DNA of 64,000 bases from Actinomycetota bacterium (GTDB lineage: Bacteria > Actinomycetota > Thermoleophilia > BMS3ABIN01). The position numbers and the translations under genes are program-made. The stretch spans positions 1 through 64,000 of the forward strand of contig JACRMB010000001.1 of assembly GCA_016235065.1 (NCBI GenBank), written 5' to 3'. The first letter of the stretch is position 1. The number at the start of each line of letters is the position of its first letter. This document shows, piece by piece, positions 1 to 64,000 of this stretch. The notes below the pieces were generated by a model. It saw only the letters and a program-made list of their open reading frames with translations. It did not search any database and had not been told where the DNA came from.

Positions 1-1016
1 AGATGGCTGACCTCGAGCGAATGTGCAAGAACATTCTGACCGTAGCTTGTGCGATATTTGAGACGTCCCAGCAGCTTGACCAGGTTCTCCGGGACCCCAT
101 GGATATTGGCTTCCAGGGTGGCCTGCTCGCCGGCTTCGAGGATTGCCTTCTCGACTTCCGCCTTTGCCTGCTTGTAAGTATCCTCGATGCGGGCTGGATG
201 GATACGGCCGTCAGACAGCAGCTTGGTCAGGGTCAGGCGGGCGATCTCGCGCTTGACGCCATCGAATCCGCTGAGCACGACAGCTTCGGGAGTGTCATCG
301 ATGATGACATCGATACCGCTTATATTCTCCAGGGCGCGGATATTGCGGCCTTCGCGCCCGATTATCCTTCCCTTCATCTCATCTGAAGGTAGAGGGACTA
401 CCGACACCGTCGTCTCCGCTGCATGGTTTGCGGCGGTTCTCTGGATGCTCAGCGAGAGTATATTCCTGGCCCGGCGGTCTGACTCACGCCGCGTCTCTTC
501 CTCTACACTGCGGATGATCTTGGCCATGTCATGCCTTGCTTCTTCCTCCACCTGCTTGAGCAACAGGTCTTTGGCCTGGGTGCTTGTCAGGCCTGAAACC
601 CGTTCCAGCTGACGCTTCTGCTCCTCTAGTGACTTCTGCAGTTCTTCGCTCAGTTTTTTACTGTTGGCTTCGCGATCGTCGATTGACTGCTCACGGCGCT
701 GATTATCCTTCTCGCGCTCGGCTACGCCCTTTTCCTTATCCTCAAGCCGCTGTTCGGCCTTCAGCACCTCGCCCCGCCGCTCCTTCAACTCTGCTTCTGC
801 GATTTCGCGCAATTTCTGAGCTTCTTCACGCGCCTCTACCTGGGCAGCCCGCTTCATGGTCTCAATTTCTCTTGCTGCGTCAGCACGCAGCCTGTCTGCT
901 TCGCTCCCGGCCGATGAGATGCTGGCATCCGTCATCATTTTTCTGAGATAGAAACCTGCTGCGAGAGCGATGATTGCGACTACTACCGCGATCAAAGCTG
1001 TGATAACTGGTGACAT
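1..1016 (-). CDS. rny: Ribonuclease Y, 3' part cut off by window edge
   Basis: RNase Y is a membrane-anchored endoribonuclease that starts mRNA decay. The frame opens at ATG 1016 and stays open to the window edge, giving about 338 residues. An N-terminal hydrophobic anchor (about residues 4-22) is followed by a long charged helical region (about 25-200). Then comes a KH domain with the motif GRIIGREGRN near residue 220. The first residues of the HD domain (AHSLEVSH, about 330-337) lie at the very edge. The catalytic HD core itself is outside the window, so activity cannot be judged. It lies downstream of recA on the same strand but is separated from it by 463 bases with two terminator hairpins, so it probably has its own promoter. 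The family assignment is secure. Confidence 0.95.
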   Translation of the reverse strand, partial: MSPVITALIAVVVAIIALAAGFYLRKMMTDASISSAGSEADRLRADAAREIETMKRAAQVEAREEAQKLREIAEAELKERRGEVLKAEQRLEDKEKGVAEREKDNQRREQSIDDREANSKKLSEELQKSLEEQKRQLERVSGLTSTQAKDLLLKQVEEEARHDMAKIIRSVEEETRRESDRRARNILSLSIQRTAANHAAETTVSVVPLPSDEMKGRIIGREGRNIRALENISGIDVIIDDTPEAVVLSGFDGVKREIARLTLTKLLSDGRIHPARIEDTYKQAKAEVEKAILEAGEQATLEANIHGVPENLVKLLGRLKYRTSYGQNVLAHSLEVSH

Positions 1017-1104
1017 TTCCTACTCCGATCTCTTCATAACCCGGGTCCGGCACCAGCGCAAACAGGCTCCGGTAAACCCGCCGTCTCGTTGTGGCATCCA
1101 CCCT

Positions 1105-1135
1105 GAAAATGCGAAAAGCCGAGCATCTGCTCGGC
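1105..1135 (-). terminator. Rho-independent terminator about 90 nt before rny
   Basis: On the minus strand the 7-bp stem GCCGAGC/GCTCGGC (1118-1124 with 1129-1135) has a 4-nt loop and is followed by TTTTCGCATTTT. It ends either read-through from recA or a short RNA started near 1197. Confidence 0.7.
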
Positions 1136-1424
1136 TCATTGGTTCCTTGTAAGACTCATCCCGGCCACCCAAATCAAGGGGCCTTCCGGATGCGGGTTAA
1201 TATTTATAGTGAAAAAATAGTAATTTCTGTTTCACTAAGCCCGTTGGCTTGTGCTGTTTGCCAATGTCTGAATAACTAAGAAACCGAAGTAAATCGATAA
1301 CGATTGTGAGCAGATGGTTGTCGAACGATTCATTCTAACGCCGCCAGGATAGCGGTGTCAATAAATCAGGGGGCACAGCCCAGCTGAAATGAGGCTGGGC
1401 GGCGATGCTGTTTGTATGGTTTCT

Positions 1425-1458
1425 GGATAAAGCGGGGCGCGGCTTCGCCGCGCCCCGC
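1425..1458 (-). terminator. recA terminator hairpin
   Basis: An 11-bp perfect GC-rich stem (1432-1442 with 1448-1458) has a 5-nt loop and lies 22 bases after the recA stop codon. On the minus strand it is followed only by TTTATCC, so the U-tract is weak but the stem is very stable. Confidence 0.6.
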
Positions 1459-1479
1459 AAAGTCAGAGCTGGAACTTGC

Positions 1480-2529
1480 TTAAACCTCTGCTTTTGCAGA
1501 GTCTTTTACAGCCTCGTCGGTCATTTCCTCGATATTCTGGGGAACCGCGATGCCTACCGCCTGCAGCACTTCTCCCAGGATGGCGTCGCCGAGCGCGGGA
1601 TGCTCCTTGAGGTATGCCTTGACGTTGTTACGGCCCTGCCCCAGGCGCTCGTCGCCATATGAGAAATAGGCGCCGCTCTTGTCGACTATTCCATGGGCCA
1701 CGCCCATGTCGAGGATATTGCCCTCACGGGAGATGCCTTCGCCGTACATCACGTCGAACTCCGCCTGGCGGAACGGTGGTGCCATCTTGTTCTTGACCAC
1801 CTTGGCCCGCACGCGGTTGCCGATAGCCTGGGTGCCTTCCTTGAGCGTCTCGATACGCCGCAGGTCCAGCCTTACCGAGGCATAGAACTTGAGCGCCTTG
1901 CCTCCGGGAGTGACCTCGGGGCTGCCGAACATCACGCCTATCTTCTCCCGCAACTGATTGGTGAAGAGGGCGACGGTACCGGTTTTGTTGAGAGTTCCTG
2001 CGAGTTTACGCAGAGCCTGCGACATCAGACGCGCCTGGAGGCCGACGTGCGAATCCCCCATCTCACCCTCGATCTCAGCCTTAGGTGTCAGGGCGGCCAC
2101 CGAGTCGATCGCGACGATGTCGAGAGCGCCGCTGCGAATCAGCATCTCGGCTATCTCCAGCGCCTGCTCGCCGTAATCGGGCTGTGATACAAGCAGATCG
2201 TCTACGTTGACGCCGATCTGACGGGCATATGCAGGGTCCATGGCATGCTCGGCATCGATGAATGCGCAGATGCCGCCGCGCTTCTGGGCCTCGGCTATTA
2301 TGTGATATACCATGGTCGTCTTGCCGGACGCCTCCGGGCCGTAGATCTCGATGACCCGGCCTCTCGGAACACCGCCGACGCCGAGGGCGATATCCAGCGC
2401 CAGTGATCCCGTGGGTATCACTCCCACCTGCACTCCGGCGCAGTCGTCACCCATACGCATGATGGATCCCTTGCCGAACTGCCGTTCGATCTGGCCCACT
2501 GCCGCTTCCAACGCTTTATCTTTCTCCAC
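1480..2529 (-). CDS. recA: Recombinase RecA
   Basis: RecA forms ATP-dependent filaments on single-stranded DNA, drives homologous recombination and stimulates LexA self-cleavage. The 349-residue length is normal. The Walker A motif GPEASGKTT is at residues 64-72, and the family stretches MRMGDD and [12 protein letters not shown] are present. The start is GTG 2529, preceded by a strong AGGAGG that lies across the end of thpR, suggesting translational coupling with thpR. No intein or frameshift is seen. No actinobacterial SOS box (GAAC-N4-GTTC) was noticed in the 12-base gap upstream, so SOS control would have to act on a promoter further up the thpR/toxin operon. Confidence 0.98.
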
Positions 2530-2541
2530 TTCTGCCTCCTG

Positions 2542-3195
2542 TTAAGTCAGTTGGACCGTTTTCAGAGCCTCATGCAAGGCCCCGCTTGCCTTCAGGATGC
2601 TATTATACAAGGTGACTCGGACGGCTGTAAATTTTACCGGTTCGGGGTGGATCTCCGACAGGTCCATTTGGCTGCGGCCACGAGCCCGGGCCACGGTCAC
2701 ATGGGGAAGGAATCCTCTTTTTTCCGGCTTGTACAACCCCTTGGCGACGAGTCCTGCCGCCAGTTCACCGTGGAGAGCCACCAGACGCCCTGAGGGCTCC
2801 GTACACTCAACCGCGATGACCCTGGGGCTTCTGCCATGGGGTAATCCGATGAGACGCTCAGCCGTCATCTCGAATGACCGGAGCGATTCCAGTTCATCCA
2901 GCTGCACCGCGGCCAGATCACGCTCTTTCTCATCCTTCTGCCCCAGGAACGCCAGGGTTATATGAAGCTGGTCCGAAGGTGTCAGCCTCAAGGTATGATC
3001 TGAGGCAAGATGATCCTGCTGCCAGCCCACAAGGCTGAGAACAGCGTCCGCCGGAATCTCTACCGCGACGAACAACCGCCAGGACGGCCGTTGCCGCTGG
3101 CCTCCGGCGCCCCTGCCGGGCAGGCTACGGCCTTCGGCATAACGCTCGCCCCTGCCCTGCCGCCGTGAGGGCCTGGCCGGATAATCCCTAGCCAT
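2542..3195 (-). CDS. thpR: RNA 2',3'-cyclic phosphodiesterase (LigT/ThpR family)
   Basis: Members of this 2H phosphoesterase family open 2',3'-cyclic phosphates on RNA ends to 2'-phosphates. Both catalytic H-x-T motifs are visible: HIT at residues 78-80 and HVT at 165-167. The first 38 residues are basic, Arg/Gly-rich and precede the usual start of the fold (RLFVAVEIP). They may be a real RNA-binding tail or reflect an over-long start, but no better start codon was found between. The start overlaps the toxin stop codon by 8 bases, and the gene is followed closely by recA. The cinA/thpR/recA neighbourhood is common in actinobacteria. The biological RNA substrate is unknown. Confidence 0.9.
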   Translation of the reverse strand: MARDYPARPSRRQGRGERYAEGRSLPGRGAGGQRQRPSWRLFVAVEIPADAVLSLVGWQQDHLASDHTLRLTPSDQLHITLAFLGQKDEKERDLAAVQLDELESLRSFEMTAERLIGLPHGRSPRVIAVECTEPSGRLVALHGELAAGLVAKGLYKPEKRGFLPHVTVARARGRSQMDLSEIHPEPVKFTAVRVTLYNSILKASGALHEALKTVQLT

Positions 3196-3553
3196 CGCGC
3201 GGCAATCCCAGACTGATTCTCAGAGCTTCATCAACTGCGGCCATCGTCTCCGCAGACAGAGTCCCCAGTATTTCGCCGAGGCTGTACTTCTCGATCGTCA
3301 TGAGCTGATTGAGGCAGACGGCCCCCAGCCCGGGCGCAGATCCGCGGGGAATTTCTACCATAACCGGAAATTCGCGGCCGGAAGTGTCGGCCGTGACGCA
3401 GGCGACGATCACCGAGTCACCATACCGGTTGCCAATATCATTCTGTATGACCAGGACTGGCCGCGAGACCTTTCCTGCCACTCCGGCACAATCACGCAAG
3501 CTCGCCGAGTAGACCTGACCCCTGCGAATATCGCCATCAGCGTCCGTTACCAT
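3188..3553 (-). CDS. MazF/PemK-type endoribonuclease toxin
   Basis: The protein matches the MazF/PemK fold: an N-terminal DIRRGQVYSASL strand-loop, a central SRPVLVIQND segment and the T-A-D/R-G segments that follow. MazF toxins cut single-stranded RNA at short motifs and are inhibited by their partner antitoxin. I chose ATG 3553 (121 aa, the usual family length). The frame stays open upstream to a GTG at 3664, but that part overlaps the antitoxin gene and has no MazF similarity. The start lies about 50 bases after the antitoxin stop, so the two genes form one unit. Cleavage specificity cannot be read from the sequence. Confidence 0.88.
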   Translation of the reverse strand: MVTDADGDIRRGQVYSASLRDCAGVAGKVSRPVLVIQNDIGNRYGDSVIVACVTADTSGREFPVMVEIPRGSAPGLGAVCLNQLMTIEKYSLGEILGTLSAETMAAVDEALRISLGLPRDG

Positions 3554-3602
3554 TTCACCAGGATCTTTATGATGCTCCCTCCCAGGAGATCTTTCAGCGC
3601 TA

Positions 3603-3857
3603 TCACCGGGGCCAACTCTCAGGCCAGCATCCTCCTTCGCCGGAAGATCCTCCGGCAGAACCACCAGCCATCTGTCGATAACCCTCGGCCAGCAGCTTCT
3701 CTTCCTCGTCGGTAAAATAAGCGGCTACAGCCTCACACACCATGTCGCTCCGGGTACGGCCCAGCTCGGCAGCCCTGCGATCGAGCTCAGCCAGCATATT
3801 CTCTGGGATGGTTATCGATGTACGTGCTTTTTTCCTTGCCAAGACGCTTCCTGTCAT
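3603..3857 (-). CDS. Ribbon-helix-helix (CopG/MetJ-type) antitoxin
   Basis: The first 60 residues show the ribbon-helix-helix pattern: a basic strand (ARTSITIPE), then helix A (MLAELDRRAAELG) and helix B (RSDMVCEAVAAYF). Such proteins bind their own operator and neutralise the toxin through the C-terminus. The C-terminal 20 residues are Gly/Ser-rich (GGSAGGSSGEGG), unusual for a toxin-binding tail. ATG 3857 has no Shine-Dalgarno sequence. A TTG five codons inside (3842) has AGGA at a proper distance and may be the true start. A near-consensus promoter and an inverted repeat lie directly upstream. Confidence 0.85.
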   Translation of the reverse strand: MTGSVLARKKARTSITIPENMLAELDRRAAELGRTRSDMVCEAVAAYFTDEEEKLLAEGYRQMAGGSAGGSSGEGGCWPESWPR

Positions 3858-3907
3858 ACGTTTTGTATTACTTCGCGTATGATATATCCCGAAACTTACT
3901 GTGTCAA
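3854..3907 (-). promoter_or_regulatory. Toxin-antitoxin promoter and putative autoregulatory operator
   Basis: Minus-strand TTGACA (3907-3902), a 17-nt spacer and TATCAT (3884-3879) form a strong sigma-70-type promoter. The perfect inverted repeat TCATACG (3854-3860) and CGTATGA (3876-3882) overlaps the -10 box and the antitoxin ATG. This is the expected place for an antitoxin operator. Confidence 0.8.
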
Positions 3908-3910
3908 GAC

Positions 3911-3940
3911 ATGCAAAAGGGGCGCTGCCACGGCGCCCCT
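3911..3940 (-). terminator. Terminator after the histidine kinase gene
   Basis: On the minus strand the 8-bp stem AGGGGCGC/GCGCCCCT (3940-3933 with 3925-3918) has a 7-nt loop and is followed by TTTTGCAT. It separates the kinase transcript from the toxin-antitoxin promoter, which begins a few bases later. Confidence 0.8.
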
Positions 3941-3969
3941 CCTGTTTACTTTATATGGCTTCCCGGCCA

Positions 3970-5760
3970 TTAGGACGTATTGGTGAGCAGCTCCCTGACG
4001 GCCCTGAGCAGCTCCGGCATGACATATGGCTTCTGGAGGAAGCGATATCCCCTGGACTGCACCACGCTCCAGTCAACAGCAGTATCCGCATAGCCGCTCG
4101 AAAGCAGGACGGCGAGTTCCGGCTTGTGCGATTTCAGATTCTCCACAAGCGTTAGCCCATTCTCTCCCGGCAGTACGATATCGCTGAGGACCAGCTGGAA
4201 ATCTCCTTTTTCGCTGGCGAATCTGGCGAAAGCTTCAGCCGCGTCATGAGCGCCGATAACCTCGTAACCGCTCTCACGCAACATCTTCTCCGTTATATGC
4301 CGGACTGCATCGTCATCTTCGACCAGAAGGATCCGCTCGCCAAGGCTGCTGTAATCATCGGTGCCGGAATCGAATGTTTCCTCAGCCGTCTCCTCGATCG
4401 CGGACGCCGGCAGGAAGATAGTAAAAGTGGTGCCCATCCCGGGGATGCTGTCCACGTCTATCCAGCCGTCATGATGCATGATGATGCCGTATACTGCTGA
4501 AAGTCCAAGCCCCTCAGTCTTCCCGCCCTTTGCCGCGTAAAAAGGCTCGAAGACATGTGCCAGCGTCAGGCTGTCCATGCCCTGGCCGGAATCGCTTACC
4601 GAAAGAGTCACGAATTCGCCCGCCCTTGCTTCCGGGTGATCGCTCATGTATTCGGGACCTACAACACCATTGCAGGTTGTGATGGTTATCTCCCCGCCGT
4701 CCTGTATGTAAGAGCCAGAGTTCAGAGCGAGATTGACAATAGCCTGGCTCAGAGTACCCATATCGCCATGGACCATCTTCAGATCATCCGAGAGGCTTTC
4801 GACCAGGGTGACATTGTCGCCTATAAGCCGCTTGATCATGCCCTCTACTCCCCTGACCGTCTTATTCAGGTTCACGGGCCGCATGTTCACGGGCTGATGA
4901 CGGCTGAAAAGCAGAAGCTGGCTTGTCAGATCAGCAGCACTTTCACTGGCGGCTCTCGCTTCCCGCAGATTATTCACAAGAACTGAATCTTCAGCATGCT
5001 CGTTGATCGCCAGATCGATGTATCCCTGGATAGTGGTGAGATAGTTGTTGTAGTCGTGGGCTATGCCACCGGCCAGCCTGCCGACACTGTCCATCTTCTG
5101 TGACTGCAGGAGCTGCTGCTCCATGTGCTTCTGTTCGGTGATGTCATGGATGGTCCCGTGAAATGCGGTGACACCGCCATTCTCATCCTTGACCACCTCG
5201 GCAGTCACAGTCACTATAACCTCGGTTCCATCCTTTCTGCGCATTATTATCTCCTGGTCCTTGAGGAAACCAGACTCCTCTAAAGCCCGACGCTGCGTCT
5301 CACGATCTTCCTCACGGGGATAAAGATCACTGGTCTTGATGTGGAGCATCTCCTCCCGGGAATTGAAGCCGAAAAGCTTAACGCCCGCTGGATTGATATC
5401 TGTGAAGAATCCCGCTGGTGTTGAGATAAAGATCACATCTTTTGACTTCTCGAACAGATCGCGGTATTTCTTCTCACTCTCATTTGATGCGATCTCGATA
5501 CGCCTGAGTTTACTAACGGTCTTTTCCAGACGTCTGGCATATAGCGCCATGGCGCCGAACAGGACGGCCGCAATAAGCGCCGTTATGCCGCCCACGATAA
5601 TGTGCTCTTCGTCGAAATATTCGATGTCCGGATGGGTCACAGCGTCAACGAGCGCCCCAAGGTTTCCCATCAGGACGACCACGAATATGAAGATCACGAC
5701 GCGGATCAAGATCCTGCTTTTTTCTGCTGCCGGCCCTTTGGTGTCGGCTTTCATATCCAT
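3970..5760 (-). CDS. Membrane hybrid histidine kinase with PAS and receiver domains
   Basis: Starting at ATG 5760 (GAGG at 5 nt) the protein has 596 residues. An in-frame ATG at 5844 would add 28 residues without a better ribosome site. Order: two membrane segments (about 16-34 and 55-75), a PAS domain (about 97-215), a HisKA helix with the phospho-accepting His in GGIAHDYNN (about 235), an ATPase domain with the N, G1 (DSGQGMD) and G2 (GLGLSAVYGI) boxes, and a receiver domain whose acceptor Asp lies in LSDIVLPG (about 527). The short extracytoplasmic loop suggests membrane-level or PAS-based sensing. No partner regulator is adjacent, so the output is unknown. A terminator follows the gene. 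Confidence 0.93.
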   Translation of the reverse strand: MDMKADTKGPAAEKSRILIRVVIFIFVVVLMGNLGALVDAVTHPDIEYFDEEHIIVGGITALIAAVLFGAMALYARRLEKTVSKLRRIEIASNESEKKYRDLFEKSKDVIFISTPAGFFTDINPAGVKLFGFNSREEMLHIKTSDLYPREEDRETQRRALEESGFLKDQEIIMRRKDGTEVIVTVTAEVVKDENGGVTAFHGTIHDITEQKHMEQQLLQSQKMDSVGRLAGGIAHDYNNYLTTIQGYIDLAINEHAEDSVLVNNLREARAASESAADLTSQLLLFSRHQPVNMRPVNLNKTVRGVEGMIKRLIGDNVTLVESLSDDLKMVHGDMGTLSQAIVNLALNSGSYIQDGGEITITTCNGVVGPEYMSDHPEARAGEFVTLSVSDSGQGMDSLTLAHVFEPFYAAKGGKTEGLGLSAVYGIIMHHDGWIDVDSIPGMGTTFTIFLPASAIEETAEETFDSGTDDYSSLGERILLVEDDDAVRHITEKMLRESGYEVIGAHDAAEAFARFASEKGDFQLVLSDIVLPGENGLTLVENLKSHKPELAVLLSSGYADTAVDWSVVQSRGYRFLQKPYVMPELLRAVRELLTNTS

Positions 5761-6023
5761 GGAAACCTCAGCCTTTCTTTGACTTATCAGACTATTGCCG
5801 GTATTAGTTGTGTCAATACGCGGGGACATGCCTGGCTGATCCAACGTGGGGTTTGCCTCCCCCGGCTCTCAAACTGCCAGCCTTATACCCTTTTCTTGCA
5901 GAATAAAGGCCTTTTTGCAGTATTTTTTTCGGTAGAAGCGAGATTTAACTGTAATCAGTCACTGGCCAGCCTGGCTGCGATGCCAGCACGTGCCGCCCCT
6001 GGAACCGGACACCAAAAATAAGA

Positions 6024-6740
6024 TCACATGTAGACCGTAGTGTCCTTGGCCGCCCGGACTTTCATCACCTCTCCGGCGAGAAAATCAATTTCGTCGTCCG
6101 ACTTCTGGATGCGTCCGGCGGCTTCCCGCGCCTGTCGCAACTGAGCCTTTTCCGGAATGATCTCGCTCAGCAGGCGGCAGTCGCTGGCAAGCGCGACAAG
6201 GGCGGCGGTCCGCCGATCGGGTGGTACGGCGAGAGTAAGCGCCTGCCTGAGGCGTTCCTCGACCTGGCGGCGCGCTTCCTGGTCCATGATCCTGTAGCGC
6301 GGCGAGGATATGATGCCCAGGGTCTTGTGTTCTTTTTTATAGACGATCCCCTGTGAAGCCAGCCGGGCCAGGAAACGGCTTCCCTTGCCGGACCAGTCGA
6401 TGGTCGGGGAGTCTTTGGCGACAGTCACCGGCCCCAGCTTGTCTATCCAGTAGTAGGGACCCTTGACCTTGCTATGAGTCCGGATCCGGACAAGGGCGTC
6501 GTCCAGGATCTCATCTCCCGTTGGCGATGGATCGATGACTGTCAGTTTTCCGTGAGGGATATGGAGCACCAGGAACTTTTTGACCGGCCTCTCGACTTTC
6601 AGCCTGCCTGCCATGACCAGCTCCATGATAATGGCGGCAGTCAGGGCATAAGTGATCGTCTCTTTGGTCGATGAGGATCGACCGACGGTTCCCTCTTCAT
6701 CGATGGCCAGCAGAATGAGCTCTTCAGGCAGGGTGAGCAT
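6024..6740 (-). CDS. GPP34 (GOLPH3/VPS74-like) family protein
   Basis: The N-terminus MLTLPEELILLAIDEEG and the following helical region with LTAAIIMELVMAGRL match the GPP34 family. Its eukaryotic members bind phosphatidylinositol-4-phosphate on Golgi membranes. In actinobacteria the family is common but functionally uncharacterised. The 238-residue length is typical. AGGAG lies just before the ATG. The gene sits directly after cinA and before the kinase on the same strand, downstream of the phospholipid gene pgsA; a phospholipid-related role is possible but only inferred. Confidence 0.85.
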   Translation of the reverse strand: MLTLPEELILLAIDEEGTVGRSSSTKETITYALTAAIIMELVMAGRLKVERPVKKFLVLHIPHGKLTVIDPSPTGDEILDDALVRIRTHSKVKGPYYWIDKLGPVTVAKDSPTIDWSGKGSRFLARLASQGIVYKKEHKTLGIISSPRYRIMDQEARRQVEERLRQALTLAVPPDRRTAALVALASDCRLLSEIIPEKAQLRQAREAAGRIQKSDDEIDFLAGEVMKVRAAKDTTVYM

Positions 6741-6773
6741 CTCTCTCCTGTTCTTGCCGGCAGAATGACCTGT

Positions 6774-8018
6774 TCAGCCTTGCGCCGTCTCTTCCAGCAG
6801 GTATCTGTGGAGCATGTGCAGCGCCGCTATCACCGCGGCGCGCCTCACGTCTTCGCGGCTACCCGGGAAGTCGAACCTGCGCGTCGACCCGGATGATCCA
6901 GCCGCAATGCCTATATATACCAGGCCGACCGGTTTTTCAGGCGTCCCTCCCCCGGGCCCAGCGATACCGGTGATGCCTATTCCATAATCGGCCCCGCATG
7001 CTTCCATCACCCCCGCGGCCAGCTGGCCGGCGACGGCTTCCGATACGGCGCCCTCGCTGTCCAGGGTATCCCGACTCACATCGAGGACAGCAGTCTTGAC
7101 CTCGTTGGCGTAGGCGACGACGCCGCCGAGGAAGAATCCGGAGGCGCCACTGATGCTGGTCAGAGTCTCCCCCAGCATGCCGCCGGTGCATGATTCTGCC
7201 ACCGCCAGCATCCTGCCACGCCTTAGCAGTTCGGCGCCGACTATCTCTTCTATATTCTCTCCGCTGGAATATACTTCCTTGCCGAAGCGCTCCCTGAGGG
7301 AGGCAAAGAGGCCATTGACCCGGCTGGCGGCGTCTGGATGAAACACGGCTTCCAGTACTACTTCCTGGTAGCGGGCACAGATGCTGATATCGATGCCTGA
7401 ACGGTCTTCCCCGAGAAACGACTCCACCGCCGTCGATACAGCCGGTTCCCCCGGTCCGTAGAAACACAGGGCAAGCCTGCCGGTGGCAGTTGCGGCGCCG
7501 ATGGCGGCAGCGGTTTCAGAAGCGGTCAGGGCAGCGTCCCACATCTCTTTTAATTCGCGGGGGACACCCGGCAGACAGACGATAGGGATATTACCAGCCA
7601 TGACTATGAATCCTGGGGCCGTGCCCGCGGGCGCGAGCGGACGAGCCCCGGCAGGCAGCTCCGCCTGCTTGTACTGGTGCGGAGCCAGATCCGCGGGATC
7701 CCGCTTCACGGCCTCAGCCACCATCTCTTCGGCTTCCGGGTCGATCGCGATCTCAAGTTCGAGAGTCCGGGCGATCGCCCGGGCGGTGATGTCATCGAGG
7801 GTCGGCCCCAGACCGCCAGAAACGATCACGAGCGCTACCTCTCGTTCCAGGGCGTAAGCCAGCCCCTTGCTGATGGCGGCGTCATCGTCGGGAACCGTCA
7901 GCGCCAGAGCTACCCTCAGCCCCAGTGCCTCGAGCCTTGAGGCGATAAAGCTCGTGTTGGTGTCGAGTATACGCCCGTCGGTGAGTTCGGTTCCTATTGT
8001 GAGTATCGCTGCTCGCAT
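6774..8018 (-). CDS. cinA: CinA: NMN amidohydrolase / ADP-ribose pyrophosphatase family
   Basis: The 414 residues cover both CinA parts. The N-terminal MoeA/MogA-like (COG1058) domain has AAILTIGTELTDGRILDTN and SGGLGPTLDD. The C-terminal amidohydrolase domain has LAVAESCTGGMLGETLTS and GIAGPGGGTPEKPVGLVYIG. In characterised members the C-terminal domain converts nicotinamide mononucleotide to nicotinic acid mononucleotide, recycling NAD from DNA ligase. The gene lies 21 bases downstream of pgsA, in the widespread pgsA-cinA-recA order. Its catalytic Ser-Cys-Thr segment is intact. Confidence 0.95.
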   Translation of the reverse strand: MRAAILTIGTELTDGRILDTNTSFIASRLEALGLRVALALTVPDDDAAISKGLAYALEREVALVIVSGGLGPTLDDITARAIARTLELEIAIDPEAEEMVAEAVKRDPADLAPHQYKQAELPAGARPLAPAGTAPGFIVMAGNIPIVCLPGVPRELKEMWDAALTASETAAAIGAATATGRLALCFYGPGEPAVSTAVESFLGEDRSGIDISICARYQEVVLEAVFHPDAASRVNGLFASLRERFGKEVYSSGENIEEIVGAELLRRGRMLAVAESCTGGMLGETLTSISGASGFFLGGVVAYANEVKTAVLDVSRDTLDSEGAVSEAVAGQLAAGVMEACGADYGIGITGIAGPGGGTPEKPVGLVYIGIAAGSSGSTRRFDFPGSREDVRRAAVIAALHMLHRYLLEETAQG

Positions 8019-8039
8019 GGACTCCCGATCCTGGTTATC

Positions 8040-8603
8040 TCAATCAGGTGCTCTTACCCATTCTCTGGCCTTAACAAAATAGTCGATGCCGGAGACTATG
8101 GTCAGCACCGCAGCGATGTTGATCAGATACCAGCTCAGGGGCTCGCCAAGGATGAAGCCGAACTCCGGAAGTATCAGGGCAACGACTGCGACGATCTGGC
8201 TGAAAGTCTTTGCTTTGCCCAGCGGGCTGGCGGGAATGACCACCCGGTCGGCTGCCGCTACAAGCCTAAGGCCCGAGACCGCGAACTCGCGGGCGATGAT
8301 TACCATGGCGATCCAGGCTGAGATCCGGTCGAGGGATACCAGCGAGACCAGGGCGGCAGTTATCAGCAGTTTATCGGCGAGGGGATCGAGAAACTGGCCC
8401 AGCACGGTCACTGCGTTGCGGGAGCGGGCAAAGTAACCGTCGAGGGTATCGGTAAGCGCTGCGATCACGAATACGGTCACGGCAAGTGCGGCGCTGACGT
8501 TAGCCGGGATTACTTCAAGCCCCAGCAGGAAGACCATGAAGACGGGTATCAGAAGGATGCGGAATATTGTCAGGCCGTTAGCCAGATTGACGGGGATTCG
8601 CAC
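8040..8603 (-). CDS. pgsA: CDP-diacylglycerol-glycerol-3-phosphate 3-phosphatidyltransferase
   Basis: PgsA makes phosphatidylglycerol phosphate in the membrane. The 187-residue protein carries the complete CDP-alcohol phosphotransferase signature D-x2-DG-x2-AR-x8-G-x3-D-x3-D, seen as DTLDGYFAR followed by GQFLDPLADK. Several hydrophobic segments surround it (for example LTIFRILLIPVFMVFLLG near the start). It lies between the RodZ-like gene and cinA, with short gaps, as part of one operon. Confidence 0.95.
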   Translation of the reverse strand: MRIPVNLANGLTIFRILLIPVFMVFLLGLEVIPANVSAALAVTVFVIAALTDTLDGYFARSRNAVTVLGQFLDPLADKLLITAALVSLVSLDRISAWIAMVIIAREFAVSGLRLVAAADRVVIPASPLGKAKTFSQIVAVVALILPEFGFILGEPLSWYLINIAAVLTIVSGIDYFVKAREWVRAPD

Positions 8604-8623
8604 CGTGCCAGCCCCCTCTGCGC

Positions 8624-9421
8624 CTATACCTGGGCGGTCATGCCGCTGGCGGTGATCAAATATACTTCGCCAACATTCTCAGTCAGTTTCTGCGGCTGGC
8701 CGTTCACGCTCACGGAAAGCCCGTCAGGGCTGCCGACCTTGAGCCAGAGCTTTGCCTGGTTCTCCAGGTCTTTCTGTTCCAGGGTCTTGCTCTCACCGGC
8801 AGCCAGGGTGCCACCCCAGACCACATCGCCGTCGGCGCTGGTCTTGTGGATCTCGATCCAGTTATCTGAACTGGTCGCCGCCATGCTGATGCTCTGCAGG
8901 ACCGCTGGCTGGGTCTGGGTCGGCGTCGTGGCAGTGCGGGTTGCCGCATCTGCCGGCGCGGTCGCTGTGGGGGTCGTCTGGGTTGAAGGCTGGGTCTCCG
9001 TCGTGGTCACCAGAGTCGGTTTCTGGCTGCTGGCATTTCCCCAGCCCAGATAGGCCAGCACCGCGATTATGACCACCGCGAGAATGGCCACCAGGATATA
9101 GTTGGTCTGATGCTTTCGCCCTGCCTTTGGCGCTGTATCCGCCTTAGGAGAACGGGTTGGCTGGATGACGTGTTCCTTGTGCTCCCCGGTGCCGAAACGT
9201 TCGTTGTATTCGTCGATCAGCAGCTGGGCGTCAAGGTCGAGGTACTCGGCATATGTCCTTAGAAATCCCTTTACATATGTACCAGCCGGAAGGATCTCAA
9301 AATCCTCGTTCTCCATCGCCTGTATGTACTTGACGCGGATCTTGGTATCGTCCTCAGCCTGCTGAAGGGAGATATCCCTGCGTACCCGCGCGTCCCGCAG
9401 TGAAGTGCCAATCTCGAACAT
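8624..9421 (-). CDS. RodZ-like membrane protein (HTH + DUF4115)
   Basis: The 265-residue protein has an N-terminal Xre-type HTH (about 5-65, SLRDARVRRDISLQQAE), a basic linker, one membrane helix (about 107-126), a Thr/Pro/Ala-rich spacer and a C-terminal DUF4115 domain (about 185-262). This is the architecture of RodZ, which couples MreB to the cell-wall machinery. No mreB is in the window. A good AGGAG precedes ATG 9421. It is the first gene of the minus-strand operon and is divergent from hypA. Confidence 0.88.
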   Translation of the reverse strand: MFEIGTSLRDARVRRDISLQQAEDDTKIRVKYIQAMENEDFEILPAGTYVKGFLRTYAEYLDLDAQLLIDEYNERFGTGEHKEHVIQPTRSPKADTAPKAGRKHQTNYILVAILAVVIIAVLAYLGWGNASSQKPTLVTTTETQPSTQTTPTATAPADAATRTATTPTQTQPAVLQSISMAATSSDNWIEIHKTSADGDVVWGGTLAAGESKTLEQKDLENQAKLWLKVGSPDGLSVSVNGQPQKLTENVGEVYLITASGMTAQV

Positions 9422-9531
9422 CCATACTCCTGTATAAGAAAGCTTCTGTTACCGGAAGTAAAAAATCTAGCACTTTGCATAGAGCTAATCAATTAAAACC
9501 CTGCAATCGGGGGAAAGCCGCCATCAGCTGA

Positions 9532-9559
9532 TTGACAACGACAGGGCGGCTGATAATAT
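9532..9559 (+). promoter_or_regulatory. Promoter of the hyp operon
   Basis: TTGACA (9532-9537), a 16-nt spacer and TAATAT (9554-9559) face hypA. The leader to the hypA start would be about 125 nt. An apparent ORF start at 9532 lies inside the -35 box, which argues against that longer HypA. Confidence 0.7.
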
Positions 9560-9690
9560 CAGACATTACCTGGCGAGCAGGGGCCGAAGACCTCGATTCC
9601 TGTTTGCGGATACCCGAATCCGGGCACTATGTTTTCAGATTTCCCGGCAACGGGACAATGATCCTGGCGGCCGGGCCTGGATGGAGCAGA

Positions 9691-10062
9691 TTGCACGAAT
9701 ACGCCATAACCGAAAGCATCCTTGAGATCGTCCAGGCAGAAGCTGCCCGGGCAGGTGGAGGCAGCGTGGATGAGATCACGCTGGTCGTCGGCGAACTGAC
9801 CACCTTCGTCGACAGTTCCATCGAGTTTTACTTCACGGAGATGTCGCGCGGGACAGCTGCCGAGGGTGCGAGGCTCCGGTTCCAGAAGCTCGAGGCCAAA
9901 GCGCATTGTTCAGGTTGCGGTGCCGATTTCCGTCCGCATAACGCTTTTTTTACCTGCCCGCAATGCCGCTCGGCGGTTTTCGAACTCAGGCAGGGGCAGG
10001 AACTTTTCATCGAAAGCATCGAGGTGTCCGAGCCTGAAGGGCAGGATACCAGGGGGGACTGA
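9691..10062 (+). CDS. hypA: HypA, nickel metallochaperone for NiFe hydrogenase
   Basis: HypA delivers nickel to the hydrogenase large subunit together with HypB. The family must begin Met-His-Glu because His2 binds nickel. Reading TTG 9691 as the start gives MHEYAITESILEIV, with GGAG 4 nt upstream. The open frame begins earlier at 9532, but those residues are unlike HypA and overlap the promoter. The product is 123 aa, the usual size. The zinc site is C-x2-C (Cys73, Cys76) and C-x2-C (Cys89, Cys92). hypB follows after 5 bases. Confidence 0.95.
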   Translation: MHEYAITESILEIVQAEAARAGGGSVDEITLVVGELTTFVDSSIEFYFTEMSRGTAAEGARLRFQKLEAKAHCSGCGADFRPHNAFFTCPQCRSAVFELRQGQELFIESIEVSEPEGQDTRGD

Positions 10063-10067
10063 TCGCT

Positions 10068-10736
10068 TTGAAGATCGAGGTCAAGAAGAACATCATGGCA
10101 ACCAATGCCTCAGTTGCCATCAAGAACCGCGAGCTGCTGCTCGAGCATGGTATCTGCATGGTCAACCTGATGGCCTCTCCCGGGGCAGGAAAGACCAGCA
10201 CCATAGTCAAAGCGATCGAGGGCACCCGCGGATTGCTGAACCTGGCGGTGATCGAGGGCGACATCGCCTCAGAGATCGATTCGCTCACCATCGAATCCAT
10301 GGATATCCCGGCCATCCAGATCAACACCGGCGGTTCTTGCCACCTGACAGCGGCGATGATCGCTTCTGCGCTTGACCATCTCGACCTTGATGCCCTCGAC
10401 CTCATCATCATCGAGAACGTCGGCAACCTCGTCTGCCCCGCTGAGTTCGACCTCGGCGAGACTGCCAGGATGATGATCGCCAGCGTCGCCGAAGGCCATG
10501 ACAAACCGTACAAATACCCCCTGATATTCAGGGAAGTAGACGCTATCCTGATCAACAAGATAGATCTCCTGCCTCACTGTGATTTTGACCTGGCCCAGTT
10601 CCGGCAGGTCGTCCAGAGCCTGAATCCGTCGGCTTCCCTGATAGAGCTTTCCTGCAAGGACGGATACGGTTCTGACGAGATGTGCGACTGGCTCAGGGAG
10701 ACCGCGTCACGCAACCGCGCGGACCTGCGCTCCTGA
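10068..10736 (+). CDS. hypB: HypB, GTPase for nickel insertion
   Basis: HypB is the SIMIBI GTPase that works with HypA. The P-loop is ASPGAGKTS near residue 36. The G-domain metal-site residues are present as GSCH and NLVCPAEFDLGE. The N-terminus has neither a His-rich nickel store nor the CxxCGC high-affinity site, so nickel must come from HypA or another carrier. NKIDLL is the guanine-specificity motif. The start is TTG 10068 with a G-rich Shine-Dalgarno overlapping the hypA stop. Confidence 0.95.
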   Translation: MKIEVKKNIMATNASVAIKNRELLLEHGICMVNLMASPGAGKTSTIVKAIEGTRGLLNLAVIEGDIASEIDSLTIESMDIPAIQINTGGSCHLTAAMIASALDHLDLDALDLIIIENVGNLVCPAEFDLGETARMMIASVAEGHDKPYKYPLIFREVDAILINKIDLLPHCDFDLAQFRQVVQSLNPSASLIELSCKDGYGSDEMCDWLRETASRNRADLRS

Positions 10737-10746
10737 GGAGCCGGTT

Positions 10747-13161
10747 TTGGCTACCGGTCCAGATCAGACAGGTGAACTCACCCGGGCCCTGATATCGGTA
10801 TCGGGTGTAGTGCAGGGTGTCGGTTTCCGCCCGTTCGTCTATCAGCTTGCAGGCACGCTGGGATTGGCCGGAACAGTGCGTAACACGGTCTCAGGCGTCG
10901 AGATCGACGTCGAGGGTCCGCTTAAGTCGATTGAAGGACTGCTGGTGGAGCTGCAGGAGTCGCCGCCGCCGAGAGCGCAGGTCACCGGGATCAGGATCGC
11001 CGCCGCCGAGGCCACCGGCCGTTCCGGATTCGAGATCGGACACTCAAGGAACGAAGGGAGCGGCCAGCTGGTAAGCCCAGACAGCTGCACCTGCGATGAT
11101 TGCCTGGCCGAACTCTTCGATCCCTCTGACAGGCGTTTTCATTACCCGTTCATCAACTGCACCAACTGTGGACCGCGATTCACGATAATCGAAAGCCTGC
11201 CCTACGACCGCCACCTTACGACTATGAAAATCTTCCCAATGTGCCCAGACTGCCGTGATGAGTACGAGGATCCCGGCAACAGGCGATTCCACGCCGAGCC
11301 TAATGCCTGCCCGGTCTGCGGACCGTCCCTCTGGCTGGCCGGCGCCGATGGCAAAGCCCTGCCGGTGAGCGATCCTGTCGCGGCTGCAGCTGCGGCTGTG
11401 CGAAGAGGCGAGATCGTAGCCATAAAGGGTCTGGGAGGATTCCAGCTGGCGTGTCTCGCCACCGACGTAGCGGCGGTGCAAAAGCTGAGGCACCGCAAGC
11501 ACCGGCCGCATAAACCTTTCGCGATCATGGTCGAGTCAGCCGACGACGCCGCCCTTCACTGCCAGATGAGCGCGGTTGAGCGTCGCCTGCTCGAGTCAGT
11601 CGAGCGGCCGATCGTGCTGATGGAACAGCTGGACGACAGCGATATATCCCCGGCCGTAGCGCCAAACCTCGGGCAGCTGGGCATGATGCTGCCTTGCGCT
11701 CCGCTTCATTTCCTGCTGATGGCGGAGCTCAAGACACCGCTGGTGATGACCAGCGGCAACCTTTCCGAGGAGCCCATCTGCCGGACAAACGAAGATGCAA
11801 GTCACCGCCTGCAGGGAATAGCCGACAGCTTCCTTTTCCATGACCGCAACATCATCTCCACCTACGACGACAGTGTCACCTTCGTTGCCGGCGGCGAGCC
11901 AAGGCTGCTGCGCCGGGCACGGGGTTATGCTCCTCTGCCGGTGAAGATACCTGTCTCGGGCGAACCGGTGATGGCGGCTGGCGCCGAGCTGAAAAACACA
12001 TTCTGCATCACCCGCGGCGACGACGCGTTCATCTCCCAGCATATCGGTGACCTCAAGGATGTTGAGACGCTTTTACAGTACGAACGCACTGTCTCGCTTT
12101 ACGAACGGCTGCTGGGTATCCATCCCGGCTACATCGCCTGCGACAGCCATCCCGATTATATCTCCACTGCCTACAGCCTGGAGCGGAACGCCGCTCCCGC
12201 CAAGATCCAGCATCATATGGCGCATGTTGCTTCCTGCCTGGCCGAGAATGGATTTACCGACAAAGCCATCGGGGTCGCGCTTGACGGGACTGGTTTAGGC
12301 GATGACGGAGCAATCTGGGGTGGGGAGTTCTTTGTCGGCGGCCTCAGGAGTGGTTTTGATAGGGCTGCTCACTTTGAATACATGCCCCTTCTCGGAGGTG
12401 AAGCAGCCGTCCGCGAGCCCTGGAGGATGGCGCTGGCGGTGACCTGGGAGTATTTTCCTGCCGGAGTCCCCTTTGTCGCCGACAGGCTGGGGATATCCGA
12501 TAAAAAGCTTCAGCTACTGCTGCGGCAACTGGAAGTAGGCCTCAATTGCCCGCAGACCTCGAGCTGTGGCCGCCTTTTCGATGCCGTGGGCGCACTTGCG
12601 ATGAAGAGGCTCTCAGTCAGTTACGAAGCCCAGGCCGCCATCGAGTTCGAGGCTCTGGCTGCCAGGGAGTTGAAGCAGGCATCCCAGCTTCCCGACGGTT
12701 CCGGGGGCCGCCGGGTCACCGACAACATGGCTTCCAAGGTGACCGGTGTCGACGATCCCGCCAGTGGAGCCAGCTCGACCCTGCTGCCAGGATCCCCTTC
12801 CTACAGGTTCTCCATCGACCGTGGCGTTTCACCATGGATACTCTCACCAGCGAGAGTGATCAAGCGGGCTGTGAGCAATCTCATGGCCGGCGAGACCGCC
12901 GGACTTGTCTCCCGCCGCTTCCACAATGGGGTGGCAGAAGCTATAGTACGAACCAGCCTGGGGCTCGCGGAAAAGCATTCTCTCACCGCTGTGGCTCTCA
13001 GCGGCGGCGTCTTCCAGAACCGCCTCCTGTTCGAACTGGTAAAGAGCGGCCTTGAACGTGAAGGCCTTGATCCTTTGATGCATCGCCAGGTACCTGTTAA
13101 TGACGGGGGCATATCCCTGGGCCAGGCGGTCATCGCCAGTTATCAATATCGCAAGACTTAG
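10747..13161 (+). CDS. hypF: HypF, carbamoyltransferase
   Basis: HypF uses carbamoyl phosphate and ATP to make the thiocarbamate on HypE that becomes the cyanide ligands. Order: acylphosphatase domain (about 13-100, GVVQGVGFRPFVYQ), two zinc-finger pairs (CTCDDC, CTNCGP, CPDC, CPVCGP), a YrdC-like domain (about 205-390) and a Kae1-like domain (about 400-804) with HHMAHVASC and VALDGTGLGDDG. At 804 aa it is somewhat longer than usual. A Gly/Ser-rich insert near residues 645-680 accounts for the excess. The start is TTG 10747 behind GAGGAG. Confidence 0.96.
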   Translation: MATGPDQTGELTRALISVSGVVQGVGFRPFVYQLAGTLGLAGTVRNTVSGVEIDVEGPLKSIEGLLVELQESPPPRAQVTGIRIAAAEATGRSGFEIGHSRNEGSGQLVSPDSCTCDDCLAELFDPSDRRFHYPFINCTNCGPRFTIIESLPYDRHLTTMKIFPMCPDCRDEYEDPGNRRFHAEPNACPVCGPSLWLAGADGKALPVSDPVAAAAAAVRRGEIVAIKGLGGFQLACLATDVAAVQKLRHRKHRPHKPFAIMVESADDAALHCQMSAVERRLLESVERPIVLMEQLDDSDISPAVAPNLGQLGMMLPCAPLHFLLMAELKTPLVMTSGNLSEEPICRTNEDASHRLQGIADSFLFHDRNIISTYDDSVTFVAGGEPRLLRRARGYAPLPVKIPVSGEPVMAAGAELKNTFCITRGDDAFISQHIGDLKDVETLLQYERTVSLYERLLGIHPGYIACDSHPDYISTAYSLERNAAPAKIQHHMAHVASCLAENGFTDKAIGVALDGTGLGDDGAIWGGEFFVGGLRSGFDRAAHFEYMPLLGGEAAVREPWRMALAVTWEYFPAGVPFVADRLGISDKKLQLLLRQLEVGLNCPQTSSCGRLFDAVGALAMKRLSVSYEAQAAIEFEALAARELKQASQLPDGSGGRRVTDNMASKVTGVDDPASGASSTLLPGSPSYRFSIDRGVSPWILSPARVIKRAVSNLMAGETAGLVSRRFHNGVAEAIVRTSLGLAEKHSLTAVALSGGVFQNRLLFELVKSGLEREGLDPLMHRQVPVNDGGISLGQAVIASYQYRKT

Positions 13162-13197
13162 TACGGCTGCGACAATCCTTCATGGAAGGTTCTGATT

Positions 13198-13443
13198 ATG
13201 TGCCTGGCGATCCCGGCAAAAATCGTAGGTATCGATGAGAAGATGGCGACGGTCGACGTCGGCGGAGTCACGCGCCGGGCGTCAGTCGTGCTCCTGCCTG
13301 AAGCCGCCCCTGGAGACTATGTGCTGATGCACGCCGGCTTCGCGATCTCGCTGGTCGATGAAGACGAGGCCCTCGAGACGATCCGGCTTTTCGACGAACT
13401 TGTGAACGGCATGCAGGGCGGCGGCGCGGGAGCAGACCTGTAG
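13198..13443 (+). CDS. hypC: HypC/HybG chaperone
   Basis: The 81-residue protein begins MCLAIPAKIV. Cys2 is the residue that binds the Fe(CN)2CO group and the hydrogenase precursor. The rest is the small OB-like barrel of the family (GGVTRRASVVLLPE, GDYVLMHAGFAI). It lies 36 bases after hypF and ends 2 bases before hypD, its complex partner. Confidence 0.96.
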   Translation: MCLAIPAKIVGIDEKMATVDVGGVTRRASVVLLPEAAPGDYVLMHAGFAISLVDEDEALETIRLFDELVNGMQGGGAGADL

Positions 13444-13445
13444 CC

Positions 13446-14543
13446 ATGCCGCTTCCGTTCCTCGATGAATTCCGGCGGAGTGAACACGTCCACGCACTGA
13501 TGGATAAGCTTGAGGAGCGGGCCGGAAGGCTGGACGGGCCTGTGCGAATCATGGAAGTCTGCGGCACCCACACAATGGCCATATCACGCCACGGCATCAG
13601 GCAGGCGCTGCCGGAGAACCTGCGGCTGATCTCGGGACCAGGCTGCCCCGTTTGTGTGACCGCCAACACCGACATCGACGCTTTCATCGAGATGTCACTC
13701 ATCCCCGGGGTCATAGTCGCGACCTTCGGCGACATGCTCAAGGTGCCGGGGACCAGGCTGGGCCTGACTCAGGCCCGGAGCCTGGGAGCAAAGGTCCAGG
13801 TAGTCTATTCGACACTCGACGCGCTCCAGCTCGCCCGGGATAATCCCGCCTCCACTGTCGTTTTTTTCGGCATCGGTTTCGAGACGACCGCCCCGACCGT
13901 CGCCGCGGCCATCCTTGAAGCCAGGGAGACCGGCCTCGATAATTTCATGGTGCTTTCTGCCCACAAGGTGGTACCCCCCGCTCTCGCAGCGCTTTGCAGC
14001 ACGCCTGAGCTTGCTGTTGACGCTTTTCTCTGCCCTGGCCATGTGACCGCCATCATCGGACCAGAGGCTTACGCGCCGGTCGCTCGGGATTTTAATGTCC
14101 CCTGCGTCATCGCCGGCTTCGAGCCGGCCGACATCCTGCAGTCACTGGCGATGCTATGTGACCAGGTCGCCGACGGCCGGACCGAAGTCGAACTGCAGTA
14201 CAAGCGCGGCGTCAGGCCTGGCGGCAATCCCGCGGCTATGTCGATGATCGACCGGGTGTTCGAACCCTGCGACGCCGACTGGCGCGGCCTCGGGACGATC
14301 CCCGGCAGCGGCCTTGCCATCCGTAAAGATTTCGCCGACCACGACGCAGCCCTGCATTTCGAAGTCGACGTCAGTTATTCCCGTGAACCCAGGGGATGTC
14401 TCTGCGGAGCTATCCTGACCGGTCAGAAGTTCCCCGGGGACTGTCCGCTGTTCGGCAAGCTCTGCTCTCCCGATCATCCGGTCGGCCCCTGTATGGTCTC
14501 ATCTGAAGGCACCTGCGCCGCCTACTTCCAGTATGAGATCTGA
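13446..14543 (+). CDS. hypD: HypD, Fe-S scaffold for the Fe(CN)2CO group
   Basis: HypD forms a complex with HypC and builds the iron-dicyano-carbonyl unit. The catalytic motifs are MEVCGTHTMAI, SGPGCPVCVT and GFETTAPT. The C-terminal cluster-binding cysteines are in CLCG, GDCPLFGKLC and GPCMVSSEGTC. At 365 aa it is full length. It overlaps hypE by 11 bases. Confidence 0.96.
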   Translation: MPLPFLDEFRRSEHVHALMDKLEERAGRLDGPVRIMEVCGTHTMAISRHGIRQALPENLRLISGPGCPVCVTANTDIDAFIEMSLIPGVIVATFGDMLKVPGTRLGLTQARSLGAKVQVVYSTLDALQLARDNPASTVVFFGIGFETTAPTVAAAILEARETGLDNFMVLSAHKVVPPALAALCSTPELAVDAFLCPGHVTAIIGPEAYAPVARDFNVPCVIAGFEPADILQSLAMLCDQVADGRTEVELQYKRGVRPGGNPAAMSMIDRVFEPCDADWRGLGTIPGSGLAIRKDFADHDAALHFEVDVSYSREPRGCLCGAILTGQKFPGDCPLFGKLCSPDHPVGPCMVSSEGTCAAYFQYEI

Positions 14544-15549
14544 CGGACGCATACTACTGGCCCACGGCAGCGGTGGCCGGATGACCCAGGAACTGGTCGA
14601 GCAGCTTTTCGGCAAGGCCCTGGGCAATCCGATCCTCGACCGCATGGACGACGCCGCCTCGCTTGAGATCGAGGGCAGGATCGCATTCACCGTCGACAGC
14701 CACGTGGTCTCCCCCATCTTCTTCCCAGGAGGCGACATCGGCCGGCTGTCCATGACCGGCACTGTGAACGACCTCGCCATGATCGGCGCGAGGCCGCTAT
14801 ATATAACCGCGGGCTTCATCATCGAGGAAGGTTTCCTGCTGACGGACCTTGAGAAGATAGTGGCTTCAATGAAGGAAGCCGCCGACGAGGCCGGTGTTCA
14901 GGTCGTCGCCGGCGATACCAAGGTCGTCGAGCGCGGCGCTGCCGACGGGGTCTTCATCACTACGAGCGGCGTCGGCTCGATTCCCTCGGGAGTAAGCATA
15001 TCGGGCTCCAACGCCAGACCTGGCGATACCGTCATCGTCAGTGGCACCATCGGGGACCACGGTGCCACGATACTTAGCAGGCGTGAGGGCATGGAGTTCG
15101 AGGCTGAACTAAGGAGTGACTGTGCTCCCCTTGGTGGCCTGGTCGAGAACATGCTGGCGGCATCGTCCGGGGTGCACGTGCTGCGTGACCCTACCCGTGG
15201 AGGCCTTGCGGCTACCCTCAACGAGATCGCCTTCTCCTCGGGAGTCGATATCGAGATCGACGAAAGCGCAATACCCTACCAGGGAGAGGTTCGGGCCACA
15301 TGTGAGCTTCTTGGTCTGGACCCGCTGGTCCTGGCCAACGAAGGCAAGCTGGTGGCGTTCGTGGCGGAGGCAGAGACACCCGCGGTCCTTGCGGCGATGA
15401 AGTCTAATCGCTACGCGGCCGATGCGGCCATCATCGGCCGGGTCGCGGAAATCGAGTCAGCCCGCCCCCGGGTCTACGCCCGCACGCTGCTTGGCAGCCG
15501 CCGCATCCTTTCGATGCCTACCGGAGAGCAATTGCCCCGGATCTGTTAG
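14533..15549 (+). CDS. hypE: HypE, thiocyanate-forming dehydratase
   Basis: HypE dehydrates its C-terminal thiocarbamate to thiocyanate. The invariant C-terminal tail is present: the protein ends PRIC, the Cys being the carbamoylated residue. The PurM-like ATP-binding features include HGSGGR and RDPTRGGLAATLNE. At 338 aa the length is normal. It is the last gene of the hyp set, and no terminator was seen directly after it. Confidence 0.97.
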   Translation: MRSDGRILLAHGSGGRMTQELVEQLFGKALGNPILDRMDDAASLEIEGRIAFTVDSHVVSPIFFPGGDIGRLSMTGTVNDLAMIGARPLYITAGFIIEEGFLLTDLEKIVASMKEAADEAGVQVVAGDTKVVERGAADGVFITTSGVGSIPSGVSISGSNARPGDTVIVSGTIGDHGATILSRREGMEFEAELRSDCAPLGGLVENMLAASSGVHVLRDPTRGGLAATLNEIAFSSGVDIEIDESAIPYQGEVRATCELLGLDPLVLANEGKLVAFVAEAETPAVLAAMKSNRYAADAAIIGRVAEIESARPRVYARTLLGSRRILSMPTGEQLPRIC

Positions 15550-15627
15550 GCACAGCTGCGAATCTGCTGGTCCGATCGGTTTCTGGCTGGCGCTTATCGT
15601 TCCCATAAGAAGCGCGAGGACCTTCGG

Positions 15628-15657
15628 TTGGAAATTCATCTCCGGCAGGACTAGAAT
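15628..15657 (+). promoter_or_regulatory. Promoter of the kimA riboswitch transcript
   Basis: TTGGAA (15628-15633), an 18-nt spacer and TAGAAT (15652-15657) place a start near 15664, just before the riboswitch. Read-through from hypE remains possible. Confidence 0.6.
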
Positions 15658-15687
15658 CCTTTTTAGTAAATATTCTTTGTAGCCTAA

Positions 15688-15816
15688 ATCCGCCTGGCGG
15701 CGGATGCGGGGGACCCAGGTAACTGGGGCGAATTCCTTTCAGGATAGGGCACTTCCAGGCCCGAGCCCGTCAGCTAACCTCGCAGGCATATGGAAGGGCA
15801 ATCGACAGAGGCACGG
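15688..15816 (+). ncRNA. c-di-AMP riboswitch (ydaO-yuaA class)
   Basis: The segment carries the class hallmarks in order: a G-rich GGGGGACCCAGG block, CTGGGGCGAATTCC, AGGGCACTTCC, then GCCCGTCAGCTAACCTCGC and AGGCATATGGAAGGG. The CCGTCAGCTAACCTCG part is the most recognisable conserved core of ydaO aptamers. When c-di-AMP is bound, these riboswitches normally favour transcription termination, and a terminator follows immediately. The downstream gene is a KimA-type K+ importer, the classic target of this class. Confidence 0.9.
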
Positions 15817-15844
15817 AAAACCGCTGCGTTGCTGGCGGTTTTTT
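15817..15844 (+). terminator. Riboswitch expression-platform terminator
   Basis: The stem AAAACCGC (15817-15824) with GCGGTTTT (15835-15842) has a 10-nt loop and is followed by a T-run to 15844. It sits between the aptamer and the kimA start, so it works as a regulated terminator. Confidence 0.85.
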
Positions 15845-15883
15845 AATGCCCTGATGCCGGGCCCGGAAAGGATGTGTTGCAGC

Positions 15884-17695
15884 ATGTCGCTCAAAAGGAT
15901 GCTGATCGGAAGCCCCATCGAGACCGTGAGGGAAAAACATGAACGCCTATCGAAGGCCACGGGGCTCGCCATATTCTCTTCGGACGCCCTCTCCTCGGTA
16001 GCCTACGCCACCGAGGAGATCCTGCTGGCTCTGGTTGTAGCTGGCTCGGCGCTGCTCGGCTATTCCATGGTCATCGCCGTGGGAATCGCCATCCTCATAG
16101 CCATCGTCGCCACCTCTTATTTCCAGACGATCCACGCTTACCCGTCCGGCGGCGGCGCCTATGTCGTCGCCAAGGACAACCTGGGGACCAATGCCGGGCT
16201 GGTCGCCGGCGCGGCGCTGCTAATCGATTACGTGCTCACCGTCGCCGTGAGTATCACCGCTGGTGTCGCCGCGCTGTCGTCCGCCATACCTTCCATCTAC
16301 GAACATAAGGTGATCCTCAGCCTGGTGGCGATCTCCCTGTTGATGCTCGGCAACCTTCGCGGTGTGCGCGAGGCCGGCAAGATCTTTTCCATCCCCACAT
16401 TCATATTCATCATCAGCATGTTCGTGCTGATCTGCGTCGGCTCCGTCCGCTATTTTTCCGGGGACCCTACCCCGGAACCCCAGGTCCTGGAGGCGACAGG
16501 TGGCTATATCGCCATATTTGTGGTACTCAAGGCTTTTGCTTCGGGATGCGCAGCCCTTACCGGCATCGAGGCGGTATCCAACGGCGTGCGCGCTTTCAGG
16601 GCGCCCGAACCGCGTAACGCCAGCGTGACTCTGATCTGGATGGCGGCGATTCTCGGTTCGATGTTCATCGGGATCACTTTCCTGACTGATCATTACAACA
16701 TCGTACCGGTTGCAGACGAGACGGTGCTGTCACAGCTGACCGCGGCGATCTTCTCCCGGGGGCCTTTCTATTACCTGGTTCAGTTCGCCACCGCCTTCAT
16801 CCTGATCCTGGCCGCCAACACTTCCTTCGCTGACTTCCCAAGACTCTCTTCGGTGATGGCGGCCGACGGTTTCATGCCCCGGCAGTTCGGCAGCCGTGGC
16901 GACCGGCTCGTCTTCTCCAACGGCATCCTGATCCTGGGCGTTCTGGCGATGGTGCTGGTCGTCGCTTTCCGCGGCCAGACCCATGCACTGATCCCTCTGT
17001 ACGCCGTTGGCGTCTTCCTGTCTTTCACCCTGTCCCAGACCGGGATGGTAAGGCACTGGCTGAGGCTGAAGGAAAAGGGATGGCAGAAGGGCATCGTCAT
17101 CAACGGTGTAGGAGCCGTGACCACATTCATGGTCCTGATGATAATCGCTTCGGTGAAGTTCCTGCACGGCGCCTGGATCGTCATCATCGCCATCCCGGTG
17201 ATCGTCTACCTGACCCGGCAGGTAAAGCGGCATTATGATTCAGTAGCCGATCAGCTATCCCTGACCGGCAGGAAGAAAGCAGTTGAATATACGCACCACT
17301 CGGTGATCGTGCCCGTATCGGGCGCTCACCAGGCAGTAGTCAACGCGATCAGATATGCCAAGGCGCTCTCGGATGACGCAGTCGCGATCTATGTCTGCTT
17401 CGACCCTATGGAGACCACACGGGTCAAACAGAAATGGAACACCCATGGGATGGGTGTGCCGCTGATCGTGCTTGAATCCGAATACCGTTCGGTGATCGAA
17501 CCCCTGATGGATTACATCGATGGCGTGCGCGAGACCCACAAGGGCGGCGTCATCACCGTGGTGCTGCCGGAGTTCGTCCCCACTAAATGGTGGCAGCATC
17601 TTCTGCATAACCAGACCGCCTGGATGATCAAGGGTATACTGCTCTTCAAGCGTGGTGTCGTGTCAACCAGCGTGCCGCTGCACCTGGATGACTGA
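15884..17695 (+). CDS. kimA: KimA-type high-affinity potassium importer (APC superfamily)
   Basis: KimA proteins are proton-coupled K+ importers of the APC superfamily, shut down by c-di-AMP at RNA and protein level. The N-terminus MSLKRMLIGSPIETV, then LAIFSSDALSSVAYATEEIL and YPSGGGAYVVAKDNLG, are characteristic. About 12 membrane segments are followed by a cytosolic C-terminal domain of about 150 residues. The open frame begins at 15704, but that part is riboswitch RNA. ATG 15884, after the terminator and with GGAAAGGA 11 nt upstream, gives 603 aa. Assignment rests on family resemblance plus the riboswitch; other APC permeases are the alternative. Confidence 0.88.
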   Translation: MSLKRMLIGSPIETVREKHERLSKATGLAIFSSDALSSVAYATEEILLALVVAGSALLGYSMVIAVGIAILIAIVATSYFQTIHAYPSGGGAYVVAKDNLGTNAGLVAGAALLIDYVLTVAVSITAGVAALSSAIPSIYEHKVILSLVAISLLMLGNLRGVREAGKIFSIPTFIFIISMFVLICVGSVRYFSGDPTPEPQVLEATGGYIAIFVVLKAFASGCAALTGIEAVSNGVRAFRAPEPRNASVTLIWMAAILGSMFIGITFLTDHYNIVPVADETVLSQLTAAIFSRGPFYYLVQFATAFILILAANTSFADFPRLSSVMAADGFMPRQFGSRGDRLVFSNGILILGVLAMVLVVAFRGQTHALIPLYAVGVFLSFTLSQTGMVRHWLRLKEKGWQKGIVINGVGAVTTFMVLMIIASVKFLHGAWIVIIAIPVIVYLTRQVKRHYDSVADQLSLTGRKKAVEYTHHSVIVPVSGAHQAVVNAIRYAKALSDDAVAIYVCFDPMETTRVKQKWNTHGMGVPLIVLESEYRSVIEPLMDYIDGVRETHKGGVITVVLPEFVPTKWWQHLLHNQTAWMIKGILLFKRGVVSTSVPLHLDD

Positions 17696-17707
17696 GCAGG
17701 ACCGTGA

Positions 17708-19285
17708 TCAGCGCACCCCGGAAGCGGGATTCAGCTCATACAGCTGCACTGTCGCCGGATATGGCTCACCATGGGAACGATCCTGCCAGGTCCGGCCCTT
17801 GATGCTCAGAAAGTATGCGTGGCTCGCTTCTGACAGGTCCTGGCCTTCGCGGTCGAACGGCATTGTGCGCGATATCAGGATCTGACCGGGGCCGCCGGAT
17901 CGCAGCTCCGGGATGATGCCTGACCAGCCTTCAGCAGGCGAAGTCCGCAGATCGAGATCAGGCCGCCTGCCTTCGACTGCCTGGAGGTAGACCAGCCCGG
18001 TATGAGACTCCCAGTTCGCCAGGATCGCGGCCCCGTCCCCGGCAGTACTGAAAACGGACTCCGCGTATTCGCGCATGGAAGTGTCATCGCTGTGGTCGGC
18101 GAAATCCCAGGCATGAGACAGGCCGATGGCAAGCACTCCGAAGTAGATGAATCCCGTAGCTGCAACCGGCACGAATCTCCAGCGTACCTGACCAAGGTAT
18201 GCATCAGACATGGCCATTATCAGCCAGACAGAAAAACCGGCCCATACGGCGAAGTAGAAGAGCAGCGGCATGTAGTACTGGGCATATACGCCGCTGATGG
18301 CGAAGACGATGAACATGTGTGCGACCATGGCTGCTGCAAGAAAGATGAGTTCCCGGCGGATCCGTTTCAGTGCCGGCCAGACTGCGGGATATAAGAGCAC
18401 GATCGCCGGCCCGAAGACAAGGATGGCGTAGGAAGGATAGAAACCCTCCCTGACAACCTCCCCAAGCTTTCCGGCGAGATCGGCCGGCTCAGGCATGCGG
18501 AAGACTCCGTGCCCGGTACCGCGGGTGTCGCTGACGCTGACGTAACTGAAGAATGCGGATACGGAATCGACCTTGCTGTATTCGACCTCCGGATCCATAG
18601 CGCTTGATAACGGCAGGTAGGCATACAGGCTCAGGCCGGCGCAAAACAGCAGGACTGTGACTGTAGCCGCCCGCGGCCTTAAAAGTTCGCGCCAGGGACC
18701 AAGGAAGAATATCCCGGCCACCAGCACCGGCAGGAAGAACAGCAATGACGGGTGCCAGGCAAGACCAAGGCCGAACAGCAGCGCCCCCACCCAGACCATC
18801 CTGATATCGCCACGCCTGCGCCAGAGGAGCAGTAAGGTCAATTCCGCCGCAATCACTGTCGGTACAGCATTATACGGAGTGGCCACAGAAGCGTGGCCCC
18901 ACCACTGGGCAGCCACCATCAGCGTTACGGCTGACACAAGAGCCGGAAGCATCCTGTCGAAGAGGGTCAGCATGAACCAGTAGACCATCAGCACGCCGGC
19001 GACGCCCATCACCACGGATACAAAGCTCACCCTGGCTGCAAGGTTGCCTGCGGGAACAAGGCTGAACAGATAACCCATGAGGATATAGGCGGGTGAACCT
19101 GGAGGATGGCTGATGCCGAGGGTCGCAGCCGCGGCCTGCCATTCACCAGAATCATGGGCAAGGATATCTGGAGCCAGTGTCGTCGAATAGAGAGCGAGCG
19201 AGGAGATGCCCAGCAGCGCCCCTGCAATCACCCTTGGCCGCTTAAGGCCTCTGGACCGGGATTGCGGCTGGCTGGAATCCTGCAC
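17708..19285 (-). CDS. DUF2723 family membrane glycosyltransferase (GT-C fold)
   Basis: The 525-residue protein begins with a membrane segment and then shows APDILAHDSGEWQAAA and LGISHPPGSPAYILMG, the DUF2723 signature, which resembles protein O-mannosyltransferase-type GT-C enzymes. The Asp in the first loop is the usual catalytic site of such enzymes. At least ten hydrophobic segments follow, and the C-terminal 120 residues are soluble. Donor and acceptor are unknown. It follows ftsK by 12 bases and converges with kimA with only 12 bases between stops and no obvious terminator. Confidence 0.8.
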   Translation of the reverse strand: MQDSSQPQSRSRGLKRPRVIAGALLGISSLALYSTTLAPDILAHDSGEWQAAAATLGISHPPGSPAYILMGYLFSLVPAGNLAARVSFVSVVMGVAGVLMVYWFMLTLFDRMLPALVSAVTLMVAAQWWGHASVATPYNAVPTVIAAELTLLLLWRRRGDIRMVWVGALLFGLGLAWHPSLLFFLPVLVAGIFFLGPWRELLRPRAATVTVLLFCAGLSLYAYLPLSSAMDPEVEYSKVDSVSAFFSYVSVSDTRGTGHGVFRMPEPADLAGKLGEVVREGFYPSYAILVFGPAIVLLYPAVWPALKRIRRELIFLAAAMVAHMFIVFAISGVYAQYYMPLLFYFAVWAGFSVWLIMAMSDAYLGQVRWRFVPVAATGFIYFGVLAIGLSHAWDFADHSDDTSMREYAESVFSTAGDGAAILANWESHTGLVYLQAVEGRRPDLDLRTSPAEGWSGIIPELRSGGPGQILISRTMPFDREGQDLSEASHAYFLSIKGRTWQDRSHGEPYPATVQLYELNPASGVR

Positions 19286-19297
19286 TGTGGATACAGC

Positions 19298-21886
19298 CTA
19301 GTAGCTGTCGTCTTCCGGAGAGCTCTGTGTCTGATCGAGGCTGTCGTCGTAGCCGGCTGCGTCCTGATCCTCCGGCGATATGCCGTAATCATCATCTGCG
19401 GCAGTCGCCGCGCTGTCATGCCGGGAACGCGGCGCATCGTTCAGGATCCGTTCCAGGTCATCTTCACCGATCAGTACCCGCCGGGGCTTGCTGCCTTCGT
19501 AACCGCTGATGACACCGCGGCGCTCGAGCATGTCGACCAGGCGGCCTGCACGGGTGTAACCCACACGCAGACGGCGCTGCAGGATGGAGACAGAAGCGCT
19601 CCCGGCCTCGACGACCAGCCGCATGGCATCAGGCAGCAGCTCGTCCTCGTCGGCAGGCAGCTTGTCGCCGCTTTCCTCTTCCTTCCCTTCAAGCAGTTCA
19701 AAATCAAAATCCGGCTGCTTCTGGCTCTTGCAGCGGTCAGTCAGAAGCTTGATCTCCTCTTCGGAGATGTAAGCTCCCTGTACACGCCTCAGCTGAGACG
19801 AACCCAGCGGGCGGAAGAGCATGTCACCCTGGCCGAGCAGGCTCTCAGCGCCGTTGGTGTCGAGGATGACGCGTGAATCGATCTGCGATGATACAGCGAA
19901 AGCGATCCGCGAAGGCACATTGGCCTTGATCATGCCGGTGATGACGTCCACCGACGGCCGCTGGGTCGCCAGCACCAGGTGGATCCCCACAGCCCGCGAT
20001 TTCTGGGCCAGGCGGATGATGGCTCCTTCAACGTCCGAGGGCGCAACCATCATCAGGTCAGCAAGCTCGTCGACGACGAGAAGGATGTAAGGCAGCGGCT
20101 TCTGATCCCGGCGGATCCGCACCTTGTTGAGTTCGTCGAGCTGCTTGGCCCGGGCCAGCTGCATCTGGCTGTAACGTGATTCCATCTCCTCCACCAGGTT
20201 GGCGAGCACATTGGTCGCGTCCTTCATCACCGTGACCACGGGCGTCAGCAGGTGCGGGATCCCCTCGAAATGGCTGAGCTCGACCCGCTTGGGATCGATA
20301 AGGATCATCCGGACCTGATCGGGCGTGCAGCGCAGCAGCACCGACGAGACCATGCAGTTGATACAGCCGCTCTTGCCCGAGCCGGTGGTGCCGGCGACAA
20401 GAAGGTGTGGCATCTGGGCCAGATCGGCAAATACCGGCTTCCCGGCGATATCCTTGCCGAGCCAGGTCATAAGGGGACCGGAACTCTGGGGGAAATCCTT
20501 GTAGATATCGCCGAGCGTGACCATGTTGGGATTGACGTTGGGAACCTCCACGCCCACGGCGGATTTGCCGGGGATGGGAGCGAGTATGCGGATATCGGTC
20601 GTAGCCAGGGCGTAGGCTATATCGTTTTTGAGGGTGCTCACCTTGTTTACCTTGATGCCCGGCGCCAGTTGCAGTTCATAACGGGTCACCCGGGGGCCGG
20701 ACTCGGTACCCACGACCCGCGCTTCGATGCCGAAGCTGGAAAGGGTCTCCTCGAGTACCCGGCTTACACGGCTGGTGCTGTCGCCGGAGCTGTCCTTGCG
20801 CTCCGTGCTTTTACGCAGCAGCTCGCGCTCGGGAAGCACATAGATGGCAGCCTGTTCCTTTTCCTCCTCAGTGACAGGGAAGAGCTCTTCCTGGACCGCG
20901 GCGGGTTCGTCGCCGATGTCCGCGAAGATATCATCCTGTACTGCATTCTTACCTTCTGCCTCTCCGGCTTCTGCCAGGCCTGTCCCGGTCTCAGGATCCA
21001 CCAGCGCCAGGGCTGGCTTGCCACCGAAGATGTCCGGGTATGTCTGAGCTCCGTCAAGCGGCGCGCTCTCACCATCCACGAGGCCGGCAGCTTCTCCGAG
21101 CGCCGGCCGCTCAGCTACCGCCTGCGGATCTACCCCGAAAGGTACCGACTCTGCCAGTGCCGCCCCGCCACCAGCCGCGGCGACTGCTACCCCGCCCCCG
21201 CCATCGCCTGTGCCGGCCGAGGGCCGCCTCTCAGTCAAGGTATGGCCGAGTTGCCTGGTCGTCCGATGGGCGGAGACCGCAGCCCGGCGAGCTCCCGCTC
21301 CGGTAGCCATCAGCACCACCCGCACCGAAGCGCCGGTGATAAGGAACAGGGACGAGAGCAGAAGGAATATCACAGCGACTGAACTGCCGGCGTCACCGAG
21401 CAGGGAACCGGTGACCCAGTACATGCCGTCGCCGATGATTCCTCCGTGAGATGAAAAATACCCGCTCTGGAAGTAAGCTTCGTGGGCAGGTTCCTCGCCC
21501 AGGAGTGAAAGCGTGTTGGCGCCGAACACCAGGAAGAATGCCGCCAGAAGCAGGCCTATACCGACCTGGAGGCCCAGCGGGCCACGGGGCGCTTCAGGAA
21601 ATATCAGATAGATGCCGGCGATGACGAAGGCGGGCGGCGTCAGGTACGCCATCACTCCGAAAAGATACTGGAGCCCGGATTCGGCGGCGCTACCGGCTAT
21701 GCCGCCGGACCAGCCAAGATAAATCACCAGCGCCAGAAAGGCGCCGGCAAGGATCAGGGCGACGCCACCAAGCTCGCGAACGTGGCGAAGATCCCGCCTG
21801 ACCGCTCCGCTCCGGGGCTTCCCCTTTGAAGTCTTGCGTTTCTTCATCTTCGCAGTCCGCGCCTGTTTTGTCGTCCTGCGTGCCAT
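19298..21886 (-). CDS. ftsK: DNA translocase FtsK/SpoIIIE
   Basis: FtsK pumps chromosomal DNA through the closing septum. Order in the 862 residues: a basic start, four membrane segments (to about 190), an acidic/Ala-rich linker, the alpha-beta motor with Walker A AGTTGSGKSG (about 500) and LLVVDELADLMM, and a C-terminal gamma winged helix (about 755-815, SVSILQRRLRVGYTRAGRLVDMLE) that reads KOPS-like sites. A further acidic Asp/Ser-rich tail of about 40 residues follows. GGGAG precedes ATG 21886. Confidence 0.96.
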   Translation of the reverse strand: MARRTTKQARTAKMKKRKTSKGKPRSGAVRRDLRHVRELGGVALILAGAFLALVIYLGWSGGIAGSAAESGLQYLFGVMAYLTPPAFVIAGIYLIFPEAPRGPLGLQVGIGLLLAAFFLVFGANTLSLLGEEPAHEAYFQSGYFSSHGGIIGDGMYWVTGSLLGDAGSSVAVIFLLLSSLFLITGASVRVVLMATGAGARRAAVSAHRTTRQLGHTLTERRPSAGTGDGGGGVAVAAAGGGAALAESVPFGVDPQAVAERPALGEAAGLVDGESAPLDGAQTYPDIFGGKPALALVDPETGTGLAEAGEAEGKNAVQDDIFADIGDEPAAVQEELFPVTEEEKEQAAIYVLPERELLRKSTERKDSSGDSTSRVSRVLEETLSSFGIEARVVGTESGPRVTRYELQLAPGIKVNKVSTLKNDIAYALATTDIRILAPIPGKSAVGVEVPNVNPNMVTLGDIYKDFPQSSGPLMTWLGKDIAGKPVFADLAQMPHLLVAGTTGSGKSGCINCMVSSVLLRCTPDQVRMILIDPKRVELSHFEGIPHLLTPVVTVMKDATNVLANLVEEMESRYSQMQLARAKQLDELNKVRIRRDQKPLPYILLVVDELADLMMVAPSDVEGAIIRLAQKSRAVGIHLVLATQRPSVDVITGMIKANVPSRIAFAVSSQIDSRVILDTNGAESLLGQGDMLFRPLGSSQLRRVQGAYISEEEIKLLTDRCKSQKQPDFDFELLEGKEEESGDKLPADEDELLPDAMRLVVEAGSASVSILQRRLRVGYTRAGRLVDMLERRGVISGYEGSKPRRVLIGEDDLERILNDAPRSRHDSAATAADDDYGISPEDQDAAGYDDSLDQTQSSPEDDSY

Positions 21887-21930
21887 CTCTCTCCCTTTTC
21901 CTTGATTCCCTTATGCTACCGGAGCGCCCG

Positions 21931-23649
21931 TCAGACCTCGACTACTATCACCATGATCAGCGGACGTTTTTTTGTCTTCTTGTAAAGGAACTTGGCCAGA
22001 CGGCTGTGGATATGCTCCTGCAGCAGCCCGGGATCGGTGATCGCCAGCTTCGCGCTATCGTTCATGATCTGCTTCACCAGCTGCTTGCATTCCTTCATCA
22101 GCTCGCGGCGGTTGCCCATGTAGACGAAGCCCTTGGCGGTGACGTCAGGCGGTGAGACGATGGAGCCATCCTGCTCGCGTACGGGCGCAACGACGATGAA
22201 GGTGCCGTCCCGCGAGAGCTTCTGGCGGTCTCGCAAGGTAACATCCTGGATGTCGCCCACGTCCAGACCGTCGACGAAGGTCATACCGGCATCGATCTTG
22301 TCCACTATACTAACCCGCCCGTCGGACGCCTGGACCACATCGCCGTTGGACGCCATTATTATCCGCTTCTTGCTCATGCCCATCTCCTGCGCCAGCTCCG
22401 AATGGAAATAGAGATGCCGGTATTCACCATGGATCGGCATGAAATATTTGGGCTGGGTCAGGTTGATCACCATCTTCAGCTCTTCCCGTGAAGCATGCCC
22501 GGATACGTGCACCGCAGCCACCGATTCATAGATGACCTTGACGCCCCTTTTGAAAAGCCGGTTGATGACGGTATGGACGCTGACCTCGTTGCCGGGCACC
22601 GGCTTGGCCGAAAGGATGACCGTATCGCCCGGTTCCAGCTTCACCTTCTTGTGGTCACCAAAGGCCATGCGGGTGAGCGCCGCCAGCGGCTCGCCCTGGC
22701 TGCCGCTGGAAAGGATCACTATCTTGGAAGGCTTGTAATCGTTGATCTCACCCAGGCTGATCAGCATGTCGTCGGGTATGTTCAGGTAACCCAGGTCCCT
22801 GGCCGTCTGGGCGTTGCGCACCATGGAACGTCCGACGATCGCCAGTTTGCGCCTGTGTTTTCGCGCCACATCGACGATCTGCTGGATCCGGTGTATATGC
22901 GAGGCGAATGAGGCAGCGATTATGCGCCCCTGCGCCAGGCTGAATGCCTGCTCAAGTGACTTGCTTACCGACTTTTCCGGACCGGTGACGCCCTCCACTT
23001 CGGCATTGGTGCTGTCGGACATCAGCAACAGGACCCCCTGAGTCCCCAGCTCCCCGAATTTACCCATGTTAGTGCGGCGCCCGTCGATGGGATTAGGGTC
23101 GAGCTTGAAATCGCCAGTATGGACGACTGTCCCGACCGGCGTCGTCACCGCCAGCGCCACCCCATCAGGGATGCTGTGAGTGACGCTGATGAAGTCACAT
23201 TGGAACGGCCCGATCTGCTGCGGCTGATCGGCGACTATCTCGCGCAGTTCTACCACGTCCCTCAGGCCATGCTCTTCGAGTTTGTTGCCGACGAGCCCGA
23301 GGGTCAGCCTGGTACCGTAGACCGGCACGTTGATCTCCCGCAGGAAGAAAGGCAGGGCGCCGACGTGATCCTCGTGGCCATGGGTGAGCAGCACTGCCTC
23401 GACCTGATCGGCCCGGTCCCTGATGTAGGAAAAATCGGGGATGATCAGGTCGATCCCCAGGAGTTCGTCCTTGGGAAAGCTTAGTCCGGCATCGATGACC
23501 AGCATTCGGCCATCGTATTCCATGATCATCATATTCTTGCCGATCTCGCCGAGACCGCCAAGCGGGATTATTTTCAGTTTGGGTCTACTTGATATGGGAT
23601 GTCTCCGTTTCTGGAAGAATAAGGCGCGCTGCCCTGACGGCAGCAACAC
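21931..23649 (-). CDS. rnj: Ribonuclease J
   Basis: RNase J is a metallo-beta-lactamase/beta-CASP ribonuclease with 5' exo- and endo-activity. KIIPLGGLGEIGKNM and the zinc motif THGHEDHVG (about 88-96) are intact, as are SDSTNAE and the C-terminal HVSGHA. The start is uncertain: GTG 23649 adds about 25 residues before the usual SKLKIIPLGG and has no clear Shine-Dalgarno. RNase Y at the other end of the window means both decay enzymes are present. It is followed by ftsK after 44 bases. Confidence 0.95.
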   Translation of the reverse strand: MLLPSGQRALFFQKRRHPISSRPKLKIIPLGGLGEIGKNMMIMEYDGRMLVIDAGLSFPKDELLGIDLIIPDFSYIRDRADQVEAVLLTHGHEDHVGALPFFLREINVPVYGTRLTLGLVGNKLEEHGLRDVVELREIVADQPQQIGPFQCDFISVTHSIPDGVALAVTTPVGTVVHTGDFKLDPNPIDGRRTNMGKFGELGTQGVLLLMSDSTNAEVEGVTGPEKSVSKSLEQAFSLAQGRIIAASFASHIHRIQQIVDVARKHRRKLAIVGRSMVRNAQTARDLGYLNIPDDMLISLGEINDYKPSKIVILSSGSQGEPLAALTRMAFGDHKKVKLEPGDTVILSAKPVPGNEVSVHTVINRLFKRGVKVIYESVAAVHVSGHASREELKMVINLTQPKYFMPIHGEYRHLYFHSELAQEMGMSKKRIIMASNGDVVQASDGRVSIVDKIDAGMTFVDGLDVGDIQDVTLRDRQKLSRDGTFIVVAPVREQDGSIVSPPDVTAKGFVYMGNRRELMKECKQLVKQIMNDSAKLAITDPGLLQEHIHSRLAKFLYKKTKKRPLIMVIVVEV

Positions 23650-23721
23650 ATGAGGGCATCAGTGCCCTGAACAATGATTTCGCTTCGGGTGGGGTAAATC
23701 CTGCCTGAAACTGCAGCCGGT

Positions 23722-24621
23722 TCAGGCTGGCTGGGATACCATGTCCAGTTCCTCAAGGACCTTTCTCAGTTCGGCCGTCTCATCCTCGGTAGCCGGAACC
23801 AGGGGCAGGCGGACGCTGCCGACGTTGTGGCCCATCATGTTGAGGGCGGACTTGATCATGATCGGGTTGGCGGTTATGAACAGCACGTCGTAAAGGGGCT
23901 TCAGCCTGTCATCGATAGCCCGCGCTTCATCGATCTTGCCGGCGCGGTGAAGCTCGACCATGCGCTTCATCTGGGGGCCGACGATATGAGATGCAACGCA
24001 GATGCCTCCCCAGCCGCCCATCTCCAGCAGCGGGAAGAGCATGTCATCGTTACCGGCGTAGAGACCCATGTCGCATAGCTCTGTCAGCCTGCGGGACTCG
24101 GCCAGGTCAGGATTGGCCTGCTTGACGGCGACGATGTTCTCGATCTCGTTGAGTTCACAGAGCGTATCAGGATCGATGTTGACCACGCAGCGCCCGGGGA
24201 TATTGTAGAGAATGACCGGCTTGCCGTCGGCGGCGTCGGCGAGCGCCTTGAAATGCTCGATCAGACCGGCACGCGGCGGCTTGTTGTAATAGGGAGTCAC
24301 CGCCAGGATAGCGTCTATGCCCTTCTCGCTTGCCCTCCGCGTCAGTTCGATGCTGTGGGCTGTATCGTTGGAACCAGTGCCGGCTATGACCGTGCCGCGG
24401 CCGGCGACCGCGTCGCAGACGACCCGGATGAGATCGATCTTCTCGTTATCGGTGAGCGTCGGCGATTCACCCGTAGTGCCGCTGACCACGAGGCCGTCCG
24501 AACCGTTTTCCACCAGGTAGCTCGCCAGGGCGGCTGTGCCCTCAAAATTAACGGTGCCATCCTTATGGAACGATGTCACCATGGCTGTGAGTATGTCTCC
24601 GACTGATTTATTCATAGCCAC
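23722..24621 (-). CDS. dapA: 4-Hydroxy-tetrahydrodipicolinate synthase
   Basis: DapA condenses pyruvate with aspartate semialdehyde, the first step of the lysine/diaminopimelate branch. The 299-residue TIM barrel shows GTTGESPTL, the YNIPGR Tyr (about 137) and the Schiff-base Lys in VAVKQAN (about 165). An in-frame ATG two codons later is an equally possible start. dapB precedes it by 14 bases, so the two steps are co-transcribed. Confidence 0.96.
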   Translation of the reverse strand: MAMNKSVGDILTAMVTSFHKDGTVNFEGTAALASYLVENGSDGLVVSGTTGESPTLTDNEKIDLIRVVCDAVAGRGTVIAGTGSNDTAHSIELTRRASEKGIDAILAVTPYYNKPPRAGLIEHFKALADAADGKPVILYNIPGRCVVNIDPDTLCELNEIENIVAVKQANPDLAESRRLTELCDMGLYAGNDDMLFPLLEMGGWGGICVASHIVGPQMKRMVELHRAGKIDEARAIDDRLKPLYDVLFITANPIMIKSALNMMGHNVGSVRLPLVPATEDETAELRKVLEELDMVSQPA

Positions 24622-24635
24622 GTATTATTTCAGAT

Positions 24636-25415
24636 TTATAGCAGCTTCTCCAGTCCAATCACGAGATGATCCTCGAGATCGGCTACACGCCTCACGGCCA
24701 GGACGACTCCCGGCATGAAAGAATCGCGCGATATGGAGTCATGGCGGAGTGAGAGCGTCTGGCCCTTGCCACCGAATATCACTTCCTGGTGGGCCACCAG
24801 GCCCGGCAGCCGTACGCTATGGATCGGTATCCCCTTGTGGATCACGCCGCGGGCTGCGCTGTTTTGGGGGCCTGGGAGCTCCGGTGATTCATTGCGTTCG
24901 GCCGAGATCAGCTCAGCAGTCCTGAGGGAAGTACCGGAGGGCGCGTCGAGTTTCTGGTCGTGGTGAAGCTCCACTATCTCGCAATGAGGCATGTGGCGGG
25001 CGATCATCCTGCCAGCCTCCATCATCAGGACCGCGCCGATGGCGAAATTAGGCGCCAGGAAACAGTTGCGCCCGACGGCGCGGGCTTTGTTCTCGAGGCT
25101 TGTGATATCGGCCTCGGACAGACCGGTGGTACCGACAACACAATGTATGTCGCCCTCCAGACAGGTGGCCACGCTTTCATAGACAGCCGCCGGCGTGGTG
25201 AAATCTACCGCCACATCGCACTTCTGCTGCTCGATGCATTCCGCCAGTGACCCGTACAGCGGCACGCCTTCGAGCTTGAATGCGTCCCGTCCGCCCGCTG
25301 TAGCGAAAGCAGTATCCACAGCCGCCGAGAGGACCATGTCCTCTTCCGCCATCACAGCATCGCAGGTAGTGCGGCCCATCTTGCCGAGAGCTCCGTTGAC
25401 AAGCACCTTGATCAT
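24636..25415 (-). CDS. dapB: 4-Hydroxy-tetrahydrodipicolinate reductase
   Basis: DapB reduces the DapA product using NAD(P)H. Starting at ATG 25415 (AAGGAG 5 nt upstream) gives 259 aa beginning MIKVLVNGALGKMGR, the nucleotide-binding loop. The open frame reaches 25514, but that extension overlaps the upstream gene and is unlike DapB. The catalytic motif ELHHDQKLDAPSGT is present. It lies 13 bases after the prenyl synthase. Confidence 0.96.
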   Translation of the reverse strand: MIKVLVNGALGKMGRTTCDAVMAEEDMVLSAAVDTAFATAGGRDAFKLEGVPLYGSLAECIEQQKCDVAVDFTTPAAVYESVATCLEGDIHCVVGTTGLSEADITSLENKARAVGRNCFLAPNFAIGAVLMMEAGRMIARHMPHCEIVELHHDQKLDAPSGTSLRTAELISAERNESPELPGPQNSAARGVIHKGIPIHSVRLPGLVAHQEVIFGGKGQTLSLRHDSISRDSFMPGVVLAVRRVADLEDHLVIGLEKLL

Positions 25416-25428
25416 GCCATCTCCTTCG

Positions 25429-26418
25429 TCATGCCTTGCGGTCCACCGCCATGCCGGCGACGAGCGCCAGCGGCGCTGATTCGATCTCACCAGACGCGCG
25501 TTCAAGTTCCGCAATTGCCAGGCTTATCTGCGAAAGCGCCTCATCCCTGGCTTCATCGATCGCCCCGGTGGCCGCTACGCGTTTGCATACCTCATCGATA
25601 TCCGCCTCGCCGGCACCGGCCTCAAGTAGAGACACCAGGGAATCATCCCTGGCCAGAGCAAGTGCCAGCGGCAGTGTCACGGTTCCATCCTTCAGGTCGG
25701 TCCCGGCCCGCTTGCCGGCTACGGCAGCGTCAGCGGTAAAGTCGAGTATATCGTCCGCGATCTGAAATGCCAGCCCCAGGTGAAGCCCGAACCGGTCCAT
25801 AGCCAGGATTGTCTCCTGCGTGCAGCCCGAAAGGGTTGCTCCCAGCATACAGGCCGCGGAAAAGAGGCCCGAGGTCTTGAGCCGGCAGCGTTCCAGATAT
25901 GCCGCCTGCGACAGGCTGTAATCACGCGTCTGCTCCATCTGCATCAGCTCTCCAAGACTAAGCCCGACGCTGGCGCTGGTGAGTATCGAGACAGCCGCAG
26001 GAGACCCGGCCCCGGTCAAAATCCTGAAGGCTGATGAGAAGAGAAAATCGCCAGCCGCCACGCCTGCCGGTTCACCATAGCTGTGTGCCGGTGTCGGCTG
26101 GCCCCGCCTGAGTTCCGCGCCATCCAGGATGTCATCGTGGACGAGAGTCGCGGAGTGGACAAGTTCGATAGCAACAGCAGCGGCGAGATGCTCTTCGCCG
26201 ATCTCGACACCCTTGCCGACTGAAAGGAACACCAGCAGCGGACGCATCCGCTTCCCTCCGGCTGCGATGGTAAGCGAGCTGGCTGAGCCCAATGTCCCTC
26301 CCGGCAACGTGCAGACTGTTGCAAGTCGGCGCTCACACTCAGCCATGGGCTCGGCGAACCGTACCCAGTGTTCAGCCTTGAAGCGTTCCATCGGCGTCGG
26401 TGAGGCGGCGGCGCTCAC
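25429..26418 (-). CDS. Polyprenyl diphosphate synthase, long-chain trans type
   Basis: Both Asp-rich motifs for binding allylic and isopentenyl diphosphates are present: HDDILDGAELRRG (about 93) and FQIADDILDF (about 221). At 329 aa it fits heptaprenyl/octaprenyl-type synthases that make the menaquinone side chain. Small residues upstream of the first motif agree with a long product, but the exact length cannot be read. It directly follows menG, supporting a quinone role. Confidence 0.93.
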   Translation of the reverse strand: MSAAASPTPMERFKAEHWVRFAEPMAECERRLATVCTLPGGTLGSASSLTIAAGGKRMRPLLVFLSVGKGVEIGEEHLAAAVAIELVHSATLVHDDILDGAELRRGQPTPAHSYGEPAGVAAGDFLFSSAFRILTGAGSPAAVSILTSASVGLSLGELMQMEQTRDYSLSQAAYLERCRLKTSGLFSAACMLGATLSGCTQETILAMDRFGLHLGLAFQIADDILDFTADAAVAGKRAGTDLKDGTVTLPLALALARDDSLVSLLEAGAGEADIDEVCKRVAATGAIDEARDEALSQISLAIAELERASGEIESAPLALVAGMAVDRKA

Positions 26419-26443
26419 GCGTTCCCCCAGTGAACATCGATAC

Positions 26444-27109
26444 TCATACGGTCCCCCAATGCACGGCTATTATGCTGCCGGCGAGCAGCAGATATCCGAC
26501 ATCCTTAAGGCCCGCCTCTTCCATGATCGCTTTCAGCTCCGGAGCCGGAGGGAACCGGCGCACTGAGGAAGGCAGATATGTGTAGGCTGAGTTATGCCTT
26601 GCCACCAGGCGGCCGACCGCTGGCACCAGCCGGTCGAACCAGACTCCATAAAATCTTTTGAAAGGTTCGCGCGATGGCTGGGTTATCTCGAGACAGACAA
26701 CATGCCCGCCTGGCTTGACCACCCGCGACATCTCCGAGAATACTCCCTTGATATCCTTGATGTTGCGCACACCAAAGCCGACCGTCGCGGCGTCGAAACG
26801 GTCGTCGTCGAACTCGATATCGGTGGCGTCACCCCAGCGGAAATCCACAGGCTTGCCCTTTTGCCGAGATTTCTCCCTGGCGACCTCGAGCATCCGCCGG
26901 CTGAAATCGATGCCGGTGACAGAACCCATCGGTCCCACAGCATCGGCAAGAGCAAAGGAGAAGTCGCCGGTGCCGCAGCAACAGTCGAGGGCGGAGTTGC
27001 CTGATTCAAGCCCGGTCATCCCCACAGCGACACGCCGCCAGCGATGGTGCATGCCAGCGGTCATGATCGTGTTCATCAGGTCATAGCGGCGAGCGATGCC
27101 GCCGAACAT
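26444..27109 (-). CDS. menG: Demethylmenaquinone methyltransferase (MenG/UbiE)
   Basis: This SAM-dependent C-methyltransferase performs the last step of menaquinone synthesis. MFGGIARRYDLMNTIMTAG, DCCCGTGDF (SAM site) and TVGFGVRNI are diagnostic of the family. ATG 27109 has GGGAGG upstream. At 221 aa it is slightly short at the N-terminus compared with UbiE. It lies between ubiX and the prenyl synthase. Confidence 0.94.
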   Translation of the reverse strand: MFGGIARRYDLMNTIMTAGMHHRWRRVAVGMTGLESGNSALDCCCGTGDFSFALADAVGPMGSVTGIDFSRRMLEVAREKSRQKGKPVDFRWGDATDIEFDDDRFDAATVGFGVRNIKDIKGVFSEMSRVVKPGGHVVCLEITQPSREPFKRFYGVWFDRLVPAVGRLVARHNSAYTYLPSSVRRFPPAPELKAIMEEAGLKDVGYLLLAGSIIAVHWGTV

Positions 27110-27168
27110 CGACCTGACCCTCCCGGGTTCAGGATCTGCCAGGGACGGACCGGTTTTCGGTCCGGTGC

Positions 27169-27777
27169 TCAGCTCCCCTGCCAGCGTTCAAACAGGTCGT
27201 TGTGGACGCCCAGCGAGTCGAGCACCTTGCCAACCACAAAATCGACGAGATCGTCGATCGTCTCCGGCTGATGGTAGAAGCCTGGCATGGCAGGGATCAG
27301 CAGCGCTCCTGCGCTCTTGACCCGCAGCATGTTCCTGATATGGATCTCACTGAGAGGCGTCTCCCGGGGAACCAGCGCCAGCGGCCGCGATTCCTTGAGC
27401 ATGACATCCGCGACCCTGTGAATAAGATTGCGGGTAACGCCAGAGGCGATGCTCGCCAGGGTGGACATGGAGCAGGGACAGACGACAGCGGCGTCTGCCA
27501 GGGAGCTGCCGCTGGCAAAAACGCTGGCCATATCGTGCGGATCCGCCAGCGCGACGTCATCCTCGCTGATATTGTGCCGTTCCAGAAAGGCGGCGATCAC
27601 CATATCGCGCTCTGCCTTGCCCTCGCCGATAGCTGACTTCTCTTCATGGCGCATCACCTCAATGGCGCCATCAGAAACGCAGGCAGTGATATCGATCGCG
27701 GATTCCGTTAGAGCCTTAAGGAGACGGCCGCCATAGATGGAGCCGCTGGCGCCGCTTATGCCAACAAAGATCTTCAT
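27169..27777 (-). CDS. ubiX: Flavin prenyltransferase UbiX
   Basis: UbiX makes prenylated FMN for UbiD-type decarboxylases. The 202 residues begin KIFVGISGASGSIYGGRLL, the FMN-binding start, and include CPCSMSTLASIASGV and LVPRETPLSEIHIRNM. No ubiD partner lies in the window. Next to menG it probably serves menaquinone synthesis, possibly the futalosine route. A small hairpin (27146-27163) lies between ubiX and menG. Confidence 0.94.
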   Translation of the reverse strand: MKIFVGISGASGSIYGGRLLKALTESAIDITACVSDGAIEVMRHEEKSAIGEGKAERDMVIAAFLERHNISEDDVALADPHDMASVFASGSSLADAAVVCPCSMSTLASIASGVTRNLIHRVADVMLKESRPLALVPRETPLSEIHIRNMLRVKSAGALLIPAMPGFYHQPETIDDLVDFVVGKVLDSLGVHNDLFERWQGS

Positions 27778-27788
27778 AGGCCCAAAGT

Positions 27789-28532
27789 CTAGCGGAGGCG
27801 ATGCGCAATCGCCAGCAGACTCCGCAGCGTCCCGGCGTTCTCGAGCGCGTAGCCCCTGGCGTCGTTATTGAAATATGCGTATACGTCCAAACCTTCGTCC
27901 AGCCGCGCCTTTATATATCCTGCCCATTCTTCAAGTTGAGCCTGCGTATAAAGGCCGTCGGCCTCACCGTAATGAAAACGAAGGTAGCTCCAGCCAGCCG
28001 TCAACACCGGCTCCTGCGGCCTCTCGGGGTGGTCTCCAAGACATAACGCCATACCGGCGCGTTCGAGGATCCCGTAGACCTCCGGACAGAACCACTCAGG
28101 ATTACGGAACTCGAACGCGTGTCGCCAGCCTCCTGGCAATGCCCCGGCGAACGCTGAAAGGCGGTCGTCGTCGCGCCCCATCTGGGGCGGAAGCTGCCAG
28201 AGGACCGGCCCGGACTTTCCTCCCAGGCGGCCGAGCAGATCGAAGTAACGGTCCAGCGGTTCGCCAGTGTCACCCAGCTGCTTGAGATGGGTAAGATAGC
28301 GGCTGCCTTTCAGGGCGAACATGAATCCTTCGGGAGTGGAATCCGCCCAATTGTCGACATACTCCGGTTTTGGCAGCCGGTAAAAAGTCGAGTTGATCTC
28401 GACAGTATCGAAAGTCTCGGCGTAAAACCCGAGCCAGGCGTTCTGCGGCAGCTCCCGGGGATAGAACCTTTCCCGCCAGTGACGGTAATTCCAGCCGGAA
28501 GTGCCGATCCGGATCTCAGGTCCCGGCGACAT
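27789..28532 (-). CDS. DUF72 family protein (YecE-like)
   Basis: RIGTSGWNYRHWRERFYP, FDTVEINSTFYRLP and the late DVYAYFNNDARGYALENA are the DUF72 signature, a TIM-barrel-like family of unknown function. I take ATG 28532, which has a G-rich site upstream (247 aa). ATG 28553 would add seven residues. The start overlaps the end of the diguanylate cyclase gene by 17 bases, indicating coupling. Confidence 0.9.
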   Translation of the reverse strand: MSPGPEIRIGTSGWNYRHWRERFYPRELPQNAWLGFYAETFDTVEINSTFYRLPKPEYVDNWADSTPEGFMFALKGSRYLTHLKQLGDTGEPLDRYFDLLGRLGGKSGPVLWQLPPQMGRDDDRLSAFAGALPGGWRHAFEFRNPEWFCPEVYGILERAGMALCLGDHPERPQEPVLTAGWSYLRFHYGEADGLYTQAQLEEWAGYIKARLDEGLDVYAYFNNDARGYALENAGTLRSLLAIAHRLR

Positions 28533-30699
28533 CCGGACTTTCCCCGCCGGCATCAGGATCGGCTTGAAGTTCCGGAACGGGATGTATTTCCCCGAAGGCT
28601 CTCAACGGTGGGGCCACCACCACCCGGTTCTTGCCCCGGGCTTTCGCCTCACGCTGCGCCCAGGCGGCGCGTTCGAGCAACTCCTCCGCACTTGCTGTGT
28701 GAGCCGGAAACTCAGCTATTCCCATGCTCAGGGTTATGGAAAAATCGCCGTCAGGCGCAAATGACTCTCCGGCAACAGCTCCGCGGATACGTTCCGCCAC
28801 GTGAAGGGCGTCAGCATCCTCGGTGCTGCCGTTGGTCACACCGACTTCGGGCAGCAGGATCGAGAACTCGTCACCACCGGAGCGGGCCGTGATATCGATC
28901 TCCCTGACCTCACCGCTGAGGATCCGCCCCATCCTCCTCAGCACCCGGTCGCCCTCGTCATGGCCATATTTCTCATTGAAGGACTTGAAACCGTCCAGAT
29001 CGATCATCAGCAGGGACACCGGCCGGCCGAACCGCTCGCTGCGCGCGACCTCCCGGCTGACCGCCTCAAACAGGAACCGGTGATTGTGCAGGCTGGTGAG
29101 GCTGTCGATCAGCGACGATCCCTGCGCCTCCTGCAAAAGGCGGGCGTTATCGAGCACCAGACCCAGCTGCCGGATCACCGGCTCGAGCAATTCCACGTCC
29201 TCGCGGGTGAAAGCAGCGCTTTCAAAGCTTCCCAGGATGACTGTTCCCAGTACTTCACCCTGGGACACCAGCGGGAAATAAACCGCCGAGCGGATGCCTT
29301 CCTGGACCAGCAGTTTATCGGTGGGATATTCATCTCCACCGATCTCATCGCGGATCAGCGGACGCCGGCTTTCTATGACCTTGCCGACTGGCAGGGCATC
29401 CTTTGGCAGCCTGAGCCCCTCGCCCATCCAGGTACGCGGCGCCTCGGTCTTCATGACCACGATCTCGACTTCCCCCTCGTCCGGATGCCAGAGGGCGAGG
29501 CTCGCCTGATCGAAATCGATCAGACCCGACGCGTGGACCAGGAAAGAATCGTAGACGCTGCTGATGCCGTCGCCGGAGCCGACGTCCCGGTTGATCGCAG
29601 CCATCAGCTCGAACTGCTCACGGTCCCGGCCGACCTCGCCTGCCAGCTGTGCGTTTTCGATGGCGATTGCAAGACGGTCAGCTGCCACGATCAGGGAGTC
29701 CTTCTCCTCCTCAGTATATTGATGGGGAGTGAAAGTCCCCAGCACCAGCATTCCCAGCATCTGATCCCGCATCTGCAGTGGCAGGCTGATCAGCGTCCTG
29801 GCGTTGATGGCCTTCAGGAACTTGTTAGTGGCACGGCTGTCGGTTGTCAGGTCTTCCGACACAGCGATATAGCGGCCGGCGAAAGCCTGCCCGATGACAC
29901 CTTCCCCTACCCGCGTCGCCATCCGGGCGCTGGCGCCGGACTGAAGGCCGTAGCTGGCCTGAGCGGTAAGATTCTCTGATGCGGTATCTGAAAGGAAGAC
30001 TAGCCCGAAGTCGGCTCCTACGAACGAAGCCGCAGACTCCAGCAGCTTCTGCATCATCTCGGACAGGTGCACAGTTGACAGGGCGGCTTCGGAAAGTGAG
30101 ACAAGACCGGCGAGCTTCTCACTACGGGTGCGCGCCTCTCCATATGCCTGCTCGAGCTGTTCCTCACGCTCACCCAGCAGATAATTCATGGCGTAGAAAT
30201 TCTCGGTAATCTCCTGAACGGGATCGGCGGTAGCGGCCTTATATATCTCGCAGAGCCGGCAATCCTTCAGCTTTCGGGCGAATTTGCCCTGGACCTGGCC
30301 GCGGCAAAAAGTACCGGCGATCAGCCAGCACCTGGAATGTTCGAGGCCGAAAGCGGGGCAGTCTTCCTTGTCACATCCCAGCTGCTTCCAGCAGGTCGCC
30401 AGGGATTCCTGTTCAAAAGTAGCTGAACGCCGCTTGTTTGCCGTAGCGCTCAGCATCAGCTCGTTGACACGTTTCCGGGATTCGTCGAGACGATGGCCCC
30501 ACTGGAATAGCGAGTTCTCCCGTATGGCCAGAAGCGCCATCCCTCCGGCAAAAATAGGGATCAGTATCGCCATGACCCAATTGTGCGAACCGGGTAACAG
30601 ATTATCCAGAAGCACGTCCTCAAAGGTCAGGATCGTGCCCGCGACGGCGCCGATAACCACATACCAGATGATCCGGTTTCTTCCGTAGCCGATCTTCAT
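28516..30699 (-). CDS. Membrane GAF-GAF-GGDEF diguanylate cyclase with Cys-rich motif
   Basis: The 727-residue protein has two membrane helices (about 13-32 and 41-60), a Cys-rich segment (about 108-155: CWKQLGC, CPAF, CWLIAGTFC, CRLC), two GAF domains (about 205-350 and 365-530) and a GGDEF domain (about 550-715). The active site SGGDEF is intact. REID five residues before it is the RxxD inhibitory site, so c-di-GMP product inhibition is likely. The Cys segment resembles metal- or cluster-binding motifs seen in other sensor proteins; its ligand is unknown. The gene probably has its own promoter in the 324-base gap upstream. Confidence 0.92.
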   Translation of the reverse strand: MKIGYGRNRIIWYVVIGAVAGTILTFEDVLLDNLLPGSHNWVMAILIPIFAGGMALLAIRENSLFQWGHRLDESRKRVNELMLSATANKRRSATFEQESLATCWKQLGCDKEDCPAFGLEHSRCWLIAGTFCRGQVQGKFARKLKDCRLCEIYKAATADPVQEITENFYAMNYLLGEREEQLEQAYGEARTRSEKLAGLVSLSEAALSTVHLSEMMQKLLESAASFVGADFGLVFLSDTASENLTAQASYGLQSGASARMATRVGEGVIGQAFAGRYIAVSEDLTTDSRATNKFLKAINARTLISLPLQMRDQMLGMLVLGTFTPHQYTEEEKDSLIVAADRLAIAIENAQLAGEVGRDREQFELMAAINRDVGSGDGISSVYDSFLVHASGLIDFDQASLALWHPDEGEVEIVVMKTEAPRTWMGEGLRLPKDALPVGKVIESRRPLIRDEIGGDEYPTDKLLVQEGIRSAVYFPLVSQGEVLGTVILGSFESAAFTREDVELLEPVIRQLGLVLDNARLLQEAQGSSLIDSLTSLHNHRFLFEAVSREVARSERFGRPVSLLMIDLDGFKSFNEKYGHDEGDRVLRRMGRILSGEVREIDITARSGGDEFSILLPEVGVTNGSTEDADALHVAERIRGAVAGESFAPDGDFSITLSMGIAEFPAHTASAEELLERAAWAQREAKARGKNRVVVAPPLRAFGEIHPVPELQADPDAGGESPDVAGT

Positions 30700-30855
30700 G
30701 ATGCCTTCCCCGAAGCGTGGATCAATTACTTAGTATCCATAGTATCATTCTCTGGGGCGAGTGGTTAGTTTCCAGTAATAAATCCTTATTTTGCAGGATA
30801 ATTACGAATCAGCAACGTTTCTTGTTACTATCAGTTATTATGATGCAGAAGCATA
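30700..30855. other. Upstream part of the non-coding gap between the cyclase and lepA
   Basis: AT-rich and without an ORF. It should hold the minus-strand promoter of the diguanylate cyclase gene, but no confident -35/-10 pair could be chosen. The rest of the gap (30856-31023) holds the candidate sRNA described separately. Confidence 0.4.
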
Positions 30856-30885
30856 TTGACGATACCTGAGGGGGTATGGTAGATT
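30856..30885 (+). promoter_or_regulatory. Promoter of candidate sRNA
   Basis: TTGACG (30856-30861), an 18-nt spacer and TAGATT (30880-30885) face a region with no protein-coding gene but with a strong terminator 80 bases downstream. Confidence 0.6.
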
Positions 30886-30891
30886 GAGTTT

Positions 30892-30972
30892 GGAAGAAAG
30901 GTGCCCAAACCTTTCAACCCCCACCCCCCTAGTGGAAAGCCCCAGAGCCGGCTAGTCTGGGGCTTTTTCTTT
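30892..30972 (+). ncRNA. Candidate small RNA with C-rich single-stranded centre
   Basis: An RNA started by the promoter above would be about 80 nt. It would have a 7-bp 5' hairpin (30896-30902 with 30909-30915, loop GCCCAA), then an unpaired CAACCCCCACCCCCC stretch (30915-30929), then a perfect 11-bp terminator hairpin with U-tract. Exposed C-runs are typical of sRNAs that pair with G-rich ribosome-binding sites. No homology to a named sRNA was recognised, so this is a structural prediction. Confidence 0.5.
30936..30968. terminator. Bidirectional terminator between lepA and the candidate sRNA
   Basis: The perfect 11-bp stem AAAGCCCCAGA (30936-30946) with TCTGGGGCTTT (30956-30966) has a 9-nt loop. 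On the plus strand it runs into TTTTTCTTT, on the minus strand only into CTTTCC. Plus-strand termination is therefore stronger, although lepA ends 55 bases away on the minus strand. Confidence 0.85.
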
Positions 30973-31023
30973 CCCGCTTTTCGCCGGCAGGCCGCTCGCA
31001 GATCAGCAGAATCACGGCAGCTG

Positions 31024-32829
31024 CTATTTCTTCTCTATGTCCAGGACAGCGAGGAAGGCTTTCTGGGGTATCTCCACATTGCCCACCTGTTTCATCCGCT
31101 TCTTGCCGGCTTTCTGCTTTTCCAGCAGCTTCCGCTTGCGGCTGATGTCGCCGCCGTAGCACTTCGCGAGGACGTCCTTGCGGATAGCCGGGATGGTCTC
31201 GCGGGCGATTATCTTGCGGCCGATCGCAGCCTGGATGGCAACTTCGAACATCTGCCTGGGGATCTCCTTCTTCAAGGCTTCCGTCAGGCCCTTGCCCTGC
31301 TGGTATGCTTTATCACGATGGACGATAAGTGACAGTGCATCCACGGGCTCTGCGGCTATTAGGATATCCAGCTTGACCAGCTTGCTCTCGCGCATGCCGG
31401 ACATCTCATAGTCCAGCGATGCATAACCCTTGGTGCGCGACTTCAGCTGATCGAAGAAATCGAGCACGATCTCGGCCAGCGGCAGCTGATAATGGATCTG
31501 CACCCGGCTGGATGAAAGATACTGCATGTCCTCGAAGTCGCCGCGCCGCTCCTGGCAGATATCCATGACTCCACCGACAAAATCGCTGGGGACCAGGATG
31601 GATACCCGAACATAAGGTTCCCTCATAACCTCGATTATCCCCGGGTCCGGCATATCGGCGGGACTGTGAACTATGATCTCCGAGCCGTCGGTCTGCCTCA
31701 CTTCGTATTCCACGTTTGGGGTCGTCGCCAGCAGGTCGAGGTTGTATTCCCGCTCCAGGCGTTCGCGGACGATGTCCATGTGCAGCAGCCCCAGGAAACC
31801 GCAACGGAATCCGAAACCCAGTGCCCGGGATGATTCCGGCTCGTAGCTGAGAGCGGCGTCATTGAGGTTGAGCTTGTCCAGCGCGTCGCGCAGCGTCGGA
31901 TAATCGTCGCCATCCATAGGGAAAAGACCGCAGAAGACCATGGGCTTGGCCTCACGGTATCCGGGCAGGGCTTCCCCGGCCCGGCGGGCGGTGTGGGTTA
32001 TGGTGTCACCGACACGCAGATCGCGCACTGTCTTGATGCCGGTGATGATGTAACCGACCTCGCCAGCCGACAGCGAATCCGCCGGCATCATGTTGGGAGA
32101 AAAGAAGCCGACCTCCTCGACCTCCGCCTTGGTGCCGAGCATCATGGCGACGATGTCCTCTCCCTTGCGGAAGCTGCCGTCTACCACGCGCACATAAGCG
32201 ATGACGCCGCGATACTGGTCATAGACCGAATCAAAGATCAGCGCCCGGGCGGGAGCGTCGGGATCTCCCTGGGGCGGCGGGATGTGCTCGACGATCGACT
32301 CCAGGACTTCCTCAACCCCTTCGCCGGTCTTGGCTGATACCCGCAGGATCAGGTCAGGATCTATACCGAAAAGATCCGAGACCTCATCTGCCACCTGTTC
32401 GGGATCGGCGGCAGGCAGGTCGATCTTGTTGAGCACCGGCAGGATCTCGAGATTATTGTCCAGGGCCAGATAAGTGTTTGCCAGCGTCTGCGCCTGGATG
32501 CCCTGAGCGGCGTCAACAACCAGAAGTGCGCCTTCGCAGGCTGCCAGGCTGCGCGATACCTCATAGGTGAAATCGACGTGGCCGGGCGTATCGATCAGGT
32601 GCAGCATGTATTCATGGCCGTCTTTAGCCTTGTAGAGCACCCGCGCCGCCTGGGCCTTAATAGTGATGCCGCGTTCACGCTCCAGATCCATGGTGTCGAG
32701 CATCTGCTCGGTTATCTGCCGGCCGCTGACCGTGTTGGTTATCTCAAGGATGCGGTCGGCAAGCGTCGACTTCCCATGGTCGATATGGGCGATGATGGAA
32801 AAATTCCGGATTGAATCCTGGTTTGTCAT
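31024..32829 (-). CDS. lepA: Elongation factor 4 (LepA)
   Basis: LepA is a ribosome-bound GTPase that acts on stalled or initiating ribosomes. The G1 motif [14 protein letters not shown], the G3 DTPGHVDF, the G4 NKIDLP and the LepA-specific C-terminal domain ([27 protein letters not shown], given here in two parts: [15 protein letters not shown] and [12 protein letters not shown]) are present. At 601 aa it is full length. It follows murJ after 70 bases. Confidence 0.97.
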
Positions 32830-32899
32830 AGTGAACCGATTTTAGCAGAGAGCGGCGTCGGGCGAGGAGAAGGCAGCAGTGACAGGTCCGTCCATTGAG

Positions 32900-34480
32900 T
32901 CAGACGCGGCGGGCTTTGCGGACCAGCTGCAGCTCCGGCATGCGGGCGAGCAGGGCCAGGATCAGGAAGACGGTGGCGCCAGCGGTGAAGGCCAGGCCGA
33001 TCGCGAGTACCTGCGGCACCAGGGCCCGGCCCAGCCACGAATCGATGCCCGTCCAGGTAGCATAGGAAGCGGCGGCTCCAGCGGCAGATACCGCGATCAC
33101 AGTCAAACCGGACCTGAGGATGGCGCGGCCGTCGATCCGGCCCAGTTCGCTTCGCATGAAGGCCAGGAGCACGATAAAAGTTATCATCGAGACTATCGAG
33201 GTCGAAAGCGGGATTCCGCCCAATCCGAACGGCTTGATGAATATCCAGTTCAGGACGGCGTTGACCGCAAGATTCCCGACGGCGGCGATAGTAGGCAGCC
33301 AGGGACGTCCCAGCGAGAAGAATCCGCGGGTGAGCAGGGCGCTGCAGCCGCTGAAGGCACTGCCGAAGGCGAAGAAGAAGAGCGCCGACGACACCAGCTC
33401 GGTGTTTTCCGCAGTGAAGCGGCCATGCTCATATGCCAGCCGGACGATAGGCTCCGAGAGGACCAGGATGAACGCGGATGCCGGGATCAGCATGAAGAAG
33501 ATCACCCTGACGCCCAGCGTGATAGTCGAACGGAACTTGTCCCGGTCGCCGCGTGCGGCGATTCGCGACAGCGTCGGGAACAGGACTGTGCCGATCGCAA
33601 TGGCAAAGAGCGCCTCCGGCAGCTGGTAAAGCCTGAAGGCGAAGGTCATCGCCGCCACCCCTCCAGTGCCCAGGAACGAGGCGAACTGCACGTCGACGAC
33701 GCCGTTCAGATTGATGAGGCCTAGACTGACACTGACCGGCAGCAGCAGGGCTCCCACCTGCCGCACATGCGGGTTGCGCCAGGCCAGACTGAAGCCGAGC
33801 CTGCCGCCGCGGCCTTTTAGAGCCGGAAGCTGCATCAGCAGTTGCACGACTGTACCGATCAGGATGCCCCAGGCCAGAGCGTCGACGCCCAGCTGTTCGT
33901 GGCCGAAGATGATGGCCACAAGAATTATCATGTTCCAGAAGATTGGCGCCACCGCCGGTAGCGTGAAGTGCTCGAACGAGTTGAGGATCGAGGCTACGAT
34001 CCCGGTCAGAGCCAGAAAGATCACAGTCGGAAAGAGCAGGCGGGACATGCGCACTATCTCCGCCATCATCGCCGGATCGTCCCTGTAGCCGGGAGCGAAG
34101 AGAGGCATTATCTGGGGCGCGAAGATCATGCAGATCACAACCAGGCTGCCCATGATCAGGGTGACCAGAGTGAAAATAGTGCGGGCGACCAGCCATGCTT
34201 CCTGCCGCTGGTCTTTTTCCAGAAGCCCGGCGAACACCGGTATGAGCGCAGCGCTGAGGGCCGCCTGGGCGATGATGATCTGCATCGTCGCCGGAACCAG
34301 GAAGGCGACGTCGAAGGCGCTCATGTCGGCGCCGGCGCCGAAATAAGCCGCGGTCAGGATCTCCCGGACGTAACCGAAGACGCGGGACGCCGCGGTTGCG
34401 CCGACAACGATCAGGGCCGCCGCCGCAAGGCGGCGGCCCGCAGGCACTCGGTCAGGTTCGATTATCGGGATCTCAGGCAA
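32900..34480 (-). CDS. murJ: Lipid II flippase MurJ (MviN)
   Basis: MurJ moves lipid II across the membrane for peptidoglycan synthesis. The 526 residues form about 14 membrane helices. The N-terminal ASRVFGYVREILTAAYFGAG and the DAFLVP-like DVAFLVPATMQIIIAQAALS segments are typical, as are the interior Arg residues. The last helices are followed by a short basic tail. It is the first gene of the long minus-strand run; the next gene upstream is divergent. Confidence 0.94.
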   Translation of the reverse strand: MPEIPIIEPDRVPAGRRLAAAALIVVGATAASRVFGYVREILTAAYFGAGADMSAFDVAFLVPATMQIIIAQAALSAALIPVFAGLLEKDQRQEAWLVARTIFTLVTLIMGSLVVICMIFAPQIMPLFAPGYRDDPAMMAEIVRMSRLLFPTVIFLALTGIVASILNSFEHFTLPAVAPIFWNMIILVAIIFGHEQLGVDALAWGILIGTVVQLLMQLPALKGRGGRLGFSLAWRNPHVRQVGALLLPVSVSLGLINLNGVVDVQFASFLGTGGVAAMTFAFRLYQLPEALFAIAIGTVLFPTLSRIAARGDRDKFRSTITLGVRVIFFMLIPASAFILVLSEPIVRLAYEHGRFTAENTELVSSALFFFAFGSAFSGCSALLTRGFFSLGRPWLPTIAAVGNLAVNAVLNWIFIKPFGLGGIPLSTSIVSMITFIVLLAFMRSELGRIDGRAILRSGLTVIAVSAAGAAASYATWTGIDSWLGRALVPQVLAIGLAFTAGATVFLILALLARMPELQLVRKARRV

Positions 34481-34612
34481 ATTCTCCTCCGGCGGGTCCA
34501 GAACTTGTTCTGCGACCGCGCAGCTGTTCCTTTCTATGGTGCGGGCGTCAACTCACGATCCAATGTCTCACCGCATTCAAAATATAGGTGTTATGAAAAG
34601 GCCATGTGGAGT

Positions 34613-34756
34613 TATAATATAGATGAGTCCCAAGATAAGAAGATGGGCTGAAACTCCAACCGGCAGTTTAACCGGGAAATAGTTTACTATGGACCGTCAG
34701 CAATCCTCACTTGGGGCTCTTGCTTGTGCCCGGACTCCCGTCAGGGCGCATTTTTT
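34613..34756 (+). promoter_or_regulatory. Candidate attenuator or orphan riboswitch leader of tauE
   Basis: A -10 TATAAT (34613-34618, weak -35 TTATGA at 34591) would give a leader of about 130 nt. It contains paired segments GAG-CCCA/TGGG-CTC (34623-34655 region), two CCGG boxes near 34664 and 34673, and a hairpin AGCAA (34699-34703) with TTGCT (34720-34724). It ends in a terminator whose T-run touches the tauE ATG. GGGC (34714-34717) could pair with GCCC (34728-34731) and disrupt the terminator. No known riboswitch class was recognised. Confidence 0.45.
34725..34756 (+). terminator. Terminator directly before tauE start codon
   Basis: The stem TGTGCCC (34725-34731) with GGGCGCA (34744-34750) contains one G-T pair, has a 12-nt loop and is followed by six T (34751-34756). 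The ATG begins at 34757. The AGGG of the right arm is also the only Shine-Dalgarno candidate, so folding would block both transcription and translation. Confidence 0.6.
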
Positions 34757-35497
34757 ATGGACGATCTCCAATACTTTCTAACGACCTTTGCCATAATCCT
34801 GGGCGCCTCCTTCATCCAGGGCGCTACCGCGTTCGGTTTCGCCTTGGTCGCGGTGCCTCTTTTGATACTGCTGATGCCCGCTACCGACGCAGTCGCCCTC
34901 AGCCTTGCGCTCGGAACGCTTCTCAACCTGTTCATGGTCCGCATCGAAAGATCCCGCATCGCCTGGCGCGAGATCGGCTGGCTGATACCAGCTGCCGCTG
35001 CCGGCGCCATCGCGGGCATGTTCCTGCTGAAGAGTCTCGACGGCCCCCTGTTCAAGGCGTTCATAGCTATGACATTCCTGGTCATGGCCCTGCTCATGCT
35101 CACCGGCCGTTCCTGGAAAGCCGGCCCGGGACAGAGCCTCAGACAGACAGTGGGATTCTTGTCGGGACTGCTTAACGGCGCCACCAGCATGGGCGGACCG
35201 CCCGTGGTACTCTACCTGACCGGACGAGGCCTGACCAAAGAAAGGCTCCGCGGCACGCTGGCGATGTTTTTTCTGATGGGCAATCTCGCGGCACTGGCGG
35301 CATTTGTCGCCGGCGGCCTTTTTGATTCAGAACTGGCCGTCTCGACTCTTATCCTTGCAGCGGCAGTGATTCCCGGCAGCCTTGCGGGCAGGGCTCTTAC
35401 TTCCCGGCTTCATCCTGTATCGTTCCGGAGGCTGGTCCTTGCTTCAATGGCGACTCTCGCCATCATGGAGATCGGGTTGAACCTGGCTGCTCTGTAA
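34757..35497 (+). CDS. TauE/SafE family membrane permease
   Basis: The protein (246 aa from ATG 34757) has about eight membrane helices in two similar halves, with GASFIQGATAFGFALVAVP and GFLSGLLNGATSMGGPPVV. These paired Gly-rich signatures define the TauE/SafE family of putative sulfite/sulfonate or other anion exporters. A GTG at 34724 is in frame but lies in the leader hairpin region. The substrate is unknown; the structured leader suggests a metabolite-controlled transporter. The C-terminus lies close to a structured non-coding region. Confidence 0.88.
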   Translation: MDDLQYFLTTFAIILGASFIQGATAFGFALVAVPLLILLMPATDAVALSLALGTLLNLFMVRIERSRIAWREIGWLIPAAAAGAIAGMFLLKSLDGPLFKAFIAMTFLVMALLMLTGRSWKAGPGQSLRQTVGFLSGLLNGATSMGGPPVVLYLTGRGLTKERLRGTLAMFFLMGNLAALAAFVAGGLFDSELAVSTLILAAAVIPGSLAGRALTSRLHPVSFRRLVLASMATLAIMEIGLNLAAL

Positions 35498-35886
35498 GCA
35501 ATAAGACCTCATCCGGGTCCATCATCTGGTCCGTTATTCCAACCTTGTTTTCTACGGGAATACTCTGAGTAACGTAAACCCTGGCGCTGTCGATATTAGT
35601 AAAAGAGCCCCGGGAGGTTGTGAGTCGGACCAACGGAGCGCTCCGGTAGCAGAGGAAAAGCGGACAAGTCACCGCCGAGTACGATGAAGCGAAAGCAAGA
35701 CGGAGCGGGTGTGGATCTGAAGGTCAGAGACGAAGATCACCCGGGGCAATTATTATTCGCCGCGGCCGCCGCTATTTTAGCGGCGGCCGCCTGCATTTTC
35801 CTCAAATATCTATCCTGACTGCAGCAATAAATCCTCACCTGAAAGCTGCACGCTTTAATGCAGGTTCCCTGAACGAGAATCCAAGC
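35498..35886. other. Structured non-coding stretch between tauE and UPF0182
   Basis: No convincing gene. GCCCCGGG (35607-35614) pairs perfectly with CCCGGGGC (35740-35747), closing a domain of about 140 nt. The second strand can alternatively pair locally (CGGGT with ACCCG plus GATC with GATC, 35706-35743). Inside is a 12-nt palindrome CGGAGCGCTCCG. A 13-bp perfect GC-rich hairpin with a TTT loop (35762-35790) follows. A 69-codon minus-strand frame (35463-35672) crosses this region and is not supported. Confidence 0.4.
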
Positions 35887-38781
35887 CTACTGACCAGATG
35901 CGGCCTGTAATTTTGTCAGCGTCTCTTCCAGCAGTTTGATCTCGCTGCCATAAGCGGCCCAGTCGCCAGCCCTCTGCGCCTGAACGGCCTTGTTGTAATG
36001 ATCCATGGCCGAGTCGGCCAGCTGCTTCACCGTCTGGGTGGTCTCCGGTGCCGGCGTGGTCGTGCCCCCGGTTGTTGTGCCGGTGGATGTCCCTGGTGCT
36101 CCTCCCGAGGGGGTCTTCTCGGGAAGACCTGTGAACGGAGTCGCGAATATCTTCTGCAGAGCCTTGCTGAGGTCTTCCTCCATGGCTACCCGGCCACCAT
36201 ATGAAACGAGCACCCGCTTGAGCTCCGGTATCTGTCCGTTGGCTGCCTTAAGGTACAGCGGCTCGACATAGATGAGCGAATCGTTGATGGGTATCACCAG
36301 CAGGTTGCCATAGCTCACCTGACTGCCGCTCTGGTTCCACAGGGTTATCTGCCCGGATATGGTCGGATCCTGGTTGAAGCGCGCCTGGATCTGCGTCGGC
36401 CCATAGATCAGCTTGTCCTTCGGGAACTTGTAGACCAGCCGCTCACCGTATGTCCCGGGATCGGACTTGGCCGCCATCCAGGCGATCATGTTATCGCGGT
36501 TGTTGGGGCTGAACGGCAGCAGCAGCATGAACTCTTCCTTCTGCTGGCCGGGCAGCCGCATGATCACATAGTAAGGATCCATGGGAACCTGCCGGTTCTC
36601 GATGGAGGTCCTGGAGATACTCCACAGGTCTTCCTTGTTGTAAAACACCCGGGGGTCGGTCATATGATAGGTGGAGTACATCTCCGCCTGGGCCCGGAAC
36701 AGGTCTTCGGGATAACGGAGATGTTCGCGCATCTGAGCGGACATCTCATCGCCTGACCTGAAAAGATCCGGGAAGATCTTGCGATAAGTCTGGATAATTG
36801 GGTCGCTCTCGTCATTCACGTAGAAGACAACATCGCCGTTGTAGGCATCCGCTACGACCTTCACCGAGTTGCGCATGTAGTTGAAACCCTCGCTGGAGCC
36901 CTCGGCTGACGGCTGCGAATAAGGATAATAGCTGCTGGTGGTGAAAGCATCCTGGATCCAGAACAGCCGCCCGTCGACCAGGACCATATAGGGATCTCGG
37001 TCATATTCGAGGAATGGCGCGATGTTACGGATGCGGTCGGCGATATCGCGGTGGATCATGATACGCGACTCGCCTGCAACCGCGTCGCTCACCAGGAGCT
37101 TCAGACTGGCAAAACGCCAGCTGAACGCCAGCCGGTGCCAGGCCGTCGATACATCCACCCCACCATTGCCCTCATAGGTCGTATAGACATTGTCGTCACC
37201 CTTGGGATAGTCGAACTCCTGCGTGGTGCTTCTGACCACGATGTACTCACTGGACTGCTCGCCGTAATAGATGGCGGGGTTCGCCACGTTCAGCTCCGGA
37301 TAGGAGACCTGCGGAGGGATATCCCTGATTATCAGCTGGGGCAGGCCTTCCGCGGTCGACTGGGCCACCGGGCTCATGGCGAGGCCATATCCGTGGGTGA
37401 AGACCAGATGCTCGTTCTGCCAGGTCTGGGCGGCCGCCGATAGGGCGCCTGACTTGAGTTCCCTTGGCGAGAGCATCACCTGCTGCAGCCGGCCGTCGAT
37501 CATGTAACGGTCGACGTCAACATCCCTGAAATTGTAGTAGGGACGGATGACCTGGATCTGGTTGTAAGTCTGTCCCAGAGTGCGCGGCTCCCAAAGCCGG
37601 ATGTTGTTGGCGGTGGCTGAATTCGCCTGCAGGTCAGCCGGGGTCAGGGAGTCCACTGCGGCGAAGGCCTGCTCCTCGATGGGATCGAGATCGAAAGCCT
37701 TGCGGGTGAAATCGATGTTGTACTTGATGTACTGCTCTTCCTTGGCCAATTCGTTCGGGGCCACCTGGTACTGCTGCACGATGAAGGGATAGACCTTGCC
37801 GGCGAAGATCGCCGTCAGGATGATGATGCCGATGGCGATTATCGGCAGCTTCCAGCCGCGAAAATAAATATTCACCAGGAACAGCACCGCGGCCACCACC
37901 GCCACGGCCGCCAGGAACTTGTAGACCGGTAACTGGGCGTGGACATCCGTGTAGCTTGCTCCGAACACGACCCCCCGCGGCGAGAACATGAGCACATAGC
38001 CCTTGAGCAGGTAGCCTGCTCCAAGGGTCAGCATCATCAGCCCCATGATGACTGAAAGATGAGCTTTCACATGTGGCGCGAAAACGACCTTGTTCTCAGA
38101 CCAGCTGATCGCGTAATCGAAGAAGTGGATGCCGGCTGTGGCAAACAGGGTGAAGATGAGCGTCCACCAGACGAAGGACTGCAGGGTCCTCAGGAAAGGC
38201 AGGATGAACACATAGAAACCGACGTCCCGGCTGAAGACAGGATCGGCGATGCCGAATTCCGTGGCGTTGAAGAATTTGAGGAGCTGCTCCCAGGAAGCGC
38301 CGACTGCGGTGGCGGCGATCAGAGTCGGCAGGATAAGCATCACCGGAATCAGGATCCTGACCAGGCGGTCCGGAATCGAGGCCCGCTCGATGACATCCGA
38401 ACCGGGACCTACCTGAAAACGCGGCGCCAGGCGCCGGGCAAGAAGGATGTTGCCGTAAACGCACAGGAAGAATACTGCGCCGGCTGCCAGGCCGAGCCCC
38501 AGTTTGGCGGTTATGATCTTCCAGAAGACAGAGGTATAGCCGACCTCACCGAACCACAGCCACTCAGTGTAATAATAGATCCCCCTGCTGAGGAAGAAGA
38601 AGATGAAGATGAAGGTGATACCCGCTAGGGTCCAGGGCCAGCGCCGGCGTTTCTTCCCCGGTTTCTTCGGCCTGATCGGCCTGACATTGCCTTCAGGCGG
38701 CGGGCCTGCGGAGTCCAGCTTGAGCCATTTGGACAGCTGGTCCCACAATTTAGAGAAGGGTTCGTAAGGTTCAGGTTTCAT
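35887..38781 (-). CDS. UPF0182 family membrane protein
   Basis: The 964-residue protein has a basic cytosolic start, about seven hydrophobic segments in the first 330 residues (for example SRGIYYYTEWLWFGEVGYTS after the first) and a large extracytoplasmic domain. It ends with a Pro/Thr/Gly-rich linker and a short helical tail. The WLWFGEVGYTSVFW segment and YPKGDDN are typical of UPF0182 (COG1615), common in actinobacteria and cyanobacteria and of unknown function. It stands alone, divergent from rpsT. Confidence 0.93.
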   Translation of the reverse strand: MKPEPYEPFSKLWDQLSKWLKLDSAGPPPEGNVRPIRPKKPGKKRRRWPWTLAGITFIFIFFFLSRGIYYYTEWLWFGEVGYTSVFWKIITAKLGLGLAAGAVFFLCVYGNILLARRLAPRFQVGPGSDVIERASIPDRLVRILIPVMLILPTLIAATAVGASWEQLLKFFNATEFGIADPVFSRDVGFYVFILPFLRTLQSFVWWTLIFTLFATAGIHFFDYAISWSENKVVFAPHVKAHLSVIMGLMMLTLGAGYLLKGYVLMFSPRGVVFGASYTDVHAQLPVYKFLAAVAVVAAVLFLVNIYFRGWKLPIIAIGIIILTAIFAGKVYPFIVQQYQVAPNELAKEEQYIKYNIDFTRKAFDLDPIEEQAFAAVDSLTPADLQANSATANNIRLWEPRTLGQTYNQIQVIRPYYNFRDVDVDRYMIDGRLQQVMLSPRELKSGALSAAAQTWQNEHLVFTHGYGLAMSPVAQSTAEGLPQLIIRDIPPQVSYPELNVANPAIYYGEQSSEYIVVRSTTQEFDYPKGDDNVYTTYEGNGGVDVSTAWHRLAFSWRFASLKLLVSDAVAGESRIMIHRDIADRIRNIAPFLEYDRDPYMVLVDGRLFWIQDAFTTSSYYPYSQPSAEGSSEGFNYMRNSVKVVADAYNGDVVFYVNDESDPIIQTYRKIFPDLFRSGDEMSAQMREHLRYPEDLFRAQAEMYSTYHMTDPRVFYNKEDLWSISRTSIENRQVPMDPYYVIMRLPGQQKEEFMLLLPFSPNNRDNMIAWMAAKSDPGTYGERLVYKFPKDKLIYGPTQIQARFNQDPTISGQITLWNQSGSQVSYGNLLVIPINDSLIYVEPLYLKAANGQIPELKRVLVSYGGRVAMEEDLSKALQKIFATPFTGLPEKTPSGGAPGTSTGTTTGGTTTPAPETTQTVKQLADSAMDHYNKAVQAQRAGDWAAYGSEIKLLEETLTKLQAASGQ

Positions 38782-38866
38782 GAGTTGAGGAATTCTATGC
38801 TATTACGACTTATCCTGCCCCGGGGGGCTGATAGGCAAACCAGGCTCCGGCTAAGGCACGGAAAGG

Positions 38867-38896
38867 TTTCCCTCACCGCAATCTTTGTGGTATTAT
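38867..38896 (+). promoter_or_regulatory. rpsT promoter and leader hairpin
   Basis: TATTAT (38891-38896) lies 18 nt after a poor -35 (TTTCCC, 38867-38872). The leader contains the perfect 7-bp hairpin GCGTGTA/TACACGC with a GAG loop (38905-38921), about 43 bases before the start codon. It might be an S20 autoregulatory site. Confidence 0.45.
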
Positions 38897-38963
38897 TCGC
38901 CCTTGCGTGTAGAGTACACGCGCAGATAGTAATTCAACGCCCATAAACTGTTTGGAGTTCGGA

Positions 38964-39629
38964 TTGGCGAATACAAGGCAGCAACGCAAGCGTGTGAAGA
39001 TCGCCGAGCGTGAGCGCTCGGAGAACCTGAAGTACAAGTCACGGATCAAGACCATGTTCAAGACCCTCACCGTGGCCGCCCAGGAGGACAAGGAGCGGGC
39101 TGCAGCGCTTGGTATCGAACTGATCTCCCTGATCGACAAGGCCGCGAGCCGCGGTGTCATCCATGAGAATAATGCCGCCCGGAAGAAATCCCGCGTGGCT
39201 TCCATCGTCGAGCTTGCCGAAGGCACCGGCAAGGTCAAAGGCCCCGCTACCCGGGATGCTAAAGGCGAGAGCAAGTCGGACAAACGTACCGGCCGCGCCA
39301 AGGCCAAGTCTGAGAAGAAGGCTGCGGTAGCGCTGAAGCAGAAAGCGAAGGCTGAAGCCGCGGCCAAGGCTGAGAAGGCCAAGCCGAAGAAAGAAGAGGC
39401 TGAGGAAGCTCCCGCTGCTGAGGCTGCCGCTGAAGAAGCTCCTGCTGAGGAAGCACCGGCTGCGGAAGAGGCTCCTGTTGAGGAAGCACCGGCTGAGGAA
39501 GAAGCTACTGCTGAGGTTGCGGAAGAACCTGCCGCCGAAGAACCTGCGGCTGAAGAAGCTCCTGCGGAAGAAGCTCCTGCAGAGGCTGAGGAAGCTCCCG
39601 CCGAAGAGGCTGAAGAGAAGCCTGAATAA
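38964..39629 (+). CDS. rpsT: Ribosomal protein S20 with a long acidic low-complexity tail
   Basis: Residues 1-86 are an ordinary S20 of the 30S subunit: (M)ANTRQQRKRVKIAERERSE, YKSRIKTMFK and GVIHENNAARKKSR. The start is TTG 38964 with TTGGAG 6 nt upstream; the frame also extends to 38952. Normal S20 ends at about 86-90 residues, but here the frame continues to 221. A basic Lys/Ala segment (about 95-145) is followed by about 75 residues made almost only of Ala, Glu and Pro. The tail is in frame with no stop, and a strong terminator follows, so it appears to be a real extension. Its role is unknown. Confidence 0.93.
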   Translation: MANTRQQRKRVKIAERERSENLKYKSRIKTMFKTLTVAAQEDKERAAALGIELISLIDKAASRGVIHENNAARKKSRVASIVELAEGTGKVKGPATRDAKGESKSDKRTGRAKAKSEKKAAVALKQKAKAEAAAKAEKAKPKKEEAEEAPAAEAAAEEAPAEEAPAAEEAPVEEAPAEEEATAEVAEEPAAEEPAAEEAPAEEAPAEAEEAPAEEAEEKPE

Positions 39630-39670
39630 CGGCGAGCCCGGAAACGGGCGCTCGATAATGTTGAACCCCC

Positions 39671-39696
39671 AGCGCGCGAACAGCGCGCTTTTTTTT
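39671..39696 (+). terminator. rpsT terminator
   Basis: The perfect stem AGCGCGC (39671-39677) with GCGCGCT (39683-39689) has loop GAACA and is followed by eight T (39689-39696). It lies 42 bases after the rpsT stop. Confidence 0.93.
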
Positions 39697-39814
39697 GCAC
39701 GATTGGCAGCAAACAGACAAACGCAGAATCCGGCCGCTTTTGGTTTCCTGGATATGCATCATGTCCGGCTTCGGCATATACGCAGCAGCGTAAATATGAT
39801 AAAAAAGGTGACTG

Positions 39815-40642
39815 ATGTCAGCTGAAATCGAAAACCTGCTCAAGGAGCGCCGCTACGGCGCTGTTACCGACAGGCTCTATGAGGACCCCTCTCTGGTGGA
39901 GGATCTCGTTGAGCTGCTTGGAACAACTGACAGCAATACCCAGGTAGGGATCCTCAACATTTTGGGGCGGTATGGCTTCGACCATCCTGAGCTGGTCTAT
40001 CCTCACGTTGGCGCGATGATGAGGGCGCTCGAAGAAAACGATGAACTGAAATCGGACGTGGCCTGCGCCCTCGGCAATCTTGTCTTCACCTCCCGCGACA
40101 GGTCAGCCGACGTCATGCCCAAACTATCCGAGCTTTTCCATGAAGAAGACAGCTTCCTGCGGCAGGATGCAGCGGCGGCGATCGGCAACATCGGCTTCAA
40201 TTTCCCTGACCTGGTGGAAAAGGAGATCGAAGGACTCAAGACGATGCTCGATTCTGATGACGAGGACGAGCGGGAGACCGGCGCCCAGGCGCTCGGCAAG
40301 ATCGGAATCAACTCACCAGAAGTCATCAAGGATTCGTTCCCGAAACTGGTCAAGGTCCTGGAGCATGCCAAGGAGGCAAGTTGCGGCGGCATCATCTCCG
40401 CCTTCGGGGCGCTGGGCTATCACTATCCGGAGATGGTTGGCGAGCAGATCCCCAGACTGGTCGGTTACCTCCACAGCTCCAACCAGGTCGCGGTCAAGAA
40501 CGCGGTGATGGCGCTGGGGATAATCGGGATGACTCAGCCGGACCTGATCGAACCTGCATTGCCTGAGCTGCGCAAACTGGCGGAAGATCCCGACCGGGAG
40601 ATCAGGCTTAACGCGATGGTCGCTATCTCAAAAAGCGAGTAG
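39815..40642 (+). CDS. HEAT-repeat protein
   Basis: The 275 residues form about seven helical-hairpin repeats with recurring ALG-x-(I/L)-G and (H/N)-P-(E/D) turns, for example AAAAIGNIGFNFPDLV, ALGKIGINSPEVI and ALGIIGMTQPDLI. HEAT repeats bind proteins; no catalytic motif is visible. AAGGTG precedes ATG 39815. It follows the rpsT terminator and converges with the rhodanese gene (3 bases apart). The partner is unknown. Confidence 0.88.
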   Translation: MSAEIENLLKERRYGAVTDRLYEDPSLVEDLVELLGTTDSNTQVGILNILGRYGFDHPELVYPHVGAMMRALEENDELKSDVACALGNLVFTSRDRSADVMPKLSELFHEEDSFLRQDAAAAIGNIGFNFPDLVEKEIEGLKTMLDSDDEDERETGAQALGKIGINSPEVIKDSFPKLVKVLEHAKEASCGGIISAFGALGYHYPEMVGEQIPRLVGYLHSSNQVAVKNAVMALGIIGMTQPDLIEPALPELRKLAEDPDREIRLNAMVAISKSE

Positions 40643-40645
40643 GTT

Positions 40646-41074
40646 CTAGTTCTCGATCTTCTGGCGCGCATGAGTCCAGGCGCGCAATCCACCCTTGAGG
40701 TTATATACTTCCTCGAATCCGTTATCTGTAAGATAAGCGCAGGCACTCGCCGAACGGCGGCCAGTGCGGCAGCTTACCAGGACAGGACGGCTCTTATACT
40801 TGTCGAGGCTGTCAAGGCGCTGCGGAAGTTGCCTCAGAGGCACATGGTTCGCCTTGGGGATCCGGCCGGCTGCGTACTCCGCCGAAGTGCGCACATCGAA
40901 TACGACCGCGCCCTTCCTGTTGATAAGCGCTGCTGCTTCGTCGGCACCGATCTCGGTGATACCGGTCGCGGAACCACCCGAAGCCAGAGCGGCGTTCCGC
41001 AGCCGGGAGCCGATGCGCCACATGACCACCGCGCCTAGTCCCCCGATCAAAAACATCAAAATCCCTGATTGCAT
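40646..41074 (-). CDS. Membrane-anchored rhodanese-domain protein
   Basis: The 142-residue protein has an N-terminal membrane helix (about 4-20) and a single rhodanese domain (about 40-138). FDVRTSAEYAAGRIPKANHVP leads to the active-site Cys in VSCRTGRRS. Such single-domain proteins carry persulfide sulfur, but the substrate is unknown. (The first motif is read as FDVRTSAEYAAG plus RIPKANHVP.) It starts just after the small coiled-coil protein gene and is translated from the same transcript. Confidence 0.9.
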   Translation of the reverse strand: MQSGILMFLIGGLGAVVMWRIGSRLRNAALASGGSATGITEIGADEAAALINRKGAVVFDVRTSAEYAAGRIPKANHVPLRQLPQRLDSLDKYKSRPVLVSCRTGRRSASACAYLTDNGFEEVYNLKGGLRAWTHARQKIEN

Positions 41075-41075
41075 A

Positions 41076-41264
41076 TTATGCCTCCGCTTCCTGTGAATTT
41101 TCCTGAGCCTTTTCCTGTGCCCTGAGCTCGTCCAGTTCGTCTTCCAGTTCCAGCAGTTCGAATTCCATCCGGGGCTTGCTCGAGTGATGCGGCATGTTAC
41201 TGCGCAATAACCTGATCTCTTCCTTGAGCTCCTCGATGCGCTTCCTGCGGGCTTCTTCGGTCAT
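41076..41264 (-). CDS. Small charged coiled-coil protein
   Basis: The 62-residue protein begins MTEEARRKRIEELKEEI and has two heptad-like charged helices separated by a HHSSKPRMEF linker. I prefer ATG 41264 because GGAGG lies 5 nt upstream; ATG 41276 is the other option. Its stop is 1 base from the rhodanese start, indicating coupling. I do not recognise a named family. Confidence 0.65.
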   Translation of the reverse strand: MTEEARRKRIEELKEEIRLLRSNMPHHSSKPRMEFELLELEDELDELRAQEKAQENSQEAEA

Positions 41265-41401
41265 TTTTGCCTCCATGAAACCACGTGCGAGATATATTCC
41301 AGAGATTCCGGAGTATTCCGCCGCTGATGTTAATGCTTTAGATGCTGGAGTCGGCTTGAGGATTCAAAGTAACCTGCCGATCCGCCGCTAGGTCGAGGCC
41401 G

Positions 41402-42379
41402 TCACACGATATCCATGACCCGCGCCACCGCTGTCTCCAGGGCCAGGTCCGGCCTCAGGTCGCGGCGGCCTTTCATATCGGCGTCCAGTTCCGCGAGGAT
41501 CTGCACTGCCTGCTGCAGCCCAGCCGCCGTGAAGTTGACACTCTGGTCGGCAAGCTTGCGCGCTGGATATGGTTTGAGGCCGAGCGAATGGGCGGCGCCC
41601 ATGACATCCTCTCCCCTCTCCTTGGCGCTCACCACTACGCAGAGGTTCTTGAGATGTTTCGAGATCGAGAAGAAGACTGAAGTCGGCGCGGTGCGGTCAG
41701 CGAGCAGTTCCTCCAGATGCCGGAATACCGCTTCCCGATCCCTCTTGCCCAGGGCATCGGTCAGGTCCCAGACCCGGACTTCCGGGGAGACCCAGCAAAG
41801 CTCCTCGATGTCGGCCATGGTGACTTCGCTGCGACCGAGATATGTGGCCAGCTTGTCCAGCTCGCTGAGGATGCCTCGCTGGTCCGAACCGGCCAGGGTG
41901 ATGATGCGGCGGGCTTCCGCCGGCGCCATCTTCAGGCCCCGGTCGTGCGCCTGCTCCTGCACCCAGGCTGGCAGGTTCGACGGCCGCGGAGCGTCGTAGG
42001 TCAGTACCTGGCCCGCGTCAGCGACCGCTTTGAACAGGCCTTCGTTCTTGCGGATGCCGCCGCCGACCAGCGCCAGGCAGGTCGATTCCGATGGCATGGC
42101 CAGATAGTTGGCGATGATGTCCTTGTCAGCCTTGTGCCAGGAGCCCACGTCGGTTACCAGTACAAGCCGCACGCCATCGCCGAAGGGCAGGGTGCTCGCC
42201 GCCTGGACCACAGTGGACGCGTCTTCCGTGGCGGCGTCGAAGGCATCGACGTTCAGGTCGGTGCCGGATTCCTTGATGACCCGGTCGCGCAGGCGGCGCA
42301 TCGCCTTCTCCACCTTGGTGCTATCGCTGCCTGTGATCAGGTATACAGGTTTGAGTGTGTCTTTTTTCTTCGCGCTCAA
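41402..42379 (-). CDS. holA: DNA polymerase III delta subunit
   Basis: HolA opens the beta clamp in the clamp-loader complex. PVYLITGSDSTKVEKAM at the start, STLPFGDGVRLVLVTDVGSW in the middle and the C-terminal helical domain with AAHSLGLKPYPARKLADQ fit the family (the long pieces can be found from residues 11, 62 and 263). At 325 aa it has the usual length. It lies downstream of comEC, a common order in bacteria. Confidence 0.92.
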   Translation of the reverse strand: MSAKKKDTLKPVYLITGSDSTKVEKAMRRLRDRVIKESGTDLNVDAFDAATEDASTVVQAASTLPFGDGVRLVLVTDVGSWHKADKDIIANYLAMPSESTCLALVGGGIRKNEGLFKAVADAGQVLTYDAPRPSNLPAWVQEQAHDRGLKMAPAEARRIITLAGSDQRGILSELDKLATYLGRSEVTMADIEELCWVSPEVRVWDLTDALGKRDREAVFRHLEELLADRTAPTSVFFSISKHLKNLCVVVSAKERGEDVMGAAHSLGLKPYPARKLADQSVNFTAAGLQQAVQILAELDADMKGRRDLRPDLALETAVARVMDIV

Positions 42380-42442
42380 AGGCTCTACCTCATTGGTCTG
42401 CTGTATTATCCGGCTTGCCGGCCTGGTCCGACGTCTTCTGGG

Positions 42443-44839
42443 TCATCGCTCGGTCGATATCTCGATGCCCTCATCAGTCTGCGCCACCTTTATGGTTCCC
42501 TGCTGGTCGGTCCTGAATATCTTCGTTCCGGATTCCCTGAGCTTGTCCAGCGTGCTCTCTGCGGGATGCCCGTAAGTGTTGCCCTGCCCCACAGAGATGA
42601 TGGTGGCGTCCGGCTTGAGCTTGTCGAGCGTGCGCTCCAGCGCCGGGTCCTTGCTGCCGTGGTGGCCGATCTTGAAGACCTCCACCGGCTGCAGCTCCAG
42701 AGAGGCGAGCGTCTCCTCCTCCCCGTCCCCGGGACAAAGTATATCAAGCCCATGGTATGCAGCCACTAGGACCACGGAATTGGCATTAGTATCGTCAGGA
42801 CTCGGCGTGTCTCCCGGGCTGAGGCACTCCAGGGTGAGGTCACCGAACCTGAGCGTCTGCCCCCGGCGCAGGGATGCGTAGGGGATGCTCTTTTCCTTCA
42901 CCAGCTTGAGGAAGTCGCGGTACTGTGGACTCGAGGATGGAAAGCCGGAGTCGAAGACAGCGGCGACCGGATACTCATCGAGCACTTCATCAAGGCCGCC
43001 CAGATGATCCGCGTGCGGATGGGTGAGGATGACCGCATCAAGACTGGTCACCCCGCCGGCTTTCAGCCGGTCGATGACTTCCGAGCCGGGGCCGCCGTCG
43101 ATGAGCACCGTGGCTCCTCCCGGCACCTGGATCAGGGTGGCGTCGCCCTGGCCTATGTCGAGGAAGGAAACAGTGTAGGCGGATGGCGGCATGCCAGTAG
43201 CACCGCCGCCGAAACAGGCCATCCCGAGCAGCGCGGCCAGCAGCAGGGCCAGAGCCAGGCTGTAGCGCCGGCGGCCCTTCAGCCATGCGGCCATGCCCGG
43301 GATGCCGATGGTCCTCGAGATTATCACCATGCCGGTTAGCATACCGTAGAAGATGCCGATTGCCATCAATCCGGGAGTTCCGGAGTTGTAAACGGCATCC
43401 GGCATCGCGGCGAAGAAGTTAGCGACCATGATCAGGTATCCGGTGCAGGTAGCGGATATCCCGTTCAGCGTCCAGGCAGCAAGAGAAGAGACGGGCGACA
43501 ACAGGATGGAAAGGGTGCCCAACAGCATCACCGGACCGGCGACGGGAGCGGCAGCGACATTCGCCGGCACTGTTACCAGGGATATCTGATTGAAGTGATA
43601 CATCATGACCGGCGCCGTAACCAGGCTGGCCGCGGTGGTGATGGCGATGGCCTCGCGCAGGGCTGCTGGCAGAACGGCAAGCGGAGCGCTGAAGAGCGGC
43701 GCCACAAAGAAGATGGCGATCACGGCCCCGAAGGAAAGCTGGAAACCCGGATCCAGCAGGCTCCAGGGATTGATGGAGAGGATGATCGCCGCTGCCAGCG
43801 CCAGGAAATGCCAGGCATTCGTCTGTCTTGAGAACAGGTAGGCCGCGAGTCCCAGCACGCCGACGATGCCCGCCCGCACTATCGACGGACCCGCGCCTGT
43901 AAGCGGCACGTACAGGCAGATGACCAGCATGGCTATCGCGGTAGCCGCCAGCCTGGGCACCAGGAGCGCCCGGCAGATCAGCATGATTATGAAACCGAGC
44001 AGCACCACGTTCTGGCCGGACACCGCCAGCAGATGGAGCAGCCCCGCTGCGCGGAAATCAGCTATGACCTCCTCGGAGATATCGTCGTCGTCACCGAGCA
44101 CCATGCCCCTCAGGAGTTCGCTGGCGTCGCCCCAGCCGCCAGCGCCGAGGGACTCGCGGGAGTGACGACGGATGCCATCGATCAGGCCGGCGAGGCCGGC
44201 GCGCCGCCCTGGCAGCAGTTCGACCTTTTCGTATAAGCCGGAAACAACTGTGTTGATGCCGCGGCGCCTCAAATACTGGCCGTAATCGAAATCGGCGCCC
44301 GGCGTCGAATCAGGCTCCCGGACAGTGCCGCTGATCCTGAGCCTGATCCCCTCATCGAGAATCGCGCCGATTCTGGCGGGGCACTTGCCGCCACAATCCA
44401 GCTGAACAAGGACATCCTCATCGACATCGAGCTGGACGCCGTATTTGCTCAGATGGTCGGCATGGGCGATGAACGATATCCTTTCACCTTTGAGACGCGC
44501 CGGTTCGGAGACAGTGGCGGTCACACTCATCCATTTGCCGGACTGCTCGGCCAGCAGGCTCTTTCCGAGCATCTCGAGCCTGATAGAGCCCATGAAAAGG
44601 CCTGAAAAGGAGAAAGCAAGAAGGAGAAACAGGAGTTTCATCTGTGAGCGGCGCACTCTGAAGGCTGCAAACAAGGCTATCGCGCAGACTAAAGCCGCGG
44701 CGACCGAAATCCCTTTCGAATGCAGGTAAAGACTGGAAGAAAGCCCGGCGATATATGTAATAGCGAGCAAAGTCGGATGACCCACAGTCATTATTACCAT
44801 GCTGCAGGCGGCTGAAATCGACTTTTGCACTGTTTTCAA
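42443..44839 (-). CDS. comEC: ComEC/Rec2 DNA uptake channel protein
   Basis: ComEC carries transforming single-stranded DNA through the membrane. The 798 residues show an N-terminal membrane and OB-like domain (about 20-200), the Competence domain with about eight helices (about 220-510; LLHLLAVSGQNVVLLG) and a C-terminal metallo-beta-lactamase domain (about 540-798) with VSFLDIGQGDAT and ILTHPHADHLGG, metal ligands intact. The start is TTG 44839 without a clear Shine-Dalgarno; internal ATG codons at residues 14 and 17 are alternatives. Three direct repeats lie 33 bases upstream. Confidence 0.94.
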   Translation of the reverse strand: MKTVQKSISAACSMVIMTVGHPTLLAITYIAGLSSSLYLHSKGISVAAALVCAIALFAAFRVRRSQMKLLFLLLAFSFSGLFMGSIRLEMLGKSLLAEQSGKWMSVTATVSEPARLKGERISFIAHADHLSKYGVQLDVDEDVLVQLDCGGKCPARIGAILDEGIRLRISGTVREPDSTPGADFDYGQYLRRRGINTVVSGLYEKVELLPGRRAGLAGLIDGIRRHSRESLGAGGWGDASELLRGMVLGDDDDISEEVIADFRAAGLLHLLAVSGQNVVLLGFIIMLICRALLVPRLAATAIAMLVICLYVPLTGAGPSIVRAGIVGVLGLAAYLFSRQTNAWHFLALAAAIILSINPWSLLDPGFQLSFGAVIAIFFVAPLFSAPLAVLPAALREAIAITTAASLVTAPVMMYHFNQISLVTVPANVAAAPVAGPVMLLGTLSILLSPVSSLAAWTLNGISATCTGYLIMVANFFAAMPDAVYNSGTPGLMAIGIFYGMLTGMVIISRTIGIPGMAAWLKGRRRYSLALALLLAALLGMACFGGGATGMPPSAYTVSFLDIGQGDATLIQVPGGATVLIDGGPGSEVIDRLKAGGVTSLDAVILTHPHADHLGGLDEVLDEYPVAAVFDSGFPSSSPQYRDFLKLVKEKSIPYASLRRGQTLRFGDLTLECLSPGDTPSPDDTNANSVVLVAAYHGLDILCPGDGEEETLASLELQPVEVFKIGHHGSKDPALERTLDKLKPDATIISVGQGNTYGHPAESTLDKLRESGTKIFRTDQQGTIKVAQTDEGIEISTER

Positions 44840-44871
44840 AACATTAAGCTTGGGTTAAAAGCACCTTAACC

Positions 44872-44915
44872 TGTAAAAATAGTGGTAAAAACAGTGCTGT
44901 TTATGGTAAAAATAG
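44872..44915 (-). repeat. Three 11-nt direct repeats upstream of comEC
   Basis: Plus-strand copies: TGTAAAAATAG (44872-44882), GGTAAAAACAG (44884-44894) and GGTAAAAATAG (44905-44915). The starts are 12 and 21 bases apart, roughly one and two helical turns. Read towards comEC they are CTATTTTTAC-type boxes. They may bind a regulator. Confidence 0.6.
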
Positions 44916-45050
44916 ATATGTGTCGATGATGTCCCAGCCCACCCGTCTGGGGCAACTGTAGATTAAAGCTGCAATTTGGGCTTTCCTGTAAGGGGTCATG
45001 CTGCTCCTTGCTGGGGGGGAAGACCAGGACCGTAGCTCTGCAGATCGGCA

Positions 45051-45093
45051 CCTTCTACCAACCGGCGACGCTGCCGCGAGGCGGCGTCGCCGG
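45051..45093 (+). repeat. Box plus GNRA hairpin, copy 1
   Basis: CCTTCTACCAACCGGCG (45051-45067) is shared exactly with copy 2 exactly 290 bases further on. It runs into a 14-bp stem (45062-45075 with 45080-45093, one T-G pair) capped by GCGA on the plus strand, a GNRA tetraloop. Confidence 0.75.
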
Positions 45094-45224
45094 GTAGTCG
45101 TAAGCAGGACACGCCCAGCCTCTCCAGACACCTTGCCTCCCACTTTCTCCTGTACGTTCATCCGTTCCTCTCCAACACCCTCTTGTGATTAAAGAAATCT
45201 CTTGATTCTGGCGAAGTACTTTTT

Positions 45225-45339
45225 GTCGAAACCGCCTGCATCTTAAGGAGGTCCAAAGGACACTTAAGCAGGCTTCTAAATACCGGAGATCTCGCGATGC
45301 TCCTACTTTTTCAGGGAAGCGGGCGTGGGCGGTTTCGAC
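45225..45339. repeat. 12-nt inverted repeat enclosing a nested hairpin
   Basis: GTCGAAACCGCC (45225-45236) and GGCGGTTTCGAC (45328-45339) are perfect inverse copies. Between them GCCTGC-AT-CTTAAG (45235-45248) pairs with CTTAAG-CAGGC (45263-45273), with GTCC/GGAC (45251-45254 with 45258-45261) at the tip. The right arm directly abuts box copy 2. Confidence 0.65.
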
Positions 45340-45340
45340 T

Positions 45341-45376
45341 CCTTCTACCAACCGGCGGCGCCAGAAATGGCGCCGC
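45341..45376 (+). repeat. Box plus GNRA hairpin, copy 2
   Basis: The same 17-nt box (45341-45357) leads into a 9-bp perfect stem GCGGCGCCA (45355-45363) with TGGCGCCGC (45368-45376), capped by GAAA, again a GNRA loop on the plus strand. Stem sequences differ from copy 1 while box and loop type are kept. Confidence 0.75.
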
Positions 45377-45403
45377 AGGCGTTTTCAGTCCCTTTCACTT
45401 CGG

Positions 45404-46024
45404 TCAGATGACCACCCGACCCTTGAGCCCTTCGAACTTGGCCGGCCCTATCCCGGGGACTTCCAGAAGCTCCTCGACTGTGTTGAATCCACCATGCGCA
45501 TCCCGGTACTCGATTATCTTCTGGGCTGTCTTGGGTCCGATCCCGTCGAGTTCAGTCAGCTGATCGACCGTCGCCGCGTTGAGGTTGACTGGTTGGCTTG
45601 CCCCTGATGCTGAGGTTGAGCCGCCTTCGGCGGTAGCTGTTGCCCCGCTCGCTACACCCGTGCCCCCCTGTATCGCGGCGGCGCCTTGCTCGGGAACAAC
45701 GAGTTGCTGCCCGTCCGCCATCTTTGCCGCAAGGTTTATCTGGATAAGGTCTGCTGAAGGAGTGGCGCCGCCGGCCTTTTCAAGCGCGTCGGCTACACGG
45801 GAATTTGCATCCAGTTCATATAGTCCTGGCCTGGCTACCGCGCCGATGACGTGCACCTTGAGACGCGGCGCAGGGCGGTCTTCCTTGTTGCCCAGGGTAA
45901 CGGCAGGGGCCGCGATGCCTTCAGGGGTATTCAACTGGCCGCGGAGGTAGTTGGCGCCGACGAGGAGGATGATCAGGCCGACGACAGCCCAGGCAACAAG
46001 CTGCTGGCGGGTCAAGCCCGGCAT
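45404..46024 (-). CDS. comEA: ComEA, DNA receptor of competence
   Basis: ComEA binds double-stranded DNA outside the membrane and hands it to ComEC. The 206 residues show an N-terminal anchor (about 8-27), an SLBB-like domain (about 52-112, HVIGAVARPGLYELD), a Gly/Ser/Ala linker and a helix-hairpin-helix domain (about 145-206, NLNAATVDQLTELDGIGPKT). ATG 46024 is followed upstream by a divergent gene. The 564-base structured gap to comEC on the same strand is unusual, as the two genes are normally close. Confidence 0.94.
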   Translation of the reverse strand: MPGLTRQQLVAWAVVGLIILLVGANYLRGQLNTPEGIAAPAVTLGNKEDRPAPRLKVHVIGAVARPGLYELDANSRVADALEKAGGATPSADLIQINLAAKMADGQQLVVPEQGAAAIQGGTGVASGATATAEGGSTSASGASQPVNLNAATVDQLTELDGIGPKTAQKIIEYRDAHGGFNTVEELLEVPGIGPAKFEGLKGRVVI

Positions 46025-46275
46025 GGGTGAGGATTCCTTATTCGGTTCATTTACGCTTCCGCTCGAATTTCCGTATCAACATGGGTGCGCTACAGCATCC
46101 CATCAACCACTCGTGGCGCGCATTCTATATTCGTGAGTCGCAGGTTTCAATGCCTGTGATGAAAAATCAGCGAGGTTCGCTGAAAAACTTTCGAAATTGC
46201 GGAAAATATATTGACGGAATCATCGTTGACCTTTATCCTTACATTCCCGTGAATAATCTAGGTTCAAAAACCATA

Positions 46276-46719
46276 ATGGGAATCCTGCTGGGTGGAGTTT
46301 TCGAACTGGTCCTGATCGGCGTCGCCTTTGATTTTGCCGCATCCGGTGGAGAAGCGAGGACATTCACTGTAAGCTCCGCGGCGACACCGGCATATCAGAC
46401 TTCCATTGCAGGAAATGCCGCGAGAGCCGCTCAGACTCTCCAGGCGTCAAGGGCTGCTGCGGCGGCGGAAGCAGCCCGGCAGGCTCAGGCGGCACAGGAA
46501 GCTTCTGCCTCTCAGGCAGCTGCGGCTGATGGCAGCACTACCGCAGACATGAGCGCGGCGGGCTATACCGAAGAGGAGATCCTGGCATATCTGGCTGCCA
46601 ACGGCTACGGCTTAAGCGGCGGGGGCAGCGGCGACTACTACATCCCCCCATCGACCGGCTTCAGTCCCTGGACCGGAAACAACGGTGAGACCTGGGCGTC
46701 AGGGAATGCCAGCTGGTAG
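46276..46719 (+). CDS. Predicted membrane-anchored Ala-rich protein, no known family
   Basis: From ATG 46276 the 147-residue protein has one N-terminal helix (GILLGGVFELVLIGVAFDFA), a Ser/Thr segment and a long Ala/Gln-rich helix (about 50-90). Then comes AGYTEEEILAYLAANGYG and a Gly/Ser/Trp-rich end. The frame is open from 46027, and an ATG at 46150 has AGG upstream, so the start is uncertain. TTGACG-N17-TATCCT (46211-46239) supports the later start. It is divergent from comEA. No enzymatic motif was seen. Confidence 0.55.
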   Translation: MGILLGGVFELVLIGVAFDFAASGGEARTFTVSSAATPAYQTSIAGNAARAAQTLQASRAAAAAEAARQAQAAQEASASQAAAADGSTTADMSAAGYTEEEILAYLAANGYGLSGGGSGDYYIPPSTGFSPWTGNNGETWASGNASW

Positions 46720-46949
46720 CACGTTAGTATAGCGGCGGGATTTGGTTTTTCCACGGGAAAGAGTCTGCGAAGTTTCGGCCGGAATTCTGTTTCAGAAGGA
46801 AGAGTCAGCGAAGATCAGGGCGGATTGGTATTTTCCGCTGCAACGGCTGTCGAAGACCTGAAGTGGAAGCGGGAAATACCAATCCGCCCCACCAGCTGTC
46901 GAAGATCTGAAGTGGAAGCGGAAAATACCAATCCGCCCCACAGGCCTCC
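46720..46949. other. Repeat-bearing gap after leuS
   Basis: No gene. The first 98 bases show nothing notable; the rest is filled by the three-armed repeat at 46818-46941, which ends 9 bases from the leuS stop. Confidence 0.6.
46818..46941. repeat. Three-armed inverted/direct repeat in the leuS 3' region
   Basis: Arm A (46818-46839) is the perfect 22-nt inverse of arm C (46917-46938) and, with one mismatch, of arm B (46868-46889). Arms B and C are the ends of two tandem 47-nt units (46846-46892 and 46895-46941) that differ at two positions. Arm A can therefore pair with either B or C, giving two alternative long hairpins. There is no U-tract. Confidence 0.85.
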
Positions 46950-49454
46950 TTACTTAACCACCAGGTTCACAAGCCTTCCCGGCACGACTATCTCCTTGAC
47001 CACCTGTTTATCCGCGGTATATCTCGCGACCTTCTCACTGGCGTGGGCAGCCTTGAGCAATTCTTCTTTTCCAGCTGACCTCGCTGCCTGCAGACGGTCC
47101 CGAACCTTGCCGTTCACCTGCACGACCAGCTCGTAGGTCTCATCCTCGAGAAAACGCTCGTCTGCATTCCGCCATGGCTCGAGCCACAGGCGCCCGTTGC
47201 CCAGGCGGTCCCAGAGCTCAGCGCAGACATGAGGCGAGAACGGATCGAGGAGTCTGACCACTGTCTCCGCAACGAAGCGCAGGACGCGCCTGCCGTCATC
47301 CGACCTGAATAGCCCGTCCTTGGCCAGGTAGGCATCGTTCACCAGTTCCATGACGGCGCTTATGGCTGTGTTGAAGCGGAAGCGCTCAGATATGTCAGCG
47401 CTGACCTTGGCGATCGTCTGGTTGGCCTTCCGCACGAGTTTCAGCGCATCAGCATCGACGCGGCCGAAATCAGAATTAGAGAGCGGCTCGGTCTTCTCGA
47501 TGATCTCGCTGACCAGCCGCCAGACCCTTCCCAGAAAACGGAATGTGCCGTCGATGCCCTGATCCTGCCACTCCACATCCAGCTCGGGCGGACCAATGAA
47601 CAGGATATACAGCCGCAGCGCGTCGGCGCCGTACTTCTGGACGTGGTCGTCTGGATTGACCACGTTACCCTTGGACTTGCTCATCTTGGCGCCCTGGTAA
47701 TAGATCATCCCCTGGGTGAAAAGGTTGTTGAAAGGTTCCTCGAAATCGACCATATCCAGGTCATAGAGGACCTTGGTGAAGAAGCGGGCGTACATCAGGT
47801 GCAGGATCGCGTGCTCGACGCCGCCGATATACTGGTCTACCGGCATCCAGAAATTGACGATCGCCGGATCGAATGGTTCGCGGTCGTTCGACGGATCGGT
47901 ATAACGCAGGAAATACCACGACGAATCGACGAAGGTATCCATGGTATCCGTCTCGCGGGTAGCGGCGCCGCCGCACTGAGGACAGGTCGTGTTGACGAAT
48001 TCCAGGTTGGTGGCGATCGGCGATTTGCCCTTGGGGGCGTAGTCATCCACCTCGGGCAGCAGCACTGGCAGGTCCTTTTCCGGGACCGGGACGATGCCGC
48101 ACTTCTCGCAATAGATCATGGGGATGGGAGCGCCCCAGTAGCGCTGGCGGCTCACCAGCCAGTCACGCAGGCGGTAACTGATGGCTCCCTTACCCTTCCC
48201 TTCGGTTTCCAGCCAGCCGGTGATCGCCTTGCCGGCCTCGCGGTTGTCGACGCCGTCGAAACGGCCGGAGTTGACCAGCATGCCCTCTTCCTCGAAAGCG
48301 GCCGTCATGGTCGGGCCGGCGTCGGCTGTTTCAGCGCCATCCGGGGAGGTGACCACTACACGAACATCGATGCCGAACTTGCGGGCGAACTCGAAATCGC
48401 GCTGGTCGTGGGCCGGTACCGCCATGATGGCGCCGGTTCCATATTCCATCAGTACATAATCGCTGACCCAAATCGGGATCTTCTCGCCATTTACCGGATT
48501 CAACGCGTGGTGGCCGGTAAACACTCCGGTCTTTTCGCGCTCGGTCTCGGAGCGGTCGGCAGTGGATTTCATCCGGGAGAGCGCGCAGTATTCCCTGACC
48601 GCGGTCTCATATTCGGTTCCGTCCACCAGCTCGTTGACCAGCTCGTGCTCAGGCGCAAGCAGGAAGAAGGTCGCGCCAAAAAGGGTGTCCGGCCTGGTTG
48701 TGAAGACCGGTATCTCGATGTCAGTGTCTTCGACGCCGAAGATGACCTCGGCTCCCTCGCTGCGGCCGATCCAGTTGCGCTGCATGGTGATGACCCGTTC
48801 GGGCCATGACTGCAGCTGGTCGAAATCCTTGAGCAGCCGCTCGGCATAATCGGTTATCTTCAGGAACCACTGGGCCAGGTTGCGGATCTCTACGGTTGCG
48901 CCACAGCGCTCGCATCCGCCCTGGACCACCTGCTCGTTGGCCAGCACCGTGGCGCAGGACGGACACCAGTTGACCGCTGCCTCCTTGCGATAGGCGAGGC
49001 CGCGTTCGTAGAATTTGAGGAAGAAATATTGGGTCCAGCGATAATACTCCGGATCGCAGGTAGCCAGCTCGCGGCTCCAGTCGATGGAAACGCCGAGCCG
49101 GTGGAGCTGTTTCTTGATGTTTTCCGTGTTGATTCGGGTGAGCTCGGCGGGATGGAGGCCGGTCTTTATAGCGGCGTTCTCCGCGGGCAGGCCGAAAGCA
49201 TCGTAGCCCATCGGGTGGAAGATGATCGAGCCGTTGCGGGCCCGGAAACGGGCGATGACATCGCCCATGGTGTAGTTCTTCACATGGCCCATATGCAGAG
49301 AGCCGGAGGGATAGGGCAGCATCTCCAGCACGTAGCTTTTGAGGGAACGATCGGCAGATCCGGGAGTCTCGGGATCCGGCGCCTCGAAGGCGCGTTCCTC
49401 CTCCCAGACCTGCTGCCACTTTGTCTCTATCTCTGCGGGATTATATTTGTCCAT
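46950..49454 (-). CDS. leuS: Leucyl-tRNA synthetase
   Basis: LeuRS charges tRNA-Leu and edits mischarged amino acids. The HIGH motif is LHMGHVKNYTMGD (near residue 55) and the KMSKS motif is GAKMSKSKGN. The editing domain with TTRPDTLFGATF and the zinc Cys pairs (CPSC, CERC) are present. At 834 aa it is full length. The ATG has no Shine-Dalgarno, and a TATAAT lies only 11 bases upstream, so the mRNA leader would be about 5 nt. Confidence 0.97.
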   Translation of the reverse strand: MDKYNPAEIETKWQQVWEEERAFEAPDPETPGSADRSLKSYVLEMLPYPSGSLHMGHVKNYTMGDVIARFRARNGSIIFHPMGYDAFGLPAENAAIKTGLHPAELTRINTENIKKQLHRLGVSIDWSRELATCDPEYYRWTQYFFLKFYERGLAYRKEAAVNWCPSCATVLANEQVVQGGCERCGATVEIRNLAQWFLKITDYAERLLKDFDQLQSWPERVITMQRNWIGRSEGAEVIFGVEDTDIEIPVFTTRPDTLFGATFFLLAPEHELVNELVDGTEYETAVREYCALSRMKSTADRSETEREKTGVFTGHHALNPVNGEKIPIWVSDYVLMEYGTGAIMAVPAHDQRDFEFARKFGIDVRVVVTSPDGAETADAGPTMTAAFEEEGMLVNSGRFDGVDNREAGKAITGWLETEGKGKGAISYRLRDWLVSRQRYWGAPIPMIYCEKCGIVPVPEKDLPVLLPEVDDYAPKGKSPIATNLEFVNTTCPQCGGAATRETDTMDTFVDSSWYFLRYTDPSNDREPFDPAIVNFWMPVDQYIGGVEHAILHLMYARFFTKVLYDLDMVDFEEPFNNLFTQGMIYYQGAKMSKSKGNVVNPDDHVQKYGADALRLYILFIGPPELDVEWQDQGIDGTFRFLGRVWRLVSEIIEKTEPLSNSDFGRVDADALKLVRKANQTIAKVSADISERFRFNTAISAVMELVNDAYLAKDGLFRSDDGRRVLRFVAETVVRLLDPFSPHVCAELWDRLGNGRLWLEPWRNADERFLEDETYELVVQVNGKVRDRLQAARSAGKEELLKAAHASEKVARYTADKQVVKEIVVPGRLVNLVVK

Positions 49455-49465
49455 GAGCCGCGAAC

Positions 49466-49474
49466 ATTATAACA
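49466..49474 (-). promoter_or_regulatory. Extended -10 promoter of leuS
   Basis: On the minus strand TGTTATAAT is a perfect extended -10. The predicted start is about 5 bases before the leuS ATG. No good -35 is needed or seen. Confidence 0.65.
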
Positions 49475-49614
49475 GCAGCGGCGCATATTGCAGGAGCAGC
49501 CGTGGCGGCGGCGAAACTCACCTGCAACAGGCGGATCAACCTGGACGCTTCGTCTGATTGAACACGCCACTGCGGCAGGCCGCGGTTCAGTCAGAAATCC
49601 TAACGGGAGGGCGG

Positions 49615-49818
49615 ATGAGAACCGGAATAGCAAGGATGCTCGCATGGCTGGCGCTGATCGAGGGCATGGTGGCCATCGTCGTGAAATTATGGACTGATGG
49701 CACCCTTCTGGGCATCAGTGGCGGTGGTTATCTGAAAGCTGCGATGGCAACCCTGTTGATGGCGATATTCCTGATACTGGACGACCTGCGCGACATGTAC
49801 CGCCGCGCCCACGCTTAG
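49615..49818 (+). CDS. Small two-helix membrane protein
   Basis: The 67-residue product from ATG 49615 has GGGAGG at a proper distance. It shows two hydrophobic segments (about 8-25 and 37-55) and ends in a charged LDDLRDMYRRAHA tail. A 20-codon upstream extension of the frame lacks a ribosome site. It lies alone between leuS and a convergent secreted-protein gene. I do not recognise the family. Confidence 0.65.
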   Translation: MRTGIARMLAWLALIEGMVAIVVKLWTDGTLLGISGGGYLKAAMATLLMAIFLILDDLRDMYRRAHA

Positions 49819-49879
49819 GGAATCAGATAGATATCCAGCAGCGGTGGGGAAAGTCTCCAGCGGGCACGGTGCCCCGCGC

Positions 49880-50401
49880 CTAGCCGCAGGTCCACTCACC
49901 TTTGCGTCCCTGGGACCACATCCAGGCGGCTGCCTGTATCTGGGAATGGCCGTCATAGATGCTCTGGCCGCCGAACGGGGTTCCCGCCCAGGTGCCGGGA
50001 TTGAACTGGAAAAGGCCCTTGCAGACACCGTTATCGGCGTTGGGGTCTCCACCGCTCTCGCAGATCATGACCCTGTATAAGGCCGCCGGATCCTGCCCGT
50101 AAGCCTCTGCTGCCTCGACCAGATATGGCCCCCACTCCCCGAACTGCTCTGTCGCGGCCTGGTTCTTGCTTGCCTGTTCCTGCTGCTTTCTTTCAGTTTC
50201 CTTCAGTGTTACATAATTGATGCGAGCCTGGTCCATCCGGATCTTCCACGCCGGAATACTATAGGTGATGGAATTCTCCCGGCCCGGCCACTCGATCAGA
50301 CGGCGGTCATGGGCTGCCGCTCCCTGTGCAGATTGCGCTGAGTAGACTCCTACGCCTACGACCAGCAATCCAAATACGACAACCATTGCAACATAACGCA
50401 T
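49880..50401 (-). CDS. Secreted transglycosylase-like (lysozyme-fold) protein
   Basis: The 173-residue protein has a signal peptide (about 1-28, VVVFGLLVVGVGVYS), a helical spacer rich in Lys/Gln and a C-terminal SLT-like domain (about 90-173). The catalytic-Glu region RVMICESGGDPNADNG is followed by GLFQFNPGTW and AAAWMWSQGRKGEWTCG. Similar proteins cleave or remodel peptidoglycan. GGAAGGG precedes ATG 50401. Two Cys in the domain could form a disulfide. Confidence 0.85.
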   Translation of the reverse strand: MRYVAMVVVFGLLVVGVGVYSAQSAQGAAAHDRRLIEWPGRENSITYSIPAWKIRMDQARINYVTLKETERKQQEQASKNQAATEQFGEWGPYLVEAAEAYGQDPAALYRVMICESGGDPNADNGVCKGLFQFNPGTWAGTPFGGQSIYDGHSQIQAAAWMWSQGRKGEWTCG

Positions 50402-50625
50402 ACTGCCCTTCCGGCCTGCTGAGGCCTGTGTTTAGCCTTTATGGCAGGCAGGCGGAATACCTTCGAGGCATGGGAATAGAACGGGTGATACTGAGAAAGG
50501 AGATTACTCGAAAGGTAACCGCTTGCCGTGGAACTGCCCGACTGCGGTTGATTCAGTTGTGTGGGCGAACCTGAGTATTGTAGGTGAATAGCTACTAATA
50601 CACAAGCTGGTTGTGACTTTTGTTA

Positions 50626-51366
50626 CTAAAGCCCGCCCAGCTCGATAACAGCTATGATCCGGTAACAGGAGCCCTGATTCAGGCGGCTGAGCAGCCCGGC
50701 CAGAGGCATCAGGCCTAGAACCGCCAGGTTATAGTAGAAACGGTTGCGGCTGATCCAGCCTTTCATAAGAAAAGAACGCAGGCTCAGGTTGGCGTTTTTC
50801 TGGAGCCTGACGCTGCCGCGGCGCCCCAGACCCTTGAGCGCGCGGCCGATCATCAGCTCCAGATCGTCCTCCCGGGGCAGACCGTATTCTAGGTGATCCT
50901 GGAAGAAGGGATACTCCTCTCCCCTGACCTGCAGGTACCGCTCTGCCAGGTGCTGGTCCTGGGCTTCGGCACTTTCACCGCTGGGAACCGCGATCACCGC
51001 CAGACTATGCGCGGTCCGCAGGATCTCCCTGACCGCCTGCTCACGTTCATCCGGCGGCACGTGTTCGAGTGAGTCCACAGATATGACCGCGTCAAAACTG
51101 CGCTCGTCGAAGGGGATCCGGGTTGCCGAGCCGGTCACCTGGGTCATATGGGCGTTTTCCAGCTGGAATGAGCGGTCCAGCCCCGTCAGCTCGAAGTCCT
51201 GCGAGTAGGGCGCGAGCCCCAGGTCGCCGGAACCGACCTCGAGTACCTTCCGGGCGCCGGCCGCCTTCAGGATACTAGCCACCGGCAGATACCGGATGGC
51301 GACCTCGGTGGACTGGTCCGGGTACCGGGCCATGAGTTTTTCCACGATCTTTCCGGGGAGGCTCAT
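50626..51366 (-). CDS. Class I SAM-dependent methyltransferase
   Basis: The 246-residue protein shows motif I VLEVGSGDLGLAPY (about 39-52), the acidic end of strand 2 (GLDRSF) and the motif AVISVDSLEHVPPDE typical of the Methyltransf_11 fold. The C-terminal region is hydrophobic and basic, suggesting membrane contact. The substrate is unknown. It is monocistronic and divergent from the DUF438 gene. Confidence 0.85.
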   Translation of the reverse strand: MSLPGKIVEKLMARYPDQSTEVAIRYLPVASILKAAGARKVLEVGSGDLGLAPYSQDFELTGLDRSFQLENAHMTQVTGSATRIPFDERSFDAVISVDSLEHVPPDEREQAVREILRTAHSLAVIAVPSGESAEAQDQHLAERYLQVRGEEYPFFQDHLEYGLPREDDLELMIGRALKGLGRRGSVRLQKNANLSLRSFLMKGWISRNRFYYNLAVLGLMPLAGLLSRLNQGSCYRIIAVIELGGL

Positions 51367-51465
51367 GCTTTCGATGTTTCAGCTGATTTCATGTCAGCAA
51401 GCATTATTTCATATCCTCATGGCAGATAAGTTACTCCTGGCTGAAAGCAGGGTAGATTACCGCCG

Positions 51466-52917
51466 ATGGATATCAGCCCTAAAACCAAGATCGACGACCT
51501 GTTAAGCACTTATCCCTTCCTGCTGGAATTCTTCCTGGCCAGATCACCAAAGTACAAGCTATTGAAGAATCCGGTCTCACGAAAGACCCTGGGCAAAGTC
51601 GCTTCCCTGGCCCAGGTTGCTTCCATCGGTGAGCTTGACCTCGATCAGATGCTGCTGGACATCGCCGCCGAGATCAGGGAAAAGACAGGCGATGAAGCAG
51701 CATCAGCAGGGGCGCCCGAAGACCGCGCCGCCAGGCAGGAGATCCTGAAAGGCATCATCAGGGACCTCCACGCCGGCGAAGATATGGAGATCCTCAAGCA
51801 GAGGTTCCACGATCTTATCAGGGATGTCGACGCGTCAGAGATCGCCGCCATGGAGCAGGGGCTGATCGCCGAGGGCATGCCTGAGTCGGAGATCAAGCGC
51901 CTGTGTGACGTGCATGTGGGCGTCTTCCAGGAGTCACTCGAAGCGCAACCCGCGCCCAGGGTGCCTCCGGGGCATCCTGTCTATACGTTCACCCTGGAGA
52001 ACCGCGCCGTGGAGGAAATCACGAGGGAGATCACCGAACTCATCGAAAGGGCCGGCAGTATGGCGGAAGATGAGTTCCTTAGGCAGAATCAGGCGGAACT
52101 CGAAAACCTGCTGGCGCGGCTCTCGGACATAGACCTGCACTATCTTCGCAAGGAGAACCAGCTCTTCCCCATCCTCGAGCAGCATGAGATCACCGGCCCT
52201 TCCCAGGTCATGTGGGCGCTGCATGACGACATCCGCGACGCCCTGAGGACTGCCCGGGAAGAACTCGCAGCCTCAAAGGGACGTGAATCCCTGAACACAA
52301 TCAGGTATCTGGTCAAATCGATCGACGACATGGTCTATAAGGAAGAGAACATCCTCTTCCCCATGGCTTTGGAGACGCTTTCAGATTCCGAATGGCAACA
52401 GGTGGCGCAAGGCGAGGGCGAGATCGGTTTTGCCTGGATCTCGCCTGAGGATGCCGGGGTTCAGGAAGCCGGTGCCGGTTCGGCCTTACCCGGTTCAGCA
52501 AGGGTGCCGGACCTGCTGGACCTCTCCACGGGGCAGCTGACTCCCCGGCAGGTGGACCTGCTGCTCACCCATCTTCCCGTCGAAGTCTCATACGTCGACG
52601 AGAACGACGAGGTCCGCTTTTACTCAAAGGTGGAACATAAGATATTCCCCCGCAGCCCTGGAGTGATCGGCCGCAGGGTCCAGAACTGTCATCCGCCTGC
52701 CAGTCTCGACAAGGTCCAGCGGATCCTCGACGAGTTCAAGGCGGGTACGAAGGATGCCGCTGATTTCTGGATAGAGAAGAAGGGCCGGTTCATCTATATC
52801 AGGTATTTTGCTGTCCGGGATGACAGTGGAACCTACAAAGGCACACTTGAAGTCGTCCAGGATGTTACCGGGATCAGGGCGCTGTCAGGTCAGCAGCGGC
52901 TGCTCGACTGGGAGTAG
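51466..52917 (+). CDS. DUF1858-DUF438-hemerythrin-PAS sensor-like protein
   Basis: Order in the 483 residues: a DUF1858-like start (about 1-60, IDDLLSTYPFLLEFFLARSP), DUF438 (about 85-160), a hemerythrin HHE domain (about 165-315) with His/Glu iron ligands such as HYLRKENQLFPILEQHEI and HDDIRDAL, and a C-terminal PAS domain (about 355-480, VSYVDENDEVRFYSK). The combination suggests sensing of oxygen, NO or redox state by a di-iron site. No output domain is seen. The function is unproven in the family. Confidence 0.88.
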   Translation: MDISPKTKIDDLLSTYPFLLEFFLARSPKYKLLKNPVSRKTLGKVASLAQVASIGELDLDQMLLDIAAEIREKTGDEAASAGAPEDRAARQEILKGIIRDLHAGEDMEILKQRFHDLIRDVDASEIAAMEQGLIAEGMPESEIKRLCDVHVGVFQESLEAQPAPRVPPGHPVYTFTLENRAVEEITREITELIERAGSMAEDEFLRQNQAELENLLARLSDIDLHYLRKENQLFPILEQHEITGPSQVMWALHDDIRDALRTAREELAASKGRESLNTIRYLVKSIDDMVYKEENILFPMALETLSDSEWQQVAQGEGEIGFAWISPEDAGVQEAGAGSALPGSARVPDLLDLSTGQLTPRQVDLLLTHLPVEVSYVDENDEVRFYSKVEHKIFPRSPGVIGRRVQNCHPPASLDKVQRILDEFKAGTKDAADFWIEKKGRFIYIRYFAVRDDSGTYKGTLEVVQDVTGIRALSGQQRLLDWE

Positions 52918-52974
52918 GCGGCCCGGCGCTCGCGGTGAATCGTCACACGGCGCAAACACAGAGAGCGCAAGCGC

Positions 52975-54585
52975 TCAGACGCCCGGGAACGGTCCCGGAT
53001 AGTCATAGGATGCCCCGCAAGGATCCTGCGCCGTGGCGTAGGCTTGCGTTCTGAAATAGCTGACTCCAGCTGGCACATGATACCTGAGCGAGACAGTCGT
53101 CGTGTTTCCGATAGCAGTGTCCCCCACCAGTTGCGGCAGAGCCGAGTCCGCGGTCACGCCGTTACTGTTCACAGTTCCCGTCAGAGTAGTCCCATAGGCA
53201 GAAGGACCTGATGGATTGGTAACATCGAAGTCGACAGTGAGGGACCGGGCCTGGTAATCAGCGAAGGATGCCCAGCGGACACCACTGATGCCGAGGCTCA
53301 AGCCTGGTGCCTGGCCACAGGTTGAGCCGATCCTAACCCGGCGATGGCTCACTGGTCCGACGCTCGTTCCTTCGATTGAGGCCACATGGAAGTAATATTC
53401 GCCGTCAGCTAAAGCTGCAGCAGTATAGGAAGCGCTTGCTCCCGGCTCCACGCTGCCTTCAGGAATATTGTCTGGCGAGGTTGTAGGTGACTGATCGAGT
53501 ACGTGCGAATACTGGATGGGGGCCGTGTGGTAGATCCTCATTTTCCCGGAGCCCACAACATAGACGTCATCGCCGCTGAGGGCCATATCCGTTCCGTAAA
53601 AACTGCCTTTGGGATAGAAGCCATAGCCTCGAACCCATGTCGGACTTGCAGGAATGCTCGCGTCAAGCACCGAGAGAGCGGCGTCATGGGTCCAGATATC
53701 ATTCACAGCCAGATACACGGTGCTGCCGCTCGCGGCCATGGCCGTATTGAAAGTGTTGTAAGCGCCGACAGTCACCGGGCTTGTGGGAGAGCTTACATCG
53801 ATTATCCTCAGTCCTTCAGGAGTCTGACCTGAGACATATGCGTAAGGCTTGCCGTCCACTGGATTCACCTGAACTGCGATGTCCTCGGGGGATGGCACCC
53901 AAACAGAACTCGTGATCGCGGGCGCATGCGGATTGCTGACATCGAGAATCTTCAAGGTGGGAACAACGCCACCGCAAACCACGTAGAGGTAATTACCCTC
54001 GACATCCAGTGCCACTACTGAGGGTATGTAGATACTTGACTGAAAAAACGGCGTCGCCGGATTATCGATAGTGTAAATCTCCAGGATATCGTCATGGATC
54101 AGATAAGCCATGTTTCCCTGTATAGCCATGGCTCTATGCGGTAAGTTCATATATGCGGCAAAGGAGGCGTTTGCGGGATCGCTGACATCTATGATCTGCA
54201 TGGTCGTGCCGTCGGCGACGTAGGCATATTGCTGCACCACCGCGACCGCCCCTGCAGTGCCGGGAGTGTTGTAACCTCCGACAATACCCGGGGCGTCAGT
54301 ATTCGATATATCGACGATCGTGAGCCCGCTGACGCCTTCGGCTACGTATGCATAGCCACCGGAGACAGCCACATCGAGAGGCTGGTTCAATGTGATCTCA
54401 GAAAGGGGGCTGCTGCTCGACCAGTTGAAGCTGGGAGTATTTCCGGTATACCAGGTGTTCTCATCAGAATGTGTGGGAGATGTGAGAGAAAGCGATGGAG
54501 AGGCTCCGGCAAACGATGACCAGGCAAATACCATTGCAACAAAAAGAAAAACTGCAACAAAAATACCCAGCCGCGAAGCTTTCAT
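52975..54585 (-). CDS. Secreted LVIVD-repeat beta-propeller protein
   Basis: A signal peptide (about 1-28) is followed by about six to seven LVIVD-type repeats (about 65-340), each with a YAYV...L-x-IVDIS/DVS pattern, for example YAYVADGTTMQIIDVSDP. These fold as a beta-propeller on the cell surface. A linker and an immunoglobulin-like C-terminal domain (about 430-536) follow, with two Cys. No sorting signal is evident. Binding partner unknown. Confidence 0.85.
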   Translation of the reverse strand: MKASRLGIFVAVFLFVAMVFAWSSFAGASPSLSLTSPTHSDENTWYTGNTPSFNWSSSSPLSEITLNQPLDVAVSGGYAYVAEGVSGLTIVDISNTDAPGIVGGYNTPGTAGAVAVVQQYAYVADGTTMQIIDVSDPANASFAAYMNLPHRAMAIQGNMAYLIHDDILEIYTIDNPATPFFQSSIYIPSVVALDVEGNYLYVVCGGVVPTLKILDVSNPHAPAITSSVWVPSPEDIAVQVNPVDGKPYAYVSGQTPEGLRIIDVSSPTSPVTVGAYNTFNTAMAASGSTVYLAVNDIWTHDAALSVLDASIPASPTWVRGYGFYPKGSFYGTDMALSGDDVYVVGSGKMRIYHTAPIQYSHVLDQSPTTSPDNIPEGSVEPGASASYTAAALADGEYYFHVASIEGTSVGPVSHRRVRIGSTCGQAPGLSLGISGVRWASFADYQARSLTVDFDVTNPSGPSAYGTTLTGTVNSNGVTADSALPQLVGDTAIGNTTTVSLRYHVPAGVSYFRTQAYATAQDPCGASYDYPGPFPGV

Positions 54586-54697
54586 CCCTCACCCTTTCCC
54601 AAATCCTTCACCCGTTAGAGAAGGGACTCAACTATGTGGCTGCGTCCCCGATTAAACCGTGGTTTATGATAATTCGCCTAAGTCAGCTTGTCAATCT

Positions 54698-55603
54698 TTA
54701 TCTACCCTCGTAGGCCGCCTGCAATTCCGCCAGGTCGAACTTCTTCATCTTCAGGAACGCTTCTGTCACCCGCGCCAGCTGACCTTCATCACCGGTGCTC
54801 ATCATCTCGTCCATGGCGTTGGGAACGACCTGCCACGAGACGCCATATTTGTCTTTCAGCCAGCCGCACTGTTCGGACTCGGGCACCGCTGAGAGCTTAT
54901 CCCAGTAGTAGTCGATCTCATCCTGGTCTTCGCAGTGCACCATCAGCGAGATGGCTTCGTTAAACATGAAATCGTGCTCGAGGGCGCTTTCCATCACCGC
55001 GAATTCCTGGCCTTCGAGGATGACGCGGGAATACTTGATGTTTCCTTCCGCTTCCGGTTCCTCGCCAGGGCCATAGCGCATGATGTCGCCGACTCTTGCG
55101 TCACGGAACACCGACGCGTAGAAATTGATCGCCTCTTCCGCCTTGCCATAGACGTCGCCGACGAACAGCAGTGACGGGATGATCCGCTGGACGACCTCAC
55201 GGTCTCCCATATACATCACCTGCCAGGAGAGCCCGTATTTATCCTGGATCCAGCCATACCACTCGCTGAACGGATATTCGCCGAGCTCCATCAGCGCCGT
55301 GCCGCCTGAGGAGAGGATCCGCCATAGTTCGTCGACCTCTTCCCTGGTGTCGCAGGCGACCAGGAACGAAATGGAAGGATTGAACTTGAACAGGGGTCCG
55401 GCGTTGATCAGGGTGAACTCCTGGCCTAGCAGATCGATCGTGAGGATATCGACATCCCCTGACGGAGTGTCGTGGATCTGTGACCTGCTCCTGATCTCGC
55501 CTTGTCTGAAAGCGGAAGTATAGAACTCGGCCGCCTCGACGGCCTCTTTGTCGTACCAGAGGTGTGTAGTGATCCTGTGTAAGTGTAAGTTGCCGTCAGC
55601 CAT
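54698..55603 (-). CDS. Tandem PhnB-like VOC (glyoxalase-fold) protein
   Basis: Two similar halves (about 1-150 and 155-301) each carry the PhnB/3-demethylubiquinone-methyltransferase-like pattern: TTHLWYDKEAVEAAEFYTSAF and LLFVGDVYGKAEEAINFYAS start them, and SWQVMYMGD or SWQVVPNAM ends them. (The first start is read as TTHLWYDKEAVE plus AAEFYTSAF.) VOC proteins bind metals or small molecules; the substrate is unknown. ATG 55603 has GGAG 6 nt upstream and is preferred to 55633. Confidence 0.88.
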   Translation of the reverse strand: MADGNLHLHRITTHLWYDKEAVEAAEFYTSAFRQGEIRSRSQIHDTPSGDVDILTIDLLGQEFTLINAGPLFKFNPSISFLVACDTREEVDELWRILSSGGTALMELGEYPFSEWYGWIQDKYGLSWQVMYMGDREVVQRIIPSLLFVGDVYGKAEEAINFYASVFRDARVGDIMRYGPGEEPEAEGNIKYSRVILEGQEFAVMESALEHDFMFNEAISLMVHCEDQDEIDYYWDKLSAVPESEQCGWLKDKYGVSWQVVPNAMDEMMSTGDEGQLARVTEAFLKMKKFDLAELQAAYEGR

Positions 55604-55732
55604 GTCTCGCTCCAGTCCGGTGTTCGGGGTCATCCATATTGTTCAGAATCTACCCGGAGGTCCGCGGTCATAACATTTCCAGGCGCGGCGGCTCATGGGA
55701 TTGTGCGAATGCGGCGCGGACGCCGGCCACTG

Positions 55733-56278
55733 CTATTCAGCCAGCATCGCTCCAAGCTTCGTCGCGGTGTTGTAGTTTCTGATCGTCATCTTCTTGTAGA
55801 CGGGATTCGACACGAGCTTTCTGCCAGTATTCGTACGCCCGAAGTACTTTAATGATAGCGACTGGTAGAGAACACCGTCGCCCGCCTCGACCGCCTCGAT
55901 GTCAGGCTTCAGCTCGCCGATCGCTTCGACTACGTCTTTCATGTCGAATGGCTTGATCGTGATCAGCAGATTGTGCTTCCACTCCGGGTCCACACCCCAC
56001 CAGTCCGGCGCGGCTGCGATGATCCGCTGCCATTCATCGGCGGTGAATACAGCGACATCCACCTTATGGCTGAATCTCTTCCGGATCGTGGATCTGATTG
56101 ACGAAGCCAGCTTGTCAGCATCACCGATATCGGACGAGAAGATGACATTGCCGCTCTGGATGTATGTCCGAACCTCAGCGAGGCCGGCTGCGGTGAGCGC
56201 GTCCTTGAGTTCGGCCATTTTAATCAGGGTATTGCCGCCCACATTGATGCCCCGCAGGAATGCGATGTATCTGTTCAT
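55733..56278 (-). CDS. DUF1697 family protein
   Basis: The 181-residue protein begins RYIAFLRGINVGGNTLIKM and contains VRTYIQSGNVIFSSD, the clear DUF1697 signature. The C-terminal part has SLKYFGRTNTGRKLVSNP. The family is widespread with no known function. It lies alone, in a cluster of poorly characterised genes. Confidence 0.9.
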   Translation of the reverse strand: MNRYIAFLRGINVGGNTLIKMAELKDALTAAGLAEVRTYIQSGNVIFSSDIGDADKLASSIRSTIRKRFSHKVDVAVFTADEWQRIIAAAPDWWGVDPEWKHNLLITIKPFDMKDVVEAIGELKPDIEAVEAGDGVLYQSLSLKYFGRTNTGRKLVSNPVYKKMTIRNYNTATKLGAMLAE

Positions 56279-56315
56279 GGCGTGAATCCATGTCCTCCTG
56301 ATAATCAGGACTATT

Positions 56316-57002
56316 TTACACTTCAGATGAGAATACCCGGTTGAAACCTATTGTTATCAGCCAAACAGCCAGGACCAGTTCCTGCGATGCTATCGGAATA
56401 CTCAAGACACCCTGGGCCGCTGAAAAGGGCCCGATAACGGCGAAGATTACCATTAATCCACTAAACATGTGCAGGATGATCGCTATGAGTCCCCATACAG
56501 AAAGCCATCGAGGAACAAGTCTTGACCTGTAAAAAATGATGTAGTACATCAGGGCGCCCAGGCCGAACGAGAATACCGCCAGCACGTTGCTCGCCCAGTC
56601 GCGCACTGCCAGCAACAAACTGCCCATCGTTTGAAAATAGGCAGCATCGGCAGGACCTGCATCCCGATAATCATGGCTTAAAGTCAGAACCGTCAGCACA
56701 CTGATTGCGGCAACTATGAATATGACGGCCTCGATGATCCTGAAACCGACAGAACCGAGCGACATCGCTTCATCAAACTTCTTCAGAGCCGGATACAGCC
56801 AGATCGCGATGCCGGCGCATGCAAAAGCCATGATCGTCTGCAGAAGTACTCCGATTATCACCAGGCTTTCGTTTTCAGCGACCTCGACAAGATAATCCGG
56901 CTCGTTCAAGGTAGATAAAAAAGGGACACTCAGTATTCCAGCCACCAGCGCGGTAAGAAGCAAGGCTCCCGCGACTATCGCGTTTTTTCTATAGGCGTTC
57001 AT
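56316..57002 (-). CDS. DUF4386 family membrane protein, copy 1
   Basis: From ATG 57002 (AGGG upstream) the 228-residue protein begins MNAYRKNAIVAGALLLTALVAG and has six membrane helices (the opening is read as MNAYRKNAIV plus AGALLLTALVAG). FGLGALMYYIIFYRSRLVPRW is the conserved late DUF4386 segment. The earlier in-frame start at 57059 would overlap the second DUF4386 gene. Function unknown; it is paired with a paralogue. Confidence 0.85.
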   Translation of the reverse strand: MNAYRKNAIVAGALLLTALVAGILSVPFLSTLNEPDYLVEVAENESLVIIGVLLQTIMAFACAGIAIWLYPALKKFDEAMSLGSVGFRIIEAVIFIVAAISVLTVLTLSHDYRDAGPADAAYFQTMGSLLLAVRDWASNVLAVFSFGLGALMYYIIFYRSRLVPRWLSVWGLIAIILHMFSGLMVIFAVIGPFSAAQGVLSIPIASQELVLAVWLITIGFNRVFSSEV

Positions 57003-57018
57003 CGGCCCTGGCGATCGC

Positions 57019-57714
57019 TCACGCAGATTCGAGAGCACGTTTTTCCCACTGTTCCACATTCACGCCCTTGATCAGGAGCCACAGGGGTAACAATATCTCG
57101 CCCCAGAACGTGAACATCACGACATCCCCTTCGTAGCCGGCTATCAGGATCTTGGCGAAACTGTCTATCAGATAACCGAAACAGGCGATCATCAAAAGGA
57201 TGCCGATTATCCTGGGAAGGTAGCCCGACCTGAATATCAGATAACCCATGGGAAACAGCCAGAGCCCCCAGAAAATGCCGGCGATTGCGATTCCATACTG
57301 ATTCAGTTCAATGAAGAAGGGAACAAGAGCCTGCAGCTGCTCGGTGCTGAACGCCCCCATATAATCGACCCCGCTCGCCAGCAACAGGGCGGCTATCCGA
57401 TTGAGTTCATTGAGCATGGCGATCGGAACAACCAGCATGATGAACAAGACCATCATCAACGCCATGTTCCTGTTGACCGGCTTGAGCAATCTATATAAAA
57501 CCAGCACCAGGAATATGTTGACTAACTGAACCAGCAGGGCGCTCACGATGCTGAGGCGGAACATCGACTCAGATGCCATTATTTCATTGGCGGTTGTAGC
57601 GACATCTTCAGACCCTGTCGGAAGGGCGATCATATCGATTCCGAAGAATCCCAGCGGGACCAGCAGGAGATATAGCAATGCGGCGACTCTTGCAGTCTTA
57701 TTGATCGAGTGCAT
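57019..57714 (-). CDS. DUF4386 family membrane protein, copy 2
   Basis: The 231-residue protein from ATG 57714 (GGGA upstream) has six helices and the family segments ARVAALLYLLLVPLGFFG and GLWLFPMGYLIFRSGYLPR. It overlaps the end of the small gene upstream by 17 bases, so the run 58388-56316 looks like one operon of membrane proteins. Confidence 0.85.
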   Translation of the reverse strand: MHSINKTARVAALLYLLLVPLGFFGIDMIALPTGSEDVATTANEIMASESMFRLSIVSALLVQLVNIFLVLVLYRLLKPVNRNMALMMVLFIMLVVPIAMLNELNRIAALLLASGVDYMGAFSTEQLQALVPFFIELNQYGIAIAGIFWGLWLFPMGYLIFRSGYLPRIIGILLMIACFGYLIDSFAKILIAGYEGDVVMFTFWGEILLPLWLLIKGVNVEQWEKRALESA

Positions 57715-57994
57715 CTTTTTGTCCCTTTTGATATATATTGCCGTCTGTCTTTCCTGCATTTTCACTGGTGACCGACACCAAAGTCATTCCCAGATCTCGT
57801 ATCTTCTTAAGTAATCCATGCAACGCGGCCTGATCTACTATCCGGCCGGTCAATAGGCTATCCCCATCGTCTTCCAGAGTGATTGTCAGGCCCTCAAACC
57901 AGTCGTTCCATTCACGGCCCAGGTGCCCCTTGACCCTGATCTGATAGACCATCGGCTGATCGGGCTCAGTATTGGGGCTGGGTTTCTGAGACAT
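57698..57994 (-). CDS. Conserved small protein, no named domain
   Basis: The 98-residue protein contains MVYQIRVKGHLGREWNDWFEG and LLTGRIVDQAALHGLLKKIRD, a pattern I recognise from many small proteins encoded in actinobacterial and chloroflexal genomes next to DUF4386 genes, without a known function. (The first motif is read as MVYQIRVKGHLG plus REWNDWFEG.) It overlaps both neighbours, 29 bases with DUF6326 and 17 with DUF4386 copy 2. Confidence 0.78.
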   Translation of the reverse strand: MSQKPSPNTEPDQPMVYQIRVKGHLGREWNDWFEGLTITLEDDGDSLLTGRIVDQAALHGLLKKIRDLGMTLVSVTSENAGKTDGNIYQKGQKDALDQ

Positions 57995-58388
57995 CGTCCC
58001 GTACCTGGGACCACTTCCATGCGAACCAGACGATCGATGCAGTACACGCGATCTCGATCACACTGAAAAAAAGGTAGTAATACGTCGGCGAAGATCCAAA
58101 AAAGAGTGTCGCAAATTGAACGACGGTCATAATCGTTCCGGCTACGATGTTAGCCCAGCGGTTGACCCTGTACTGTAAAATCCTGGACAGGAGCACCATG
58201 GCGATAGGAATCTCCATCAAAACCGAAGCTTGCAGCAGGAATTGCTGAGTTACATCAATACCGTCTATGCTTCCTGTCAAAAACTGCTGTAGCGATTCCG
58301 GGTCCATTAACGCCAGGACATCGCAATAGAGATAATTGAACATCACGAATATCCACAAGGTTGAAAGTCTTGCCTTCACGTCCGTCAT
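57966..58388 (-). CDS. DUF6326 family membrane protein
   Basis: From ATG 58388 (AAGGG upstream) the 140-residue protein has four membrane helices and the family start LSTLWIFVMFNYLYCDVLALM (read as LSTLWIFVMF plus NYLYCDVLALM). It is the first gene of the run and lies 227 bases downstream of the LuxR-type regulator on the same strand, so it may be its target. Confidence 0.82.
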   Translation of the reverse strand: MTDVKARLSTLWIFVMFNYLYCDVLALMDPESLQQFLTGSIDGIDVTQQFLLQASVLMEIPIAMVLLSRILQYRVNRWANIVAGTIMTVVQFATLFFGSSPTYYYLFFSVIEIACTASIVWFAWKWSQVRDDVSETQPQY

Positions 58389-58614
58389 CTTGCGCCCTTT
58401 CCTTGAGGCTCCTTGATCCATCCTGAATGCCTTTGGGCATCAGCCGGATGCGATGTCTGGGAACATCATATCCGCGGTTTGCTGCCGGCGTGTAGAGACT
58501 AAAGTACTGTTTTGAGTACTGTTTTGGGATTGTTCGCTTGAGAGAGGTGCTGGATGAATGGCTTCGGGGAAGAGCTTCGGTATGCTTGATTAAGCGGCCG
58601 GATGCCGGCGTCAG

Positions 58615-61269
58615 TTACAAAAGCCCAAGCTCGCGGGCGCGAGCAACGGCTTCGGTGCGTCTTTGAACCTTCAGTTTTTCGAAGATCCTCTGGTTGTGAC
58701 CCTTGACCGTGCTCAGGGCGAGGAAGAGACGCTGGCAGATATCGCGATTCGATAGTCCATCGGCTATCAGCTGCAAAATTTCGTACTCGCGCTGACTGAG
58801 CGGCTCACCGAGTGGCTGAGCTGCAGCGGGGTGCAGCTCAGATTCGTTCTTCTCACTTTGATCCTCAGCTGCAAATGCGGCCAATAGCTTGCCTGTGTAC
58901 TCAGGCATGGTCCCATTAGCAGCGGCTTCTGACAGCAGTTGAGCCATCGCAGGGCCTTCGTCAACGAAGGTGCGGATAAAACCGCCGGGCTCCGCCAGCG
59001 CCAGCGCCTCACTCAGCAGTTGTATAGCCCTTTCATTTTCTCCATTCATGTACCGGGCTACTGCTTGCAGCACCATGGCCTTGAGCCTCTCATCTTCCCA
59101 ACCAGGCGCCTCCACCTGCAGGCGCCATGACTCGAGCGCCGCCAATGCCGCCGACATGTCTCCCTGGGCCTGGTATACACGGGCCTGGCTCATTGGAATA
59201 TCCTGCGTCTTGGCCAGTTCAGCGGCTGCCTCCAGATTACCCCGGTGAAGCAAGGTCAGTACTTGTGCGGCAGCGACCTCGGGCAGCCGCAGCGAGAAGT
59301 CGTGCTGATGCACGGACTGGCTGGCTTCGGATAAAATGGCAGCCGCGCCGGCAGTATCACCTTTCGCGAGCATCAGCCGGGCCAGAAAAACCTCACAGAT
59401 GACAAATCTGTCAATGATGATCGCGAACTGCCGCGCCAGCTGGAGACTCTGCCGCCCATGTCGCTCGGCGGCATCCAGATCGTTCCATTCATAAAATATT
59501 CGGGCCAGGCCGATATGCGCTTCGCACGCGATCGGTAGCGGCTGATCGCCGAATAGCTGCAATGCATGCTGGTAGGTCTCGGCAGCCTGATGAAGCCTGT
59601 TTTCCGCTTCCCGTACGCCACCGAGGCCAATTGTCGCCAATTCGGTCACAAAGGTGTGACCAATCGCCTGGCTGATGGAAATTGCTTCAGTGAAGGAATC
59701 TTTGGCGGCGATCAGGTCTTTATTCATCAGCTGGGCGACGCCCAGCGCCCACATGACGATAGTGCGGACAGGCAGGTTATCGGGGCGAAGATATTCCAGG
59801 GCGCGCTGCGCCTGAACGATCACTGTGTCCGGCTTGTACTGGCTGACAGCCAGTGTGGCCCGGTTGCTGGCGATGCGTCCCAGAAGATCGCGGGTTTCAA
59901 CGTTAAGCTCGGCTCCCTGCAGTGCGGATTCGGCAGCCTTGAGTTTTTGCTCGACTCCGGCGGTCTGACCGGCTGTCGTCAGCGCCCCGGCATACATCAC
60001 CCATAATACTGGCATTACATCAAGTGTTGCCGGCGGCAGCGTTTCCAGCCAGTTCAGCACTGGAACCAGGCCGCCACGTACGTGCAGCGGCATACCCTTT
60101 CCCTGGAGCAGTCGCGCGGCGCGTTCGACATCATCGGCGGCGGCGGCGTGCTGAAAAGCCTCGATCTCCAGGCCGTTGGCCTCATACCACTCGCTGGCGC
60201 GTGTGTGCAGTTCGGCCAGGCTGTTGCCTTCCTTCCCAAAGGACGAGGCCATGCTCTGCTGCAGACGCTGCCGCAGCAGGTCAGCAAACAGGTGATGATA
60301 GCGATACCAGCGGCGCTCGTTGTCCAACGGGATGATAAACAGGTTTGCCTTTTCGAGATATTCCAGCGTCTCTTGCCCGGAAACATTCGGGTCCAGCAGA
60401 ACAGCATCGCAAAGAGGGCCGCACAGCCGGTCAAGGATGGATGTGCGCAACAGAAAATTCTGGACGCTTTCGGACTGCAGCTGCAGGACTTCCGCCAGCA
60501 GATAGTCAAGCACAAAATGGTGGCTGCCGGTGAAAGATTTTATGAAGGCCGCTGCTTCTTTATGCCCGCTCATCGAGATCGCCGCCAGCTGCAGGCCGGT
60601 TATCCAGCCCTCGGTACGAGTCTCCAGTGCAGCGATGTCACTGGGCGGGAGGTCCAGACCCATCACCTGGTTGAGAAATGCGCCAGCTTCATCAACTGTA
60701 AAACGAAGATCAGTAGCGCGAAGCTCGATCAACTCGCCCCGGGCACGCAGCCGGGCTAGCGGTAATTGCGGATCCTCGCGAGTCGCTATGACCAGGTGCA
60801 TCAGCGGCGGCAGGCGATCTAGAAGAAAAATAACCGCATCATCCACTGGTTTGGATTCAACCGCGTGGTAGTCGTCAAGGACGAGGACAAGATCTTCGCT
60901 GATAGCGGCAATCTCATTTACCAGAGCTGTCAGGATGGAATCGATCGCCGGTGGCTGAGGAGACTGGAGCAGGTCCAACACCCCAGAGCCGATCTCCGGC
61001 GCAATCGTCTTCAAAGCAGCCACGAGATAAGTCAGAAAGCGCTTTGGGTCGCTATCATACTCGTCGAGTGACAGCCAGGCTACCGGCCGGTCGCAATCCG
61101 CGATCCACTCACTGACCAGCGTGCCTTTTCCGAAGCCGGCAGGTGCTGAGATGAGGGTGAGCTTTCGATACAGGCCCTCGTTCAACCGCCCGATCAACCG
61201 AGGGCGGATAACGACTTTGGGCGGCAGCGGAGGGATATAGAGTTTAGTGGCAAGAGTCGGCGCTGGCAT
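58615..61269 (-). CDS. MalT-like LuxR-family ATP-binding regulator
   Basis: The 884 residues match LAL/MalT regulators: an NTPase domain (about 1-330), helical TPR-like repeats (about 400-790) and a C-terminal LuxR HTH (about 822-884, LSQREYEILQLIADGLSNRD). The Walker A is APAGFGKGTLV: Gly49 replaces the Ser/Thr that normally follows Lys48, although Thr50 comes next. Walker B is LVLVLDDYH. A TATAAT lies 6 bases before ATG 61269, so the mRNA is probably leaderless. The inducer is unknown; the DUF6326/DUF4386 genes downstream are likely targets. Confidence 0.92.
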   Translation of the reverse strand: MPAPTLATKLYIPPLPPKVVIRPRLIGRLNEGLYRKLTLISAPAGFGKGTLVSEWIADCDRPVAWLSLDEYDSDPKRFLTYLVAALKTIAPEIGSGVLDLLQSPQPPAIDSILTALVNEIAAISEDLVLVLDDYHAVESKPVDDAVIFLLDRLPPLMHLVIATREDPQLPLARLRARGELIELRATDLRFTVDEAGAFLNQVMGLDLPPSDIAALETRTEGWITGLQLAAISMSGHKEAAAFIKSFTGSHHFVLDYLLAEVLQLQSESVQNFLLRTSILDRLCGPLCDAVLLDPNVSGQETLEYLEKANLFIIPLDNERRWYRYHHLFADLLRQRLQQSMASSFGKEGNSLAELHTRASEWYEANGLEIEAFQHAAAADDVERAARLLQGKGMPLHVRGGLVPVLNWLETLPPATLDVMPVLWVMYAGALTTAGQTAGVEQKLKAAESALQGAELNVETRDLLGRIASNRATLAVSQYKPDTVIVQAQRALEYLRPDNLPVRTIVMWALGVAQLMNKDLIAAKDSFTEAISISQAIGHTFVTELATIGLGGVREAENRLHQAAETYQHALQLFGDQPLPIACEAHIGLARIFYEWNDLDAAERHGRQSLQLARQFAIIIDRFVICEVFLARLMLAKGDTAGAAAILSEASQSVHQHDFSLRLPEVAAAQVLTLLHRGNLEAAAELAKTQDIPMSQARVYQAQGDMSAALAALESWRLQVEAPGWEDERLKAMVLQAVARYMNGENERAIQLLSEALALAEPGGFIRTFVDEGPAMAQLLSEAAANGTMPEYTGKLLAAFAAEDQSEKNESELHPAAAQPLGEPLSQREYEILQLIADGLSNRDICQRLFLALSTVKGHNQRIFEKLKVQRRTEAVARARELGLL

Positions 61270-61275
61270 GGGTCA

Positions 61276-61281
61276 ATTATA
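61276..61281 (-). promoter_or_regulatory. -10 box of the LuxR-type regulator gene
   Basis: Minus-strand TATAAT (61281-61276) ends 6 bases before the ATG, placing transcription start at or next to the A of the start codon. The -35 region is poor (T-rich), so activation by another protein is possible. Confidence 0.65.
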
Positions 61282-61432
61282 AACACGCTTCTACCAACAT
61301 AAAAACAGCTTCATTAAGCCATTTACCGCGTCCCATCGCCATTCAATCCCCTTTAACCCAAAATCGTCATCAATGACAAAGAATGGCGCTCCTCCTCAAG
61401 GACGGCGCGGCGGGAAAGGATCACGCAATAAT

Positions 61433-62254
61433 TCAAAAGGATCCCTTCGCCGAGGCTGGTTTCGTGGCTTCAATCGTTGCCGACAGTATATATTCACCCA
61501 GGCTGCCGTCCGGTTGCCACTGGTTCACCAGTTCACGGCTTTCTTCTTTTGGCTTCACGCGAATATTCTCGAACCCGGCGTCATAAAGCATCTGCTCGAT
61601 CGCGGTCACCATAGCTGCCCCAGAGACACATCCAGAAAAAAGTGCGAGATCATTCTTGATCTTGTCGGGCAAAGGCACCAAAGCCACCACGTCGGAAACA
61701 GAGATTCGGCCGCCGGGCTTCAGGACCCGATACGCTTCCCTGAAGACCTGTGGTTTATCCGGAGACAGATTGATGACGCAATTGGACAAGATGACATCGA
61801 TCGCATCATCGGCGACCGGGATGTTTTCGATCTCGCCCAGGCGGAAGTCGACATTTTGAATGCCACCTTTTCGGGCGTTTTCTCTCGCCTTATAGACCAT
61901 CTCCGGCGTCATATCGACACCTATGACCTGGCCTGCTTCTCCCACCTGACGCACTGCCAGGAAACTGTCAAATCCTCCACCACTACCCAGGTCCAGCACG
62001 ACCTCCCCTGGTTTTAAGGCCGCGATTGCATGGGGATTGCCACAGCCAAGCCCCATATTGGAACTCTCCGGCATGTCCTTGAGATCATCCTTGGAGTAAC
62101 CGATCAATGCCGATAATTTGTCAAGTTCGCTCTCAACCGGCCCGCAACAAGAGGACGCAGGAGAGCAGCCACAGGATGAAGCGCCGCGCTCGGCGACTTG
62201 TGCATAGTTCCTGCGAACAGCATCGCGTTTTTCATCAGGTCCAAATTCTTTCAT
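61433..62254 (-). CDS. arsM: Arsenite S-adenosylmethionine methyltransferase
   Basis: ArsM methylates As(III) using SAM. The 273-residue protein from ATG 62254 (AGGA upstream) shows an N-terminal Cys cluster (Cys28, Cys30, Cys36, Cys37), motif I VLDLGSGGGFDSFLA, SNCVINLSPDK with the conserved catalytic Cys, and FSGCVSGA with the second. EYILSATIEATKP is near the end. It follows arsR by 30 bases in the same operon. ATG 62275 is an alternative start. Confidence 0.95.
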   Translation of the reverse strand: MKEFGPDEKRDAVRRNYAQVAERGASSCGCSPASSCCGPVESELDKLSALIGYSKDDLKDMPESSNMGLGCGNPHAIAALKPGEVVLDLGSGGGFDSFLAVRQVGEAGQVIGVDMTPEMVYKARENARKGGIQNVDFRLGEIENIPVADDAIDVILSNCVINLSPDKPQVFREAYRVLKPGGRISVSDVVALVPLPDKIKNDLALFSGCVSGAAMVTAIEQMLYDAGFENIRVKPKEESRELVNQWQPDGSLGEYILSATIEATKPASAKGSF

Positions 62255-62284
62255 GCTGCTTCCTTTCATTGTCATTTTAAACTT

Positions 62285-62644
62285 CTATTTATCGCTGACT
62301 GGAGGATTACCGGCAGAACGCTGGTCGGCTTCCAGAAAAAACTCTGTTATGGCATGCAGTATCTCCGGGTCAACCCAACACTCGATCATCTGCCCGCGTC
62401 TTTGCGTATTAATGAGACCCGCCTGACGAAGTTCCTTGATGTGATGAGAGACTGTTGACGGAACGATCCCGAGATCCTTTCCGAGTTCTCCGATGCATGT
62501 GCCCATGCCAGCGTCGATATCACAGGTAGTTCCCGGCTTACAGCAGTTTATGAGACGTAGAAATATACTGAGTCTGCTCGGGCTCGACAGGGCCTTAAAA
62601 ATGGCAGAATATCTGTCTATGTCTATATTTTGATTGTTCGACAT
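62285..62644 (-). CDS. arsR: ArsR/SmtB-family repressor
   Basis: From ATG 62644 the 119-residue protein has the winged-helix core: ALSSPSRLSIFLRL, then the recognition helix region GIVPSTVSHHIKELRQAGL and the wing TQRRGQMIECWV. Candidate arsenite ligands are Cys34, Cys35, Cys41 and Cys50; the vicinal pair CC is unlike the classical CVC. It should repress the arsR-arsM operon until As(III) binds. The start codon lies 7 bases after the -10 box, so the mRNA is leaderless. Confidence 0.92.
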   Translation of the reverse strand: MSNNQNIDIDRYSAIFKALSSPSRLSIFLRLINCCKPGTTCDIDAGMGTCIGELGKDLGIVPSTVSHHIKELRQAGLINTQRRGQMIECWVDPEILHAITEFFLEADQRSAGNPPVSDK

Positions 62645-62680
62645 GTTTCGAAGTATAGTGGAAGTAAATCTCCCTGTCAA
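62639..62680 (-). promoter_or_regulatory. arsRM promoter and putative ArsR operator
   Basis: Minus-strand TTGACA (62680-62675), a 17-nt spacer and TATACT (62657-62652) form a near-consensus promoter. The imperfect palindrome TTCGAAACATGTCGAA begins inside the gap and covers the ATG (62644), the predicted start site. Confidence 0.82.
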
Positions 62681-62731
62681 GATATGTATGAGAACGGTGG
62701 ACCTGACTGAATGCTGTTAGAATTCTTCCTG

Positions 62732-62998
62732 TCAGCTGAACCGGCGAACAGCCCTAGCGTGCGCTCTGGCCTCCTCCTCAGCTCTGTTGCGCGGAGGGCT
62801 GGCGGTCACGAGAGAGTCAATAAGCTTCGAGGAAGCCTGCGCAATCTCGCTCACCGCTCGCTCGTACACCTTCTCGTTCGCGGCAGAAGGCTTGGCAAAT
62901 CCGCTGATCTTTCTTACGTACTGAAGCGCCGCATTTCTGACTTCCTCCTCTGTGACTGGAGGTTCGTAGTTGAATAGCGGCTTGATGTTTCTGCACAT
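62732..62998 (-). CDS. DUF2277 family protein
   Basis: From ATG 62998 (GGAGG upstream) the 88-residue protein begins MCRNIKPLFNYEPPVTEEEV and has ALQYVRKISGFAKPSAANE, the DUF2277 signature. The Cys near the start is conserved. The family is small, soluble and of unknown function. It lies 28 bases after the DUF1801 gene on the same strand. Confidence 0.9.
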   Translation of the reverse strand: MCRNIKPLFNYEPPVTEEEVRNAALQYVRKISGFAKPSAANEKVYERAVSEIAQASSKLIDSLVTASPPRNRAEEEARAHARAVRRFS

Positions 62999-63026
62999 GG
63001 TGCCCTCCATTCACACGAGGATCGCC

Positions 63027-63482
63027 TCAGCTCACCGCTTTCTTCACGAGCGCGATTATCTTCGCCCCTTCGGTGGCGGTCAATTCCTTCAGCGCGTACG
63101 CGGTCGGCCACATGGAACCTTCGTCGAGGTTCGCCTCGTCGCTGAAGCCTAATGTCGAATACCTCGCTTTGAACTTCTGCGCGCTCTGGAAGAAACATAC
63201 GACCTTGCCACCTTTGGCATACGCGGGCATCCCGTACCAGGTTTTTGGCGTGAGGGCCGGTGCGCTGGCTTTGATGATGTCATGGAGCTGCGTGGCCATG
63301 GAGCGATCCGGTTCCGGCAGCTCGGCGATCTTGGCGAGCACAGCGGTTTCGCCTTCAGCATTGCCCGAACCTAGCTCCTGGGCGCGCTCCTTCATCGCAG
63401 CCATTTCCTCGTCGGAGAATCCCTTGGACATCTTTTTGATCGGGATTCTGGTGGTCTTCTTCGTGTCCTTCTTCGAGTTCAT
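63027..63482 (-). CDS. DUF1801 family protein
   Basis: The 151-residue protein has a basic start, a charged linker and the DUF1801 domain (about 55-150), with [39 protein letters not shown] and [16 protein letters not shown]. (The second is read as [10 protein letters not shown] plus [10 protein letters not shown].) The family resembles YdhG/CyaY-like folds and is sometimes called an iron chaperone, without proof here. It probably shares a transcript with the DUF2277 gene. Confidence 0.85.
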
Positions 63483-63863
63483 GGCAACCTCCTCAGCATA
63501 TGGACTTGAATATATCCCCTATATTCACCTGAGTAACATATTCATTCTCAAGATAAAGAACATCGGGCAAACAGAAGCCAGGATCCTCTCAATGGAGGAA
63601 ATACCGATTTCAGATAATTACTCCATGGTTCTGTTAACGAAAATGGAAATCTGAAATGGCTTAACAAGTCATTTTTCAAAGGTCGGAGTTTGGTGGACCT
63701 ATTCTTCTTTTTACCACGTCAGTCCCTGCTTTGATTGCTCCTCTTGGTGACTCCATGACAATTTACATAACCATTACATTTAGACAACATTTCTCAATAT
63801 TTTTACGTATACCATTAAGTAACCATTAGTTAATTGTTGATCTCATTTTGTTGAAAGGAAGAA
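63483..63863. other. AT-rich gap before the MacB-like permease
   Basis: No convincing gene. The plus-strand frame that ends at 63654 has no supporting ribosome site after 63481. The segment 63754-63863 is AT-rich and holds direct repeats (next entry) and the ribosome site of the permease gene. Confidence 0.5.
63768..63828 (+). promoter_or_regulatory. CCATTA direct repeats upstream of the permease gene
   Basis: CCATTA occurs at 63771-63776, 63812-63817 and 63823-63828. The last two are 11 bases apart and the first 41 bases away, all on the same face of the helix. Tandem 11-bp repeats are the usual layout of OmpR/PhoB-type response-regulator sites. Which regulator binds is unknown. Confidence 0.45.
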
Positions 63864-64000
63864 GATGAATTCATTTACTCGAGGAATAAGGAACGCGTTC
63901 AGGAACATCATCAGAACAAGTTCGGTGGTGGTCATCCTGGCCATCAGCATCGGTCTCGCCCTGATCATGTTGATTTCGTTATTTGCCGTCAATGACCGCA
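63864..64000 (+). CDS. MacB/FtsX-like ABC transporter permease, 5' end only
   Basis: The frame opens at ATG 63864, with AAGGAAG upstream, and runs off the window (45 residues seen). It begins NSFTRGIRNAFRNIIRTSSVV and enters a hydrophobic helix VILAISIGLALIMLISLFAV (the start is read as NSFTRGIRNAFRN plus IIRTSSVV). A short basic start, Arg-rich amphipathic stretch and first helix of this kind are typical of MacB/FtsX permeases. The partner ATPase is not in the window. Confidence 0.6.

What the first reader, a model, noticed from the sequence alone, without database searches (positions are those of the whole stretch)
38964..39629. Ribosomal protein S20 with a 130-residue Lys-Ala then Ala/Glu/Pro tail
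S20 normally ends near residue 86-90. Here the reading frame continues to residue 221: first a basic Lys/Ala segment, then about 75 residues almost only Ala, Glu and Pro, followed by the expected terminator. The basic-then-acidic layout could fold back on the ribosome, mimic nucleic acid, or recruit a partner. The repetitive DNA behind the Ala/Glu/Pro part may also vary in length between strains.
Basis: partly seen in the sequence, partly recalled or inferred. Interest (0 to 1): 0.65.

Follow-up and report, generated by a model that had tools for sequence, protein, structure and literature searches.

The report
Ribosomal protein S20 with conserved tail
A normally short ribosomal protein (S20) carries an extra basic helix and a floppy acidic tail in every relative of one bacterial order where it could be read and in no other family of its class sampled, so the tail is real and inherited, one example of a known habit of ribosomal proteins, with an untested role.

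Summary
Window 38964-39629 (+) is the only rpsT gene of the genome. It has a normal S20 domain (residues 1-~87) and a 134-residue tail in one frame: 56 basic residues, then 78 residues that are 95% Ala/Glu/Pro, followed by a hairpin/oligo-T terminator. It is not an assembly or frameshift error. All 18 species of the same order in which S20 was found carry a tail (78-199 aa where complete), while S20 of 39 genomes from other families of the class ends 3-17 residues past the domain. The basic part is homologous across the order: no gaps within the genus, dN/dS mostly 0.05-0.2, Lys/Arg at six fixed positions on one helix face. AlphaFold2 predicts a confident fourth helix (104-138); 140-218 is disordered. 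The acidic part conserves composition, not length. Other ribosomal proteins of this genome are also extended: S2 (C-terminal), L4 (N-terminal) and L3 (~100-aa insert, absent outside the order). Most likely: an extra rRNA-clamping helix plus a polyanionic bristle on the ribosome surface. Function is inferred, not shown.

The parts
38954..38957 (+). GGAG, probable ribosome-binding site of rpsT, 6 nt before the TTG start
   Evidence: read in sequence
38964..39224 (+). S20 domain, residues 1-87 (three-helix bundle), TTG start
   Evidence: PF01649 and TIGR00029 hits; AF2 helices 3-41, 43-63, 68-81 with pLDDT >90; Foldseek best matches are bS20 chains of solved ribosomes
39225..39392 (+). Basic segment, residues 88-143, net +14; contains predicted helix 104-138 with K/R fixed at 104, 108, 111, 115, 118, 119
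39393..39626 (+). Acidic Ala/Glu/Pro segment, residues 144-221, net -32, predicted disordered, length variable among species
39627..39629 (+). TAA stop codon
39671..39697 (+). Intrinsic-terminator-like hairpin followed by a T run
   Evidence: 6 sites found in region against 2.3 expected; this is the strongest, 7 pairs, 6 of them GC, then T8

Best explanation
This is rpsT, encoding an extended bS20 specific to one order of Actinomycetota. The ordinary S20 bundle docks in the 30S subunit as usual. After a flexible linker of about 20 residues comes a fourth, basic alpha-helix (about residues 104-138) that most likely lies along a nearby rRNA surface of the ribosome through its fixed Lys/Arg face and adds a second RNA clamp. 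The acidic Ala/Glu/Pro end stays disordered and projects into solvent as a polyanionic bristle, selected for composition and not for length; it may also shield the basic helix while S20 is free. Similar charged segments on S2, L3 and L4 suggest a lineage habit of dressing the ribosome surface. Shown: the gene, its clade-wide conservation, purifying selection and a fixed K/R stripe in the basic part, variable length of the acidic part. Predicted: helix and disorder. Inferred: rRNA binding and the bristle role.
For: 18 of 18 species with a found S20 in the order have the tail; 39 outgroup genomes do not. Basic segments of distant genera align above composition-matched shuffles (z 3.1-13.2). dN/dS of the basic part is 0.055-0.175 in 5 of 7 pairs, with no gaps in the genus. 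K/R is fixed at six positions in 16 of 16 sequences with helical periodicity, p 0.001-0.006. AF2: helix 104-138 with pLDDT about 90, residues 140-218 below 50. Similar segments occur in S2, L3 and L4; 4 of 28 r-proteins checked against 0 of 52 other window ORFs, Fisher p 0.013, or 0.037 without S20. S20 is described as binding two 16S rRNA sites (reference titles in PMC10931766).
Against: No structure, binding or proteomic data exist for this organism, and the solved S20 chains found are 119 aa or shorter; sequence matches to them end at about residue 89. Two of seven pairs give weak constraint in the basic part (dN/dS 0.38 and 1.25; few changes). AF2 used only 16 related sequences, and isolated Ala/Lys-rich stretches are readily predicted as helices. 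The 5' domain of 16S rRNA shows no order-specific indel that the helix would compensate; h44 could not be compared. The acidic end is not uniformly acidic in all species.
Confidence: 0.5

Rival explanations
1. The tail is mostly neutral low-complexity accretion: surface ends of abundant proteins tolerate in-frame repeats of Ala/Glu/Pro/Lys codons, and the lineage keeps them because they are harmless. Only a short basic part has been recruited for weak RNA contact, or nothing has.
For: Length of the acidic part varies widely. The order of charges in the L3 insert flips between genera: acidic then basic in g1, basic then acidic in g3 and g4. Unrelated S20 tails arose elsewhere in the phylum. Such regions are common on bacterial ribosomal proteins (PMC6821194).
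Against: The basic part is gap-free in the genus, under purifying selection in most pairs, and has a fixed K/R stripe. In-register codons of the acidic repeats match only at chance, so recent slippage is not what maintains it. No loss of the tail was seen in 18 species.
Confidence: 0.25
2. Moonlighting histone-H1-like protein: free extended S20 binds DNA or mRNA through its Lys/Ala helix, for example its own mRNA or the nucleoid, and the acidic end tunes the affinity.
For: Lys/Ala-rich composition; H1-like ribosomal tails are known in mosquito RpS6 and RpL23a (cited in PMC11764897); affinities of S20 for its own mRNA have been studied (reference titles in PMC10931766).
Against: No DNA-binding fold beyond one helix, and similar segments sit on S2, L3 and L4, which argues for a ribosomal context. 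No test was possible.
Confidence: 0.12
3. The acidic end recruits a defined protein partner (a degradosome, chaperone or hibernation factor).
For: Inference only: an accessible, disordered acidic tail on the ribosome could act as a docking site (disorder predicted).
Against: No conserved motif in the acidic part; acidic length about 22-142 aa by charge split, with some species ending Lys-rich.
Confidence: 0.08
4. Artefact: sequencing, frameshift or assembly error joining S20 to a neighbouring frame.
For: Repetitive DNA behind the acidic part.
Against: Same frame and arrangement in 17 other species of the order.
Confidence: 0.01

Closest known systems
Ribosomal protein bS20 (PF01649, TIGR00029)
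   Same: Residues 1-82 match over the full family profile; single copy; own gene with its own terminator; predicted bundle matches bS20 in solved ribosomes.
   Different: 134 extra C-terminal residues with a predicted fourth helix and an acidic disordered end. Solved bS20 chains found are 119 aa or shorter.
Low-complexity regions of bacterial ribosomal proteins (PMC6821194, 2019)
   Same: Ala/Glu/Lys-rich, C-terminal, expected at the ribosome surface; that study lists L3, S2 and others.
   Different: S20 is not among the proteins that section names. Here a conserved, predicted-helical basic part precedes the low-complexity end.
Lys-rich H1-like tails of mosquito RpS6 and RpL23a (cited in PMC11764897)
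   Same: Lineage-specific charged C-terminal tail on a ribosomal protein.
   Different: Eukaryotic, described as Lys-rich and H1-like; independent origin. Only the citation was seen.
S20 of G085 (another family of the phylum, L189)
   Same: 87-aa tail, basic then acidic; its linker aligns with those of G009, G010 and G007 above shuffles (z 3.8-4.5).
   Different: No significant similarity to the window's own linker (z 1.2). Homology or convergence is undecided.

Membership tests
Ribosomal protein bS20 | Match to the family profile above the curated cut-off over its length | tested here: met
   PF01649 76.6 bits (cut-off 29.5), TIGR00029 77.2 bits (cut-off 33)
Ribosomal protein bS20 | Three-helix bundle | tested here: met
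   AF2 model and Foldseek matches to bS20 chains, TMt about 0.7-0.8, though no match below E 0.001 with the full-length model
Ribosomal protein bS20 | Only S20 gene in the genome | tested here: met
   one match in the genome
Ribosomal protein bS20 | Incorporated into the 30S subunit | not testable with these tools
   needs ribosome proteomics or cryo-EM
Low-complexity extension of a ribosomal protein (PMC6821194 type) | Ala/Glu/Lys-dominated, low-complexity, terminal | tested here: met
   acidic part 95% A/E/P; a 40-aa stretch reaches 100% A/E/P/K
Low-complexity extension of a ribosomal protein (PMC6821194 type) | Surface exposed | not testable with these tools
   predicted disordered; no ribosome structure
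Low-complexity extension of a ribosomal protein (PMC6821194 type) | Conserved across related species | tested here: met
   18 species of the order
Histone-H1-like Lys-rich tail | Lys-rich throughout with DNA binding | tested here: inconclusive
   only the first 56 tail residues are basic; binding not testable

The most novel reading that the evidence does not exclude
This order has evolved a coordinated polyampholyte coat on its ribosome: S2, S20, L3 and L4 all gained Lys/Ala blocks and disordered Ala/Glu/Pro blocks at solvent-exposed sites, and the coat controls ribosome-ribosome, ribosome-nucleoid or membrane contacts, or ribosome storage.
Probability: 0.12. Interest if true: 0.75.

Novelty: new variant of a known kind. 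Interest (0 to 1): 0.4.

Why it matters
Bacterial ribosomal proteins often carry charged low-complexity ends whose purpose is an open question. Here one such end splits cleanly into a conserved helical part under purifying selection and a length-variable acidic part, is fixed in one order and absent from neighbouring families, and comes with an order-specific insert in L3. That gives a clean natural comparison (tailed against tailless families of one class) for asking what the ends do. If the helix binds rRNA it would be a lineage-specific addition to the 30S core.

Tried and rejected
Read-through or assembly error: rejected by 17 relatives. Recent slippage as the source of the acidic repeats in this genome: in-register codon identity 0.49 against 0.45-0.54 expected; no exact repeat of 24 nt or more. 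Genome-wide enrichment of EEAPAEE-type coding: not found; at up to 1 mismatch the own genome has 6 matches, all in rpsT, and many genomes have counts like the reversed control. Compensation for a changed S20-binding region of 16S rRNA: no order-specific indel in the first ~600 nt (two order members against four outgroups); h44 not available because the order's 16S contigs are truncated. Apparent breaks of the 16S matches are a filter and contig-end artefact: the following bases in G002 are ordinary 16S. A shared tail elsewhere in the own genome by BLAST: none. A long antisense ORF (38873-39712, -) over the tail is expected, because reverse-complemented Ala, Glu and Pro codons cannot form stops. 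Literature on S20 C-terminal extensions: two incidental papers; bS20 plus extension: mostly mitoribosome and plant papers. The whole genome was not available as a file, so the survey of r-proteins covers 28 proteins.

Full report
OBSERVATION. The stretch 38964-39629 (+) reads as one open frame of 221 aa from a TTG start with GGAG 6 nt upstream to a TAA stop. Residues 2-82 match ribosomal protein S20 (PF01649 76.6 bits, cut-off 29.5; TIGR00029 77.2 bits, cut-off 33), and this is the only S20 in the genome. The tail has 134 residues: 56 with net charge +14 and then 78 with net charge -32, of which 95% are Ala, Glu or Pro. A hairpin with a T run at 39671-39697 follows.

NOT AN ERROR. In the 19 genomes held for the order, which contain a single family, 17 complete S20 genes have tails of 78-199 aa (the G003 gene includes a masked run) and an eighteenth (G010) is split across two contig ends with a tail of about 142 aa and the same HEAT-repeat gene downstream. 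G011 gave no S20 match and is 86% complete. In 39 genomes of other families of the class, S20 ends 3-17 residues after the domain.

ANATOMY. The basic part is homologous across the order: segments from different genera align better than composition-matched shuffles (z 3.1-13.2). Columns 104, 108, 111, 115, 118 and 119 are Lys or Arg in 16 of 16 aligned sequences, and K/R content has a 100-degree period (permutation p 0.001-0.006); the separately found G010 sequence fits the motif with small shifts. AlphaFold2 with 16 family sequences gives the S20 bundle (helices 3-41, 43-63, 68-81, pLDDT above 90), a weak linker, a confident helix 104-138 and disorder from 140 to 218. Foldseek finds bS20 of known ribosomes for the core.

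SELECTION. Nei-Gojobori estimates for the basic part are dN/dS 0.055, 0.060, 0.114, 0.137 and 0.175 in five pairs, against 0.014-0.114 for the core in the same pairs, without any gap inside the genus; two closer pairs give 0.38 and 1.25, each on few changes. The acidic part gains and loses codons freely. In-register repeat codons match at chance level (0.49 against 0.45-0.54), so recent slippage is not seen in this genome although the amino-acid composition is kept. Ala codons in the acidic part end in A/T more often than in the rest of the gene in all 17 genomes (for example GC3 0.27 against 0.70 here); the cause is unknown.

WIDER PICTURE. In the own genome, 4 of 28 ribosomal proteins checked have a 40-aa stretch of at least 70% A/E/P/K (S2, S20, L3, L4), against 0 of 52 other non-overlapping window ORFs (Fisher p 0.013; 0.037 without S20). 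The threshold was chosen after seeing the data, so the p values are only indicative. The L3 case is an internal insert of 71-110 aa in 10 of 12 order members examined; two members of genus g6 and all 18 outgroup genomes examined have 8-15 aa there. In g1 the insert runs acidic to basic, in g3 and g4 basic to acidic, so for L3 composition matters more than order. L4 has an N-terminal extension in the order except g6; family f3 has its own Lys/Ala-rich version. Elsewhere in the phylum, of about 150 listed S20 matches the 47 with open frames of about 130 aa or more were read: four have tails of 60 aa or more (two Lys/Ser/Thr-rich from one family, one mixed, one basic-then-acidic in G085). G085's linker resembles some order members (z 3.8-4.5) but not the window's (z 1.2), so shared ancestry is undecided.

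MECHANISM. Best reading: the S20 core docks normally, the extra helix adds an RNA contact through its fixed Lys/Arg face, and the disordered acidic end projects as a bristle whose length is not important. Gene, conservation and selection are shown; helix and disorder are predicted; RNA contact and bristle function are inferred. The first ~600 nt of 16S rRNA, which include the 5'-domain S20 site (own knowledge of S20 binding), show no order-specific indel, so a compensation story has no support so far; h44 could not be examined.

KNOWN OR NEW. Low-complexity Ala/Glu/Lys regions on bacterial ribosomal proteins, mostly C-terminal and expected at the surface, are documented (PMC6821194). That section names S2, S16, L25, S3, S6, L3, L10, L17, L19, L21 and L31, not S20. 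This is therefore a variant of a known kind, with a conserved helical part as the distinguishing feature. Literature searches found no report of such an S20 tail, but the library holds only open-licence papers.

Noticed in passing
L119:14593-15498 (own genome C3): Ribosomal protein L3 carries a ~100-aa internal Ala/Glu then Lys/Ala insert; 71-110 aa in 10 of 12 order members, absent in genus g6 and in 18 outgroup genomes; charge order flips between genera.
   Followed up: yes
L215:1126-2166 (-): Ribosomal protein S2 has a ~115-aa Ala/Lys/Pro C-terminal tail.
   Followed up: partly
L119:15527-16381: Ribosomal protein L4 has a ~80-aa N-terminal Glu/Lys/Ala extension; family f3 has a separate Lys/Ala-rich one.
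   Followed up: partly
L125:891-1886 (-) and L122:38-1417 (-): NusA-like protein with an Ala/Glu C-terminal tail, and an iron-sulphur HdrC/QmoC-like protein with a ~70-aa Ala/Glu/Pro N-terminal extension (names from reading, not from a family search).
   Followed up: no
39393-39626: Ala codons in the acidic tract are A/T-ending more often than in the rest of rpsT, in all 17 genomes checked.
   Followed up: partly
L189 (G085): S20 of another family in the phylum has an 87-aa basic-then-acidic tail resembling some order members; homology or convergence undecided.
   Followed up: partly
L160, L167 (G355, G234): S20 with a 62-aa Lys/Ser/Thr-rich tail in another family of the phylum, a different kind of extension.
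   Followed up: no
38873-39712 (-): 279-aa antisense ORF over rpsT; expected from the codon make-up of the tail, not a likely gene.
   Followed up: partly
39815-40642 (+): HEAT-repeat protein downstream of rpsT, also downstream in G010; match to the DVU0298 family below its cut-off.
   Followed up: no
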